The notes under the pieces were generated by a model that was given only the letters and a program-made list of their open reading frames with translations, had not been told where the DNA came from and searched no databases. This document shows, piece after piece, positions 1 through 64,000 of a DNA stretch of 64,000 nucleotides. The position numbers were made by a program, and so were the translations under genes. Numbering within the stretch: the first letter of the stretch is position 1; each line of letters starts with the position of its first letter. Source of the DNA: Ktedonobacterales bacterium. Its GTDB lineage: Bacteria; Chloroflexota; Ktedonobacteria; Ktedonobacterales; Ktedonobacteraceae. The stretch is taken from contig DAIDJF010000017.1 of assembly GCA_027451525.1 (NCBI GenBank), positions 19,651 through 83,650 on the forward strand, given 5' to 3'.

Positions 1-1
1 G

Positions 2-2641
2 CGTGCTCCCGATGGCACGCGCGTGTTGGTCTTGCATCTCGCGGATCCTATTGGCTACTCAAATGCGCGCCAGATGCCTCTGCAAGTGGACGAATTTGTA
101 ACGCGCACAGAACTGTTGGTTGCGAATATTTTGCCCAAAGCGACCACTGATACCCTACTCTTTATGAATGGCTCTGATCATCTGGAGCCACAGGTTGGTC
201 TGCCAGCCGTAATTGCTGCCGCCAATCAACAACTTGCGCACATTGATCCACGTCACCAACATTTACTGGCTCAATTAGAGGCTCATCACGGTCCATCAAC
301 TGTGTATGACACGATAGAGGTGCATATCGGCACACTACCAGAGTATATTGAGCGTGTGCGCCAGTGGCATGAGCAACATGGGCAAAAGCTTGAGGCGGTA
401 CTGCAAACGCTGACGGGCGAAATGCGGAGTGGGCAGTTCGCACCCCTGTTACCATCGGTCCTCTCAACGCGCATGTGGATTAAACAGCAGAATAGCGCGA
501 CCGAACACCTTTTGGAACGCTGGGTTGAGCCGTTGACGGTCTGGGCCAGTCTCGTGGGCAAGAACGTACCATATCCCCAGGAACTTGTTGCTTTAGCCTG
601 GCGGTATCTGCTGCAAAATCATGCCCATGATAGTATCTGTGGTTGTAGTGTCGATCAGGTGCATCGTGAGAATGGGGTGCGTTTCGCGCAAAGCCAGCAA
701 GTGGGCGAAGGACTCGTCGATGATGCCATGCAGCAACTGACCGCAGTCGTCAATACGCTTGCTCCTTTCCAAACTCCTCATACCAGTGCCATGCCCGTTC
801 CGATTGTTGTTTTTAATCCTGCTCCCGGCCCCCGTACAGAAGTTGTGCAGGCGACTGTGCAACTCCCCGGATCGCTACATAATGCGGTGATTGTTGACGC
901 GCGTGGACAGCATATGCCTTATCGTATTGCCGAACGTCGGCGCGAGGAACTTGGCTCGATGCCTGTTGCGCGTGAAATGTTGGCTACTGCCGCTATGTTC
1001 GCTGGTGTCACTACACCAGAACAATTTCTACAGATGGCACGTAGCTTGATGGCTTCTTTCACCGGGCAATCCGATGATATGTATGATCTGACGCGCATCT
1101 ATATCGAAGATTATACTGAGTCCCCCATTCATCACGAGCCGCATTCACATCAACCGGGTGTGATATACGTAGAATTGATGATCGCGGCGAAGGGGCGCAC
1201 CATTATCAACACGCCAGACATTCACCGTGCTGCTCAGCAGCTTCTCGACCTGTTACAGCGCGAGGATATCCATACTTTCGAGGTCTCGCTGGTCGATCAG
1301 GCACGCGAAATGATTGAACTGCTTGCCGCTGATCTTCCCGCTTACGGACTAAAAACTTTCTGGCTTTATCCGCGCGGTCTGAGTGATGCTCCTGAGTTGC
1401 CTGCAGCCTATGGGGAACAGATACACGCGCACGATACCACAATAGAGAATGCCTATTATCGGGTGGAAGCTAATCCGCAAGATGGCACCCTGACGATCAC
1501 TGATAAAGAGACCAATGCCGTGTTTACAGGTCTGCACCGTTTTGTGGATGGCGGCGATGTGGGTGATTTGTACAACTATTGTCCGCCCGAACACGATACG
1601 TTGGTCAGTACACCGGCTGAGCCGCCCAAGATCGAGTTAGTGCAGGTAGGCCCACTACGTGCTATGCTGCGCGTTAGTGGACGCTGGGCACTGCCAGGAG
1701 CCTGTACTGCTAACCGCAGTGGGCGCAGTGAACGAGCGACAAGTTGTCCTATCGTCAGCGAAATTGCGGTAACAAGTGGCGTGCGGCGCGTTGATATTCA
1801 TACAAGTGTCGATAATCGCGTCAGGGATCATCGTCTGCGCGTCTTTTTTCCTGTTCCATACGTAACACAAGAGGTAGCAAGCGAAGCGACGTTTGAGGTG
1901 CGTATACGTCCAGTTGAGCAGCCTCGTCCTGAGAATATCGCGGAATGGATTGAGGAGCCGAGCAACACTTTTCCGCAGAAACGGTTTGTGGATGTCAGGA
2001 AGGGCGAGATTGGCCTGGCGATTCTTAATCGCGGTTTGCCTGAATACGAGGTAGTACGCACAGGGCCGGGGATTGCTGAAGATGGAGAGGCTATTGCTCT
2101 CACGTTGCTACGCTGCGTGGAATGGCTCTCACGCGGGGATTTAGCGACGCGACGTGGGCATGCTGGGCCAATGGAACATACACCGGAGGCGCAATGTCTG
2201 GGGCGACAGGAGTTTGACTATGCCATCGTGCCACATCGTGGCTCTTGGGAGACGGACGAGGCGTTTATCTTGCGCGAGGCGCAGGCGTTCAATACACCGT
2301 TGACCACACGGGCGATCGTGACCGATGCGCACGAGGGGCAGTTGCCCAATCAGACAACGTTGCTCTCTGTTGAGCCACGTGAACTGGTGATTAGCGCGAT
2401 AAAGCGTGCTAAGCAGGGTAACGGGTTCGTGGTGCGTCTGTATAATCCGCTTATGCGCCCGCTGCGTGCCCATATTCGCCCAGGAATTGCATATAGCACA
2501 GCCTATAGAGCAAACTTATTAGAGGAGACCATTGGTGAACCGCTTGACGTTGTCGTGGCTGATAAAGGCACGATGATGGAACGAGAGGTTGTGGTGGAGA
2601 TAGGTGGAGGAGGTATAATGACTGTCATCTTTGTGGCCTGA
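2..2641 (+). CDS. Glycoside hydrolase family 38 alpha-mannosidase, truncated at the left window edge
   Basis: The frame is open from base 2. The protein contains NHAHDSICGCSVDQVHRENGVRFAQSQ, typical of GH38, followed by long C-terminal beta domains. Confidence 0.88.
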   Translation, partial: RAPDGTRVLVLHLADPIGYSNARQMPLQVDEFVTRTELLVANILPKATTDTLLFMNGSDHLEPQVGLPAVIAAANQQLAHIDPRHQHLLAQLEAHHGPSTVYDTIEVHIGTLPEYIERVRQWHEQHGQKLEAVLQTLTGEMRSGQFAPLLPSVLSTRMWIKQQNSATEHLLERWVEPLTVWASLVGKNVPYPQELVALAWRYLLQNHAHDSICGCSVDQVHRENGVRFAQSQQVGEGLVDDAMQQLTAVVNTLAPFQTPHTSAMPVPIVVFNPAPGPRTEVVQATVQLPGSLHNAVIVDARGQHMPYRIAERRREELGSMPVAREMLATAAMFAGVTTPEQFLQMARSLMASFTGQSDDMYDLTRIYIEDYTESPIHHEPHSHQPGVIYVELMIAAKGRTIINTPDIHRAAQQLLDLLQREDIHTFEVSLVDQAREMIELLAADLPAYGLKTFWLYPRGLSDAPELPAAYGEQIHAHDTTIENAYYRVEANPQDGTLTITDKETNAVFTGLHRFVDGGDVGDLYNYCPPEHDTLVSTPAEPPKIELVQVGPLRAMLRVSGRWALPGACTANRSGRSERATSCPIVSEIAVTSGVRRVDIHTSVDNRVRDHRLRVFFPVPYVTQEVASEATFEVRIRPVEQPRPENIAEWIEEPSNTFPQKRFVDVRKGEIGLAILNRGLPEYEVVRTGPGIAEDGEAIALTLLRCVEWLSRGDLATRRGHAGPMEHTPEAQCLGRQEFDYAIVPHRGSWETDEAFILREAQAFNTPLTTRAIVTDAHEGQLPNQTTLLSVEPRELVISAIKRAKQGNGFVVRLYNPLMRPLRAHIRPGIAYSTAYRANLLEETIGEPLDVVVADKGTMMEREVVVEIGGGGIMTVIFVA

Positions 2642-2834
2642 CCAGTAAAATGAATAGCAGACATATGTAAAAACGGGAGTAGGAATAGTCAATTTCTGCA
2701 TCTTTTCCCATTTTATCCCATTGTGGGTACAATTTGGCCTGTGCATACGTTGTAGATTGTAATGTGAGCAATTGAAATCGTATGGTGTACTGGGAGGCAG
2801 TACTCTATTCTGTTTTTGAAAGGGGTTGTGTCCG

Positions 2835-3431
2835 GTGAATGTGTATTTTCCTATGGTAATTGCGACTGCATTGGCAGGCGGTACTACAAGTTTACTGAAT
2901 ACGCTTAATAGTTTTGTTGGACCTTTGATCGGGTGTACTGTTGCTTTTCTGGTGATTTTCTGGATTAGTCTGGTGGTCTGGACTTTCCGTGATATCCGCG
3001 CGCGCACACAGGATATGCTTTCGCAGATTCTTGCGCCGGTGTTGGTGGCTGTCTTCTTCGTTGGAGGTCTGTTTATCTATATGATCTTGCGTCCGCGCCA
3101 AACGCTGGCTGAAGTCTACGAGCGCCAATTAGAAGAGGAGTCGTTGTTAGCGGAGATGACAGAACGGCAGACATGTAGTCATTGTCATGCGCGGATCGAG
3201 TCAGATTTCCAGATTTGTCCTTCTTGCGGACAGAAACTCAAACGGCCCTGTCCCAAGTGTGAGCGTCTACTGGAGCCGCGTTGGGGCTTCTGTCCATATT
3301 GTACAACGAGCCTGGGTAATGGCCCTATGCCTAATATGCCAGGGATGCCCGTACCTGTGATGCAAGGGATGCCTGTGCCGGGCAATCAAGGCATGCCGAT
3401 GAGCGGCACGCTAGGGAATAATCGCTTCTAA
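2835..3431 (+). CDS. Membrane protein with two TM segments and C-terminal zinc ribbons
   Basis: Hydrophobic N-terminal half; paired CxxC motifs (CSHCHARIESDFQICPSCGQ, CPKCERLLEPRWGFCPYC); Met/Pro/Gly-rich tail. GTG start chosen from the upstream aaagggg ribosome binding site. Confidence 0.6.
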   Translation: MNVYFPMVIATALAGGTTSLLNTLNSFVGPLIGCTVAFLVIFWISLVVWTFRDIRARTQDMLSQILAPVLVAVFFVGGLFIYMILRPRQTLAEVYERQLEEESLLAEMTERQTCSHCHARIESDFQICPSCGQKLKRPCPKCERLLEPRWGFCPYCTTSLGNGPMPNMPGMPVPVMQGMPVPGNQGMPMSGTLGNNRF

Positions 3432-3452
3432 TTTCTTATCGCGTGTGCAAAT

Positions 3453-3489
3453 GAATAGACGTTGGTGTTAGAACTGCCAACGTCTATTC
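3453..3489 (+). terminator. Hairpin terminator after the zinc-ribbon gene
   Basis: gaatagacgttgg / ccaacgtctattc, 13-bp perfect inverted repeat with an 11-nt loop just after the stop codon. Confidence 0.7.
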
Positions 3490-3548
3490 TCCTATCCCCC
3501 TTTTCGGTCATTTTCGCTTACGAGTTTGGTAGATCAAGCGGAATATGA

Positions 3549-3591
3549 TATAATAAAGAGGCGTAAATGTGGCGATTTTTACCACATTTAC
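3549..3591 (+). promoter_or_regulatory. Putative promoter -10 (TATAAT) followed by a hairpin in the gyrB leader
   Basis: TATAAT at 3549-3554, then GTAAATGTGG-cgattttta-CCACATTTAC (3563-3591), a 10-bp perfect inverted repeat. Confidence 0.4.
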
Positions 3592-3799
3592 CATGCTCTA
3601 ATAAGAATATCTTTATATAGGTTCGTGTAGTCCTCCACCAACACACCTCCTGTCTTGTTGCAGATTACCGTTGTGCTGCGCATATGGTATGCATAGTGTG
3701 TGCCAGCCCAAGTTTTCTGCTCGTGGCTCTTTGTGAATATGGTGCGAGATGAACTGTGCAACCGCATACTATGTGCTTCTATTACGATACAACCGATAA

Positions 3800-7153
<3,354 letters not shown>

Positions 7154-7273
7154 GGTGGATTTGGGAATTCTCATAGATACTGGCTCGCCAAATGTTTATG
7201 AGCGCGGGCCAGATATCTTCATTTTGGAGAAGGGATTGCAGCAGCCTTCTTTTTCTCTACAAAAACGCCGCTT

Positions 7274-7759
7274 ATGCTATTAATGGCAGGCTCTGTTTAT
7301 CACCTTATTGGTAATAGGCAGAAAGAGTTAGCCCTACCTGTCGGAGTATTTGGTGCCTCATACTCTAATCTTCCAAAGATAATGAGTGCTATTAAGTTTG
7401 CTTCAGAGCATAATGCATTATGGACTGATGGTATCGATGGCACATCTGATTACTTATCCGTTCTAGAGTTTATGCAAGAAAAATTTCTCAATCAACTAAG
7501 AGCGAAGGAGTTAGCAGATGATTTTCCTGAGCAGAATTTACAATTTGTCGCACGTGTATTGAAACTGCTTCCACAACCTTCTGAGCAGGAGATCCAGAAA
7601 ATTGTTGCAAATAGCAATATGGATAGGCGCGGCAAGCAGATGATTAAACAAACGCTTCTCGCTTCTAGAGGCATATTGATCTGTAGTCCTCTCTATGTTG
7701 CCCTGGCTGATAAACAATACCAGGTGGAGAGTTTGAACATTTCGAGCAGTTCCTTATAA
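7274..7759 (+). CDS. Hypothetical protein
   Basis: 161-aa ORF between gyrB and selB; no recognised motif; start codon uncertain and no clear ribosome binding site. Confidence 0.4.
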   Translation: MLLMAGSVYHLIGNRQKELALPVGVFGASYSNLPKIMSAIKFASEHNALWTDGIDGTSDYLSVLEFMQEKFLNQLRAKELADDFPEQNLQFVARVLKLLPQPSEQEIQKIVANSNMDRRGKQMIKQTLLASRGILICSPLYVALADKQYQVESLNISSSSL

Positions 7760-8070
7760 AGCATCAATGAAGGAGAGATTAGCCGTTGATATAGCTATTA
7801 ATTAATGGATTGATTTATTACCTTCGTCTAGTCCCTTTTTTCTCTCTTTCGGTCCGAAGATTTATGACATCCTACAGGATAATTACAGAAGTGCCTGTGT
7901 AGAAATTCGTTTCGTGCTCACATCCCCAAAAAGCACGTAGTCAGAGCGACGTTCGTGTTGTATACTAAGGTTTGTCACTGTCACGTTGCATTTTTCTGGC
8001 GTGCATTTTTCCGGCTCCCGCTGTTGGGTTTCTGGGCAATGCGCACGTTTATTATATATATGGACTGGCT

Positions 8071-10083
8071 ATGAGTTGCATTGGAACTGCTGGACATGTC
8101 GATCATGGCAAATCGACACTGGTTAAGGCCTTGACAGGCATTGACCCTGACCGTCTGGCGGAAGAGAAAGAGCGCGGCATGACGATTGACCTGGGTTTCG
8201 CCTGGCTCACGTTGCCAAGCGGGCGCGAGGTTAGTATCGTCGATGTGCCGGGCCATGAGAGCTTTATCAAGAATATGCTGGCGGGTGTGGGCGGCATCGA
8301 TGCCGCTCTGCTGGTCATCGCGGCCGATGAGGGGGTAATGCCCCAGACGCGCGAGCATCTGGCGATTCTTGATCTCTTGCGTGTGCCGCGTGGCGTAGTT
8401 GCCCTTACCAAAGCCGATCTTGTCGATGAGGAATGGCTAGAACTGGTTCGCGAAGAGATTGAGGAACTGCTCAAACCGACAACGCTGGCAGGCTCCGCGA
8501 TCATTCCCGTCTCGGCCTATACGCGCCAGGGGCTTCCGCAGCTTGTCGAGCAACTAGAGCGCGTGTTGCAAGAGGCGGAGCAACGGCAGAATATTGGGCG
8601 GCCCCGTCTGCCGATTGATCGCGTTTTCACGATGACTGGCTTCGGCACGGTTGTCACTGGCACACTGCTTGATGGCGTATTCAAGGTTGGGCAAGAGGTC
8701 GAAGTTTTGCCGAAAGGCACGAAGACGCGCATCCGTACCCTGCAAACCCATCGCCAGCAGATCGAAAGCGCGCAACCAGGGAGTCGCGTCGCTATCAATA
8801 TCGCGAATGTAGCACGCGGTGAATTGGAACGCGGCAATGTTGTCGCCCTACCGGGTCAGTTGCGTACTACCATGCTTTTCGATGCGCGTATTACGCTATT
8901 AAAGGATGCTGAGCGTTCCTTGCAGCACAATACCCTGGTGGATGTCTATAGTGGCTCACAGGAAATCTCAGCGCGTATTCGATTGCTTGAGGGCAATGAG
9001 TTGCAGCCTGGACAGAGTGGCTGGGCGCAGGTACGCTTGAGCGAGCCTGCAGTACTTGCACGACGCGACCGTTTCATTTTGCGCATCCCATCGCCGAGTG
9101 CCACAATTGGGGGTGGCGAAGTGGTAGATGTATTGCCGCGCTATCACCGTCGTCTACAACCTGCCGTGCTGGAGAATCTAGAACGTCTCTCGCACGGTTC
9201 GCCCGAAGAACTGGTATTGGCTGCTCTAGACCGCCACGCGGGAACGCGCACAGCTGTCAAGGGTGGGGTGGCCGCAAAGGCAGCAGTGCGCATTGAGGGC
9301 TATGAATTGGCTGAGATTGTAAAACAGTGTAATCTGGCTAGAGATGTGACATTCCTGACATTGACGACGTTATTATCTGAGAAGAGAGTACGTCATATTG
9401 GAGGTGAGGGAGAAGAAGGTGTCTGGTTTGCTCAGCATATTTGGGATGTAGTTGAAGAAGAGACGAACCGTGTTTTGAGCGATTACCATCGCCAGTATCC
9501 TATACGTAGTGGGCTGGCGAAAGAGGAATGGCGTGCCCGTCTGGGCCTCTCTTCCAAGGTAGCATCTCTGATCTTTCCGGTTTTACAGGCAGAAGGCCAC
9601 GTGGAGGTGGTCACAACTACGGCGGTGCCTGCCTCGTTCACGGGCACAACGTCGGGTGCTGGTGGGCTGATACGCTTGCCAGGATTTACGCCGCGTTTCT
9701 CCGAAAAACAGCAAGAGCAGATTGAACGGCTGCTCCGGCGTTTCCGAGAGAGTCCATTTACACCGCCTGGGCGGGCGGAGGCTGAAGCCAGTGTGGGGAC
9801 AGAGGTGGTTGCGGCATTGATCGAGCAAGGCCGTCTGGTGAAACTGGGCGATGGTATCCTGTTTCTACGCGAGACCTATGATGAGGCTGTGAACAGGTTA
9901 GTCGCATATCTACGTGAGCATACAAAGATGACGGCGGCTGAAGCCCGCGATATCTTAGGGGCAACGCGCAAATATATCCTGCCGCTCCTCGAACATATGG
10001 ATGCATTGCGTATTACAAGGCGTGTGGGTGATGAGCGTGTGTTGGGGATTGCAGCCGAGGCTCGTCAGAGCGAGATGCTCTGA
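8071..10083 (+). CDS. selB: Selenocysteine-specific translation elongation factor SelB
   Basis: [46 protein letters not shown]...[41 protein letters not shown]-terminal winged-helix region. Start moved to 8071 to match the conserved N-terminus. Confidence 0.95.
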
Positions 10084-10270
10084 AACAGCAAATACGGAAA
10101 ACTTTCAAGTTGAACAAGCTATGTGCTTGGAGCGGTAAGCTTCAAGTTTATTCAATATCCGATTACAAGAGTACCCATTTCGTGTAAATTGTTCCATTCT
10201 GTCGCAAAATAGGTTAAAATAGTGGCGCGGTACACGAGTGTTAGACCGTCACCTGTAAGTGCGGAGAGCT

Positions 10271-12292
10271 ATGCAAAACGAAATTTTGGGTGGTCGATAT
10301 CAACTACAAGACTCGATTGGTCGCGGTGGTATGGCTGTGATCTATCGGGGATATGATTTGCTCGATAATAATCGACCTGTGGCAGTGAAGGTGCTACGCG
10401 AGGCGTATAGCACAGACCCTAAGTTTGTGATTCGCTTTCAACGTGAGGGGAAAGCGGCTGCGTCGTTGCATCATCAGAACATCGTGCGGGTCGATGATTA
10501 TGGACAGAGCGGTGGCAGTTATTATATTGTAATGGAACTGGTCGATGGATCTGACCTGCGCCGTTACCTGCGCTCACGTGTAAAACTCGATGTAGAACGC
10601 GCAGTGATCATCGCTCACGATGTCGCGATGGGGTTGTCGGCAGCCCATCGTCGCGGGATTGTGCATCGCGATGTCAAGCCACAAAATATCTTGATTGGGC
10701 GCGATGGCTCAATCAAACTCACCGATTTTGGTATTGCCAGCGTCTATAAGGACATTAATGCTGAACGTTTGACCACAACGGGCATGACGCTGGGAACCGT
10801 ACAGTATTATGCGCCAGAGCAGGCTCAAGGTGAAATTGTGAGTGCCGCAGCCGATGTGTACGCGCTGGGCATTGTGATGTATGAGATGCTCACCGGGCGT
10901 CCCCCCTTCGATGGCGATACGCCTGTGGCAGTCGCAATGCAGCACTTACAGGATGCGCCAATTCCGCCCAGCCAGTATAATCCGAATATTCCTCCTGCCC
11001 TTGAAGAGATTATTATGCGTTGCCTTGAAAAAACACCGGAGATGCGCTACCGCGATGGTGGCGTGTTGGCACGCGCATTGGAGATCTTTGTAGAAGAGGT
11101 TCTAGGCAAGAATGTTGCTCCTACCATCTCTTCAAGCGGGTCATCTCCCTCTCTCCCTGGTAACCCTGTTCCCCCTCCCGTTCCACCTAGACCGGGTGGG
11201 TCGCGTGGAGGTGGTACTCCGCAGGTGGGTACTTCTTCGCCCAATAACGTGCTGACCTCTCCGCCCGTTTCGCCTCCATATAGTCCAGCCGGCCAGGTAT
11301 ATCTACCTGATCAGCAAGCGGTGGGAGCGACGATGCAAGCGGCCGGTGGGCAAATGGACTATGCAGCACCAACCATCGTTAACGGTACACCATCTATGCC
11401 AGGGTTTGGGCAGGGGCAACTCGCGCCTTATGCACCTGTTCAGGATCTTCCGCCAGGCTCAGGCTCTACACGCCCATTTTCACTCGATCCTAACAAGCGT
11501 TCTGGTACAGTACAGGAGCAGGAATCGCGTGTTGCCAGTATTATTACCGTCCTTATCTTATTCGCGACGCTGCTCTTATTAGGTTTTAGTATCTATCTTG
11601 CTGGCATGCTTGGTTTCTTGCCGTTCTCTACGAATAAAAATGCCACGCCAACAACGGTAGTGCAATCAGTAACCGTGCCAAATTTTGTTGGCTTGTCCTA
11701 CGCTGTTGCCAAACAGCAAGCTGCTGATGTTGGTTTGACTTTAAGTCTGGAGCCGGGATCGCCTTCTCATGGTTGGGTCAAGCGACAATCTATCGTTGCT
11801 GGTAGGCAAACTGCTAAAGGCTCGCCTATCGAGGTCTTGCTGACTACCGTCGCGCCCGCGTCGCCGACCGCGACCCTGACTGTACCACAAGGCCTGATTG
11901 GTAAAACGCTACAAGATGCGGAAAATATGCTGCTTGCTGCGAATATCAGCTACGTCGTGCAGTCGGCTGGCACTGATACTGGCCTGGGGACGAACATTGT
12001 GAAGAATACAAATCCGCCTCCTGGGTCACCGCTCCAGGCTGGTCAGAATGTGACGCTCTATATCGCAAATTGTACAGGATGCGTACAGACATCGCCAGTG
12101 GCCTCGCCGACAGGAGGCGCCTCACCAACCCCGACTGGAGTAGTCTCGCCGACGCCAACATCGGCCCCATCGCCAACCCCGACGACGGCTCCGACCTCGA
12201 CGCCAACATCGGCCCCGTCGCCAACCCCGACGACGGCTCCGACCTCAACGCCAACATCGGCCCCATCGCCAACCCCGGACCCGACACCGTAA
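10271..12292 (+). CDS. Membrane Ser/Thr protein kinase with PASTA domains (PknB type)
   Basis: GGRYQLQDSIGRGGMAVIYRGYD, HRDVKPQNILIG, DFGIA; one TM; two PASTA-like repeats; Pro/Thr/Ser repeat tail. A GTG at 10259 is an alternative start. Confidence 0.93.
   Translation: MQNEILGGRYQLQDSIGRGGMAVIYRGYDLLDNNRPVAVKVLREAYSTDPKFVIRFQREGKAAASLHHQNIVRVDDYGQSGGSYYIVMELVDGSDLRRYLRSRVKLDVERAVIIAHDVAMGLSAAHRRGIVHRDVKPQNILIGRDGSIKLTDFGIASVYKDINAERLTTTGMTLGTVQYYAPEQAQGEIVSAAADVYALGIVMYEMLTGRPPFDGDTPVAVAMQHLQDAPIPPSQYNPNIPPALEEIIMRCLEKTPEMRYRDGGVLARALEIFVEEVLGKNVAPTISSSGSSPSLPGNPVPPPVPPRPGGSRGGGTPQVGTSSPNNVLTSPPVSPPYSPAGQVYLPDQQAVGATMQAAGGQMDYAAPTIVNGTPSMPGFGQGQLAPYAPVQDLPPGSGSTRPFSLDPNKRSGTVQEQESRVASIITVLILFATLLLLGFSIYLAGMLGFLPFSTNKNATPTTVVQSVTVPNFVGLSYAVAKQQAADVGLTLSLEPGSPSHGWVKRQSIVAGRQTAKGSPIEVLLTTVAPASPTATLTVPQGLIGKTLQDAENMLLAANISYVVQSAGTDTGLGTNIVKNTNPPPGSPLQAGQNVTLYIANCTGCVQTSPVASPTGGASPTPTGVVSPTPTSAPSPTPTTAPTSTPTSAPSPTPTTAPTSTPTSAPSPTPDPTP
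12154..12276 (+). repeat. 48-nt in-frame tandem repeat (about 2.6 copies) coding for a Pro/Thr/Ser-rich tail
   Basis: gccaacatcggcccc recurs at 12154, 12202 and 12250; it encodes SPTPTTAPTSTPTSAP repeats. Confidence 0.9.
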
Positions 12293-12385
12293 TGCGCGAG
12301 ACCGAGAATGGGATGTAATGAACAAGCGGGAAGCGGGCGTGATAATGACATTTAAAAAATTTCATCCGCATACCACGTAGGTTGC

Positions 12386-12480
12386 GTAGGGGCGTGATTC
12401 CATCACGCCCTCGTCCCCCGTTCGCATGGCCGCCCAGGCGGATTGATGTGCGAGCAGGGCGTGATTCATCACGCCCCTAC
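12386..12480. repeat. Large inverted-repeat element between convergent kinase genes
   Basis: gtaggggcgtgattccatcacgccct (12386-12411) and agggcgtgattcatcacgcccctac (12456-12480) are near-perfect reverse complements; each arm is itself palindromic (ggcgtgat..atcacgcc). Confidence 0.8.
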
Positions 12481-12572
12481 ACCACCGGATGCGGTCACTG
12501 GATTCATTTTTTCGCCACGATCATCATACCCCTACACCTGCATTATTTTTATTGTATCAGGCAAACTCGTGT

Positions 12573-13520
12573 TTACTGCACAATGCGCGTACTTCCCGCG
12601 AATGCCGGAGAACCAGGGCGACGGGGATAACGCTCAGCAGGAGCGAATATAGGGCGCGCAACGGGCGATGCAACGGGGGCAAAAAGAACGGCTTCCGCAA
12701 ATGCCTGACGAAATTCTTCTGCCGAGGCGAAACGATCTTCTGCGCGTTTTTGGAGGGCACGTTGCAACACAGTATCAACGGCATCAGAGATATTAGGCAC
12801 AAAAGAGCGAGCAGAAGGTGCTGGTTGGCGCACATGTTTAAGCAGCACCTCGACCGGCGTTTGACCGAGAAATGGCGGTGAGCCAGTCAGAATGCGAAAC
12901 AACAATACACCAAGTGCATAGATATCACTTCCACGCTTCACGATACCAAGCGATTGTTCGGGAGCAACATACGCTGCCGATCCCCAGCCAATACGGGTCA
13001 GCGATTGTTGGCTATCATCATAGCCACGCGCAATCGCAAAATCGGCCAGCAACATACGCCCATCGGCAGCGACAAAGACATTGGTCGGCTTGATATTCCC
13101 ATGAATGATCTCATGCTGATGCGCATATTCGATGGCATTACATAGTTGCTGAATAATCGGTAATGCCTGCATTGCCGAGAAACGTCCCCCCACGCGCCGT
13201 AGCAAATCTTCCAGCGTCCCCGATGGCACGTATGGCATCACAAGGTAGAGCAGATTTTCGCCCTCACCGTACTCCAAAAGCGGCAAAATATTCGGATCGT
13301 CAAACTGACCAATTTTCTCAGCCTCGGCCATAAAATAGTCCCGAAAAGTTGCCCTTTGCGCATATGTTGGGCGAAACACCTTAACTACTACTTCCTGGCC
13401 TTCCTCCGCCTTTATACCCTCTGTAATAATTTGCGCACGATAGACATCCGCGATACCGCCTTTACTAACACACTGCATCAGCTGATAATCGCTTAATATT
13501 ACCCCTTCAAGATCAGACAT
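12573..13520 (-). CDS. Ser/Thr protein kinase without an obvious TM segment
   Basis: LSDYQLMQCVSKGGIADVYRAQ, HGNIKPTNVFVAADGRMLLADFAIARG, YVAPEQSLG kinase motifs. Confidence 0.88.
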   Translation of the reverse strand: MSDLEGVILSDYQLMQCVSKGGIADVYRAQIITEGIKAEEGQEVVVKVFRPTYAQRATFRDYFMAEAEKIGQFDDPNILPLLEYGEGENLLYLVMPYVPSGTLEDLLRRVGGRFSAMQALPIIQQLCNAIEYAHQHEIIHGNIKPTNVFVAADGRMLLADFAIARGYDDSQQSLTRIGWGSAAYVAPEQSLGIVKRGSDIYALGVLLFRILTGSPPFLGQTPVEVLLKHVRQPAPSARSFVPNISDAVDTVLQRALQKRAEDRFASAEEFRQAFAEAVLFAPVASPVARPIFAPAERYPRRPGSPAFAGSTRIVQ

Positions 13521-13666
13521 ATATCACCCCGTGAAACGCTTCGTTCAAGATTTCATACCATCACATCAGAAAATTGTTCGGTGTAGAGAAGATACATCGA
13601 ACTAAACGCCGCGTATTCACGTTTTCGGATACTCGACCTACGATTGGCGAGAATATGCAAGAAGTA

Positions 13667-14656
13667 CTATGCAAAAGGCTGGGCACGTAAATGCTCTAAT
13701 TGCGTAGCAGTGGGAACGGCCGCCGTCCCAGTGAGAGCTGTCGTCGAGAGGCTACCGCAGATTGTCCCGCAGCGCAACGCATCGGCAAACGAATAGCCCT
13801 TGAGCATACCATACATAAAGCCGCCGTTGAAAGCATCGCCCGCACCTGTCGTATCTACTACCTTTTCCACAGGCAATGCTGGACACGTCCAATAGCATCC
13901 CTCATGCCAGGCAATCACGCCATCAACGCCAACTTTCACAATCACACTGGGGATAATTTCTTTCAATGCAGACAATGCATCTTCAGCCGTATTTGTCCCC
14001 GTCATATACATCGCCTCCAAACGATTCGGCATCACGACATGCCCGCGCTTCAGTACCTCAAAGATCTGCCGATTAGCTAACTGTTCGGTATCCCAACCAA
14101 CATCGAAAAAAATAGGAAGGTTACGCCCCGTCAGCAGATCAAGCAGAGGATGCAAATTTGGTTGCGCATAGAGAAAAATCGCATCAAAATCATGACGGTC
14201 GAGCGTTGCGCGCACATGCTCTGCCAGAAGTGCGGCCGCCTTCTCGCCTTGCGGATTTAAGTCCGGCGAGAGCGCGTCCAGCATATGCAGCACATGTCCA
14301 GCCGCGCTATCAGCATAGGAGACAAAACCGCGTTCGCCCTCATGCGCCAGACAGATGCTCACCGCACGCATCGGGAATGGATGCTGTGTAATAAATTCGC
14401 GTGTAATGCCTGCCCGATCAATTTCGTCCAACGTATAGCGACTAAAAAAATCATTTCCTAGCTCGGTCAGCAATCCCACCTGCATACCAAGCCGACTCAG
14501 AGTTGCCGCCGTGTTGAAAATCGAGCCGACACCAACCGCAATATCACGCGCATATAGCTCATGACCCAAAGTAGGCCAGTGCGGCAGACCGCTAAAGACG
14601 ATATCAACACAAGAAAAACCTATGACCAGGACATCAAAACGTGAGCGTTGCACCAT
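13667..14656 (-). CDS. PfkB family carbohydrate kinase
   Basis: VDTTGAGDAFNGGFMYGML signature and the N-terminal sugar-kinase fold. Confidence 0.9.
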   Translation of the reverse strand: MVQRSRFDVLVIGFSCVDIVFSGLPHWPTLGHELYARDIAVGVGSIFNTAATLSRLGMQVGLLTELGNDFFSRYTLDEIDRAGITREFITQHPFPMRAVSICLAHEGERGFVSYADSAAGHVLHMLDALSPDLNPQGEKAAALLAEHVRATLDRHDFDAIFLYAQPNLHPLLDLLTGRNLPIFFDVGWDTEQLANRQIFEVLKRGHVVMPNRLEAMYMTGTNTAEDALSALKEIIPSVIVKVGVDGVIAWHEGCYWTCPALPVEKVVDTTGAGDAFNGGFMYGMLKGYSFADALRCGTICGSLSTTALTGTAAVPTATQLEHLRAQPFA

Positions 14657-14794
14657 AACTTAGACCTCGGACCTCTCATAGCGACAAAGATTTTTAGGTT
14701 GCCGTTCTTTTGTGTTTTTATGCTAATGCAGGAAGGGAACGCTGTCAAGCACATTCCAAGAGCAATACACCGCGCAAAAATGCGTTCCATGCTC

Positions 14795-14847
14795 TTGACA
14801 AGATTGCGATATATCGTTATACTAACAATAACGATATATCGCAATCT
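14795..14847 (+). promoter_or_regulatory. Sigma70-like promoter overlapped by a 20-bp perfect palindromic operator (candidate PadR site)
   Basis: TTGACA (14795-14800), 17 nt, TATACT (14818-14823). agattgcgatatatcgttat (14801-14820) and ataacgatatatcgcaatct (14828-14847) are perfect inverted repeats. Confidence 0.8.
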
Positions 14848-14910
14848 ATCAAACACAGTGCCGCCCAGATAAAGAACAAGCAGACGGGCAGGTAGAAAGG
14901 TACATAAAGA

Positions 14911-15597
14911 ATGTTTAACAAGTTTGGTAAACGCTTCGCGTTTCAATTTCAAGGTGGACCAGAAGAGGGGTGGACGCCTCCATGGTTACACAACACACAA
15001 GAATGGCAAGACAGACACGGACCATTTGGGCATGGCCCACGCTTCTTTCAAATGCACATGGGGCATGGCCCCTTTGGTCCTGAAGGCCCTGGAGGACGCG
15101 GCAGACGCTTCTTTGGTCGTGGAGACATGAAGTTTGCGCTCCTGGAACTTTTGCAAGAGCGACCGATGCATGGCTACGAGATGATGAAAGCATTAGAAGA
15201 GAAATCAGGCGGTTTCTACGCTCCCAGTGCTGGCTCTGTCTACCCAACACTTCAAATGCTAGAGGATCGCGGTCTTGTGACCGTGAACGAAGTCGATGGC
15301 AAAAAGGTCTACAGCATCACTGATGCAGGCCGCGCACTGTTAGCTGAGCACAAAAATGAACCCGGCAAACAGGATGAGTTTGCAGGCCCTCCCTGGCGCG
15401 GCCATGGCGGACGACACGGCGCACCAGAAATACAGGCATTGCGTAGCGAAACAATGGAAGTTGCCCGCCTCTTCGCTATCGCGGGACGCATGTCAATACG
15501 CGATGCAGAGAAGGTGAAACATCTGCGTGAGATCATCGAACGCACACGCAAGGAACTTTCTGAGATGATCTACGATAATGAGAAAAATCAGAGCTAG
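14911..15597 (+). CDS. PadR family transcriptional regulator
   Basis: MKFALLELLQERPMHGYEMMKALEEKSGGFYAPSAGSVYPTLQMLEDRGLVTVNEVDGKKVYSITDAGR is a typical PadR winged helix; His/Gly/Phe-rich N-terminal extension. Confidence 0.93.
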   Translation: MFNKFGKRFAFQFQGGPEEGWTPPWLHNTQEWQDRHGPFGHGPRFFQMHMGHGPFGPEGPGGRGRRFFGRGDMKFALLELLQERPMHGYEMMKALEEKSGGFYAPSAGSVYPTLQMLEDRGLVTVNEVDGKKVYSITDAGRALLAEHKNEPGKQDEFAGPPWRGHGGRHGAPEIQALRSETMEVARLFAIAGRMSIRDAEKVKHLREIIERTRKELSEMIYDNEKNQS

Positions 15598-15605
15598 CAG
15601 GGTGT

Positions 15606-15683
15606 ACGCCACACTCACAACAAACCGATGTCCCTCTGAACAATCTTCTTCAGAGGGACATCGGTTTGTTGTGAGTGTGGCGT
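15606..15683. terminator. Bidirectional hairpin terminator between convergent genes
   Basis: 35-bp perfect inverted repeat acgccacactcacaacaaaccgatgtccctctgaa / ttcagagggacatcggtttgttgtgagtgtggcgt with an 8-nt loop. Confidence 0.8.
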
Positions 15684-15684
15684 G

Positions 15685-15999
15685 CTAGAACTTTAGCCAG
15701 AGGATGAGGAAAATAGTGAGGAAATGTAAAAGTTGGTCAAGCCAAATCGAGCTAATCAGTTTGTAGCGTGCTTTGAGAGGATCGACGACAAAATGCGTTG
15801 CCAGTAGAACTACTGTTGCGAGCCAGGATGAGTGCGCAAACAACACAAACACAGCGGTATAGGTTGCGCCATGATAAAAATTAACCTCCCAACTTCTCCC
15901 TTTCTCGATACTCATCCAGGCACTCTGGAATGCAAAATCACCCACGAAATGACAGGCCAGCCAGATCAACAAGGTCTGTACAGAGATACCCAGTAACAT
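15685..15999 (-). CDS. DUF3307-like small membrane protein
   Basis: LLIWLACHFVGDFAFQSAWMSIEKG... and ATHFVVDPLKARYK with predicted TM helices. Confidence 0.65.
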   Translation of the reverse strand: MLLGISVQTLLIWLACHFVGDFAFQSAWMSIEKGRSWEVNFYHGATYTAVFVLFAHSSWLATVVLLATHFVVDPLKARYKLISSIWLDQLLHFLTIFLILWLKF

Positions 16000-16127
16000 A
16001 CAAGTTGTACCCCTCTCATTATACTCAATTATCTTGAGTGTAATGGATGTGGATGGGGTACAACTATGAACTGGTCCGCTTTACGCCTGTGAAGTAGCTC
16101 ACAATCACCGTTTCTTAACATACGCAC

Positions 16128-17873
16128 TTATGCCGTTGGCACTTCAAGTGTATCAACCTCTGTCCAGGCAGTCTTTCCGCGCTTGCGCCAATGGGTTCCC
16201 GTTAACCAGCGCAATAGGAGCAAGGCCAGCACTAATATCCAGAAGCAGAAAGCCAGATCTTGTTCTAAGAATGAACTATCACCCATTCCCTGTACAAGAG
16301 CAGCCAGCATCGCGCCACCGACCCCAAGTGTCATCCAACGTACCTGTTCTCCTTGGGTGGGAAGCAGCATCCGCGCCCGTGTCAGTATACGCGCAAAGAG
16401 ACGGTAGAATACCGCCAGAACGGCAATAAAGGCCAGAAGACCAAAGATACCCATACTTACCCAGATCTGCAAGAAGATGTTATGTGGATGCGAAAGCGTT
16501 GGCTCTTCACGTAATCCTGTATCAATACCTGTATGTGGCGGATAGCTGACTACCCAATAATGAAACTGATGGGCATTACAAATATTGTTTAAACTGTAGT
16601 AACACAGCCAATTATCCATACCAAAGCCGAACCAGGGACGATCATGGATCATGCGCAAGGCCGTCAGCCACAGATAGTAGCGTTTCGTCAATGTGCTGAT
16701 GTGCCCGTTGGTGTGCCCCTCGAAGAAGACAAGAATGCGATTGTGATATACCAGGATTCCAATAACTGCAACGACCAATAACACGCCCCCACAAATAAGC
16801 AATGTTTTGCGATTAGGTGCATTAAACGCAGCAATAAACAGCAAGGCAACCGGAATTGCAATCCACGCACCATGTGATTGTGTCAAATACAACGCACCAA
16901 GCATCGGGATGCAGATCAGCAAAGCCAGCAAACGTTGTTGCCACTGCACTTTTGCGAGCAACCAGGCAAAAGCTATTGGCAGCGTGTAGTCTAATAATAA
17001 CGCGATACTGTTCGCACTCCCATAAACTGTATGGATACGACGAATACCATCTGACTCCAATACCAGGGTATGTTTGAAAAACACATATTGAATAATGCCA
17101 GCAACTGCAATGATAAATCCGGTACTCACCAGAGCCATCAGCAGGCGCGTGACATCTTGCCGGGTGCGCAGACATAGCAAAGCCAGGAGGAGATAGAGTA
17201 GTGGTCCTAACACCTCTTCGCGAAAGGCACGCAGTGCCGTTGTATGGGCGTAGGCGATAATAATTGAAAAAGCCGCCACCGCGACAAACACGGCAATCGG
17301 TAGCGCGACAGGTCCCAAACGATCGCGCAACTCAGACCAGGAAAGCCAATAAGGCCACGCACGCCGTTTTACGATAAGCTGTGCAACTGCCACAAACAGG
17401 CATGTCCACAACATAATTTCAACGAGACTAAAATCATAATGACTAAAGACTTTTTTTTGTAGTAGATAATACGGCAATGTGAGGGGCAGCAATGCAACCG
17501 CTACCGGCAAACGGTACCAGCAGAGCAAGGCAAAGATCAACAAAAATGGAAGAGAGAGCAACGTTGCAGCAGGCAGATGCGAGAGAAGTGGAATATGATA
17601 GTTTTTATTGCCAATAAAATAATACAATGCCATCGAGGCAATCATAGCGATTTCGATCAGACGCGCACGCCAGAACGATGGGGGCTGGCTCATTTCTTGC
17701 CCAGAGAACGCTGATTCTGCCGATGTTGACATACTACGCTCATTCATCTCTGTTGTTTGTTGCGCTTTCAGTGGGTCGTGCAAGGGAAACGACATATCGT
17801 GACTACTCATAGCATACACGGCTTTCGCATAAGATAATATGCATGTACTCCATATACATACAACGGGACACAA
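16128..17873 (-). CDS. O-antigen ligase/polymerase family membrane protein
   Basis: Many TM segments plus a large loop with PWFGFGMDNWLCYY and SHPHNIFLQIWVSMGIFGLLAF, typical of Wzy_C. The start may be downstream. Confidence 0.82.
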   Translation of the reverse strand: MCPVVCIWSTCILSYAKAVYAMSSHDMSFPLHDPLKAQQTTEMNERSMSTSAESAFSGQEMSQPPSFWRARLIEIAMIASMALYYFIGNKNYHIPLLSHLPAATLLSLPFLLIFALLCWYRLPVAVALLPLTLPYYLLQKKVFSHYDFSLVEIMLWTCLFVAVAQLIVKRRAWPYWLSWSELRDRLGPVALPIAVFVAVAAFSIIIAYAHTTALRAFREEVLGPLLYLLLALLCLRTRQDVTRLLMALVSTGFIIAVAGIIQYVFFKHTLVLESDGIRRIHTVYGSANSIALLLDYTLPIAFAWLLAKVQWQQRLLALLICIPMLGALYLTQSHGAWIAIPVALLFIAAFNAPNRKTLLICGGVLLVVAVIGILVYHNRILVFFEGHTNGHISTLTKRYYLWLTALRMIHDRPWFGFGMDNWLCYYSLNNICNAHQFHYWVVSYPPHTGIDTGLREEPTLSHPHNIFLQIWVSMGIFGLLAFIAVLAVFYRLFARILTRARMLLPTQGEQVRWMTLGVGGAMLAALVQGMGDSSFLEQDLAFCFWILVLALLLLRWLTGTHWRKRGKTAWTEVDTLEVPTA

Positions 17874-17985
17874 AGGAAACTCTTCGCATCGTCAGTATAG
17901 CAGAATAGCCGTATGCAGTCTATCAACAAGGAAGAAAGTCAGAGCGGTTTCCGCCTTAAGAAAATGATCAATGAGGGAACAAAAA

Positions 17986-18039
17986 TCCGAGGAAGCTGAC
18001 ACTATCAAGATATACATAGATAGTGCAAGTTTCCTCGGA
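17986..18039 (-). terminator. Rho-independent terminator of the peroxiredoxin gene
   Basis: tccgaggaa...ttcctcgga stem with an inner cactatc/gatagtg stem; the minus strand continues with TTTTT. Confidence 0.7.
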
Positions 18040-18065
18040 CATCGCGTGCAAGAGAGGCCAGATCG

Positions 18066-18551
18066 CTAGAGCTTGCGGATTGCCTCAAAGAGGTCTTCGT
18101 TATCAGGCATCTCACCGGGCGTATACATTACCTCGATATAGCGAATAATCCCCTCTTTGTCAATCAGAAAGAGGGCGCGTTCTGGCATGCCAGCCTGGTG
18201 ACGCACACCATAGAGATCAACCACCTGACCCTGCGGGTAGAAATCCGAGAGCAGAGGGAACGAGGTATGCATTGACTTCTCCCATGCGCTTAGCGCATGA
18301 GTGCTGTCCATGCTAACCGATACAACCTCGGTTTCAAAATCGTTGAAACGGCTCAAATCAGCCTCGTAGGAGGGCAATTGGGCCGAGCAAACGCTACTAA
18401 AGGCAAATGGCACGAATGCCAGTACGACATTCTTTTTACCACGAAAATCGCTAAGACGCCAATCCTCACGCCCGGCTGTTTTGAGCGTGAAATCAGGAGC
18501 GACATCGCCAACCTTGAGCGTCTTTGTTTCTGTGCGATTTCTGCTATCCAT
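18066..18551 (-). CDS. Peroxiredoxin (AhpC/TSA family)
   Basis: [16 protein letters not shown]...[31 protein letters not shown]; peroxidatic Cys present. Start moved to 18551. Confidence 0.9.
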
Positions 18552-18715
18552 GATATTTTTTATCCTTCCACAAGTGACCCTGCGTCCTACTACAGGTAGG
18601 CGCGAATGGACGTTACTTGTTTTGCCTACCACTCGTCTTGCAATATGCATATTTAGCCGAACAAATACATGCGTTTTTGCCAGACATGGCGCAATACCCT
18701 TGAAATTTTAGCACC

Positions 18716-20182
18716 GTGCTTAAGACCATGTCAATGGAATATAGTGGAAAGAATACGCATTTGCTACAAGAACAGATACATGAAACACATGCAGGGCGAC
18801 TTAAAAAATACCTTGCATCTATACAAGACTCCCTGTTTGTTCAGTATGGGATGAGGGCTTATATCGCCATCACCTTCGTGAATTTTGCGATCTTCTGCGG
18901 CACATCATGGCAAATTTTCTTGACCAATAGCGACCCCGCACGCTATCAATGCTACGCACTAACGTTTTGGTTAGGAAGCGCGGCAACACAGCTTTTACCA
19001 GCACTACAATGCAATTTTCTCCACCTCACAACAGCATATGCCCCCTTTCATATGCTGCCTTTAGAATATCCCCCACTTGCCCTTTTGCCGTTTTCGTTCG
19101 CGCTTCTTGCCCCTATCGCCTATTATCAGCTTGCATTTGCAATCCTTATGTCACTCGTTGCAGGATTACTTTACTGGCTACTGATACGCTATGGCCCACG
19201 TGGGTCCGCGCTGATTTTTGCCGTTTACCTCTTTGTCGGGGCATTGGCGACAGCACAGGTGCGCTATGATCTCGTTCCTGCCACACTCACCCTACTCTGT
19301 ATCATCGCGGCAGAACGCAAACATTGGACAGCCGCTTACGTCGCGCTTGCCTTTGGTGTCCTATTAAAAATTTACCCAATCCTGCTGTTACCGCCCTTAT
19401 TTCTTGCCGAGCAACATGCACGCAAACGACTACTCCTTCCCTTTTCGCATCTATCATTTAAAGAAACATGCACACAAATTTTGTTGGACATACGGAGTAT
19501 GTTCCATTGGTACTGGAAAAATCTGCTCCTTTTCTGCGTGATCGTTGGTGGAATCACAGGCGTTTTCGCAATTCTAAACTTCCAGGGTGCCATTCTCGAT
19601 CAACTTCTCTACTTTGCCCAACGCCCTGTACAGATTGAGGCCACAAGCAGCACATTCCTCTACCTCTCCGCTCATTTAGGCTATCCCCTTCAAATTGTCT
19701 ACACTTTTGGCTCACTTAATATCCTGAGTCCTTTTGATGGAATAGTATCTTCTCTCTGCTTGCTTCTATTTTTCCTCGGTTTCGTGTATACTATATATAT
19801 GCAGTGGTGTGGCAAGTTAGATATCGCCCAGGCAAGTATTGCATTACTCCTTGTGTTCATTGCAACTGGGAAGGTCTTTAGCCCTCAGTATCTTATCTGG
19901 GTCATGCCACTGCTCGCTTACGCCGATGCAAGCGATCCTTTCTGGCTGGTCTGCTGGGGTCTTCTCTCTTCTATTACCACATTCATCTACATTGATCTCT
20001 ACTCTAAGCCCGTAAATCCACTGCAAATTCCTTTTGTCCCAGGCTATTTCGAGGCGGTAACACTCCGTAACGCACTTTTCGTGCTTGTCACATTGGCCTA
20101 CTTTTTCAACTGGTTTCAAGTACGACAGCGTAAACATGTTCCCTCTACTGTAAGTACAGAAGCACAGTTTGCACTAGAATAA
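18716..20182 (+). CDS. GT87-type (DUF2029) membrane glycosyltransferase
   Basis: Multi-TM protein with ALAFGVLLKIYPILLLPPLFLAEQ and VFSPQYLIWVMPLLAY, typical of this family. Confidence 0.75.
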   Translation: MLKTMSMEYSGKNTHLLQEQIHETHAGRLKKYLASIQDSLFVQYGMRAYIAITFVNFAIFCGTSWQIFLTNSDPARYQCYALTFWLGSAATQLLPALQCNFLHLTTAYAPFHMLPLEYPPLALLPFSFALLAPIAYYQLAFAILMSLVAGLLYWLLIRYGPRGSALIFAVYLFVGALATAQVRYDLVPATLTLLCIIAAERKHWTAAYVALAFGVLLKIYPILLLPPLFLAEQHARKRLLLPFSHLSFKETCTQILLDIRSMFHWYWKNLLLFCVIVGGITGVFAILNFQGAILDQLLYFAQRPVQIEATSSTFLYLSAHLGYPLQIVYTFGSLNILSPFDGIVSSLCLLLFFLGFVYTIYMQWCGKLDIAQASIALLLVFIATGKVFSPQYLIWVMPLLAYADASDPFWLVCWGLLSSITTFIYIDLYSKPVNPLQIPFVPGYFEAVTLRNALFVLVTLAYFFNWFQVRQRKHVPSTVSTEAQFALE

Positions 20183-20250
20183 CTACTCAATAAAAAAGCG
20201 TACGTGGGAGGAGTTTTTCCTTCCAGTACGCCTTTTATTGAGTAGTTATT
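20178..20250. terminator. Bidirectional terminator between convergent genes
   Basis: 18-bp perfect inverted repeat aataactactcaataaaa / ttttattgagtagttatt with an inner gcgtac/gtacgc stem. Confidence 0.75.
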
Positions 20251-20254
20251 TCAT

Positions 20255-21292
20255 TTAGGCTTTGACGGTTTCACGCCCCTGCGCATTTGCTCGTGCCTGC
20301 TTCTCACGCACGTACCAGCGGACACCTTCGGTCACGCCACGTTTCATATCAAACTCTGGCTGATAACCCAGTTCGCGGCGCGCGCGCTCAATCGAGAATT
20401 TCTGATCGCCACCGAGCAAGGTGATACCATATGTGGTTGCTGGCGGCGGTGTAGCATTGCGCCGACCTAGTGCCTCCCAGACAACCTCTGCCGCCCGTGC
20501 CGCCGAGTACATTGGCGTATAGGGAATCTTGATCGAGATATGCGGAACCATCAGCGCGTCAGCAATCGTATTGAAGTATTCAGCCTGCGTGACACGGCGA
20601 TCATCCGCAATCGTATAAGCACGTCCGATGACTTCGTTACCCGCGTCACCAGCTTTTATCAGACCCTGCGCGACATCGCGCACATACACTACTGGCACGA
20701 TATTATCGCCAGAACCGACGAGAAAACCTTTGCCAGAGTCTACCAGAGCCACGAAACGCCCAAAACTGGCGTTGTCACGTGGTCCATAAATCCAGGCGGG
20801 ACGCACAATCACCACTGGCGCACCCTGTTCGCGTACCATGTCAGCAATCAGACGCTCACCCGCAATCTTCGTACGGCTATATGGATTATCCTCCGCGTGA
20901 TAGGGATGGTCCTCGGTTACAATCCCACTCAGATGATGCCCATAGACAGTGATCGAGCTGGTATGGACAATCCGCTCGACGCCCGCGTCCATCGATGCTA
21001 GAATAAGGTCGGTCAAGCCGCGCACGTTAACAGCATGATATACCTCTTCCAAACCCCAGGGACCCGTCTTCGCGGCAATATTATAGACGCGCTGTACGCC
21101 CTTTACCGCCCGTTTCAGTGACTCAACATCGGTCAAGTCACCTTTTACAATCTCTACACCTTTCAGTGTTTGCAAATAGCTGATATCTTCAACAGGTCGC
21201 ACCATCGCACGGACTTCATCGCCACGCTCTAACAGCATATCTATAAGATGACCACCCAGAAAACCAGCTGCCCCCGTCACTAACGCCTTCAT
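20255..21292 (-). CDS. NAD-dependent epimerase/dehydratase (extended SDR)
   Basis: MKALVTGAAGFLGGHLIDMLLERGDEV with GxxGxxG, and YSRTKIAGE (YxxxK). Confidence 0.9.
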   Translation of the reverse strand: MKALVTGAAGFLGGHLIDMLLERGDEVRAMVRPVEDISYLQTLKGVEIVKGDLTDVESLKRAVKGVQRVYNIAAKTGPWGLEEVYHAVNVRGLTDLILASMDAGVERIVHTSSITVYGHHLSGIVTEDHPYHAEDNPYSRTKIAGERLIADMVREQGAPVVIVRPAWIYGPRDNASFGRFVALVDSGKGFLVGSGDNIVPVVYVRDVAQGLIKAGDAGNEVIGRAYTIADDRRVTQAEYFNTIADALMVPHISIKIPYTPMYSAARAAEVVWEALGRRNATPPPATTYGITLLGGDQKFSIERARRELGYQPEFDMKRGVTEGVRWYVREKQARANAQGRETVKA

Positions 21293-21416
21293 GTATAATT
21301 TTCTCCTCTTAACATACTATTCACCCAGAGCCTTATAGCCTCTCACCTCTTCCCTTCTCAGGAGCAGTATAACAATCTCACCCCATTCTGACAACAGAGT
21401 AGGACTGAAAGGGTTG

Positions 21417-22661
21417 CTATGCTGGCAGAGTATTTTTGCTTTTACGCGCGACAAGAGCGAACAAGCATAGTACAGGCGCGAGAATGATGCTACTAGCAAC
21501 AAGGGCGGCCCGTAAGGAGAACAGCGAGCCAATATAGCCAACAGGCGGTCCCCCGATAATCTGACCCAGCGCATCTACCTGACCACCCATCGAGATCACT
21601 GTAGCACGCACTTTCGCATCAATATTTTGCGTCAACCACGTTGTATAGACGGGCCTATTTATACTGCGCGTAGCTCCGTAACCGAGATAAGCCAGCACAA
21701 CCAGTGGGAAATTGCCTGCCAGCGCGAAAAGTAAGAGCAATAGCACCATTGCGCTGTTCAACACAAATAATGCGATGAGTAGTACACGCTGATTGTTCAT
21801 ATTCACATGGCGTCGGACAATTTCGGTTCCGCCAAGCGAGAGCAATGTTCCCACGACGCTAAAAACACCAAACCAGACGACAAGCTTGAGATGCCAGAAC
21901 GTCGGAAAGACGTAATCATGGAGCAAATGCGCCGCACTTAGACGATCAAAGCCCTCGCTATATGAGCCATAAAACAGCCCAACAAGCAGAATCATACCAA
22001 GCACAGGATGCACGCGCACGGCTCCGAGGCCATCTGTAAAGGTTTTGCCCCATGCACGCCAGGAATGCCGTTTGTCATCTTTGGCTATACGAAAATTATG
22101 TTCTGGCATCGCGACAAATAAAAAAATAGCCAACAGCATGACTAGACTTCCGCCCAGAACTATCGGCATATTGAGTCGCATACTTGCCAGAGCCACACTT
22201 AGTGGCGCACCGAGCAGTCCTCCTAACAGGCCGATTTGCGCACTACGCATAAATACACGCCCAACGTTGCTCTCCCCTACTTCGTCGGCTATCCAGGCTT
22301 GCTCGGCACCATCAATCAATGTCGCGCCGATACCAAACATAGCCTGTCCGACCATGATAGCCAAAAATTGTGGAATGGAACCTTCTAGTACATAGCCTGC
22401 ACCCAGAATAAGCGTGCCCGCAATAATCGTCAGGCGACGACTATAGACATCAGCTAACACACCCGTTGGTACTTGAAAAATAAAACACACACTCTCCAGC
22501 GCAGTACCAACCAGCACTAATTGCAGCGGATTGAGATGGGCTACCTCGACTTGATAGACGAGGTTAACGGTCTGAATTAGCGCGAGGAAGAGGGAAAACG
22601 CTCCGGTAAAAACAAGATAGGTGGTATAGGCGTCCAGTCTTCCTCTATATCTGTGCATCAT
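21417..22661 (-). CDS. MFS transporter
   Basis: About 12 hydrophobic segments; motif GVLADVYSRRLTIIAG. Confidence 0.88.
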   Translation of the reverse strand: MMHRYRGRLDAYTTYLVFTGAFSLFLALIQTVNLVYQVEVAHLNPLQLVLVGTALESVCFIFQVPTGVLADVYSRRLTIIAGTLILGAGYVLEGSIPQFLAIMVGQAMFGIGATLIDGAEQAWIADEVGESNVGRVFMRSAQIGLLGGLLGAPLSVALASMRLNMPIVLGGSLVMLLAIFLFVAMPEHNFRIAKDDKRHSWRAWGKTFTDGLGAVRVHPVLGMILLVGLFYGSYSEGFDRLSAAHLLHDYVFPTFWHLKLVVWFGVFSVVGTLLSLGGTEIVRRHVNMNNQRVLLIALFVLNSAMVLLLLLFALAGNFPLVVLAYLGYGATRSINRPVYTTWLTQNIDAKVRATVISMGGQVDALGQIIGGPPVGYIGSLFSLRAALVASSIILAPVLCLFALVARKSKNTLPA

Positions 22662-22747
22662 ATCTCCCTTTTCGCAAGTATTGCGCAGGAACGCTGCACG
22701 AGAGCTTCATTAACATCCCTCACACAGCGTTACCTGCTCTATGATGA

Positions 22748-24205
22748 TCAACCTTTGACAACAATGACGGGCTTTAGACGCGCCACAAGCGTTGCCAACC
22801 CCGCGTTATGCACGACGTTGACCACCTGCTGAGCATCTTTGTATGCCTGTGGAGCCTCTTCTGGCAAGAGATTCTTGCTATGCACGCGCACAGTTATTCC
22901 CCGTGAGTTGAGCAAAGTGAGTAATTCATTGGCGGTAATCGACTTCTTGGCAGCAGTGCGGCTCTGGCGACGACCAGCACCATGACAGCACGAACCAAAG
23001 CTTTGCAGTATTGACTCCTGCCCGCCAACCATGACAAAAGAATAACGCCCCATATCGCCTGGGATCAGCACGGGTTGACCAATAGAGCGATATTTTTCTG
23101 GCAAAGCGGGATGATTGGCCGGAAAAGCACGTGTCGCGCCTTTGCGATGGACACAAACGCGCTGCATCTGCCCATCCAACTCGTACTCTTCCATTTTGGC
23201 AATGTTATGACAGACATCGTAGACCATCGGCATCTCTTTAGGACGCGCCTTACGCCCAAAGACCGTTGAAAATGCCTCGCGCACGCCATGCATTAATAAC
23301 TGTCGATTGGCCCAGGCAAAATTTGCCCCGCACGCCATCGCCCCTAGATACAACTTGCCCAGATCAGACTGCAATGGCAGGCAGGCCAACTGGCGATCTA
23401 CCAGCGCGAAACCGAAATCTTTCTGCTTCTCCTCAGCGATCTGCACATAGTCTTCCGCGATCTGATGCCCAAATCCGCGCGATCCACAGTGAATCGTGAT
23501 TACAATCTGCCCGATTTGCCCAATACCCATGATTTGCGCAGCATTCATATCGTAGATATGCTCTACATACTGCACCTCACAAAAATGGTTACCAGAACCG
23601 AGGCTACCAAGTTGTTTGAGACCACGCTCTACCGCGCGTCTCATGACCGCATCGGGATTAGCACCCGCGAGACAACCATACTCTTCAGTCACCTCCAGGT
23701 CTTCAGCAACGCCGTAACCTTCTTCAATAGCCCATGCGGCCCCACGCTGCATCACAGCGCGAATTTCGTCCGCGCTCAATTTGCGCATGCCTTCTCCACC
23801 AACACCAGAGGGCAGACGGTGAAACAACTCATCCGCGAGTTTGTCCACTCTGCCACGTATCTGACTGTGCGAGAGATCAGTTGCCAGCAGGCGCACACCG
23901 CAGTTAATATCAAAACCAATCCCACCAGGGGAGACTACGCCCCAATCAGCATGCGTCGCAGCGACCCCGCCAACAGGGAAACCATACCCCCAGTGAATAT
24001 CTGGCATAGCGAGTGAATGCCCGACAATGCCCGGCAAAGTTGCCACATTCGCTACCTGCTGTAGCGCATTGTCGGAGACAATCTGTTCGAGCAATTCATT
24101 ATCAGCATAGACAATACCTGGCACGCGCATTTCCGCGTTATAATGCTGTGGGATACGCCAGCGGTTATTATCGATGCGCTGCAAGGGAATCTTATCCTTC
24201 GCCAT
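22748..24205 (-). CDS. rtcB: RtcB family RNA 3'-phosphate ligase
   Basis: MPDIHWGYGFPVGGVAATHADWGVVSPGGIGFDINCGVRLL, GSLGSGNHFCEVQYVE, HGAGRRQSRTAAK. Start moved to 24205. Confidence 0.95.
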   Translation of the reverse strand: MAKDKIPLQRIDNNRWRIPQHYNAEMRVPGIVYADNELLEQIVSDNALQQVANVATLPGIVGHSLAMPDIHWGYGFPVGGVAATHADWGVVSPGGIGFDINCGVRLLATDLSHSQIRGRVDKLADELFHRLPSGVGGEGMRKLSADEIRAVMQRGAAWAIEEGYGVAEDLEVTEEYGCLAGANPDAVMRRAVERGLKQLGSLGSGNHFCEVQYVEHIYDMNAAQIMGIGQIGQIVITIHCGSRGFGHQIAEDYVQIAEEKQKDFGFALVDRQLACLPLQSDLGKLYLGAMACGANFAWANRQLLMHGVREAFSTVFGRKARPKEMPMVYDVCHNIAKMEEYELDGQMQRVCVHRKGATRAFPANHPALPEKYRSIGQPVLIPGDMGRYSFVMVGGQESILQSFGSCCHGAGRRQSRTAAKKSITANELLTLLNSRGITVRVHSKNLLPEEAPQAYKDAQQVVNVVHNAGLATLVARLKPVIVVKG

Positions 24206-24455
24206 ATCTCTCTCCGCTTTTATGCCTCTATACCGCGTGCTCATCAACTTCTCATGGAACGGCATAGAGTGCTACAGATACCAATACTATGCGCATACAG
24301 CCTCATCAGGCATACTGCGCCCATTATCAAAAAGAGAAATACATCAGAAAACGCGACAGTACACGCCATGCGCGTGATACGTGCATGTAGCTTTCACGAG
24401 ACACACTCATACACGGAACACAGTTTCGCCGCTGAGATAGAGCGCGCGATGCTCG

Positions 24456-24875
24456 TTAGATATCAAAAATGAGGCTGGCTTTATAGCCACCATCTGTTGG
24501 CACAATAGCAGCTTCATGCCAGGTGACTGCTTTAATGGCACTACTCAATTCGTGGCGTTGGGCATCATATGCCTCGCCAATTGCGTGAGCAACAAGGTGT
24601 GTCGCGTTCAACGCATCGACCGTGAAGGTGGAGAAGAGCAGATACTCCGTATCGAAGAGAAAGATGAGTTCATTTAACCATGCAATCATCAACGAAAGCG
24701 TATCGTGACCACTTACCATAATCTCACGGTTGACCACCGGACGCACCTGCTCAGGCGCAACCATCAGGCTTTCCATGCCCTGAGCAGCATGCACAAAGAG
24801 TTCGGGCAAGGTTTGTCCAAAAACGTGCAGGCCAACATCAGCAGTATGCTCGAATACCTCGTAGGGCGTTTCCAT
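24456..24875 (-). CDS. Archease
   Basis: YEVFEHTADVGLHVFGQTLPELFVHAAQGMESLM...AVTWHEAAIV is typical of archease; next to rtcB. Confidence 0.92.
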   Translation of the reverse strand: METPYEVFEHTADVGLHVFGQTLPELFVHAAQGMESLMVAPEQVRPVVNREIMVSGHDTLSLMIAWLNELIFLFDTEYLLFSTFTVDALNATHLVAHAIGEAYDAQRHELSSAIKAVTWHEAAIVPTDGGYKASLIFDI

Positions 24876-25035
24876 TACCGCGCGGTACGACGCCGCGTAC
24901 TGACAAAAAACAGGAGGCTATTTTGAGGATTATTCATAACGCGGCCCTCTCTTTCTCTACACAATACATTTTCTTATAAAAGCATACCCAATAATTTGCT
25001 ATTTGTCAATTGTTGTGTCTCATTTTTCTAAAATT

Positions 25036-25833
25036 TCAAGCAACGGGTGATAAGCGATGCACAAAACCGGGACCACCAAGAAATATTCCACCATCTACAT
25101 TCACACATAAGCCATTGGCATAGACCCACGGAGCGGTAACTTTCTTCGGCTGTTCGCCCAGCACAGCACTGATCGGCGTATGCCCATGGATAATCCGTCG
25201 CCCACCAAAAATATTGAGGAAACGGCGCGCAATATCTTCGCCTTCCAAAGCATGATAGAAGGCACCGCGTCGAGCAAACTCTTCTAGCAACTCTTCCCAT
25301 GCCAGCGCATCACTGCGATGCAACAGTTTCGAAAATGTTGCATTTACTTCATCAATCGTGCGACCATACTTAATATAAAAGGTTGCATCCGCGTGTAATA
25401 ACAAGTGATCCTCGACAAAGGCCATAGGCGGTAGTTGGGCTAACCATTCCAGGTGCGTTTGGGTCAAGCTCGCCAGATCTTTACGGTTGCCACCATTCAT
25501 CTTCCAACGCGAGATAAAATTACTGCCCAATCCAGTTGAACGGCGTCCAAAGCGATAGGCGGCAAGCAGAAGCATCTCGTGATTGCCCAGGACAGAGGCG
25601 ACCATGCCCCCTGCAGCAGTCGCCTCTTTTTGCAGACGCATCACCAGATCCACAACCGCGATACCATCCGGGCCACGATCTACGAAATCGCCCATAAACC
25701 AGAGTGTTGATTGACCGCCACACCAGTGGTGTTTATGGTCAATCAAATGGACCTCCTCGAGCAATTTCTCTAGCCTTTTCAGTTGCCCGTGAACATCACC
25801 CACGACATATATAGGTTGTGTTTCCTGTTGCAT
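25036..25833 (-). CDS. PPP-type metallophosphoesterase
   Basis: VVGDVHGQLKRLEKLL, GDFVDRGPDGIAVVDLV, LGNHEMLLL, HGHTPI. Confidence 0.92.
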   Translation of the reverse strand: MQQETQPIYVVGDVHGQLKRLEKLLEEVHLIDHKHHWCGGQSTLWFMGDFVDRGPDGIAVVDLVMRLQKEATAAGGMVASVLGNHEMLLLAAYRFGRRSTGLGSNFISRWKMNGGNRKDLASLTQTHLEWLAQLPPMAFVEDHLLLHADATFYIKYGRTIDEVNATFSKLLHRSDALAWEELLEEFARRGAFYHALEGEDIARRFLNIFGGRRIIHGHTPISAVLGEQPKKVTAPWVYANGLCVNVDGGIFLGGPGFVHRLSPVA

Positions 25834-25866
25834 GCTCTAGTTCCTACCCACACTCGCTATTTAAAA

Positions 25867-27276
25867 CTATTCACCACGTGTATTTGCCCAAAATTCAAGC
25901 AGATCGCTCTTGGTGACAATACCTTCGAGCAATTGATTACTTATCACAGCAACCGCTGATTGACCACTACTGAACATCGTATAGGCTTCGCGGGCTGGCA
26001 CATCAGCCTCAAGTTGGGGAAATGGCGGTCCCTGCACCTGCTGTACGGATAGTTGCGCCAACGGTTCACCACTTGCGAGGCGACGCAGCAATAAATCCTC
26101 GCTCAAGCTCCCAACCATCTTGCCCCGCTCTACAACAGGTGTCTGGCTAATACCATAGCGGCGCAACAGTTCGACAGCATCCGCCACCGAATCAGTTGTG
26201 CTGACACTGACAACCATTGGCATACTACGCGCGTGGTTGCGTCGATAGGTCAACACATCGCGCAATGTTGGCTGCTCGGTTTCAGCAGACATGAGCAGGT
26301 TGTTTTCGCGCATCCAGGTATCATTAAAGACTTTACTCAGATAACCACGTCCGGTATCAGGTAATAAGACGACTACAACATCGCGTGGAGTCAAGCGGCG
26401 CGCATAGACTAAAGCCGCTGCAAGGGCTGTGCCAGCAGAACCACCTGTCAAAATGCCCTCTTCACGGGCCAGACGGCGTGCCCAATAGAACGAGGTACGA
26501 TCATCCACGCGCACAAAATCATCGACCAGCGACGGGTCATAGTTACGTGGATAGACATCCATACCTATACCCTCAACCTTATACGGTTTTGGCGTATCGC
26601 CTGAATAGATAGACCCTGGAGGATCGGCTCCAATGATTTTAATGGCAGGATTCTGCTCTTTTAGGAAACGCGCCGTGCCTGAAATCGTGCCACCTGTGCC
26701 AATACCAGCCACAAAGGCGGTAATGCGCCCTGCTGTATCATTCCAGATTTCAGGTCCTGTCGTCCGATAATGGGTCTCAGGGTTGGCAGGGTTGGCATAT
26801 TGATCGGGGCAGCAAGCCCCTGGTATCTCTTTTGCCAGCCGATAGGCTACGTTTTTATAATACTCCGGTGACTCATGCGTCACGCTACTAGGACAGATGA
26901 CCACTTCCGCTCCATAGGCTCGAAGGAGACTGCGTTTCTCCTCGCTCACCTTGTCGGTCATCACAAAAATGCAATGATAGCCCTTGATCGCCGCCGCAAT
27001 TGCCAACCCATGACCAGTATTACCGCTGGTAGGTTCGACTATCGTCCCTCCCGGACGCAATAGCCCCTCGCGCTCACAGTAATCGATCATCGCAGGGCCA
27101 ATACGATCCTTCACGCTACCGCCAGGATTAAACATCTCCATTTTTGCCAGTACGATTGCTGGGACATCACTCGCAACACGATGGAGCCGTACAAGAGGCG
27201 TTTTGCCCATTAACTCTAACACTGAGTTATAATAACGCATCTCACCCAGCTCATGCCCATTCTGCTCTTCAGTCAT
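25867..27276 (-). CDS. Cystathionine beta-synthase-like PLP enzyme with C-terminal CBS domains
   Basis: MFNPGGSVKDRIGPAMIDYCER, VEPTSGNTGHGLA, GTGGTISG, GGSAGTAL, followed by two CBS repeats. Confidence 0.92.
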   Translation of the reverse strand: MTEEQNGHELGEMRYYNSVLELMGKTPLVRLHRVASDVPAIVLAKMEMFNPGGSVKDRIGPAMIDYCEREGLLRPGGTIVEPTSGNTGHGLAIAAAIKGYHCIFVMTDKVSEEKRSLLRAYGAEVVICPSSVTHESPEYYKNVAYRLAKEIPGACCPDQYANPANPETHYRTTGPEIWNDTAGRITAFVAGIGTGGTISGTARFLKEQNPAIKIIGADPPGSIYSGDTPKPYKVEGIGMDVYPRNYDPSLVDDFVRVDDRTSFYWARRLAREEGILTGGSAGTALAAALVYARRLTPRDVVVVLLPDTGRGYLSKVFNDTWMRENNLLMSAETEQPTLRDVLTYRRNHARSMPMVVSVSTTDSVADAVELLRRYGISQTPVVERGKMVGSLSEDLLLRRLASGEPLAQLSVQQVQGPPFPQLEADVPAREAYTMFSSGQSAVAVISNQLLEGIVTKSDLLEFWANTRGE

Positions 27277-27437
27277 AAAATATCCTCTTTTTAGATATCA
27301 TACGTGCTACCTCTACCAGTCGCACGATCACGAGTGCTTTTAGTATCCATTTCCAGGGATGAATGACCACAGTATAACATAAAAGGGAAACACAACCATA
27401 GAACAGATTGTAACACGCATACATAAGGGACGTGGTG

Positions 27438-29744
27438 TTAATTATTGATGATCGAAACCACATGAATCTCATCCATTGAGGTGGGAAGATGATCTGCCCC
27501 AAAGGGTAGGCGAATCTGTACAGCACTAATACCCGTTTGTGCATTGAGGAACGCCAAAGCGGCGGCAACTGTTGCCCCTTTAATAGACTGACGCCACTGA
27601 TCAACCTGCTGCGTTGAAAAGGCATAGAGCCAATTGCCGCGCACCGTCACATTCAGATAGGTCAATCCATTTTGCCCTTGCGTCTCCACCTGACGCGCAA
27701 TAACGGTGGGCGTTCCCTCCAACTGATATGAGTCGCCCAAGAGCTGTATTTCTTGCTTACTGAAGAGCTGAAGAGCAACATGATCGGTCACAAGTGTATT
27801 ATACGCAACTACCGTCGCGCTAAGGGTTGTTGTTACCTGGACCTGATCGCTTTGCGCTCCCACAGGATTATCCGATGATAGAGAGACTACATACGAGGGT
27901 TTGCCCGCAAAGACCTCATTCACACGCAATTGTTTTTGCATCTGTTGCTGGATCTTATTTTGCAAGGCGCTTGTAGCCGCAGCCTGTGCTCCATCCAGAT
28001 CTGCCTGCGCCACAATATGAAGCGTTTGCGCATCTACGCCGCCAGTGAATGGGGCAGGATTGGTGGCAGCAACGCTTTCAGTACAGCATGTCCCATCCAA
28101 GGCATGCGCAACAATATTTCCACTTGTCCCTGTAGTAACCGCGACAGCATCCACATTCGCATTGCCGTTCTGTCCATTTTGATGCGCAGGGACAAACACA
28201 TTTTGAGTGAGTTGCACACGCACACCTTGCGGCGTGGTTAGCGTGAACTGCGCGGGAAAGATCATCGGAGTGTTGCCCCTATTAGTAAAGAGAATAACAC
28301 CGTGTGCGGGGACGGCATCGACTGTTTTTATCCCTGTGGTTGGAACGACGCGCGTATCGGTCAATGTTTGTTGGATCAGGCGATCAGGAATAGTATGGGT
28401 CACCAGTTCTGGGACTTGTACGGCTGGCGAAGCAGTTAAAACATAGGTACTCTGCGCCTGTTTAGTCTGCGCGGTCACGTAGACCATCGCGACAGGAGGG
28501 GTGCCAAAGAGCGGAAACCCTGACGGAAAAAAGCTGAAATTCAAGACGCGCGGCATCAGCAGCAGAATAAGCAGCACCAAAGGGACAGCCATAGTCGCCA
28601 GCCAGATCTGCACTGGGCGTTTGCGGCGTGTATAGACAGGTTCTTCTGTAATTCGTTGCGTAGCTCGCGGACGATTTCTCACCGTTTCTGGAACACGTTG
28701 TCGCTCTTTCACACGTTCACGCACGATAATTGGGATAGGTGTAGCCTGACGTGGACGGCGTGGTTCAGGAACAGGAGCTGGTGGCACAGAAAATTCCTGC
28801 GAGTCAATAAACATGAGTGATTGCGAGTCACGTCGTTTGGCTATAGGAGGTTTCTCTGGTTCGCGTAACCTTGTCTCTTCGCTCTCCAGCAAAGCAGAGC
28901 CATTGATTGCCGCCAGAAATGCTGCGCGCAGTTCCGCGATATTTTTGTAACGTGCTTCAGGACGTTTCGCCATTGCGACACACACCACCTCATCCAATTC
29001 ACGCGGGATCGAGGCATCTTGCGCGGATGGCACAGGGATGGGAGAGAAAAGGTGCATCTGAATGACACGCACATCGTCCTCATCATGATAAGGCAGCATG
29101 CCAGTGAGCATCTGGTAGAGCAGCACGCCGAGGGCATAGATATCCGTCGCCGGAGTGACGATACCACGTGTCTGCTCAGGCGCCATATAGTGCGGAGTGC
29201 CAGGGACCTGATCGAGCGGAATGGTTTTACCGGGACGCTCACCGTCCTGACGCGCCGTGCGTACCAGCCCAAAATCAGCCAGGTAGACATGCGGAGGACC
29301 ACTGCGCCGCTGCTCAAGCAAAACGTTAGATGATTTGATATCGCGATGAATTAGCCCCTCTTCATGCGCATATTCCACGGCATCTAACAATTGCTGGTAG
29401 ATCGCGGCAATTTCGCTTAGGTCGAGCAGCTTGCGGCGCAGATAGCTCGTTAACGTACCGCCATCAATGAAAGGCATGACAAGATAGAGAATACTCTGCT
29501 CGTCACCAAACTCGATGAGGGGGAGAATATGTGGATGTTGAAGACGCGCCACAGTGCGAGCCTCGCGTGCAAAACGGCGGCGCATGTCAGGGTCGGTGGC
29601 ATAGTCACCAAGAATCACCTTGATGGCTACGCGCCGCCCAAACGCGGTACGCTGCCTGCCCTCATAGACCGCACCCATTCCCCCGACACGAATGCGCTGG
29701 ATAACATCGTAGTTTCCAAGTTGCTTGCCTTCCAGAGACAGCAT
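27438..29744 (-). CDS. Membrane Ser/Thr protein kinase with baseplate-J-like ectodomain
   Basis: Kinase motifs (GGMGAVYEGRQ, HRDIKSSNVLLE, DFGLV), one TM, then TSGNIVAHALDGTCC...NPAPFTGGVDAQTLHIVAQADLD. Confidence 0.88.
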   Translation of the reverse strand: MLSLEGKQLGNYDVIQRIRVGGMGAVYEGRQRTAFGRRVAIKVILGDYATDPDMRRRFAREARTVARLQHPHILPLIEFGDEQSILYLVMPFIDGGTLTSYLRRKLLDLSEIAAIYQQLLDAVEYAHEEGLIHRDIKSSNVLLEQRRSGPPHVYLADFGLVRTARQDGERPGKTIPLDQVPGTPHYMAPEQTRGIVTPATDIYALGVLLYQMLTGMLPYHDEDDVRVIQMHLFSPIPVPSAQDASIPRELDEVVCVAMAKRPEARYKNIAELRAAFLAAINGSALLESEETRLREPEKPPIAKRRDSQSLMFIDSQEFSVPPAPVPEPRRPRQATPIPIIVRERVKERQRVPETVRNRPRATQRITEEPVYTRRKRPVQIWLATMAVPLVLLILLLMPRVLNFSFFPSGFPLFGTPPVAMVYVTAQTKQAQSTYVLTASPAVQVPELVTHTIPDRLIQQTLTDTRVVPTTGIKTVDAVPAHGVILFTNRGNTPMIFPAQFTLTTPQGVRVQLTQNVFVPAHQNGQNGNANVDAVAVTTGTSGNIVAHALDGTCCTESVAATNPAPFTGGVDAQTLHIVAQADLDGAQAAATSALQNKIQQQMQKQLRVNEVFAGKPSYVVSLSSDNPVGAQSDQVQVTTTLSATVVAYNTLVTDHVALQLFSKQEIQLLGDSYQLEGTPTVIARQVETQGQNGLTYLNVTVRGNWLYAFSTQQVDQWRQSIKGATVAAALAFLNAQTGISAVQIRLPFGADHLPTSMDEIHVVSIINN

Positions 29745-29763
29745 AACGTGCGTTTATCCTTTC

Positions 29764-31965
29764 CTATACAATGAGTGGGACACTGCCATTGCCCTGAATG
29801 GGTGTCCCGTTTCCAGCGGGAACCGTCGGCGTAATATTGCCCTGTCCGGCTGAAAGGCCCGCTGGCATCTGAATGTCAATCGTGATCTGCGTGGGGTCAC
29901 TTGGCAACGTTGTTGTTCCTGTTGGGATAGTCGCATTGCTCACACCCACCTGACTCTTGAGTTTCGTCAAAGCCTGAGTTGCACTCAAGCCTTTAATCAG
30001 ATCAGCCAATGTCTGTTTCTGCGCCGCAGTAAACTGGTACGCCCAGACCTGTTTCGCGCTTAAAAGCAGCGAGACAATGCCATTATTGGTACCCTGCACC
30101 GTCGTCGTGGTGACAATGCCTCCAACAGGTCCATAACTGCTGCCCAACGTGGGGTCAGAGGCCACCTTCTTTGCCAAACCTGCCTGCGCCAACGCGTTCA
30201 AGTCCGCCTGCTTATAGGCTTCCGCCGTGCAAGTTGCTGAGACGGTAGCAGTTGCCGAGGGAATCGCCTTGCCCGTATCGCCGATTGGCTGATCGACTGA
30301 CGATTTGGGTGTACACTGCGGATCACCAGTCAACTGCTCTCCGGCTTGCAACTGTCCTTTCAAGCCCGTCTGCGCTTTCGTGACCAGTCCTGGCTGCACC
30401 GCCGCGACCGCTGCATCTACATCCCCTTGTTGAATAAACGCATACTGTTGCGCATCTTGCCCACCCGCAAAAGCCGACTGGTTTGTCACGCCAATAGGAC
30501 CACCTTGAATAGTATTTGTAATACTAATCGCTCCCGCAGCAATATTGCCTGCGACACCAGCGGTTGCAGCATGTGCAGTTCCTGTTGCCTTTCCAAAAGT
30601 GCCTGCAATTGGATTAGCGGCTGGAATTGTCACAGCAGCATCTAGATAGAATATTTGCCCATTGCTGGCTGTAAAAGGTGTTGTTGTGCCATAGGTAAAC
30701 GATTGCGTAGAACCATTATTAAAATTCAACGTACCTCGTGCCGCAACCCCTGGAATAACATGCTTGCCAGTGCCAGTCACTGGACTGGTGACAGAGGGCG
30801 TGGTATAGGACAACTGACGTGTACTGACCTGCAATTTGGTCGCATCGGCTGTTCCTGGGATACCTGAGACAACAAAGCTATCTGAAACCACCTGATTGAC
30901 TGGTGCAATCGTCACCGTCACGCCTGGTTGCAGGCTGATATTGGGCACGATCTTACTCAAGCCCGCTTTTTGCACTAATGCCTGCACCGCTTTTGGCTGC
31001 ATATATGCCAAACTACCACAGGCAATCAGCAAAGTCAACAGTAATAGGACCAGGAAAATGAAGGCATTGCGGACAGGATGACGACGGGGTTTATTCGTCA
31101 CTTTTTTCTGGGGGGGATTGCTCATATTTCGTGCCCTCTGTACCGTCGCTGCTGCGACGGCAACACCTGCTCCCATGCCAACACCTGCCGCAACCCGGCT
31201 ACTCGTTGCCCCTCCCTCAATGGGAAGTTTCTTGGTTGTACGTCCAGGTTTCGCAACGGGCGAAAGCTCAATGATCTTTTCATTACTCGGCCCACCACGT
31301 CCCGCAACAGTAGCTCCTGTCGCTGTTCCTCCCTGAGCACCACTACTCCCACTTCCAGCGATGGGATTAGTTGGCAGATCAGCGATCTCGTCACCCTTGC
31401 TCACAGGGAGAGACGGCCCACTAACAGACGCGGGAGTCTGCGGGGGTAGGCTTGCATCCGCAACAACTGCACCTGCCGCCGCCGCTCCTGCACCAATTAC
31501 AAAGGCCTCACCCAACGCCGGAGATGGTGCGCCTTGATCGCTTGCTGGATTGCTATCACGCGCCGATTTGACCGGGCCAGCAATAAAACCATTGCGTTTT
31601 TTATCCTCCTCACCCAGGCCTTCATCACGGAGAGCTTTTGCATAACTCTCTAACGACGAATAGACAGTAAAACGCCGCTGCCGTGCAAACTCGGCAGGGC
31701 CAGGACCGGGTGGCGCAATAAAGATAATTTGCGTCTGAAGTTTGTTGCGCAACCCCTTCAGATCATCAAAATCACCCGGACGTTGAAACGCCTGATTCTG
31801 CTCAGGCAAGACCACCGCAACCTGCTTACGCCCCAATTTCTCCTGCGTTATAAGAGCTGCCAGTACACTTTTTCGGTCATCATTTTGTGCTACATAGATA
31901 ATACCTATACTCGCGCTACGCGGATCATTGAGTCCCAGTAAATCAGTGCCATTCCCCTGTCTCAT
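29764..31965 (-). CDS. Membrane protein with a Rossmann-like cytosolic head and baseplate-J-like ectodomain
   Basis: N-terminus SIGIIYVAQNDDRKSVLAALITQEKLGRKQVAVVLPE; one TM; VAGNIAAGAISITNTIQGGPIGVTNQSAFAGGQDAQQYAFIQQGDVDAAV. Confidence 0.75.
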   Translation of the reverse strand: MRQGNGTDLLGLNDPRSASIGIIYVAQNDDRKSVLAALITQEKLGRKQVAVVLPEQNQAFQRPGDFDDLKGLRNKLQTQIIFIAPPGPGPAEFARQRRFTVYSSLESYAKALRDEGLGEEDKKRNGFIAGPVKSARDSNPASDQGAPSPALGEAFVIGAGAAAAGAVVADASLPPQTPASVSGPSLPVSKGDEIADLPTNPIAGSGSSGAQGGTATGATVAGRGGPSNEKIIELSPVAKPGRTTKKLPIEGGATSSRVAAGVGMGAGVAVAAATVQRARNMSNPPQKKVTNKPRRHPVRNAFIFLVLLLLTLLIACGSLAYMQPKAVQALVQKAGLSKIVPNISLQPGVTVTIAPVNQVVSDSFVVSGIPGTADATKLQVSTRQLSYTTPSVTSPVTGTGKHVIPGVAARGTLNFNNGSTQSFTYGTTTPFTASNGQIFYLDAAVTIPAANPIAGTFGKATGTAHAATAGVAGNIAAGAISITNTIQGGPIGVTNQSAFAGGQDAQQYAFIQQGDVDAAVAAVQPGLVTKAQTGLKGQLQAGEQLTGDPQCTPKSSVDQPIGDTGKAIPSATATVSATCTAEAYKQADLNALAQAGLAKKVASDPTLGSSYGPVGGIVTTTTVQGTNNGIVSLLLSAKQVWAYQFTAAQKQTLADLIKGLSATQALTKLKSQVGVSNATIPTGTTTLPSDPTQITIDIQMPAGLSAGQGNITPTVPAGNGTPIQGNGSVPLIV

Positions 31966-32149
31966 GATCGTATCCCTCTTTAAAAAGTCCCTTTATAAAT
32001 GTCAAATTGGCTATGACACCCGTTATTTTACACTATATTCGTCCAATCTTAAAGGGATTGCTAGACCGACCTATTAATACTAAACGCGCAAGATCGTCAC
32101 GTAGGGATGTATTGATAAAAAATCGTTAACTGGCGGGGACGAATGCGAC

Positions 32150-34597
32150 TCATACAAAAGCAAGAAGCAACAAAGTATTCGGAATAGATGTTTGTAAAAG
32201 CACGAGTATATTGCCATTGCCCTGAGTGGGATTTCCCGTGCCAGCAGGAACCGTTGGCGTCGTACTTCCCTGCCCGGCTGAAAGCCCTGCTGGCATCCGA
32301 ATCGCAATTGTGAATTGAGAAGAATTACGCGGCAATATCGTCACGCCCGACGGAATGCTCACATTGCCTACCCCAACCTGACTTTTGAGTTTACTGATTG
32401 CCTCTGTCGCACTCAAGCCCTTAATCAGATTTGCCAGATTTTGTTTCTGCGCCGTGCTAAACTGGTAGGCCCAGACCTGTTTCGCATTCAGCAACAGTGA
32501 AACAATTCCATTATTGATGCCCTGCACGAAGCTCGTCGTGACGATGCCCCCCACTGGCTCATAATCGCTTCCCAATGTGGGGTCAGAGGCCACCTTTTTC
32601 GCCAGGAACGTCTGCGCCAGCGCGTTCAAGTCGGCCTGTTTATACGCTTCCGCTATACAGGTCGCCGAGACGGTTACCGTTGCCGAGGGGATCGCTTTGC
32701 CCGTATTGCCAATCGGCTGGTCGACCGACGACTTGGGCGCACACTGCGGGTTACCAGCCAACAGTTCTCCTGTCTGCAACAGCCCTTTCAACCGCGTCTG
32801 TGCTTCGGTGACCAGCCCTGGTTGCACTGCCGAGACCGCTGCATCCACATCTGACTGTTGAATAAATGTGTACTGCTGTGCATCTTGCCCACCCGTGAAA
32901 GCGGTTTGGTTTTTCACTATGACTGCGCCATTCGCTGCGCAACACGTGCCGTTGATATCTAAAGCCGCAATATTGCCACTAGCCCCCACCTTAACGGCTA
33001 TCGCTGGGACAGAAACTACACCTGGAGTCAATGTTCCCCCATTAATCACACCTGCAGGTAACACAGCTTCTGCTACTGTGACGACATTTATTCCATCTGC
33101 GCCTGTAAACACAGTTTGACTATTGACCTGTGTTTGAATTGTGCCATAATTGTAGAAAGTCAACTTTCCGCTAGCTGCAGATGGACCTGCACTCACTCCT
33201 GTCCCAGTCACTGGACTGGTGACAGAAAGCGTGGTATAGGACAACTGGCGCGTGCTGATCTGCAATTTAGTGGCGTCGGCTGTGCCTGGGACACCTGAAA
33301 CGACAAAGCTATCTGAAACCACCTGACTAGCAGGCGAGATCATTACCGTCACACCGGGTTGCAGACTAGTATTAGAAATGACTTTGCTTAAGCCAAACGT
33401 CTGCATAATCGTCAGTATCGCTCTTGGTTGTGCATATGCTAAACCGCCAGATGCTATTAAAAATAAAAACACTAGCATGAGTAGCAGCACGAGCGGGTTA
33501 CGCACGAGATGATGACGTGATTTGCTCGCAGTCCATTTTAGTGGAGGATTGTTCGTACTACGCGCTCTTTGTCCCGCTGCTGCCACAACGCCCGCCCCCG
33601 CGCCCAATCCAGCCCCAACAGCCGCCATTTTCCCACTAGTTGCGCCGCCTTCTACTGGTAGCCTTTTCGTAGTGCGCCCTGCTTTAGGAGTAGGTTGAAG
33701 GTCAATGATCTTTTCATTACGCAGTGGCAAAAATAGAGCCTCGATACTCTGCCAGAACAGGCTAGCACTGGCAAACCGTCGAGTAGGGTCTTCTTCTAAC
33801 GCTTTGAAGATAATAGTATCAATACCCCGTGGCAATGCTCTATTGATACTGCTTGGTGCAACAGGTTTTCTTAAGGGAACGTTGCTGGCAAAATCTTGTA
33901 GTGAGCGAGCGAAAGGAAACTGCTTTGTGCAGAGACGATAGAGGATTACACCTAACGCAAAAATATCACTCTCACGACATGGCTGTCCGTGAAATTGCTC
34001 TGGGGCCATATACTGCAAAGTCCCGGCGTGAGCAAAGGAGAGATTCGATGTGCCGACTTCTACAGCTAAGCCAAAATCGCTTAATACTATCTGTTGCTGT
34101 TTATCAGAGACGGAACGAAATAAAATATTCTGTGGTTTGAGATCGCGATGGATGATACCTTGCTCATGTGCATATTGTACAGCGTCACATACCTGCCGAA
34201 AAATGTCCCATACATCTTCCAGAGGATAAAACTGTTGTGATGAAAGGTTACGTAGTCTAGTATGGAGATCACCGCCAGCAATATACTCCATCACAATATA
34301 AGGAAGCATCGAACCTGTAGCTTTGTTCACAAGCTCTAAGTCAAGACCGTTTTTGCTATATACCACTATGATATTTTTATGTTTGAGTTTGTAGACATGC
34401 TCTGCTTCTTTACGAAAACGATCTAACGTTTCTTGTTCTAATTGATCGGCCTTAATAATTTTAATTGCGACTTGACGTTTTTCCTTTTCATCCCATGCCA
34501 AACACACCTCTGCCATGCCGCCGCTTCCCAACAACGTATCAAGCCGATAACGATTACCGAGCCTTTCAATCTCTTGTCCATAACGGTATATTTTCAC
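32150..34597 (-). CDS. Membrane Ser/Thr protein kinase with baseplate-J-like ectodomain
   Basis: LGSGGMAEVCLAWDEKEKRQVAIKIIK, HRDLKPQNILF, DFGLAVEVG; ectodomain nearly the same as in 29764-31965. Confidence 0.88.
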   Translation of the reverse strand: MKIYRYGQEIERLGNRYRLDTLLGSGGMAEVCLAWDEKEKRQVAIKIIKADQLEQETLDRFRKEAEHVYKLKHKNIIVVYSKNGLDLELVNKATGSMLPYIVMEYIAGGDLHTRLRNLSSQQFYPLEDVWDIFRQVCDAVQYAHEQGIIHRDLKPQNILFRSVSDKQQQIVLSDFGLAVEVGTSNLSFAHAGTLQYMAPEQFHGQPCRESDIFALGVILYRLCTKQFPFARSLQDFASNVPLRKPVAPSSINRALPRGIDTIIFKALEEDPTRRFASASLFWQSIEALFLPLRNEKIIDLQPTPKAGRTTKRLPVEGGATSGKMAAVGAGLGAGAGVVAAAGQRARSTNNPPLKWTASKSRHHLVRNPLVLLLMLVFLFLIASGGLAYAQPRAILTIMQTFGLSKVISNTSLQPGVTVMISPASQVVSDSFVVSGVPGTADATKLQISTRQLSYTTLSVTSPVTGTGVSAGPSAASGKLTFYNYGTIQTQVNSQTVFTGADGINVVTVAEAVLPAGVINGGTLTPGVVSVPAIAVKVGASGNIAALDINGTCCAANGAVIVKNQTAFTGGQDAQQYTFIQQSDVDAAVSAVQPGLVTEAQTRLKGLLQTGELLAGNPQCAPKSSVDQPIGNTGKAIPSATVTVSATCIAEAYKQADLNALAQTFLAKKVASDPTLGSDYEPVGGIVTTSFVQGINNGIVSLLLNAKQVWAYQFSTAQKQNLANLIKGLSATEAISKLKSQVGVGNVSIPSGVTILPRNSSQFTIAIRMPAGLSAGQGSTTPTVPAGTGNPTQGNGNILVLLQTSIPNTLLLLAFV

Positions 34598-34720
34598 ACT
34601 TGTAACCCCAAGTCACCCTGTATTAACATTTAGCATTGATATAAATAGAAACGAAAGCTATCTAGTATTATACACAACAGTGTGGATTTATTAAAGTACA
34701 TAGGAAATCTAGAGAACATC

Positions 34721-34769
34721 ACAATCGGGCGAATGGTGTAGTTAAAAAACACACCATTCGCCCGATTGT
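34721..34769. terminator. Hairpin downstream of pckA
   Basis: 19-bp perfect inverted repeat acaatcgggcgaatggtgt / acaccattcgcccgattgt with an 11-nt loop. Confidence 0.7.
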
Positions 34770-34791
34770 TCTTTCATAAAGACACATTTGC

Positions 34792-36375
34792 CTAGCGTGG
34801 GCCAGCTTGTAGCACAGCCTCTTCGACCTGTCCAAACTGCGTAAAATTCTTCTTGAAGCGTTGCGCGAGATTGGCGGCTTGACGATCATAGGCATCCTTG
34901 TCGCTCCACGTGTTGCGCGGCATCAGCACTTCGCTGGGAACATCGGGACAGGCAGTAGGAATTTGCAGGCCAAAGATGGGGTCTGTTACCAGTTCGGCCT
35001 TGTCAATTTCTCCGCTAATTGCCGCACTGACCATCGCGCGCGTATAACGGATGTTGATACGCTCGCCAACGCCGTAAGGGCCTCCTGTCCAGCCTGTATT
35101 GATGAGGTAGCAACGCACATTGTGGCGTATAATTCGTTCACGTAACAGATTTGCATACTCGGTCGGCTGCAACGGCAGGAAAGCCGCACCAAAGCAAGAG
35201 CTAAAGGTGGCCTCTGGCGTCGTCACACCAGCCTCAGTCCCTGCTAGTTTGCTGGTATAGCCGGACAAGAAGTAATACATAGCCTGCTCGGTCAAGAGGC
35301 GCGAGATCGGCGGCAACACACCAAACGAATCAGCGGAAAGGAAGATAATCGCCTGCGGTTGCCCACCCATGCCAGATTCAACCACATTATCAATGAAATC
35401 GACGGGATAGGCGGCGCGCGTATTCTCGGTCAATGAGTCGTCATCATAGTCAGGAACGCGCGTGTTGGGGTCTAACACGACATTTTCACAGATCGCGCCA
35501 AACTTAATCGCATTCCAGATTTGTGGTTCATATTTCTGCGAGAGATGAATACATTTAGCATAGCAACCGCCCTCAAAATTAAAAATGCCGTTCTCACCCC
35601 AGCCATGCTCATCATCACCAATCAAGTGGCGCGTGGGATCTGCGGACAGGCTTGTCTTGCCTGTGCCAGAGAGACCAAAGAAGAGCGCAACATCCCCCTC
35701 ATCGCCGATATTCGCGGAACAGTGCATCGGCAACACATCCTGCGCGGGCAGTAAGAAATTCATTACCGTAAAGATCGATTTCTTCATCTCGCCTGCATAG
35801 TGCGTTCCCGCGATCAGCGCAAGACGCTCCTCAAAATCAATGATAATCGCGGTTTCGGTGCGCGTTCCGTGAATATGAGGATTCGTCTTAAAGTTTGGTA
35901 CGCAGATAATGGTAAAACCTGGGCGATTACTCGTAAGATCACTCTCATTGGTGCGCAAGAAGAGTTGACGCGCAAACAGGTTATGCCATGCCAGTTCAGT
36001 AATAATCTGAATTGGCATGCGATATTGTGGATCTGCCCCCGCCGCCGCGTCCAGCACATAGACATCGCGCCCTTGCAGATAATCGGCAAGGCTACGGCGC
36101 ACCGTCTCAAACATCTCACGCGGCATAGGTTGATTATTCGCGCCCCACCAAATTTTTGTCGCATACTCCTCATTCGCAACGATAAACTTATCTTTTGGCG
36201 AACGTCCGGTATGCGGACCAGTTGTTGCCGTAAATGCACCATTTGACGCGAGCATGCCTTCTTTTCGCGCCAATGAATGCTCGATTAACACCGCTGGTGA
36301 GAGATTCCAATGGACAGTCCCCAGATTAAACAGGCCATACTCTCGCAAAGATCGTCCGCTCGTAATTATACTCAT
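34792..36375 (-). CDS. pckA: Phosphoenolpyruvate carboxykinase (ATP)
   Basis: [44 protein letters not shown]. Confidence 0.97.
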
Positions 36376-36793
36376 GTGATTTACTCCTTTGTAACTCGCG
36401 TTTCACGTATGTAGTTATAGCCCTGAAGTGATGGTAGCGCAATAATTGCCTTGTCATTGAGCCGTACAGGCTCACTTCGCAAAATAAATAGCATCAGTTA
36501 CCTGCTCATAACGGGCAACCATGACATATTGTGGTAAACAAAGAAACAACACGCATATTATAGCAAATTCTTTTCCCTATTCGTTAGTCCTTGCTCACAA
36601 ATTGCTCACATCTCAAGAGCAAAAATTTATGCGCAATCTACAATTGCAAATATCATATTGATACACGATGATGTAATAAGATACAATAGATAAAGGAAGA
36701 AAATTGGAGGACACATCTGGTCTTACCCCTACTTTGTATATGCATGCTGTAGATTTTCCTTGAGGCCTTCGGATTGGAGAAGGAGTTATTTAT

Positions 36794-37456
36794 ATGACGC
36801 AGCATACAATACCACCTACCTGGTCGGGTTGGTCTATCATTTCTGCTCACAGCACTACAGGCTTTACATTATGGTATACAGGTCTGCCAGGGACAGGCAA
36901 AACCACGCTCGCGGATATCCTCAAGCAAACCCTTACCTCACGCGGCTATCGTGTTGAAATCATTGCGCATCACACGCTTGCCCAATGGCTTAAAGATGAG
37001 ATGCATATAGAGGAACATATCACAGAAGATCGCAGTGACACGATTGGCTATGATGCATTTGTGACCTATGTGTGTTCGCTGCTCGCGCAACACGGCATTA
37101 TTGCAATCACGACGTCGGTATCGCCCTACCTGCAAGCGCGCAGCTTCGCACGCGAACACCTCAACCCTTTTATCGAAGTCTATCTCCATTGTAGTTCATA
37201 CACGCGCATTGAACGTCTCAAGCAAATAGAACATGCATCGTTCATTGATGAGCATCTCTATCAGACACCAACAACCGCTGAACTAAGCATTGATACAGAA
37301 GAAGAAACGCCCGAACGAAGCGCGTTGCGTGTGCTCACATATCTAGAACAGCGCGGTTATATCGCGCCGCGTTGGGCGACCGACGAGGATGATATGACTG
37401 ATACGGAGATAGCAACTATCAAAGCGCGTTTACAGGCTCTTGGCTACCTGGATTAG
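36794..37456 (+). CDS. APS-kinase-like P-loop protein (divergent)
   Basis: FTLWYTGLPGTGKTTLADILKQTLTSRGYRVE Walker A; later SVSPYLQARSFARE resembles the APS kinase SPFR region, but the DGDxxR motif is missing. Confidence 0.7.
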   Translation: MTQHTIPPTWSGWSIISAHSTTGFTLWYTGLPGTGKTTLADILKQTLTSRGYRVEIIAHHTLAQWLKDEMHIEEHITEDRSDTIGYDAFVTYVCSLLAQHGIIAITTSVSPYLQARSFAREHLNPFIEVYLHCSSYTRIERLKQIEHASFIDEHLYQTPTTAELSIDTEEETPERSALRVLTYLEQRGYIAPRWATDEDDMTDTEIATIKARLQALGYLD

Positions 37457-37506
37457 TCATGTAGTGTGCCATAAAAAGAGCCTGATAAACGCTTACCGCG
37501 CACATC

Positions 37507-39069
37507 TCAGGGCAGAGAGACGGGATGCTGCATATATTGTCCGATGAAGATGCGCAGATAGCCGCCATCATCATCGGGATAGATGCTCGTATGGTTGTTA
37601 CAATAATTGCACTCATAGCTACTGATTGGAGCAGGATTGGTCACGCCATCATTCATAGCATCAGTATTCATCGTACCACCATTCCCAGGGCCAAAGAGGA
37701 CCGCAACCACCCCTGCGGCGGCAAAACTGGCAGCATTGCCCAGAATATACTCCGCGCGATTATCCTGATAATGACCGGGGGAGTTATCCATGGTATCAAA
37801 GTATTGGTTGCCAATCGGAACCTGCCACATGACGACACGGCGATGAGTATTCTGACTTAACTGCCCAATAAAATTGAGATAACGCGCAAAGTTGGGAAAT
37901 GTCTGGTTATAGCGGTCCCACCATGAACGTCCGCCGGGTTGACCAGAGTCGAAATCAGCGACATCATTCGAGAGGACATCCCAGCTTGACACGCCCGTCG
38001 GATTGCCAACCAGCCCCGCGCTATTGAGGAATGTGGCCTCGCGTTGCGCCAGACCTGTCACATCCATATTTGGATTGGTACTTACTGCGACATCGTCACC
38101 TGCAGCCCAGCATGAGGCATGTAACGCAAGAATCGCATTAGGAGCGTATTTATCGCGCATATGCAATAAGGCCCAGGCAAAGCCTTGCGCGGTATCTGGA
38201 AAACCAGCGGCATCAGGATAGCCAGAAGAGTTCACACTAGCGGGTACATTCGCCGCATTATTTGTACCATTGGTGGCATTCTGTAAAAAGCCCCAAAGAT
38301 CAGGCTCGACAATGACCAATACAGGCTTGCCAAATGCGCCAATTTTCTGAAGCATCAGTACCCAATTAGCATAGTAGGCTTGCATCGTGCCCGCATTAGC
38401 CAGATTTGCCGTATCCTGCTGAATGTTATGCCCACCGCAGTAACTACTGGGATTAGGCCCATTCGAGAGGCAGATCTCATAGTAGACGAAAGCAGGAATG
38501 TAGCCGTGCTGCGCGCTCTCTTGCATGTAGTTGGTAGCATACTGACCTGCAGGCTGATTCCAGGTTTCCCAGCCATGCCCGGTATTGACGCCACCCGTGA
38601 GATACTGATAGCGGAAATTAAAAACAGTCCCATTCTGACTGTGCATACTATCGAGCACAGAAGCAGTGCCGGGATTACTCATCACACCAAAGCTCAAGTA
38701 TGATGGGAAGGCTGCCGGCACAAAACCAGTTCCCGAAGGAACAGGCCCCGGTGGTGTCCCCGGATTAGGCGAACCCAATGAACCAGGTGTTGCCGCCGTA
38801 GATGGCGTCCCTGTCGCCCCTGGTGATGGCGTCTTGGAAGGCTGCCCCCCATTTTTACCACCTTGATGTGGCACAAGCATAGAGATTGCCGTCTGTTCCG
38901 TTGGAGTCGTGGCTGGAACTGTTGCCGTTGCTGGAACCTCTAATGATAGGATTGTTTTATTCACAACCTGACCGGGCATACCTTGACATGCCGAAAGAAG
39001 CACAATGAGACAGGTGTGCATGAATACTAGCCCAAACCAGGTATATTTTCTCGCAGGGTAAGGTTTCAT
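37507..39069 (-). CDS. Secreted lipoprotein, possibly a TIM-barrel glycoside-hydrolase-like protein
   Basis: Lipobox-like CLIVLLSACQG; Pro/Thr linker; VLVIVEPDLWGFLQ and VVMWQVPIGNQYF resemble barrel-strand segments. Confidence 0.55.
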   Translation of the reverse strand: MKPYPARKYTWFGLVFMHTCLIVLLSACQGMPGQVVNKTILSLEVPATATVPATTPTEQTAISMLVPHQGGKNGGQPSKTPSPGATGTPSTAATPGSLGSPNPGTPPGPVPSGTGFVPAAFPSYLSFGVMSNPGTASVLDSMHSQNGTVFNFRYQYLTGGVNTGHGWETWNQPAGQYATNYMQESAQHGYIPAFVYYEICLSNGPNPSSYCGGHNIQQDTANLANAGTMQAYYANWVLMLQKIGAFGKPVLVIVEPDLWGFLQNATNGTNNAANVPASVNSSGYPDAAGFPDTAQGFAWALLHMRDKYAPNAILALHASCWAAGDDVAVSTNPNMDVTGLAQREATFLNSAGLVGNPTGVSSWDVLSNDVADFDSGQPGGRSWWDRYNQTFPNFARYLNFIGQLSQNTHRRVVMWQVPIGNQYFDTMDNSPGHYQDNRAEYILGNAASFAAAGVVAVLFGPGNGGTMNTDAMNDGVTNPAPISSYECNYCNNHTSIYPDDDGGYLRIFIGQYMQHPVSLP

Positions 39070-39260
39070 ATTTCCCCCAATAGATGGCTTTTTTCCCCGC
39101 TTGTAGTATACCTAATTAGCTCATACGAATGCACCTTTTCTAGTACATTTGGGTATGTTTGCGGCATGATTAGACACCATACACACAAAAATAGGTATGA
39201 CGTTTTCTCTACCTTTGCGCTTCTCTATATCTTCTTTCAACTGCATAGCACCTATCACAG

Positions 39261-40637
39261 CTATTGCGGTGCTCTCTGCTCTTCCAAATGATGCACGTAG
39301 GCAACAAATTTATCACCGCGATCAAACTCATTAAGGAACATGCCGAAACTGGTAAAACCAGGAGAGAAAAGCAGCACATCACCCGGCTGGCATAACGCAA
39401 TAGCGGACGCCATCGCCTGTGAAAAATCAGAGAATACACCATGGACAGGATTCGGCTTCCCTTGCGCATGTGCTTCTGTTTCTAAGGCTGGCAGCAATTC
39501 GTCTGTACCGCTACCATGTAAGAGCACCACAGCGCGACATCGCTGCAAAATGGTGGCAGGCCAATCTTCAAGAGGCAAATGTTTCGTGTTTCCACCCGCG
39601 ACCAGCACAACAGGTTGCGTAAAAGCTTGCAGTCCCACACGTCCGGCGATAGGCGTGGTACTCGTGCTATCGTTGACATAACGCACGCCATTGACAACAG
39701 CAACCGTTTCTAAACGGTGAGCAACGCCCTGAAATGTCCGCACAGTTTGCGCAATCACCGCATCCGGGACCTCTAACAGACGGGCAGCAGTGGACGCCAG
39801 CAGAATATTCTCCAGGTTATGCCGCCCGGCTAACGGCGTATCGGTAAAAATAAATGGCTGGATATCGCTTGAGCCGCGCTTAAAGCTCCCGCCCAGCGTG
39901 AGACTGGTGAACCATGTCTGCCCTGGAGCCTCTTCGCCAAAACGCCGTGTCCAGGGATTATCATAGTTAAAGATAGCCACGCCCGCTTCACTTTGATGCC
40001 GAAAAATTGTCGCCTTTGCTTCAGCATAATCTTCCATACCATTATAGGTATTCAAATGATCTGGATATACATTGGTCATTACCGCCAGAGCTGGACTCAA
40101 CTGGTGAGGAATCAACCCTTCTAGCTGCCAGCTTGATAGCTCCAGTACAACCAATGTTTCCTCATCAATCTGAGGTAACAACGAAAGCGTCTCAACGCCC
40201 GCAACATTTCCGCCCAAAATTGTCTTCATGCCGCTGGCACGCACCATCTCATACAAGAGCATCGTTGTTGTCGTCTTCCCACGCGTTCCTGTCACCCCCA
40301 CAATACGTCCAGGGCAGGCAAGGAAGAACAGCGCAATCTCCATTTCAATACGCGCTCCATGCTCTTGCGCAATACGCAGATAAGGTGAAGAACGTGGCAC
40401 ACCGGGATTGCGTATCACGATCTCAGCCCAACGAAAATCTTCCTCGCGATGTTGTCCCAACACAAACTCTATAGGTAGGCCCGCCAGTGCCGCGACACTG
40501 GGAGCCAGAACTTCCGGTGCTTTCATATCTGTTACGCGCACCTGCGCCCCTTGTTGTGCGGCATATCTGGCTGAAGCCATGCCCGATCCCTGCAATCCCA
40601 AACCCATGACCAATACACGTTTACCACGTAAATCCAT
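39261..40637 (-). CDS. murD: UDP-N-acetylmuramoyl-L-alanine--D-glutamate ligase
   Basis: GRIVGVTGTRGKTTTTMLLYEM, NVYPDHLNTYNGMEDYAEAKATIF, SPGFTSFGMFLNEFDRGDKF. Confidence 0.94.
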   Translation of the reverse strand: MDLRGKRVLVMGLGLQGSGMASARYAAQQGAQVRVTDMKAPEVLAPSVAALAGLPIEFVLGQHREEDFRWAEIVIRNPGVPRSSPYLRIAQEHGARIEMEIALFFLACPGRIVGVTGTRGKTTTTMLLYEMVRASGMKTILGGNVAGVETLSLLPQIDEETLVVLELSSWQLEGLIPHQLSPALAVMTNVYPDHLNTYNGMEDYAEAKATIFRHQSEAGVAIFNYDNPWTRRFGEEAPGQTWFTSLTLGGSFKRGSSDIQPFIFTDTPLAGRHNLENILLASTAARLLEVPDAVIAQTVRTFQGVAHRLETVAVVNGVRYVNDSTSTTPIAGRVGLQAFTQPVVLVAGGNTKHLPLEDWPATILQRCRAVVLLHGSGTDELLPALETEAHAQGKPNPVHGVFSDFSQAMASAIALCQPGDVLLFSPGFTSFGMFLNEFDRGDKFVAYVHHLEEQRAPQ

Positions 40638-40864
40638 ACGTCACTCTTCCTTTGCACTACTGCATACAACCGCTGTCGCTCCATCATAACAGAATCCACA
40701 TCTCGATACAAATGTTCCGCTTAACAAAGCATCAACAGAGACAGCAGGGACAAAAAAACGGTATAATAAAGGGGAAGAGTCTGTCTTAACTGCATCCAAT
40801 CATTTATGTGACCGCCTCCTGGCACAATGCAGATGTGCCGTTCAGATATCTAGAAGCTAAACAT

Positions 40865-43642
40865 ATGGAGCAAAGGCAATCAGATCAATTTCGGCATATT
40901 CTTGATTATTTATCGATAGGAGTTATCATCCTGGGGGCAACCAGCCATCGCGTGTACTTCGCGAACCCCTATGTATGCCGTCTTTTACGCGAGGCCTGGG
41001 GAGATCAAGAAATTGTTGGGCGTGTGCTTGATGACATTCTGCCAGAAACAATTCGCCAGGAGATTTGCCCTCTTTTAGAGCGTGTTGCCACCACGGGAAA
41101 GCACATCCAACAACCAGAGGTCCCTTTTGAAGGTTTCTTGGAAGCACGAGGGCGCACGTATTGGAATGTCTCTATTGAACCGATGGACAACGCGGCAAGT
41201 ACACATGAGGCAAGCCTGTTTATTACACTCGAGGATGTCACCAATACAGTGCGTTCACGCCTACATATCAATGCCATCCAGCGCGTCTCTTCGGCTATCG
41301 GTGGCCCCTATACCTTACCACACGTGTTGGATAGTATTCTTCAAGCTGTTCAGGAGATGGTAGGTTCGACACGTTGCGCGATCTTCTTGATCGACTATCC
41401 GATCTCAGGCGTCGAAGAACCGCTTATGCAGCAAACTCCGACACCCCATACGCAATTTCTTCTGCCACGTACCGCAACGCTCGCAACCCAGAAGGGCATG
41501 CATCTCTCTGCGTATAGTTGGCGTCCACATATTAATGAACAGATTTTGATAGGACGGGTGGCTCTTGAGCGTCGCCCATTGATTATTACTGATACGCGCC
41601 CGTACCCTGACCTCAACCTGCCATTGTTAGATGATGAAGGAACACCACGGCGTCCCGGTTCTGTACTCTGTGTACCAATCCTTGAGCCAAGCCCTTCTCA
41701 AGAAACGAGTAAACGCTCAGACCAGGCCTTTCGACGCCGCACGGGCACAAATACGCCTACGGATGCACTGCTAGGAACAATCGAGGTCTATCACCTGCGC
41801 TCACGTGGCTTTCCGGCTGAAGAGGTACAACTTCTAGAACAGTTTGCGCAACAGGCGGGCCTCGCCATCCAAAATGCGCGTCTCTTTCATCGCATGGAAC
41901 AATGGGCGCGTGTAGCCAGTCGTAACGCGCATCAGAGCTTGAACATTATGCGTTCCATCCCTGACGGCGTGGTCATTTTTGATCCGCGCTGGCGTGTTGC
42001 CGACGCGAACCCTGTTGCACGCCATCTGCTTGGCTGGGCAGATGATGTGATTGGTCTTCCGCTCAACATCGTAATGGCCCGCACGCCACATCTTTTTCCA
42101 CAGGCAATCATGGAAGCGACAGAGCCAGTTGTGCTCTTAGAACAACGTGCCATTCAGGGCCATATTGACGAATTTAAAATGGAAAGTGCAATCGGCTTCA
42201 CTTATATTCGCTGCTCTTATACGCCTGTACGCGATGAACCAGGAAATATCTTTGCGTTTATCGTGACCTATCACGACGTAAGCGAACAAGTAGCGGCTCG
42301 TGAACGCATTGAGGCGGAAGTCTTGGAACGCACGGCAGAACTGGCCCAGCGCAATGAAGCCCTACAACAGGCCCAGTTAGCGCAAGAGATAGAGCAGGCA
42401 CGCCTCGAACTACTGCTAGAACGTCTTCCCTCTGGTGTCATGCTGGTCTCCGCAGCGGACCGCAGTATCACGATTATTAATGCACGCGCGGCCCATATCT
42501 TTCAACGTCTGGGTGCTTACCTGGAACCAGCAGATGATCCGCACAGTGCGGCAATTATGGCGATAGGGATGGATAGTGAGCAGCTACTACATGCCATAGT
42601 TACTTATGGTCCAAGCGGAACAGTCATTCCTTATAACGAGCGTCCTCTGCAACGCGCCCTCTTACAAGGAGAACCGAATGAGGCAGAATTGCATATGTAT
42701 GGCTCAGATGGTCAAATAGTCTATCTGCTTGTCAATTCCGCCCCCGTGCGCGCTGCTGATGGTACAATCACCGATGCAATCCTCGTTATGCACGATATTA
42801 CGACGATTAAAACGCTGGAGAGCACGCGCGAAGATTTCTTTACCACAATGGCGCATGAACTAAAAACGCCCCTTGCCAACATTCGCGCCCATCTTAGTGC
42901 GCTACTCGCGCACGACTTGCAATGGTCAGCAGAAGAACAACAAGATTTTCTCTACACGGCAGATGAGCAGGTTGAACGCTTAGTTGGCATGATTAACCAT
43001 TTTCTGGATGCCTCGCGCGTGGAAGCAGGTGCGCTACGCCTCGAATTGGAGCCAATTTTTCTTAGTGAAATGTTGGAAGACTTACAGGAGCGTCTGGAAG
43101 CCCTGATTACATCCTCAAAACGCACCTTACAAATCACGCTCCCGCCACATGTTCCAGCCGTTCTCGGCGATTACGAATTGATTATGAGTGTCTTAACCAA
43201 CCTTCTTAGTAACGCTTTTCGTTATGCCCCAGAAGGTGATACAGTATACTTGGATGTAGAATTGCTTACCAGCGAGCAGGAAGCGCAGCCACCAGCAGTC
43301 ATCGTGCATGTAACCGATCATGGACCGGGTATGACAGCGGAACAGCAGGCGAATCTTTTCACCCGTTTTAGCACGTTTGCCGCCATGAGTCGTCCAGCCC
43401 AAGATCGTCCATGGCAACCTACCGCTGAGCGACGACGTGGATTTGCACGCTGGAGTCCTGCAACGGGACTGGGGCTTTACATTAGTCGAGGCATCATCGA
43501 GGCACACGGGAGCACGCTTATGCTACAAAGTAGCCCAGGACAAGGGGCCAGCTTTTCTTTCACCTTACCAGTCGTGAAAGAACAGAATGTCTCTAGCGAT
43601 TTGATACGGCATGATAACAGTGAGAGCGACACTTCATCATAA
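40865..43642 (+). CDS. PAS/GAF sensor histidine kinase
   Basis: MAHELKTPLANIRAHLSAL (H box), LLSNAFRYAPEG (N box), DHGPGM and ATGLGLYISRGIIEAHGS (G boxes); PAS and GAF-like segments upstream. Confidence 0.93.
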   Translation: MEQRQSDQFRHILDYLSIGVIILGATSHRVYFANPYVCRLLREAWGDQEIVGRVLDDILPETIRQEICPLLERVATTGKHIQQPEVPFEGFLEARGRTYWNVSIEPMDNAASTHEASLFITLEDVTNTVRSRLHINAIQRVSSAIGGPYTLPHVLDSILQAVQEMVGSTRCAIFLIDYPISGVEEPLMQQTPTPHTQFLLPRTATLATQKGMHLSAYSWRPHINEQILIGRVALERRPLIITDTRPYPDLNLPLLDDEGTPRRPGSVLCVPILEPSPSQETSKRSDQAFRRRTGTNTPTDALLGTIEVYHLRSRGFPAEEVQLLEQFAQQAGLAIQNARLFHRMEQWARVASRNAHQSLNIMRSIPDGVVIFDPRWRVADANPVARHLLGWADDVIGLPLNIVMARTPHLFPQAIMEATEPVVLLEQRAIQGHIDEFKMESAIGFTYIRCSYTPVRDEPGNIFAFIVTYHDVSEQVAARERIEAEVLERTAELAQRNEALQQAQLAQEIEQARLELLLERLPSGVMLVSAADRSITIINARAAHIFQRLGAYLEPADDPHSAAIMAIGMDSEQLLHAIVTYGPSGTVIPYNERPLQRALLQGEPNEAELHMYGSDGQIVYLLVNSAPVRAADGTITDAILVMHDITTIKTLESTREDFFTTMAHELKTPLANIRAHLSALLAHDLQWSAEEQQDFLYTADEQVERLVGMINHFLDASRVEAGALRLELEPIFLSEMLEDLQERLEALITSSKRTLQITLPPHVPAVLGDYELIMSVLTNLLSNAFRYAPEGDTVYLDVELLTSEQEAQPPAVIVHVTDHGPGMTAEQQANLFTRFSTFAAMSRPAQDRPWQPTAERRRGFARWSPATGLGLYISRGIIEAHGSTLMLQSSPGQGASFSFTLPVVKEQNVSSDLIRHDNSESDTSS

Positions 43643-43656
43643 AAAGGGACTGATCC

Positions 43657-44409
43657 ATGTCTACAAGCGATAAAAAAGTGCGTATTCTTTGCGTAGAAGA
43701 TGACCCCCAGATGCGCAACTTTCTCCTGGCGCAACTAAAAGCGCGTGACTTTCACGTACAAGCAGTCCGTGATGGAGCGCAAGCAATCGACATGGCAGCA
43801 ATGTTTCAACCACATCTTGTATTGCTTGATCTGTCGCTCCCCTCACTGGATGGCTTGACCTTCCTGCGCCGCCTGCGCGAATGGAGCAGCGCACCTGTCA
43901 TTGTGCTATCAGCCCATGATGAAGAGCCAGTAAAAATTAAGGCTCTGGACCTGGGAGCAGACGATTATTTGACCAAACCGTTCAGTTTGAATGAACTGTT
44001 AGCGCGTGTGCGCGTAGCACTTCGGCGAGCAGAAGAGACCACACGCCTGCGCAATAGCGTCAACGGCGTCGAACAACAACGCCCAAGCTACCAATGTGGA
44101 GGCGCAAATGGCCTCCACGTTGACTTTGCGCGCCGCGTCGTACGTAGCAGTGGACACGAGGTTCATCTGACGCCAACTGAATATGACCTGCTCTGTGAAC
44201 TCACACGCAACGCTGGCAAGGTACTCACACATCGTGAAATCCTTCAGCGCGTTTGGGGACCAGATTATAGCGGTGAAAATACGTACCTGCGCACATTCAT
44301 ACGCCATCTACGGCGTAAATTGGAGCCGGACCCTGCGCAGCCACGCTTCCTGCTCAATGAACCGGGTGTTGGCTACATGGTTCCACCAGCAGACTCGCCT
44401 TCTATATAA
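43657..44409 (+). CDS. OmpR-family response regulator
   Basis: VRILCVEDDPQMRNFLLAQL, VLLDLSLPSLDGL, GADDYLTKPF; C-terminal winged helix LTPTEYDLLCELTRNAGKVLTHREILQRVWG. Confidence 0.94.
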   Translation: MSTSDKKVRILCVEDDPQMRNFLLAQLKARDFHVQAVRDGAQAIDMAAMFQPHLVLLDLSLPSLDGLTFLRRLREWSSAPVIVLSAHDEEPVKIKALDLGADDYLTKPFSLNELLARVRVALRRAEETTRLRNSVNGVEQQRPSYQCGGANGLHVDFARRVVRSSGHEVHLTPTEYDLLCELTRNAGKVLTHREILQRVWGPDYSGENTYLRTFIRHLRRKLEPDPAQPRFLLNEPGVGYMVPPADSPSI

Positions 44410-44430
44410 CATGTCATTACAACATGTTAT
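44406..44430 (+). terminator. AT-rich hairpin at the end of the response regulator gene
   Basis: ataacatgt-cattaca-acatgttat followed by tttaag. Confidence 0.5.
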
Positions 44431-44628
44431 TTTAAGTTAATGTGAATCTGTTTTTATCGGAATAGTAGAGACACCCTGAATTTTTCACAAAGATTTCACA
44501 CAAGGGCCATAATCTTCACGTGATTATCACTCACTATCAGGTAATATGTTGGTAGAGATTAAGAATATTTTCTCTACCGTCTCATCGGCGATCACCGCGA
44601 GAGAGCAAAAAAAACGAGCGGGAGCAGG

Positions 44629-45150
44629 ATGTCAGTCATGCACGACGCAGACGCTGCGAACAAATTGCCGATTGGCGGCAACATGAGCTTACAGAAGCAG
44701 GGAGCTATACACCACTACCCTGTGTGTGTTTCGCCCTCTCGTGAACATGGACAGCGCGACGGGCAAGCCGGCCTGCAACGAATTCTAGTGGTCGAAGACG
44801 ATCCCACGCTAGCGACCCTGGAGGCTGAAGTTCTTGCGGCTCATGGTTACTTTGTCGTTATCGTAGATAGTGGAGAACTGGCGATCACAACGCTCCAGCA
44901 ATATCACCCTGATCTTGTAGTGCTTGATCTTGAACTTATCGGTTCCCTGAACGGTTGGGATGTATTGGAGGTGCTGCGCACGTATTCCAACATACCTGTC
45001 CTTTTTACAACCAGTTCGACCGCCATGTTGCGCAAATACACACGTGAACGAGGCGAAACAAGATTGACACTCGATCATTTACCTAAACCATACCCAATGC
45101 AGCAGCTTCTCAGACGTGTTCAGCGCATGCTGGCACCCATTTCCTCATAG
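44629..45150 (+). CDS. Single-domain response regulator
   Basis: RILVVEDDPTLATLEAEVLAAHGYFV...LVVLDLELIGSLNGWDVLEVLR; no output domain. Confidence 0.85.
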   Translation: MSVMHDADAANKLPIGGNMSLQKQGAIHHYPVCVSPSREHGQRDGQAGLQRILVVEDDPTLATLEAEVLAAHGYFVVIVDSGELAITTLQQYHPDLVVLDLELIGSLNGWDVLEVLRTYSNIPVLFTTSSTAMLRKYTRERGETRLTLDHLPKPYPMQQLLRRVQRMLAPISS

Positions 45151-45176
45151 TTCTAGCAGCCAGGAAGGAGCTTCAT

Positions 45177-45368
45177 ATGGACCGCAAAGAAGATCGTGAA
45201 ATTCTACGCAAAGGTGGATTTGACGAAAGCGAGATGAATCGATTAAGCAGGCTTCGCAGGGACTATTCCGAGCGGTCACGTATACAAGCTGCCGCCGATC
45301 ATCGCCGCCTGGAATTTATTCGCTGGCTGGTCTCTAAAGGCAAACTCAGTGAACAGATCGCATCCTAA
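45177..45368 (+). CDS. Small hypothetical protein following the response regulator
   Basis: 63-aa ORF with a good aggaaggag ribosome binding site; 26 bp after the response regulator. Confidence 0.6.
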   Translation: MDRKEDREILRKGGFDESEMNRLSRLRRDYSERSRIQAAADHRRLEFIRWLVSKGKLSEQIAS

Positions 45369-45396
45369 CCCGTAGATCACACTCGCATATGCATAC

Positions 45397-45439
45397 AAAA
45401 ACATCGCCCATGTTTGTTTCTTCTATGGGCGATGTTTTT
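45397..45439. terminator. Rho-independent terminator
   Basis: aaaaacatcgcccat / atgggcgatgttttt, 15-bp perfect stem with flanking A and T tracts (bidirectional). Confidence 0.85.
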
Positions 45440-45449
45440 TGTGTGTTCA

Positions 45450-45671
45450 TCATGACGGCTTGCACATGTCATGACGGACTAACAAATAATCTGTCTTATC
45501 GGCAGGTAAAGATGGATTCTGCGACGGGTAAGGCAGACGAGCAACAGAGGTGAGAATGCGATCAACCAGCGAGGGGGGCGGTTCTATCACCTGGAGTTGT
45601 TCAAAGAGGCTATCAATTTCATCATCCGAAGCAAGCTCCTCTGAGAAGAGCATGTTCTGTGGATATTTCAT
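45450..45671 (-). CDS. Small protein downstream of the sigma factor
   Basis: MKYPQNMLFSEELASDDEIDSLFEQLQVIEPPPSLVDRILTSVARLP; same strand, 115 bp after the sigma factor. Confidence 0.5.
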   Translation of the reverse strand: MKYPQNMLFSEELASDDEIDSLFEQLQVIEPPPSLVDRILTSVARLPYPSQNPSLPADKTDYLLVRHDMCKPS

Positions 45672-45785
45672 ACGTACTCCCTCTGAAAGTGTTATTCGTA
45701 CCATCTCTGCTGTCAATACGAATAACACGAGAGGGAAGTTTCACTTTAGCTTTTTCTCTCACCCCACGACAACCTTCTTCAACTA

Positions 45786-46406
45786 TTAGGACGCAGTTGC
45801 AGATTGCCTTTGAGATGCAAGCGCCGTGCGTAGCAAAGGACGAGCGCGCTGGAAATAGGTCTTGGCGGTTGCTTCGGGCATATTGAGAATACGTCCAATC
45901 TCCGAAAAGCTCAATTGACCAGCATAACGCAACAAGACGACTGAACGAAACTTTGGCGGCAGGCCCTGAATTGCGCTTTGCAAAATCCGCTGCAAATCAT
46001 GATGCTCTGCAATCTCATCGGGCAAAGGTCCATTGTCCGGCATAATCGCAAGCGGAGAAAGGTCATCCTCATCATTGGCAACTTCCAATTCCGAAAAGTG
46101 AATCGCACGTTTACGGCGCAATTCATCAAGGCAGCGATTGCGCGCAACCTGGAAAAGCCACGCTTTCAACGGCTCACCAGTGCGTAAGGTTGGCATAGAG
46201 ATGTACAACTGTAAGAATACTTGTTGCGATACATCACAGGCAAGATCATAATCACCTAAACAATGGCATATAAAATTGAATAGTGGGACATTATAGCGAC
46301 GTACCAACATTTCAAACGCATTCTGATTGCCCGCAAGCGTCTGTTGAACCAATACCCCATCAGTGATTTCTTGAGACTGTATTTTTGTTCTTTCTCTTAC
46401 TTGCAT
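45786..46406 (-). CDS. ECF-type sigma-70 family RNA polymerase sigma factor
   Basis: YNVPLFNFICHCLGDYDLACDVSQQVFLQLY (region 2) and LPPKFRSVVLLRYAGQLSFSEIGRILNMPEATAKTYFQRAR (region 4). Confidence 0.93.
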   Translation of the reverse strand: MQVRERTKIQSQEITDGVLVQQTLAGNQNAFEMLVRRYNVPLFNFICHCLGDYDLACDVSQQVFLQLYISMPTLRTGEPLKAWLFQVARNRCLDELRRKRAIHFSELEVANDEDDLSPLAIMPDNGPLPDEIAEHHDLQRILQSAIQGLPPKFRSVVLLRYAGQLSFSEIGRILNMPEATAKTYFQRARPLLRTALASQRQSATAS

Positions 46407-46662
46407 AGTTATTTCTCCTCACATTTCTTTGTCCCCCATAGCGTAGCTTGTTTTCAAGCAAGTTTCAAGTATTTTTTGTGCATATAAACTCTACTATAAA
46501 CCACTCTAAGCGTAAACTAAAGTATATTAAAGCAGTGAAGGGGTTTGCTTAGGAAGATAATAATTCGATCACTTATCAAACTTTTATCTATTTCTTATCT
46601 CATTCTCAGACAGAGGAGTGTTCTGGGGGAGATTCACGCGCTGCGTTCCTATATTATACGCA

Positions 46663-46713
46663 ATAGACCGCCCTTCCAGATACACGCTTACACGCTTTGG
46701 AAGGGCGGTCTAT
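46663..46713. terminator. Hairpin terminator
   Basis: atagaccgcccttcca / tggaagggcggtctat, 16-bp perfect inverted repeat. Confidence 0.65.
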
Positions 46714-46796
46714 GTAGAAACCTTTTTATATGCCAGACACAGGCGCACACGCTTCATCTAGCCTCTATGGCCTGCTTGCGTCAGTTCACCTTGTAC

Positions 46797-47588
46797 TTAG
46801 CATGGCACAACGTAGGGTTTACGCTGCTCCACGTAGGTGTTCTCCTCAAGGTTCACTGGATAGTACTGATAGCTATTCTTGCCTTCTGGGCTGAGATAGC
46901 CTTCCGCGTTCAGCACATTCACAGCATCACTCACCGACTTGACATAGACGGGTGTAAAAGCCCAGTTATTTGCAGTGTTGATCTTGCTGCTGATTGAACG
47001 CCCTAGCGCGCGATGTTCTGCCTCGACGGTCACAATCTGGGCTGCCAGTACCGATAACGACGACATCCCCATATCGGCAAATTCTCTAATCGCTGCGATA
47101 TAGGCCGACTCGAAAGCCGTCTCAAGTTGATCGAGCGTCTTGATAAATTTGTCCAGATCCCAGAAGGTCTCAGGCCCATGTGGGAAGCTAAACATATCCG
47201 CCACGGGTTTACCGCCGCTTGCCACAAGGAGATTGCGATGCAACTGCTCCTCGACAACCGCACCCGTCAGATAATTCAGATTTTGCCCACTGATGCCCAG
47301 ATAGGCAGCGTTATTGATACCCCGTGTGTAGAATGTGACCGCTAATTGCTCTGCAGTTGCCGCGACACTCAAAATGGTCGCAACCGAGTCTGTCGGGCAA
47401 CTAGATGACTCCGTCAATGTAGCCGCGTGGGCTGTACCGGAAAGTAGAGTTGAGCCAGCGAGCACCAGACCCGTTGTGCCTGCCGCTCCTGCTAATGCCC
47501 CTCTTAGCAAAGAGCGGCGCGATTTACGAGCGGAAAGTGATTGCAGCATTTCATTGACAGATGTCTGTGACTGTTGATCCATTATCAT
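46797..47588 (-). CDS. Ferritin-like domain protein with twin-arginine-type signal
   Basis: KSRRSLLRGALAGAAGTTGLVLAGSTLLSGTAHA; helical VAATAEQLAVTFYTRGI...VVEEQLHRNLLV and VTVEAEHRALGR motifs. Confidence 0.75.
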   Translation of the reverse strand: MIMDQQSQTSVNEMLQSLSARKSRRSLLRGALAGAAGTTGLVLAGSTLLSGTAHAATLTESSSCPTDSVATILSVAATAEQLAVTFYTRGINNAAYLGISGQNLNYLTGAVVEEQLHRNLLVASGGKPVADMFSFPHGPETFWDLDKFIKTLDQLETAFESAYIAAIREFADMGMSSLSVLAAQIVTVEAEHRALGRSISSKINTANNWAFTPVYVKSVSDAVNVLNAEGYLSPEGKNSYQYYPVNLEENTYVEQRKPYVVPC

Positions 47589-47963
47589 TATCCTTTCAAA
47601 AAAGACCTGTTTTTGCCTGACATACGATCATCAGGTTGACGATTTCATACTCGTCTTGCACGTATTCCCTATAGATAGTATTGGGGAATTTTCGTGAGTA
47701 AGAAACGCGAATTGTCTTTCATGGTCTTTATCCACTGTGGGCGTCTAATCTTCTACCATTCGCGCTTCTCACTCTGTTATACGCCAATCATTCATAATTG
47801 GATTGCTTTTGCGAAAGGAAAATCTCGGCTCGTTCGCAACGTCATACAACCTAAGCTCATCTGGAATGTTCTCTTGCCCAACAGTGTTGTAAACTATGCA
47901 GGAATGTGACAGATCTGATTGGCAGATACGTCACACTTGCCATCCGTTGAAAGGCAAAATACT

Positions 47964-48428
47964 ATGGCATATAGTACAAAAATTGGTCATGCCCATCTGA
48001 AAGTGCGTGATCTGGATACAGCTATTCGTTTTTATACCACCCATTTCTCATTGCATGTTACCGAGCGCGTAGGTAATGCTTATGCATTTCTAACTGGTGG
48101 CTCCTTCCATCACGAGATCGCGCTACAAGATGTTGGCCCCAACGCTCCAACGCCTTCAGCCCGTTCAACGGGCCTCTATCACGTCGCATTTGAGGTACCA
48201 GATAAGCGTTCTTTTGCCGAGGCATATCAAAAATTGAGTGAGGCTGGCATTGCGGTTGCGCCTGTCGATCACTACATTAGCTGGGCCATGTACTTTGACG
48301 ACCCCGACGGCAATGGCCTGGAAATCTACTGGGATACCCGCAACGAGGTCGGTGGACGCCCACTCTGGCATGGTGACAACGCACCACTCTCTGACGAAAC
48401 CATTTTGGCCGCCCTCAACGCGCAATAG
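47964..48428 (+). CDS. VOC (glyoxalase/extradiol dioxygenase-like) family protein
   Basis: IGHAHLKVRDLDTAIRFYTTHFSLHVTER...STGLYHVAFEV...YFDDPDGNGLEIYWD. Confidence 0.9.
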   Translation: MAYSTKIGHAHLKVRDLDTAIRFYTTHFSLHVTERVGNAYAFLTGGSFHHEIALQDVGPNAPTPSARSTGLYHVAFEVPDKRSFAEAYQKLSEAGIAVAPVDHYISWAMYFDDPDGNGLEIYWDTRNEVGGRPLWHGDNAPLSDETILAALNAQ

Positions 48429-48570
48429 GCACGCGGCGATAATTGGTGGGGCAATAAAAGCCACTTGGCTGATAAAGCACGAAATCACACATGCTACAAT
48501 GGTATTGTTGACTTTTTTTGTCGCAGCAACACTGAAACGTCTATTACCATGCAGAAAGTATTACAAGCCT

Positions 48571-49806
48571 ATGCCTTGGTTTCGTCCCACCAATACCGTT
48601 GTTAGCCCATTCAACGCGGCAGTTCCTGAGCTTAAAATAAGCAGTATACCCGTTCGTATCTTTACTGCCTGTTTTACATCAGCGATTGTCGCTGTTCACT
48701 ACACCAACTATAGTCCCCTTATCACAACGATACGGGCGGAACTTCACATTTCTAGTGGGCAAACGGGCCTCTTCTCCACATTACTCTTTCTGGGTCTGGC
48801 GATAGCCTATATTCCTGCCGGAATGCTAGCTGATCGTTTTGGGGCACGCCCGGTTCTGCTGGGGAGCACAACACTCCTGGCAGGAGCGGCCCTCGCACTC
48901 CCACTTTTTCCCAATCTCACCTGGATACTGCTCTGCCGTTTACTCGTTGGCCTAGGTTCGGGCGGAGCATTCATTGCCGGGGCAGGGATTGCCGCGAGTC
49001 TGGGCAAACATGCCTCATTAGGACAGGGGTTATATGGTGGCGCAACCCAAATTGGTTCTGGCATGGGTCTCCTCATCACACCTCATCTTTTTACACTCTT
49101 CGGATGGCGTGGCTCGTTTTTTGTATGGGGACTTTTTAGTGCCATTGCTATCGTGCTCTGGCTCTTCGTCTATGACGGCTCGCACCCTCGTCAATCACAT
49201 ACTATCGACATCAAAGCAGGCTTACGCTCACCATCGGTCTGGACGTTAGGACTTTCACATCTAGGCACGTTTGGCTTGGGCAATGCTATTGCAGCATGGC
49301 TCACTGTCTATCTCGTCACTGCGTATCATCTACCGCTCGCACTTGCGGCAACATTCGGCTCGTTTGCCCTCCTGACAGGTATGTTCTTTCGCCCACTTGG
49401 CGGCATTCTTATCGCCCGTAACATTATCCGTGCTATCCCGCTTCTGCGCATGGGAACTATTATGGGTTTTCTCGGCGTAGGAGTGCTCATCATTCCATTC
49501 CATACGCCTCTTCTTGCAATTACAGGCATCTCCCTTATTGCTATTGGCGCAACCATCCCCTACACAGCCGTCTTTAACCCGGCTGCACATCTACGCACAG
49601 TCAGCAAAGGCGTTGCCCAGGGCATGGTAAGTGTTCTTTCCAGTCCCACCGTGATTATCGGCCCCCCGCTTATTGGTTTTATCTTAGACCGCACAGGCAG
49701 CTTTAGCTGGGCTTTTAGCCCTATCATGCTCTTTGGTCTTATCGCGATTGTCGCTTCATTTCTCGCGCACGCCGCATTGCAAAAAGAGGCAACCATGTAT
49801 TTTTAA
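48571..49806 (+). CDS. MFS transporter (CynX/NimT-like)
   Basis: About 12 TM segments; IPAGMLADRFGARPVLLGSTTLLAGA. Start placed after the VOC gene. Confidence 0.85.
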   Translation: MPWFRPTNTVVSPFNAAVPELKISSIPVRIFTACFTSAIVAVHYTNYSPLITTIRAELHISSGQTGLFSTLLFLGLAIAYIPAGMLADRFGARPVLLGSTTLLAGAALALPLFPNLTWILLCRLLVGLGSGGAFIAGAGIAASLGKHASLGQGLYGGATQIGSGMGLLITPHLFTLFGWRGSFFVWGLFSAIAIVLWLFVYDGSHPRQSHTIDIKAGLRSPSVWTLGLSHLGTFGLGNAIAAWLTVYLVTAYHLPLALAATFGSFALLTGMFFRPLGGILIARNIIRAIPLLRMGTIMGFLGVGVLIIPFHTPLLAITGISLIAIGATIPYTAVFNPAAHLRTVSKGVAQGMVSVLSSPTVIIGPPLIGFILDRTGSFSWAFSPIMLFGLIAIVASFLAHAALQKEATMYF

Positions 49807-49987
49807 GCTCAACAGTAATTTGCAGCGAATAATGCTCAACCGCCACAATCTAGCATTATAGCCATCCAAAGGCTATAATAGTGATACCTGCACTTCTCTA
49901 CATACGTTTCTTAGGCAGGAGTGAAAAATTATGGATATTCAACACTCTGGATACACCGAATGCTATTTCTGAATGGAGCCGCTCAAG

Positions 49988-50632
49988 ATGCAAAAACCGC
50001 AAGCCATCATCTTTGACCTTGATGGTGTATTGACCGATACATCAGAATATCACTATCAGGCATGGAAACATCTTGCTGATGATGAAGGGATTCCCTTCAC
50101 ACACGAAGAAAACGATGCTCATTTACGCGGCGTAGGCCGTCGGGAATCGCTCATGTATTTACTGAAAGGGCGTAGTGTTTCCGCATCTCAGCTAACGGAG
50201 ATGATGGAACGGAAGAACCGCTACTACAATGAATTAATCAAACAAATGACGCCCAACGAAGTCATTGAAGGTGGGAGAGAACTTTTACAAGAAATTCGTG
50301 ACGCGGGCATCAAAACGGCGGTTGCCTCTGCGAGCAAAAATTGCATGGTTGTATTGGAGCGATTAGAGCTTGTGCGCTACTTTGATGGCATTGCTGATGG
50401 ATATAGCGTAGTGCATGGCAAGCCAGCCCCCGATGTTTTCGTTTACGCGGCTGGCACTGTCCATGTACCCGTTTCTGCCTGTCTTGGAGTCGAAGATGCA
50501 GACGCAGGAATAGAGTCCATCAAAGCGGCTGGTATGGTCGCTCTCGGTATTGGGCCGAAAGAACGCTTTCAACGTGCAGATAAGGTTCTTTCTACGCTCG
50601 CTCGCCATCGTTTGCAAGACATGTTAGACTAA
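49988..50632 (+). CDS. pgmB: Beta-phosphoglucomutase
   Basis: AIIFDLDGVLTDTSEYHYQAWKHLADDEGIPF and CLGVEDADAGIESIKAAGMVALGIG. Confidence 0.92.
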   Translation: MQKPQAIIFDLDGVLTDTSEYHYQAWKHLADDEGIPFTHEENDAHLRGVGRRESLMYLLKGRSVSASQLTEMMERKNRYYNELIKQMTPNEVIEGGRELLQEIRDAGIKTAVASASKNCMVVLERLELVRYFDGIADGYSVVHGKPAPDVFVYAAGTVHVPVSACLGVEDADAGIESIKAAGMVALGIGPKERFQRADKVLSTLARHRLQDMLD

Positions 50633-50687
50633 AACCTATGAATAGGCTCTTATCACATGCTACATTGTACAAAGGAAGGAAACCTGC

Positions 50688-52961
50688 GTGGACCTTTGGC
50701 AGATAAGCGAAGAACGATTTGATTTCACCCCCAAACAGTTACATAGCCAGGAGACCGTATTCACAATCGGCAATGGCTACTTCGGCACGCGCGGAACCTT
50801 TGAAGAAGGCTCTCGACACGCAAATCCTGCCACACTTATGTTTGGGGTCTTTGATGATATCCCTATTGCTCGTGAGGAATTAGCGAACGTACCCGATTGG
50901 GTCCCGCTCAAACTATTCGTTAATGGTGAGCGATTTCGCCTGGATGAGGGGCGTATCCTCAGCTATCGGCGCACGCTCGATATGCAACGCGGCATGCTGC
51001 TGCGCACAGTTCGCTGGCAGAGCCCTAATGACATCATTGTCACGATTGAAAGTGAACGCATCGCCAGCTTAGCAGATGAACACGTTGGGGCAATCCGCTA
51101 TAGTGTCACCGCAGAGCAACAGGACATTGATATTGTGCTCTGGGCCAGTATTAACTCCGCTGTCGGTAACTATAATGTCATGCACTGGGATACAGTGGAT
51201 CAGAGCCACGAGAATGACATCATCTGGCTCCTCAGTGAGACCAAGATGACGCATGTGCAGTTAGCACAAAGCATGAGTTTTACAACAACCGCTCCTTTTG
51301 AACAGGAAATTGTCGATTCGGATGTTGCTCCTAGTATCCGTCTGCGTGGCAGGGTAGCGGCTGGCACAACTGTCACCGTCGAAAAAATCGTGGTCATGTA
51401 TACATCACGTGACAATATTGAACCCGTGCGCGCTGCGCTCAAACATCATCGTACCCTCATCGCAATGGCGGCAATGCAACCGGAACCCAACATTCATCAG
51501 GCTTTCTCGCTTGATGCCGCAAATACGACGACAGCCTCTCTCTCGCCAGTCGCACAGCCCTCCACTCAGCACGAAAAAACTGTGTATGCGACGATATCTG
51601 CGCAACATATTGAGGCCTGGCGACGATACTGGGAGACCGCCGATGTCATCATCGAAGGCGATGCACTGGCACAAATAGGCATACGCTATAGCATCTACCA
51701 ATTGCGCATCAACGCTTCCGCGCACGATAGTCGCTATAGCATCGCAGCAAAAGGGTTGACTGGCTTTGGTTATCGTGGGCATGTCTTCCATGATACAGAA
51801 ATCTTTATGCTGCCTTTTTTCACCTATGTAATGCCTGAAATTGCTCGTAATCTCATTCTCTACCGTTATCATCTCCTGCCTGCTGCGCGCCAAAAAGCCT
51901 CCAATAATGGCTATGACGGAGCGCAATACCCCTGGGAAAGTACGCTGAATGGCGAAGAGACAACACCACCTGCGATTGTCCACCCAGAGACAGGCGAGGT
52001 CATTGCCGTCCTTAATGGCTCACTCGAAATCCATATTACCGCTAGTATTGCTCACTCCGTCATGGACTATTGGCACGTCACGGGTGATGATGATTTTATG
52101 GCTCGCTATGGCACCGAGATGATGCTGAGTACCGCCATGTTCTGGGTCAGCCGTGTTGAATATAATGTCACACACAATGACTACGAGATTACCAATGTCA
52201 TCGGCCCCGATGAGTGGCATGAACATGTCAACAATAATGCCTTCACTAACTATATGGCAAAAAACAATATCGAGAAGGCACTCATAGCATGGGAATGGCT
52301 TCAACAGCATCACCCACTTAAGGCACAAATGCTCGCTCATCAGTTCAATCTTACCGAGGAGCGTTTCGCACACTGGCATGATGTTGTCGCACACCTGCGC
52401 ATTCCTCAGAGTCCGACAACTAAACTTTTTGAGCAATTCGATGGTTTCTTCAAACTCGAAACGCTCAATCAGGAACTCTACAAGGGACGTACCGACTCGT
52501 ATCAGGGCATCTTTGGCCTCGAACACATGCAAAAGTACCGCATGATTAAGCAAGCTGACGTTTTGATGCTGCTTACCGTCTTGAGCAGTCAGTTTGATCT
52601 GCAAACCAAAAAGGTCAATTGGGACTACTACTATCCCATCACCGATCATGACTACGGCTCCTCGCTGACGCCTGCGTTCCACGTCATTCTGGCCTGCCAG
52701 CTCGGTTTACAGAACGAGGCATACGAGCTATTCATGAAGGGAGCGTTGGTCGATATCCAAAACCTGCGTGGCAACACACCAGAGGGCATTCACGCAGCTT
52801 GCGCTGGTGCTGTCTGGCAAGCCGCGATTCTCGGCTTCGCCGGGCTGCAAGTCACCGCTGATGGCTATAAGACAAATCCACACCTTCCAGACAAGTGGAC
52901 GCGCCTCGCCTTCACCTGTCAGTACAAAGGTGAGCACGTGCAATTTGACTTACGCAGGTAA
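50688..52961 (+). CDS. Glycoside hydrolase family 65 disaccharide phosphorylase
   Basis: ETVFTIGNGYFGTRGTFEEG, KGLTGFGYRGHVFHDTEIFMLPFF, VIGPDEWHEHVNNNAFTNYM; preceded by pgmB; GTG start. Confidence 0.93.
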   Translation: MDLWQISEERFDFTPKQLHSQETVFTIGNGYFGTRGTFEEGSRHANPATLMFGVFDDIPIAREELANVPDWVPLKLFVNGERFRLDEGRILSYRRTLDMQRGMLLRTVRWQSPNDIIVTIESERIASLADEHVGAIRYSVTAEQQDIDIVLWASINSAVGNYNVMHWDTVDQSHENDIIWLLSETKMTHVQLAQSMSFTTTAPFEQEIVDSDVAPSIRLRGRVAAGTTVTVEKIVVMYTSRDNIEPVRAALKHHRTLIAMAAMQPEPNIHQAFSLDAANTTTASLSPVAQPSTQHEKTVYATISAQHIEAWRRYWETADVIIEGDALAQIGIRYSIYQLRINASAHDSRYSIAAKGLTGFGYRGHVFHDTEIFMLPFFTYVMPEIARNLILYRYHLLPAARQKASNNGYDGAQYPWESTLNGEETTPPAIVHPETGEVIAVLNGSLEIHITASIAHSVMDYWHVTGDDDFMARYGTEMMLSTAMFWVSRVEYNVTHNDYEITNVIGPDEWHEHVNNNAFTNYMAKNNIEKALIAWEWLQQHHPLKAQMLAHQFNLTEERFAHWHDVVAHLRIPQSPTTKLFEQFDGFFKLETLNQELYKGRTDSYQGIFGLEHMQKYRMIKQADVLMLLTVLSSQFDLQTKKVNWDYYYPITDHDYGSSLTPAFHVILACQLGLQNEAYELFMKGALVDIQNLRGNTPEGIHAACAGAVWQAAILGFAGLQVTADGYKTNPHLPDKWTRLAFTCQYKGEHVQFDLRR

Positions 52962-52971
52962 CGCATTTCTT

Positions 52972-53015
52972 CGTTTGTGTCATAGGGGAACATAACGCCC
53001 ACTATGACACAAACG
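52972..53015. terminator. Hairpin terminator after GH65
   Basis: cgtttgtgtcatag / ctatgacacaaacg, 14-bp perfect inverted repeat. Confidence 0.65.
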
Positions 53016-53032
53016 GGTAGCGAGAAACCGAC

Positions 53033-53056
53033 AAACCTGAAAACCTGAAAACCTGA
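53033..53056. repeat. Short tandem repeat, three perfect copies of aaacctga
   Basis: aaacctgaaaacctgaaaacctga read directly. Confidence 0.85.
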
Positions 53057-53065
53057 AACATCCTA

Positions 53066-53094
53066 TTGACAAGTTGGCAAAGTCAAGGTATTAT
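53066..53094 (+). promoter_or_regulatory. Sigma70-like promoter for tRNA-Glu
   Basis: TTGACA (53066-53071), 17-nt spacer, TATTAT (53089-53094); tRNA starts 21 nt later. Confidence 0.75.
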
Positions 53095-53114
53095 ATAGCA
53101 CGTGACACATATAG

Positions 53115-53191
53115 GGCGCATTCGTCTAGCGGCCTAGGACGCTGCCCTCTCAAGGCAGAGACCACGGGTTCGAATCCCGTATGCGCTACCA
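53115..53191 (+). tRNA. tRNA-Glu (anticodon CTC), CCA encoded
   Basis: Cloverleaf: GGCGCAT/ATGCGCT acceptor, CTGCC-CTCTCAA-GGCAG anticodon arm, ACGGG-TTCGAAT-CCCGT T arm, then ACCA. Confidence 0.95.
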
Positions 53192-53280
53192 TTTCAGCCA
53201 AAGAGAGAAGTGATCTTCCCTCGATTTGATAGAGTCCCCAAAGCTGAGATACACTCAAGCAAATCAGGAAGGGGAGCATC

Positions 53281-53430
53281 ATGGCAAAGGTTCAGAAAGT
53301 CTACACGTGAGAATTTAAAGAGGAGGCAGTACGGCTCGCCCAAACAAGTGGGAAGCCAATTGCCCAGGTAGCCAGAGAGCTGGGTATTTCAGACACCTCC
53401 ATTCATCAGTGGCGTAAGGAGCATCACGAA
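53281..53430 (+). pseudogene. IS3-type transposase OrfA remnant with an in-frame TGA
   Basis: MAKVQKVYT*EFKEEAVRLAQTSGKPIAQVARELGISDTSIHQWRKEHHEAG; stop at 53308-53310; truncated after the HTH. Confidence 0.8.
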
Positions 53431-54830
53431 GCTGGTTTGATATTCTGATTCACGTGGAACAGGTTGTTGGGGTCGTATTTGGCTTTGATCTGTGCCAGCC
53501 GCTCGTAGTTGTCGCGATATGCCGCCTTCACATTATCTGTACCCTCATCCATCATCATGTTGACATAGCCCCCGCCAGCCGAATAAGGGTGCAAGGCCAT
53601 CCAGTAGTCTCTGGCCCATTGGATCATGCGCTCATTGTTAGCCGGATCGGGGTCGACCCCGACGACCACTTCCGAGAAGTTGGCCTCGCGGAAGCTGAAG
53701 GCTGTCTCGTTAGCACCAACGCGATGAACCACGCCGTTGATCGGGTAGAGGTGCATAGTAGAATGCATCGTCGGCAGTTGGGCGCCATACTTCACGTGCA
53801 GATCGATCGCTTTGTCGCTCAAGTCGGTGAAGAAGTCGGCCTTCCAGTACCATTGCAAGCCCTTTGGGTAGAGCGCGTCGAAGAGCGTCTGAAGCACCGG
53901 CCAGGGAATGGGTCCGGCGAAATCCACCGCAGGCGGGATGTTTGTGCGAATGGGCTGCAGGAGCTTTTCGGCCTCTTCCTGTGGCGCGGTAGAGCACCAC
54001 ACGATGGCGCACATCTTCTGCAGGTGAAATTGTTCCGGGAACGGTGGAGCGGGTGGCACCGTCACAAAGCCAAACCAGCCGTTGACCTCATCAGGGGCGG
54101 TCAGAATGTAGTCCCGCCAGTACCTCAGCACATTTGCCGCCTCATCGAGTGACCAGAGCATCGGTCCCCCATAGACCATGCTGATGGGATGCAGTTGGAA
54201 GAGGAACGAGGTGACAACGCCAAAGTTGCCGCCCCCCCCACGAACTGCCCAGAATAGGTCAGCATTCTCCTGGACGTTAGCCGTGACGAAACTCCCATCG
54301 GCAAGGACCATGTCGACACCCAGCAGGTTATCAATCGTCAGGCCCAGGGTACGAGAGAGGTAGCCTATGCCTCCGCCCAGAGTCAGCCCACCAACTCCAG
54401 TAGTCGAAATGAAGCCACTCGGCGTCGCCAGTCCGAAGGGATGGGTAGCATGATCTACATCACCCCAAGTACAGCCACCTTCGACGCGTGCCGTGCGCGC
54501 AACGGGGTCCACGCGAATCCCTTTCATCTCAGAGAGGTCAATCACCAGACCATCATCGCAGGTTCCCTGGCCAGGACCGTTGTGTCCGCCACCTCGGATT
54601 GCCAGTGTTAATTCATGCTCGCGGGCAAAGTTGACTGCCGCGATCACATCGGCGACATCCACGCAGCGAACGATCAACGCTGGATGCTTGTCGATCATAG
54701 CATTGTAGACCTGGCGAGCCTGCTCGTAATCAGCATCGCTGGTACGGATCAGTGCGCCGCGCAACTGAGATGCAAGTTGCTGGATTGTAGATTCCTCCAA
54801 TGCATCTATAGGTTGGTGTCGTTGTTCCAA
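53424..54830 (-). CDS. FAD-binding (BBE-type) oxidoreductase
   Basis: LAIRGGGHNGPGQGTCDDGLVIDLSEMKGIRVDP, GGCTWGDVDHATHPFGLATPSG, C-terminal YYGDNYERLAQIKAKYDPNNLFHVNQNI-like ending. Confidence 0.92.
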   Translation of the reverse strand: MEQRHQPIDALEESTIQQLASQLRGALIRTSDADYEQARQVYNAMIDKHPALIVRCVDVADVIAAVNFAREHELTLAIRGGGHNGPGQGTCDDGLVIDLSEMKGIRVDPVARTARVEGGCTWGDVDHATHPFGLATPSGFISTTGVGGLTLGGGIGYLSRTLGLTIDNLLGVDMVLADGSFVTANVQENADLFWAVRGGGGNFGVVTSFLFQLHPISMVYGGPMLWSLDEAANVLRYWRDYILTAPDEVNGWFGFVTVPPAPPFPEQFHLQKMCAIVWCSTAPQEEAEKLLQPIRTNIPPAVDFAGPIPWPVLQTLFDALYPKGLQWYWKADFFTDLSDKAIDLHVKYGAQLPTMHSTMHLYPINGVVHRVGANETAFSFREANFSEVVVGVDPDPANNERMIQWARDYWMALHPYSAGGGYVNMMMDEGTDNVKAAYRDNYERLAQIKAKYDPNNLFHVNQNIKPAS

Positions 54831-55053
54831 CGTAGCTTTCTCCTTACCTGTTCTGTTTCAAACGAAAATAGAACGTACGTTTTTTGTGACTGTTACTCTA
54901 TGCACATCAGTAGTTCAGTTCACTAGTACAATAGCATGGGAGGCGTTAGCACAACGTTTGGTGAAGCCCGGAAATGAGAAATTTTCTAGAAGATTATTGG
55001 CGTTTACTGGAAGGTTGGTGTTAGCAAAGCGTTAGTACGGATCTCGTTACAGG

Positions 55054-57752
55054 CTATAACTGCGTCAGGAGTAACTGGGCAGCCTTCAAGTCCGGCGTGT
55101 CAAAACCTTCTGTAAACCAGGTGTACACGCCACCCAGTCGGCATCTCGCGTCGTTTCTGCGATTCTGGGTGATCCAGAAACGTGCCAGGCTGGTGGTTGC
55201 ACGCAGTTCCAACGCTCGTGCTTGCTGTGATTGCGCGATCTCGATTGCTCGCAGTAGTGCTGCTTCAGCGTCAGAAGGTTCCGCACCGCTCATAAGCAGC
55301 AACTCGCCTCGTAACCGATGTAACTCTGCGTCCCACCAGCGCTCGTTGTGGGTACGAGCTTCAAAGAGTGCCTCGTCGAGAGCTACTAATCCCTCCTCTA
55401 TGCGTCCGGCTTTCTCATAGACCTGCGCAAGCAGCGAGAGGTAATACGGTAGCCGCAAGCTGGCACTCGAAGCTTTGAATACGGTGATTGAGCTACGTAG
55501 ACACCCGATGCGCTCCTCATCAGGTTGCGCGATCGCCAATGCAAAGCTGACAAGGATGTCGGCCCATGCTCGATAATAGGGAGCCTGAAATTTGTTTGTG
55601 AGCGCAAGCGATTTCTCGGCCTGCATTCGGGCACTTGCCTTATCCGCGCGCAACTGTTGCAGCAAGGCCAGATAGGCTGATACCAACGCCTGATTGAAAG
55701 GTTGATCGAGGTCTTGCACCAACTTGACCGCATCCAGTCCGCATTCGAGTGCCTGCTGTGGATAGCCAAGGCACCAGAGTGCGTGTGATTGCCATGCTCG
55801 TGCGTGCGCTGCATAATTCACTCCCTGCGCTTCTTGAATGTGGGAGATTTGATCGGGGTCATGTACTGTGATGATCTGTGCAAATTGAGCGTTTGCCTCA
55901 GTGATCTTGCCCTGGTGCAGGTACGCTCCTGCCAACATCATGTCTGCAAACAGCGGGGGGGCTGAGCCAAAAGAGCGCTGATACAGGATATGTAGCTCAT
56001 CGGAGACCATTTGCACCCGCGCAAGCTCAGCCTGCACCACGTAGACGGATTGCAATCCATACAGCGTCTGCGCTCGCTGTCCATCATCACCAACCCTGTC
56101 GCACAACGCGAGTGCGCGATTGAGCACTCGCTCCAACTCTGGCGCGGCCCAGCCTTTAGTCACGCGGTAGATGGGTGCCAGAGCCAGTTGCAAGCCAAGT
56201 TCCTGTTTGTCACGCTTCACACCGACAGGTAATTGCTCTAGTTGTTCCAGACTCCGCGAGAGCAAACTGATGGCATCTTCGTTCGCATACACTCTCTGGG
56301 CAACGGTAGCCGCACGCAGGTAATACACAATAGCCTGTTCGATCATGCCTGCGTGCTCGTAATGGGATGCTATCTGGCCGCTCACTCCGTCGAGGTCATC
56401 GGCATACATAGCTTCCAACGTTTGCGCTACGCGGCGGTGCAGCAGACGGCGCTGAGGCGCGCTAATCTCCCCATATGCCACCTCGCGCAGCTTATCATGG
56501 GTAAAATCATAGCTGTTGGCTCCATGCTCGCGCACGATCCGTTTGTGCCAGAGTTCATCCAGCGCATGGACAGCACTCTCGGCATCGGTGTTGCCGACAC
56601 CGATCAGGAGGTCGAGCGTGAATTCGCGGCCAATAGTCGCAGCCAGTTCAACAATTTTGCGAGCGGATGCCGAGAGTTGAAGGAGACGCCCAACGAGCAC
56701 CGCATGCACCCCTGGCGGAAGCGTCCGAGCATCTGTAAACAACGGCTGAAAGTGTGTAGCCTCTGATGGACTGGCTTCTCCTCGTACCAGACCTGCCCGC
56801 ACTGTCTCAACCACGAACAGAGGATATCCTCCAGTCTCTCGAAACAGGTATAACCCTTCGCCCATCCCCACCTCGCGCTTTGCTACTTGCGACGCTAGTT
56901 TCGCGGTTTCTGCTGCATCTAATGGCTCAAGCGCAATATCAGTTACATGCACGATACTGCGCAGGTGGAGTAAGAAGGTATGCAATGGATGCTGCAATGA
57001 TAGTTCTTCCTAGCGAACACAACCAATGATAAGCAGTTGCGCCCGAGGGTCGAAACGCAAGAGAAAATGTAACCACTCAAGCGTCTCCTGATCGCACCAC
57101 TGTAAGTCATCAATCAATAAGAGTAAAGGCTTCGAGGTGATGAGGATGGCACGCGCCAAAGCCTCAAAGAAACGTTGTCGTTGGCCGTACTCGCCCACCG
57201 GTTCATAGTGTGGTAAATCTGGCTGCTCAGCCAACAATTCCGGCAAGATACGCACGACCTCAGTAAGCCAGACTTTGTCAAGCTGGTTGAGCTTCGAGCG
57301 TAAACCCTCGCTCCTGAGCCACTCTGTTACAGGGGCAAGGGAGAGTCGTCCGCCTGTTGGAGAGCACTTTGGAGTGCGTGCTGATCATTGCGTCGTGCCG
57401 CCTCGTCTGCGAGCGCGAGCTTCTGTTCAAACTCAGCAACATCAAGGTCAAAAGGCGTGGTGGAATGCCAGTACACCACCTGCGTGTCGGTACAGAGAAA
57501 TTGCTCAGCATCTGGAAATGCTTGGCGTAACTGGTGAAGCAGTTGGCGCAGGTTATTACGGGCCTGTGCCTCGGTTGTATCAGGCCAGAAGAGAAAGGCA
57601 AGATGCTGGCGCTGTTGGGGAATATCTCGATGCAGCACAAGATAAGCCAGCAACGATTGCAGACGCATGGCATTGAGACTGGTTATCTGTTGATCAGCGT
57701 AGACCAGACTGAAATCGCCAAGTAAGCGGAGGTGAAGGGATGGCATCGTCAT
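55054..57752 (-). pseudogene. Decayed SARP/BTAD-AAA-TPR transcriptional regulator
   Basis: Fragments in order: wHTH/BTAD (57327-57752), AAA Walker-B region LLLLIDDLQWCDQETLEWLHFLLRF (57010-57255), ATPase C-terminus plus TPR (55054-56997). In-frame TAG at 57010-57012, a frame change, and no Walker A between the first two pieces. Confidence 0.85.
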
Positions 57753-58087
57753 GGTCGACTACTTTCTCCTCTTCAAAAAAGGATAGTGATAGTTTACACA
57801 GGAAACACGCGTATAAAAATCGCGAACATCATCACAATCGTCTACTGGCTAAACGTCTGAGCGCCCTCAAATTACACCAGAAACATCGTCTGGGTTCCTC
57901 GCAGGCTTGGAAGAAACGAGTTGAAGAGAGCCAAAGTGCTGGAATCCATGATCAGAATACTCCTAACTAGGGAAAGACTGCTCCCATTGTAACAGAAACC
58001 TGGAGCATTTGCAGCAAGCTGGCTCACTTCAGTTGATTCTGGTGGCGAAGTCCATGTTCATGCTTGTAAATTTGCGAATTATACGGC

Positions 58088-58573
58088 TCATCCGAGCTTT
58101 TCGTGGTGTTGGTTAGCGTCGTGTTGACTCGTTTTGCGCTCAGCCATTCGCAGCCAGACAACATAGCCAACTAGGGCCAGCCAGAGAACCAACATATAGA
58201 TGTTGATGAGAAAGAACATCACAGAAGTCGATCTCACGAAGAATCCCACGACGGCCAAACATGCCACTAGCAGTCCCATGAATGCGAGCACCCACCAGGA
58301 CTGAGGATGTCCATAGTTGAGCACAGACCCCCTTCCGAAGCCAGTGCGGGGAACCAGTAAACGGGAATCATCAGGAGCATAGTACAGGAACCGGGATGTC
58401 ACGGGAGTGTTGCGAACAGACTCACGGTTCGATGGGGGCCTCGGCGGGGTGGCACTCGTGTTCTGCATGGAAAACGGTTCTCCTGAATTTTGCATGGGGT
58501 TTCTTCTCTTCTTTTTCTCTGGGTCTTGCAAAAGACTCTTGCTTGAGTACAAGGTACATGAGAACTCGAACAA
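58088..58573 (-). CDS. Hypothetical membrane protein with two TM segments
   Basis: ORF with WWVLAFMGLLVACLAVVGFFV and VMFFLINIYMLVLWLALVGYVVWL. A start at the internal ATG (MQNSGEP) is likely. Confidence 0.5.
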   Translation of the reverse strand: MFEFSCTLYSSKSLLQDPEKKKRRNPMQNSGEPFSMQNTSATPPRPPSNRESVRNTPVTSRFLYYAPDDSRLLVPRTGFGRGSVLNYGHPQSWWVLAFMGLLVACLAVVGFFVRSTSVMFFLINIYMLVLWLALVGYVVWLRMAERKTSQHDANQHHEKLG

Positions 58574-58891
58574 TATCTATGCTTTCACTCACTCAGAATG
58601 TGTGGCCTCTTCCACACTTGTGCGTCAATCCCAGGATTGTACATGTTAAAATTGGCTCTTCCGCACTTCTGATACTTCCCTGAAAAGGGAAGCATAAGAG
58701 GGTGGACTAAGATACCGGCGAAAATGGCAACTCTTCAGATGTCCTTTCGATAGTTTTTCTCCGTAGGATACCTAGACTTTGCACATTTTTACGGAAGAGC
58801 CTTCTTGACCTCTTTCAATATACTGGGAGGACAGGTTGTGTTTCTTGTATAAGAAAGGGGGGTCCTTGATATTGGCATAAAGCCCGTGTAA

Positions 58892-59179
58892 TTAGCGGCG
58901 TGGGAAGGGGTTTCCTGCTTCCCGCGCACGCAATGTCGCTTGCTCTACCGCCGACTGATTGGCCCCACCATTCTCGTCATGACGATGATCTAGAGTGTAG
59001 GTCGTTGGCAATTGCTGCTTTTTGTGACCAGGACCATAGCTGAAGAAAAGGTACGAAAACACAATACCAAGCACAAAGCCAACGACCATCCCATTGCCTG
59101 TTCCAATAGCAATAAAGCTGCCAAGCAATGTACAAAGCGGTATCAACGCCAGACCAAAGAACCATCGTACATATTTCAT
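58892..59179 (-). CDS. Small hypothetical membrane protein
   Basis: MKYVRWFFGLALIPLCTLLGSFIAIGTGNGMVVGFVLGIVFSYLFFSYGPG; two TM helices. Confidence 0.5.
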   Translation of the reverse strand: MKYVRWFFGLALIPLCTLLGSFIAIGTGNGMVVGFVLGIVFSYLFFSYGPGHKKQQLPTTYTLDHRHDENGGANQSAVEQATLRAREAGNPFPRR

Positions 59180-59423
59180 AAGTGGCCCTTTCTCCACAAA
59201 TGTGGATCCATGTCGTTTCTATTCTCTTCTAAGACAAACGTAGAAAACACCAAAATATAGCACATAGCACACATCGTAAAAATAGAACTTGCTAGCGTTG
59301 ATAAAACAGGAGTAAAGAGAAACATTTGTGTCTTCTCTCTGCGCAACTTTTATTGTAATGTATGAGTTATAATTGTCTGTGCTCAATTCAATCATTGTTT
59401 CAATAGAGACGTGAGGTAGGCCG

Positions 59424-61931
59424 ATGCCATTTCAGAAAACGCAACAGAGTGATCTGCAGCAACCTGTTGATCCAAAAAAGCTTTTTGTCGGACGCGCGCA
59501 GCAGCTTGAGTATTTTGTACGCGATATTCTGAAACCAGTCGATCCCAGCCATAATGTGCTCTCGATCTTTGGACAGGGCGGCATTGGCAAATCGACGCTG
59601 CTACAACGCTTTTTGGATGAAATTCATACTCCTGCCTTTCGTGAGTATTGCCTGGCAGCTCTTGTCAACGAGCGGCAAACCACACCAGCCAGCGTCATGG
59701 AATGCTTCGCCAACCAATTTCGTACGCAAGGCTATCCCCTCGAAAGATTTGATGTGAGTCTCACGCGCTATAAAGAAGTGTTGCGGCATATGCGCCTCTA
59801 TGGCTATCAAGATCAGCAATGGGAAGACCCTATTGGCGACCTGACAGCAGCCTTTGTCAGCGATCTCAATCAACTCGCGGATACACTCGTTATTATTGGT
59901 AGTCCTGGCAGCAAACGTCCGCGTCGTCTGCTCCTCTTTTTCGATACGTTCGAGCAATTAGCGGTTGATCTTGCGCCTTGACTTCTGGAACATTTTTTAG
60001 CCTCGATCGTGAGCAGTAATATCGTTCTGGTCATCGCGGGGCGTGACGCGATTGGGACCTCGCTTCCCGATGATCCTAAACGTTGGCTCCCATTATTCGA
60101 TGATGGGACCATCCATACGATCCCGCTCGATGTCTTTACAGAGGATGAGACGCGCTTCTATCTTGAGCAGCGAAGCATCACCAATCCACAACGCATCAAC
60201 GAGATCAGTCTTCTTTCCCGTGGACTCCCTCTCTATCTGAGTATATTAACATCGAACCCAGAAGGCCGTATTGATCCTCATGCTGAAGTTGTCGAGAATT
60301 TTCTGCGCTGGATTCCTAAAAGGGAGAGCAAAAAACGCCAGCTTGTACTCAATGCCTCCCTCTTTACGCATCCGTTTACGAAAGACGATCTTGCGGCTTT
60401 CTCGTATGCGGAACCTGAGTGCTCCAATCTTTATCACTAGCTCATGAGACAACCATTCATTCAAAGCAATGCCCAAGATGGGAGGATCAGCTATCATGAC
60501 CTTGCACGTGAATTGTTCTGTCGCCATTTTTATCAGCATGCTGAAGAAGACTATTATACAGCGCGAAACACAATAGCTTCGTACTACGTACAGCATCTGA
60601 TCGCACTGCAAGGCAGAAACGGTCATACGCCATCGCAAATAGACCAGTGGAAAGAAGTGGCTATTGCGCTCATTCAACAGGCATTCCTCCTTCCTGAGGA
60701 GCAAAGCCACCTGTTAGGACTGGAGTATGCCATTCGTTTCAAGGAATATAGCGAACAGGCTGAAGAACTTATGAAGGTGTTGCATCTCTTATTGGTTCCC
60801 AAACCAACGCAACGCCTATCAGACAACGCGCGAAATTTGATCGAACATATACTCTTTTACCTGGAAGAGGATGCAACAAATCATTTCCTTAAACCGCTAG
60901 CAGCGATGAATGCTCTTTTCGACGTTATCTCACATACTCCAACATTTTCACCAGAAGTTACGGCCTATGTATATCGTCAGCGCGGTCGTATCTATCGTCT
61001 TCTGGGTGATTATCAGCAATCTCTGGTACAGTATAATCAAGCACTCATACTCCTCCCACAGTATGGTACTGCATACGCAGGTCGAGGAGAAATCTACCAC
61101 CAGATGAAGCACTACCCAGAAGCGCTCACTGACTTTGATCGTGCCCTCTTCCTCAACCCTGACAATGACTGGACCATTCAGGGAGAAATCTACCGTGCCA
61201 TGGAGCACTACCCAGAGGCACTGGCCGACTTCGACCGTGCGCTCACTCTCACACCAGAGGACGCATGGGCGCTAGGTAGTCGGGGACAAACCTACAAATC
61301 AATGGGCTACTACGTGGAAGCGTTGGCTGATTTAGAGCATGCTATATTTCTTGATAATCAGAGTGCCTGGCTTATTGCTGAACGGGGAGAAACTTACCGT
61401 TTAATGGAACGCTACCCAGAGGCACTGGCTGACTTTGATCGTGCGCTCACTCTCGCTCCTGAATATGCCTGGGTACTCGTCAGTCTTCGAGGAGAAACCT
61501 ACCGTTCGATGAAACGCTACCCAGAGGCACTGGCCGACTTTGATCGTGCGCTCACGCTCAATGAAAAGGATAATCGGTGTTGGTATGATCGTGCTCTTAC
61601 CTACAAGCTCATGAACCAGGAAAATGATTTCCGACAGAATATTTTGGAGGCTATCAGCATTGCTCGACCCCGGTTAAATGCCATCTCAATGAACAGCAGT
61701 GAATTCTTCCGCATTCGTTTCAACATCGCACTTTATTTGCTCGTTGCTGATGCTATCGAAGAGGCTTCGGCAGAGTATATGCAACTACTATCCATATGTG
61801 AAAATAGCATTCAACTACAAAATGCTGCTGATGATCTCAAAGAATATTTCACACTTTTGCAACAGCATGAGGGTGCACAGCAGATATTGCACGCTATCGA
61901 AGCACGGATCAAGGAATTAACCCCACCATAA
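59424..61931 (+). pseudogene. STAND-like NTPase with TPR repeats, interrupted by two in-frame stops
   Basis: P-loop NVLSIFGQGGIGKSTLLQRF, RRLLLFFDTFEQLAVDL, then TPR repeats. ORFs 59424-59981, 60009-60440 and 60444-61931 share one frame, split only by TGA (59979) and TAG (60438). Confidence 0.85.
61110..61560 (+). repeat. DNA-level near-identical TPR repeats (about 102-nt units)
   Basis: c(a/g)ctacccagaggcactggc(c/t)gactt(t/c)ga(t/c)cgtgcgctcac recurs around 61206, 61411 and 61516, with a diverged copy at 61110. Confidence 0.75.
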
Positions 61932-61956
61932 ACGTAAATTTATGCTCATCAGTGAC

Positions 61957-62529
61957 TTAGGCTCCGTACAGAGCAATTTCTTTCTGCCGAGCGTAGCGCT
62001 GGATCTCGTGGATGTCTGTGATCCCTTGCGCAATAGCCTCCTGCATCCATTCGTACATCTCGTATTTATTCTGATAGAGCCGATTGCCGCAAAAAATATT
62101 ACGACGTGCAAAGGGGAGCGGTGTCGTTTTCTGCAGATAGACACGGACCGAAAGATCATCCGCGCGTCGGCTCTCCCACCAGGGCGTCGCGAGGATATAC
62201 GATGTGTCGTGAACCCATTCTGGGCATGGTTGCTGATAGAGCATGCACAGATATTCGACGGAGGCAGCACAAAACGCTCCCCACTGCCGGGTCCAGTCGG
62301 TTTCCTCTATTGGCTTGTCCAAAGGTTCCTTGACCAGCTCAGCGCGGAGATGCTTGCCGTAGCCATACCAGGCATTGGAGAAATCGCCCAAAGCCGTCCA
62401 GGGATCTTCTCCCTGACAAATTCGTCGGTAGGCATACGCCATGGTATCGATAGTTGCAGGCAGCGAGGACGGTGTACTGTGCCGATCAGTGTAGTCTTGT
62501 GCCATCAGACGGTGAGTTTCAAATTTCAT
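61957..62529 (-). CDS. Hypothetical protein
   Basis: 190-aa ORF MKFETHRLMAQDYTDRHSTPSSLPATIDTMAYAYRRICQGEDPWTALGDFSNAWYGYGK; soluble; no family recognised. Confidence 0.6.
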   Translation of the reverse strand: MKFETHRLMAQDYTDRHSTPSSLPATIDTMAYAYRRICQGEDPWTALGDFSNAWYGYGKHLRAELVKEPLDKPIEETDWTRQWGAFCAASVEYLCMLYQQPCPEWVHDTSYILATPWWESRRADDLSVRVYLQKTTPLPFARRNIFCGNRLYQNKYEMYEWMQEAIAQGITDIHEIQRYARQKEIALYGA

Positions 62530-62751
62530 GGCTGGCCTTCTATCAGTAGGATGCGAACTGGTTCATGTATGCCTCGGTTTTTGAGTTCTCTCCCCAACTC
62601 AGTAAGGTAACGTTCTATTTCTCACCTCTTCAGGACTTCCAGCCCCGGAAAATTAAATAGCCCTGAGCCTAAGCCGATAAAGAGAAATGATGAGCTGTGA
62701 TATGCTATACTTGATAGAGATTACGTGCGAATAGACCAGAAAGAGGATATC

Positions 62752-63252
62752 ATGACAGAACCATTCGAGTACATTTCACATGCCCGTCTTGTTTATAAAG
62801 ATGGTTATCGCAACGCCTATCTTGGCGACGTACCAGAACCCGTTGTCTATGGTGTGCAAGGTAAATTGCGCGAATATTATGGTGCGAAAGAAGGCCCACC
62901 CGTCGCTTCAACACTTGACCATATCGTGGCAGCCGTCGCTGGCTGAATGTACGGCACACTTGCCGGTGCCCTGTCAGGGCGCAAAATTCGTTATGATCGC
63001 CAGAGCTATACCGCTGAAGTCGATGGTCGCATTGTCGGCGTCGGCAAAACCATTCGCATCGAATCTATCGCCCTACACTATACCCTCACTATTCCTCCTG
63101 ATACACGCGAGGCTGCGATCCGCGCATTGCACATTCATCCAGAAGGGTGTCCCGCACATCAAAGCGTTAAAGACGCTATTACAATCACCTGGACAGCAAC
63201 GCTCCATGTCGGCGATGAGGTGCTCTCACTGAGTAGTAACCAGCAAGAGTAG
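62752..63252 (+). CDS. OsmC family peroxidase-like protein, candidate selenoprotein (TGA at 62944-62946 read as Sec)
   Basis: MTEPFEYISHARLVYKDGYRN...PPVASTLDHIVAAVAG-[TGA]-MYGTLAGALSGRKIRYDRQSYTAEVDG...HIHPEGCPAHQSVKDAITITW is in one frame. The TGA sits where OsmC proteins have the catalytic Cys. Confidence 0.8.
62960..62984 (+). promoter_or_regulatory. Candidate bacterial SECIS element
   Basis: uugc-cggu-GCCCU-GUC-AGGGC-gcaa: 5-bp upper stem, GUC loop beginning 26 nt after the TGA, 4-bp lower stem. Confidence 0.6.
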
Positions 63253-63287
63253 CTTAGCAGCCGCACCTAATGGGTAGAGAACAATGT

Positions 63288-63335
63288 GGCGAGCGTGGCA
63301 ACTACGCGAGAAAATCGCTTGGCGCCATGCTCGCC
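63288..63335. terminator. Hairpin between convergent OsmC and MBL genes
   Basis: ggcgagcgtggc / gccatgctcgcc, 12 bp with one G-T pair. Confidence 0.4.
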
Positions 63336-63364
63336 GCACGAAGGATACAAAACTCTTCATTACA

Positions 63365-64000
63365 CTAAAACGTCAATAACGTCCCATCAGCTGGAATGAG
63401 CACGTGCGATGTAAGGTCTTCTTGCTCTATTCTCTTGCGCAACATAGCACGTGTCAACACGCAATGGTTGACGACTTCCATATGAACGGCGATCACTTGC
63501 GCTGTTGGTAACGCACGCACAACGGCACAAACATCATCGTCATTCATCGTAATCGGATCGCCAACCAGATACGTTGCGGCACCAGCGTTGACGATTACAA
63601 TCTCAGGCACGAAGGTCTCCAGTGCTTGCTGAACGCCCGCGTACCAGATTGTATCGCCTGCAATATACAGAGATGGCTCCCCCTCTGCTTGCACAACGAA
63701 GCCGGAAACAGGCCCCATCTTTTTGCCAATCTCGCCCGTTCCATGCTGTCCCTCGGTGCGGGAAATGTGTAGTCCATTCCACTCGCACTGATTGGTAATA
63801 GGAAACACCGCAGAGAAACCAGCCTGTTTGATGGCGGCTTCATCTTCCGGTTGGCAGAGAATGGGTAATGTTTTCGGCAGCAACTCAATTGCCCTGACAT
63901 CCCAGTGGTCGCGATGCGTATGAGTAACCAGTACACCATCCAATTGCGCAATCAGAGAACGTAATTCATTATCTGAGATAGGTAACTCGACCATTGGAAT
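63365..64000 (-). CDS. MBL-fold metallo-hydrolase, N-terminus cut by the right window edge
   Basis: DGVLVTHTHRDHWDVRAIELLP (HxHxDH-like), LYIAGDTIWY; frame open to the window end. Confidence 0.88.
   Translation of the reverse strand: MPMVELPISDNELRSLIAQLDGVLVTHTHRDHWDVRAIELLPKTLPILCQPEDEAAIKQAGFSAVFPITNQCEWNGLHISRTEGQHGTGEIGKKMGPVSGFVVQAEGEPSLYIAGDTIWYAGVQQALETFVPEIVIVNAGAATYLVGDPITMNDDDVCAVVRALPTAQVIAVHMEVVNHCVLTRAMLRKRIEQEDLTSHVLIPADGTLLTF

Follow-up and report, generated by a model that had tools for sequence, protein, structure and literature searches.

The locus considered here poses a plain question: does the TGA that divides an OsmC-like reading frame mark a gene in decay, or is it read as selenocysteine (Sec)? 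Within the window, the whole 64,000-nucleotide stretch of DNA that was analysed, two open reading frames (62725-62946 and 62947-63252) share one frame and are parted by a TGA at 62944-62946, as an earlier note on this DNA had claimed and as the window sequence confirms. They are one gene with one in-frame TGA. The evidence assembled below makes it very probable that 62752-63252 encodes an OsmC-fold selenoprotein of an undescribed lineage whose UGA is decoded with the help of a hairpin and SelB, and Sec insertion at UGA 62944-62946, taken by itself, is nearly certain. The relevant features are these:

8071..10083, plus strand (open frame from 7972): selB, the Sec-specific elongation factor, with a TIGR00475 match of 369.8 bits and SelB wing domains.
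62741..62746, plus strand: AGAGGA, a purine-rich, probable ribosome-binding sequence read from the letters, 5 nt before ATG 62752.
62752..63252, plus strand: gene of the proposed OsmC-family selenoprotein (Pfam OsmC, E 1.5e-10; AlphaFold/Foldseek; dN/dS on both sides of the TGA).
62944..62946, plus strand: in-frame TGA, very probably read as Sec, at the peroxidatic-Cys column of OsmC (TGA in 102 of 108 distinct relatives; Cys at the aligned position in 1UKK and in the relative L090).
62966..62982, plus strand: candidate SECIS hairpin, 62966-62972 paired with 62976-62982 around an apical GUC loop at 62973-62975 (conservation against synonymous resamples; covariation).
63148..63150, plus strand: TGT codon of the second, putatively resolving Cys, residue 133, in HPEGCPAHQSV (CP in 97 of 98 Sec relatives; aligned with the second Cys of 1UKK).

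Translation probably starts at ATG 62752, because relatives begin at the same Met (MAEPFEY) and AGAGGA lies just upstream. The product comprises 166 residues, with Sec as residue 65 and a TAG stop after the last codon (MTEPFEYISHARL...AAVAG-U-MYGTLAGAL...HPEGCPAHQSV...). The joined frames had been taken for a full OsmC-family protein, and they match Pfam PF02566 at 41.8 bits against a gathering cut-off of 27.5. An AlphaFold model of the joined protein (mean pLDDT 82.7) finds its best solved matches (PDB) in Foldseek among OsmC/Ohr structures. The model places Sec65 in the long central helix and Cys133 in the C-terminal part of an OsmC fold.

In Ohr and OsmC enzymes, the first of two cysteines attacks and the second resolves. 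Sec65 aligns with the first of these in the Thermus OsmC structure 1UKK, and the same column holds Cys in the genome's own Cys-type paralogues and in relative L090, in keeping with the earlier claim that the TGA falls at the conserved catalytic Cys. The partner Cys said to be kept downstream is there as well: Cys133 aligns with the second Cys of 1UKK and is followed by Pro in 97 of the 98 Sec sequences long enough to judge. The alignment of 1UKK with the joined protein has an E value of 0.009, which is weak as a sequence match alone. The protein thus shares its fold and two catalytic positions with the Ohr/OsmC thiol peroxidases (1UKK; OhrB, 6EBC; E. coli OsmC, 1NYE), but Sec here replaces the peroxidatic Cys, identity is only about 11-20%, and its relatives score under the cut-offs of the NCBIfam OsmC subfamilies. 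By analogy with Ohr/OsmC, attack would fall to Sec65 and resolution to Cys133. Bacterial Sec peroxiredoxins and GPX-like proteins also carry Sec in place of a thiol peroxidase's peroxidatic Cys. The swap is the same, but those proteins, according to general knowledge and a recent inventory (PMC13188914), have a thioredoxin fold rather than that of OsmC.

The TGA is kept far beyond this genome. When 101 relatives were searched, eight genomes matched, seven of them with a TGA inside the match. A scan of genome contigs added records from Methylomirabilota (Candidatus Rokuibacteriota) and Dehalococcoidia, and each of these has its TGA in the same position. Profile A1, built from 12 of the matching sequences, finds members in 40 of 399 Chloroflexota genomes and in 62 of 95 genomes of Methylomirabilota (the Rokuibacteriota phylum). 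Across the 108 distinct sequences from the two phyla, TGA occupies the exact Sec column in 102. The remaining six comprise L090, with TGC; L087, with TGG; L100 and L101, remote OsmC proteins with Cys that lie at the edge of detection, represent other OsmC families and were left out of the count of Cys forms; and two fragments that lack the column. The check proposed earlier, that homologues carry Cys or U at this column, therefore comes out in its favour, with TGA in 102 relatives and Cys in L090, 1UKK and the genome's Cys-type paralogues. L090 (G377:C243) is the only Cys form of what is here called the U-x-x-G-T family; Sec forms surround it in the tree, its hairpin has lost two of the seven pairs, and tRNA-Sec is present in its genome. 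It looks like a reversion from Sec to Cys.

The reading frame around the column is otherwise intact. Outside it, the 102 frames hold four TAA/TAG and four TGA codons in 15,319 codons, and those four TGAs lie at most four residues from the end of the matched stretch. Where it could be measured, dN/dS after the TGA is 0.04-0.39, and the part of the gene before the TGA likewise has a ratio well below 1. By this measure, the codons downstream of the TGA are under purifying selection. Ktedonobacteria bacterium brp13, whose genome is complete, has two copies (L012 and L017, G021:C1) separated by about 20 kb. A second copy in genome G019 (L018/L019, G019:C793) keeps the TGA, but one additional base within its SECIS segment puts the copy out of frame; it is either a pseudogene or an assembly error.

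Downstream of the TGA, the RNA carries a second layer of constraint. The hairpin described in the earlier note stood in part: GCCCU-GUC-AGGGC is present (62968-62980), and 26 nt separate the TGA from the start of its loop, but the uugc/gcaa lower stem is not the conserved part, the minimum-energy and conserved form being a continuous 7-bp stem (62966-62972/62976-62982). Folding and pairing were judged against synonymous resampling of each gene with the codon use of its own clade. By that null, folding is strongest in the 42 nt right after the TGA, and this holds separately for three subclades (mean z -2.0, -1.2 and -0.75). The complete seven-pair stem is present in 86% of sequences in both the MYG and the LTG subclade, where the null gives 2% and 4%, respectively. 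The MTG subclade is less regular, with all seven pairs in 19% and the inner five in 77% (null 3%). The covariation score of the stem is 0.280 (33 non-redundant sequences), compared with 0.142 after shuffling, and none of 500 shuffles scores as high; slid versions of the stem reach at most 0.080. RNAalifold alone predicts only the inner four pairs.

The third base of an invariant Ala codon in the stem is mostly C opposite G and G opposite C, and it is A in the single case of an opposing U with an otherwise intact stem. In the sequences compared, this silent position follows the amino-acid change across the stem. For most gene pairs, dS is lower in the 17 codons after the TGA than in those on either side; with the nearest relative, it is 0.08 there, compared with 0.45 before and 0.71 after. 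Apical loops read GUC, GGC or GGA, or AGC in part of the MTG subclade, and begin with G throughout the MYG and LTG subclades. The SECIS of the same genome's selD has GGCCCUGGC in common with the OsmC hairpin, a weak yardstick given how poorly the two align.

The machinery for Sec insertion is complete. The selB gene claimed at 8071-10083 scores 369.8 bits against a TIGR00475 cut-off of 242. The search of the remaining genome that the earlier note had called for found all three missing parts: a tRNA-Sec with anticodon TCA (C53:12580-12674, 64.8 bits), selA on C3 (596 bits) and selD on C2 (375 bits); Rfam reports one tRNA only in the window. The selD gene (G000:C2:127940-128869, L042) has its own in-frame TGA near the N-terminus, in the catalytic region, and the SelD of this genome is probably itself a selenoprotein. 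Above-cut-off tRNA-Sec genes occur in all 24 checked Chloroflexota genomes that have the TGA form and are at least 90% complete. Among Methylomirabilota, they occur in 50 of 62 genomes with the Sec-OsmC family and 29 of 33 without it. Co-occurrence with tRNA-Sec was accordingly set aside as proof of Sec, nearly all genomes of both phyla having this tRNA.

The comparative evidence indicates that the UGA has been kept and is recoded. In the proposed pathway, Sec-tRNA(UCA) would be made by SelA and SelD, and SelB carrying it would bind the hairpin at 62966-62982 and decode UGA 62944-62946 as selenocysteine, giving the 166-residue protein. The Sec65 selenol would then attack a (hydro)peroxide or a similar oxidised substrate, as the fold and active site suggest. 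Cys133 would resolve the resulting selenenic acid to a selenenylsulfide, which a dithiol such as a lipoyl protein or thioredoxin might in turn reduce. A hydroperoxide-reductase role, proposed on the basis of the fold and its two active-site residues, is modestly favoured. The gene neighbourhood of the 21 loci compared gives no pointer to function. ORF clustering at these loci found no conserved gene partner beyond close relatives, and clusters that span many of them consist for the most part of ORFs antisense to the OsmC gene or of fragments of it. In the window, a gene for a metallo-beta-lactamase-fold hydrolase (63365-63994, minus strand) adjoins the OsmC gene in convergent orientation; this neighbour is not conserved.

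Other accounts of the TGA must be set against Sec insertion. It could be a nonsense mutation, or a misread TGC or TGT, in a dying OsmC gene. The earlier note had named simple decay as the main competitor, pointing to nonsense mutations in nearby genes, and broken copies of the family do exist, such as the frameshifted one in G019:C793. However, TGA at the same column in 102 distinct sequences of two phyla rules out both a sequencing error and a private nonsense mutation. Downstream dN/dS values far below 1, the near absence of other internal stops and the concentration of silent-site constraint at the hairpin also contradict decay. Refuted by the TGA relatives and the dN/dS values, this account retains hardly any credibility.

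Alternatively, the UGA might be read through or reassigned to Trp, Gly or Cys without selenium, or the two halves might work as separate polypeptides. The TGG (Trp) at the column of L087 (G312:C49) would fit reassignment, and an ATG at 62947, directly after the TGA of the window, would fit a restart. L087, however, is a fragment with a broken upstream frame; its genome is nearly complete and has tRNA-Sec. OsmC relatives have Cys rather than Trp at this column. The genome uses the standard code, since selA and the other OsmC genes are open without TGA, and both a SECIS-like hairpin and a full Sec machinery are present. A restart is not conserved, because the codon after the TGA in the LTG subclade is CTG, CTC, CTT or TTG, mostly not a start. 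Decoding without selenium, or as two polypeptides, is consequently most improbable, and Sec insertion remains the preferred reading.

Whether the protein is new is a separate matter, since OsmC selenoproteins have been described before. OsmC-like selenoproteins with the motif UxxT were reported from the Sargasso Sea in three sequences (PMC1088965) and again from the GOS data (PMC2398784). A 2026 inventory has a single OsmC entry, also UxxT (PMC13188914), and the deep-Sep families (PMC12013277), in the form in which that inventory lists them, include no OsmC. NCBIfam NF041052 corresponds to this published family: among the members above its cut-off that the searches here brought up, FULLTQL or something similar is the usual reading, and nearly all have TGA. 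They share with the 62752-63252 protein the OsmC fold, a Sec that replaces the first catalytic Cys, a bacterial SECIS just downstream and the second Cys. Together with the common Pfam family, these likenesses could make the protein merely another member of the UxxT family.

Several observations speak against such membership. The protein scores 21.9 bits against NF041052, whose curated cut-off is 95, and its MYG relatives score 21.2 and 19 bits; the LTG members and the Cys relative tested gave no match. The motif differs as well, U-M-Y-G-T placing its T at +4 rather than +3, and the lineage as a whole has U-M-Y-G-T, U-M-T-G-T or U-L-T-G-T where NF041052 has UxxT (FULLTQL). In a tree of 122 sequences, whose long branches leave the deep order uncertain, strongly supported branches part NF041052 from the U-x-x-G-T family, and Cys paralogues of the same genome fall between them. 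Finally, both kinds coexist in single genomes: that of the window holds NF041052 in Cys form (L178, G000:C8:95038-95463) beside its Sec-form U-x-x-G-T gene, and in G079, G110 and G323 both families carry Sec. NF041052, a Cys form here, is carried with TGA in relatives of the phylum. On the strength of the scores, the tree and this coexistence, a distinct subfamily is indicated, and membership in the published family is very unlikely. The earlier remark that OsmC selenoproteins were already known is right in general, but the protein belongs to a different OsmC subfamily from the published one. The U-x-x-G-T proteins appear to form a second, distinct Sec-OsmC lineage, undescribed as far as the literature covered here extends; a deep-learning survey of groundwater MAGs cited in PMC13188914 may list it.

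Members of this lineage occur in Chloroflexota and Methylomirabilota, and nearly all of them have Sec. The Ktedonobacteria copies nest inside a largely Methylomirabilota clade of the 122-sequence tree, which suggests gene transfer between soil phyla. A broader scenario is tentative and somewhat doubtful on balance: this second OsmC selenoprotein family may have gained Sec independently of the known one, become almost obligately Sec, passed between Methylomirabilota and Chloroflexota, and come to serve a substrate that needs a selenol and is not handled by the Cys OsmC paralogues of the same cells.

Annotation pipelines would probably split these genes or call them pseudogenes, since no NCBIfam model covers the members tested. 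With this lineage, the prokaryotic selenoproteome would gain a widespread and almost exclusively Sec-containing branch, with representatives among uncultured soil lineages and in the complete brp13 genome. In cells that hold both Cys OsmC paralogues and the Sec form, the contribution of selenium to a thiol peroxidase could be tested directly.
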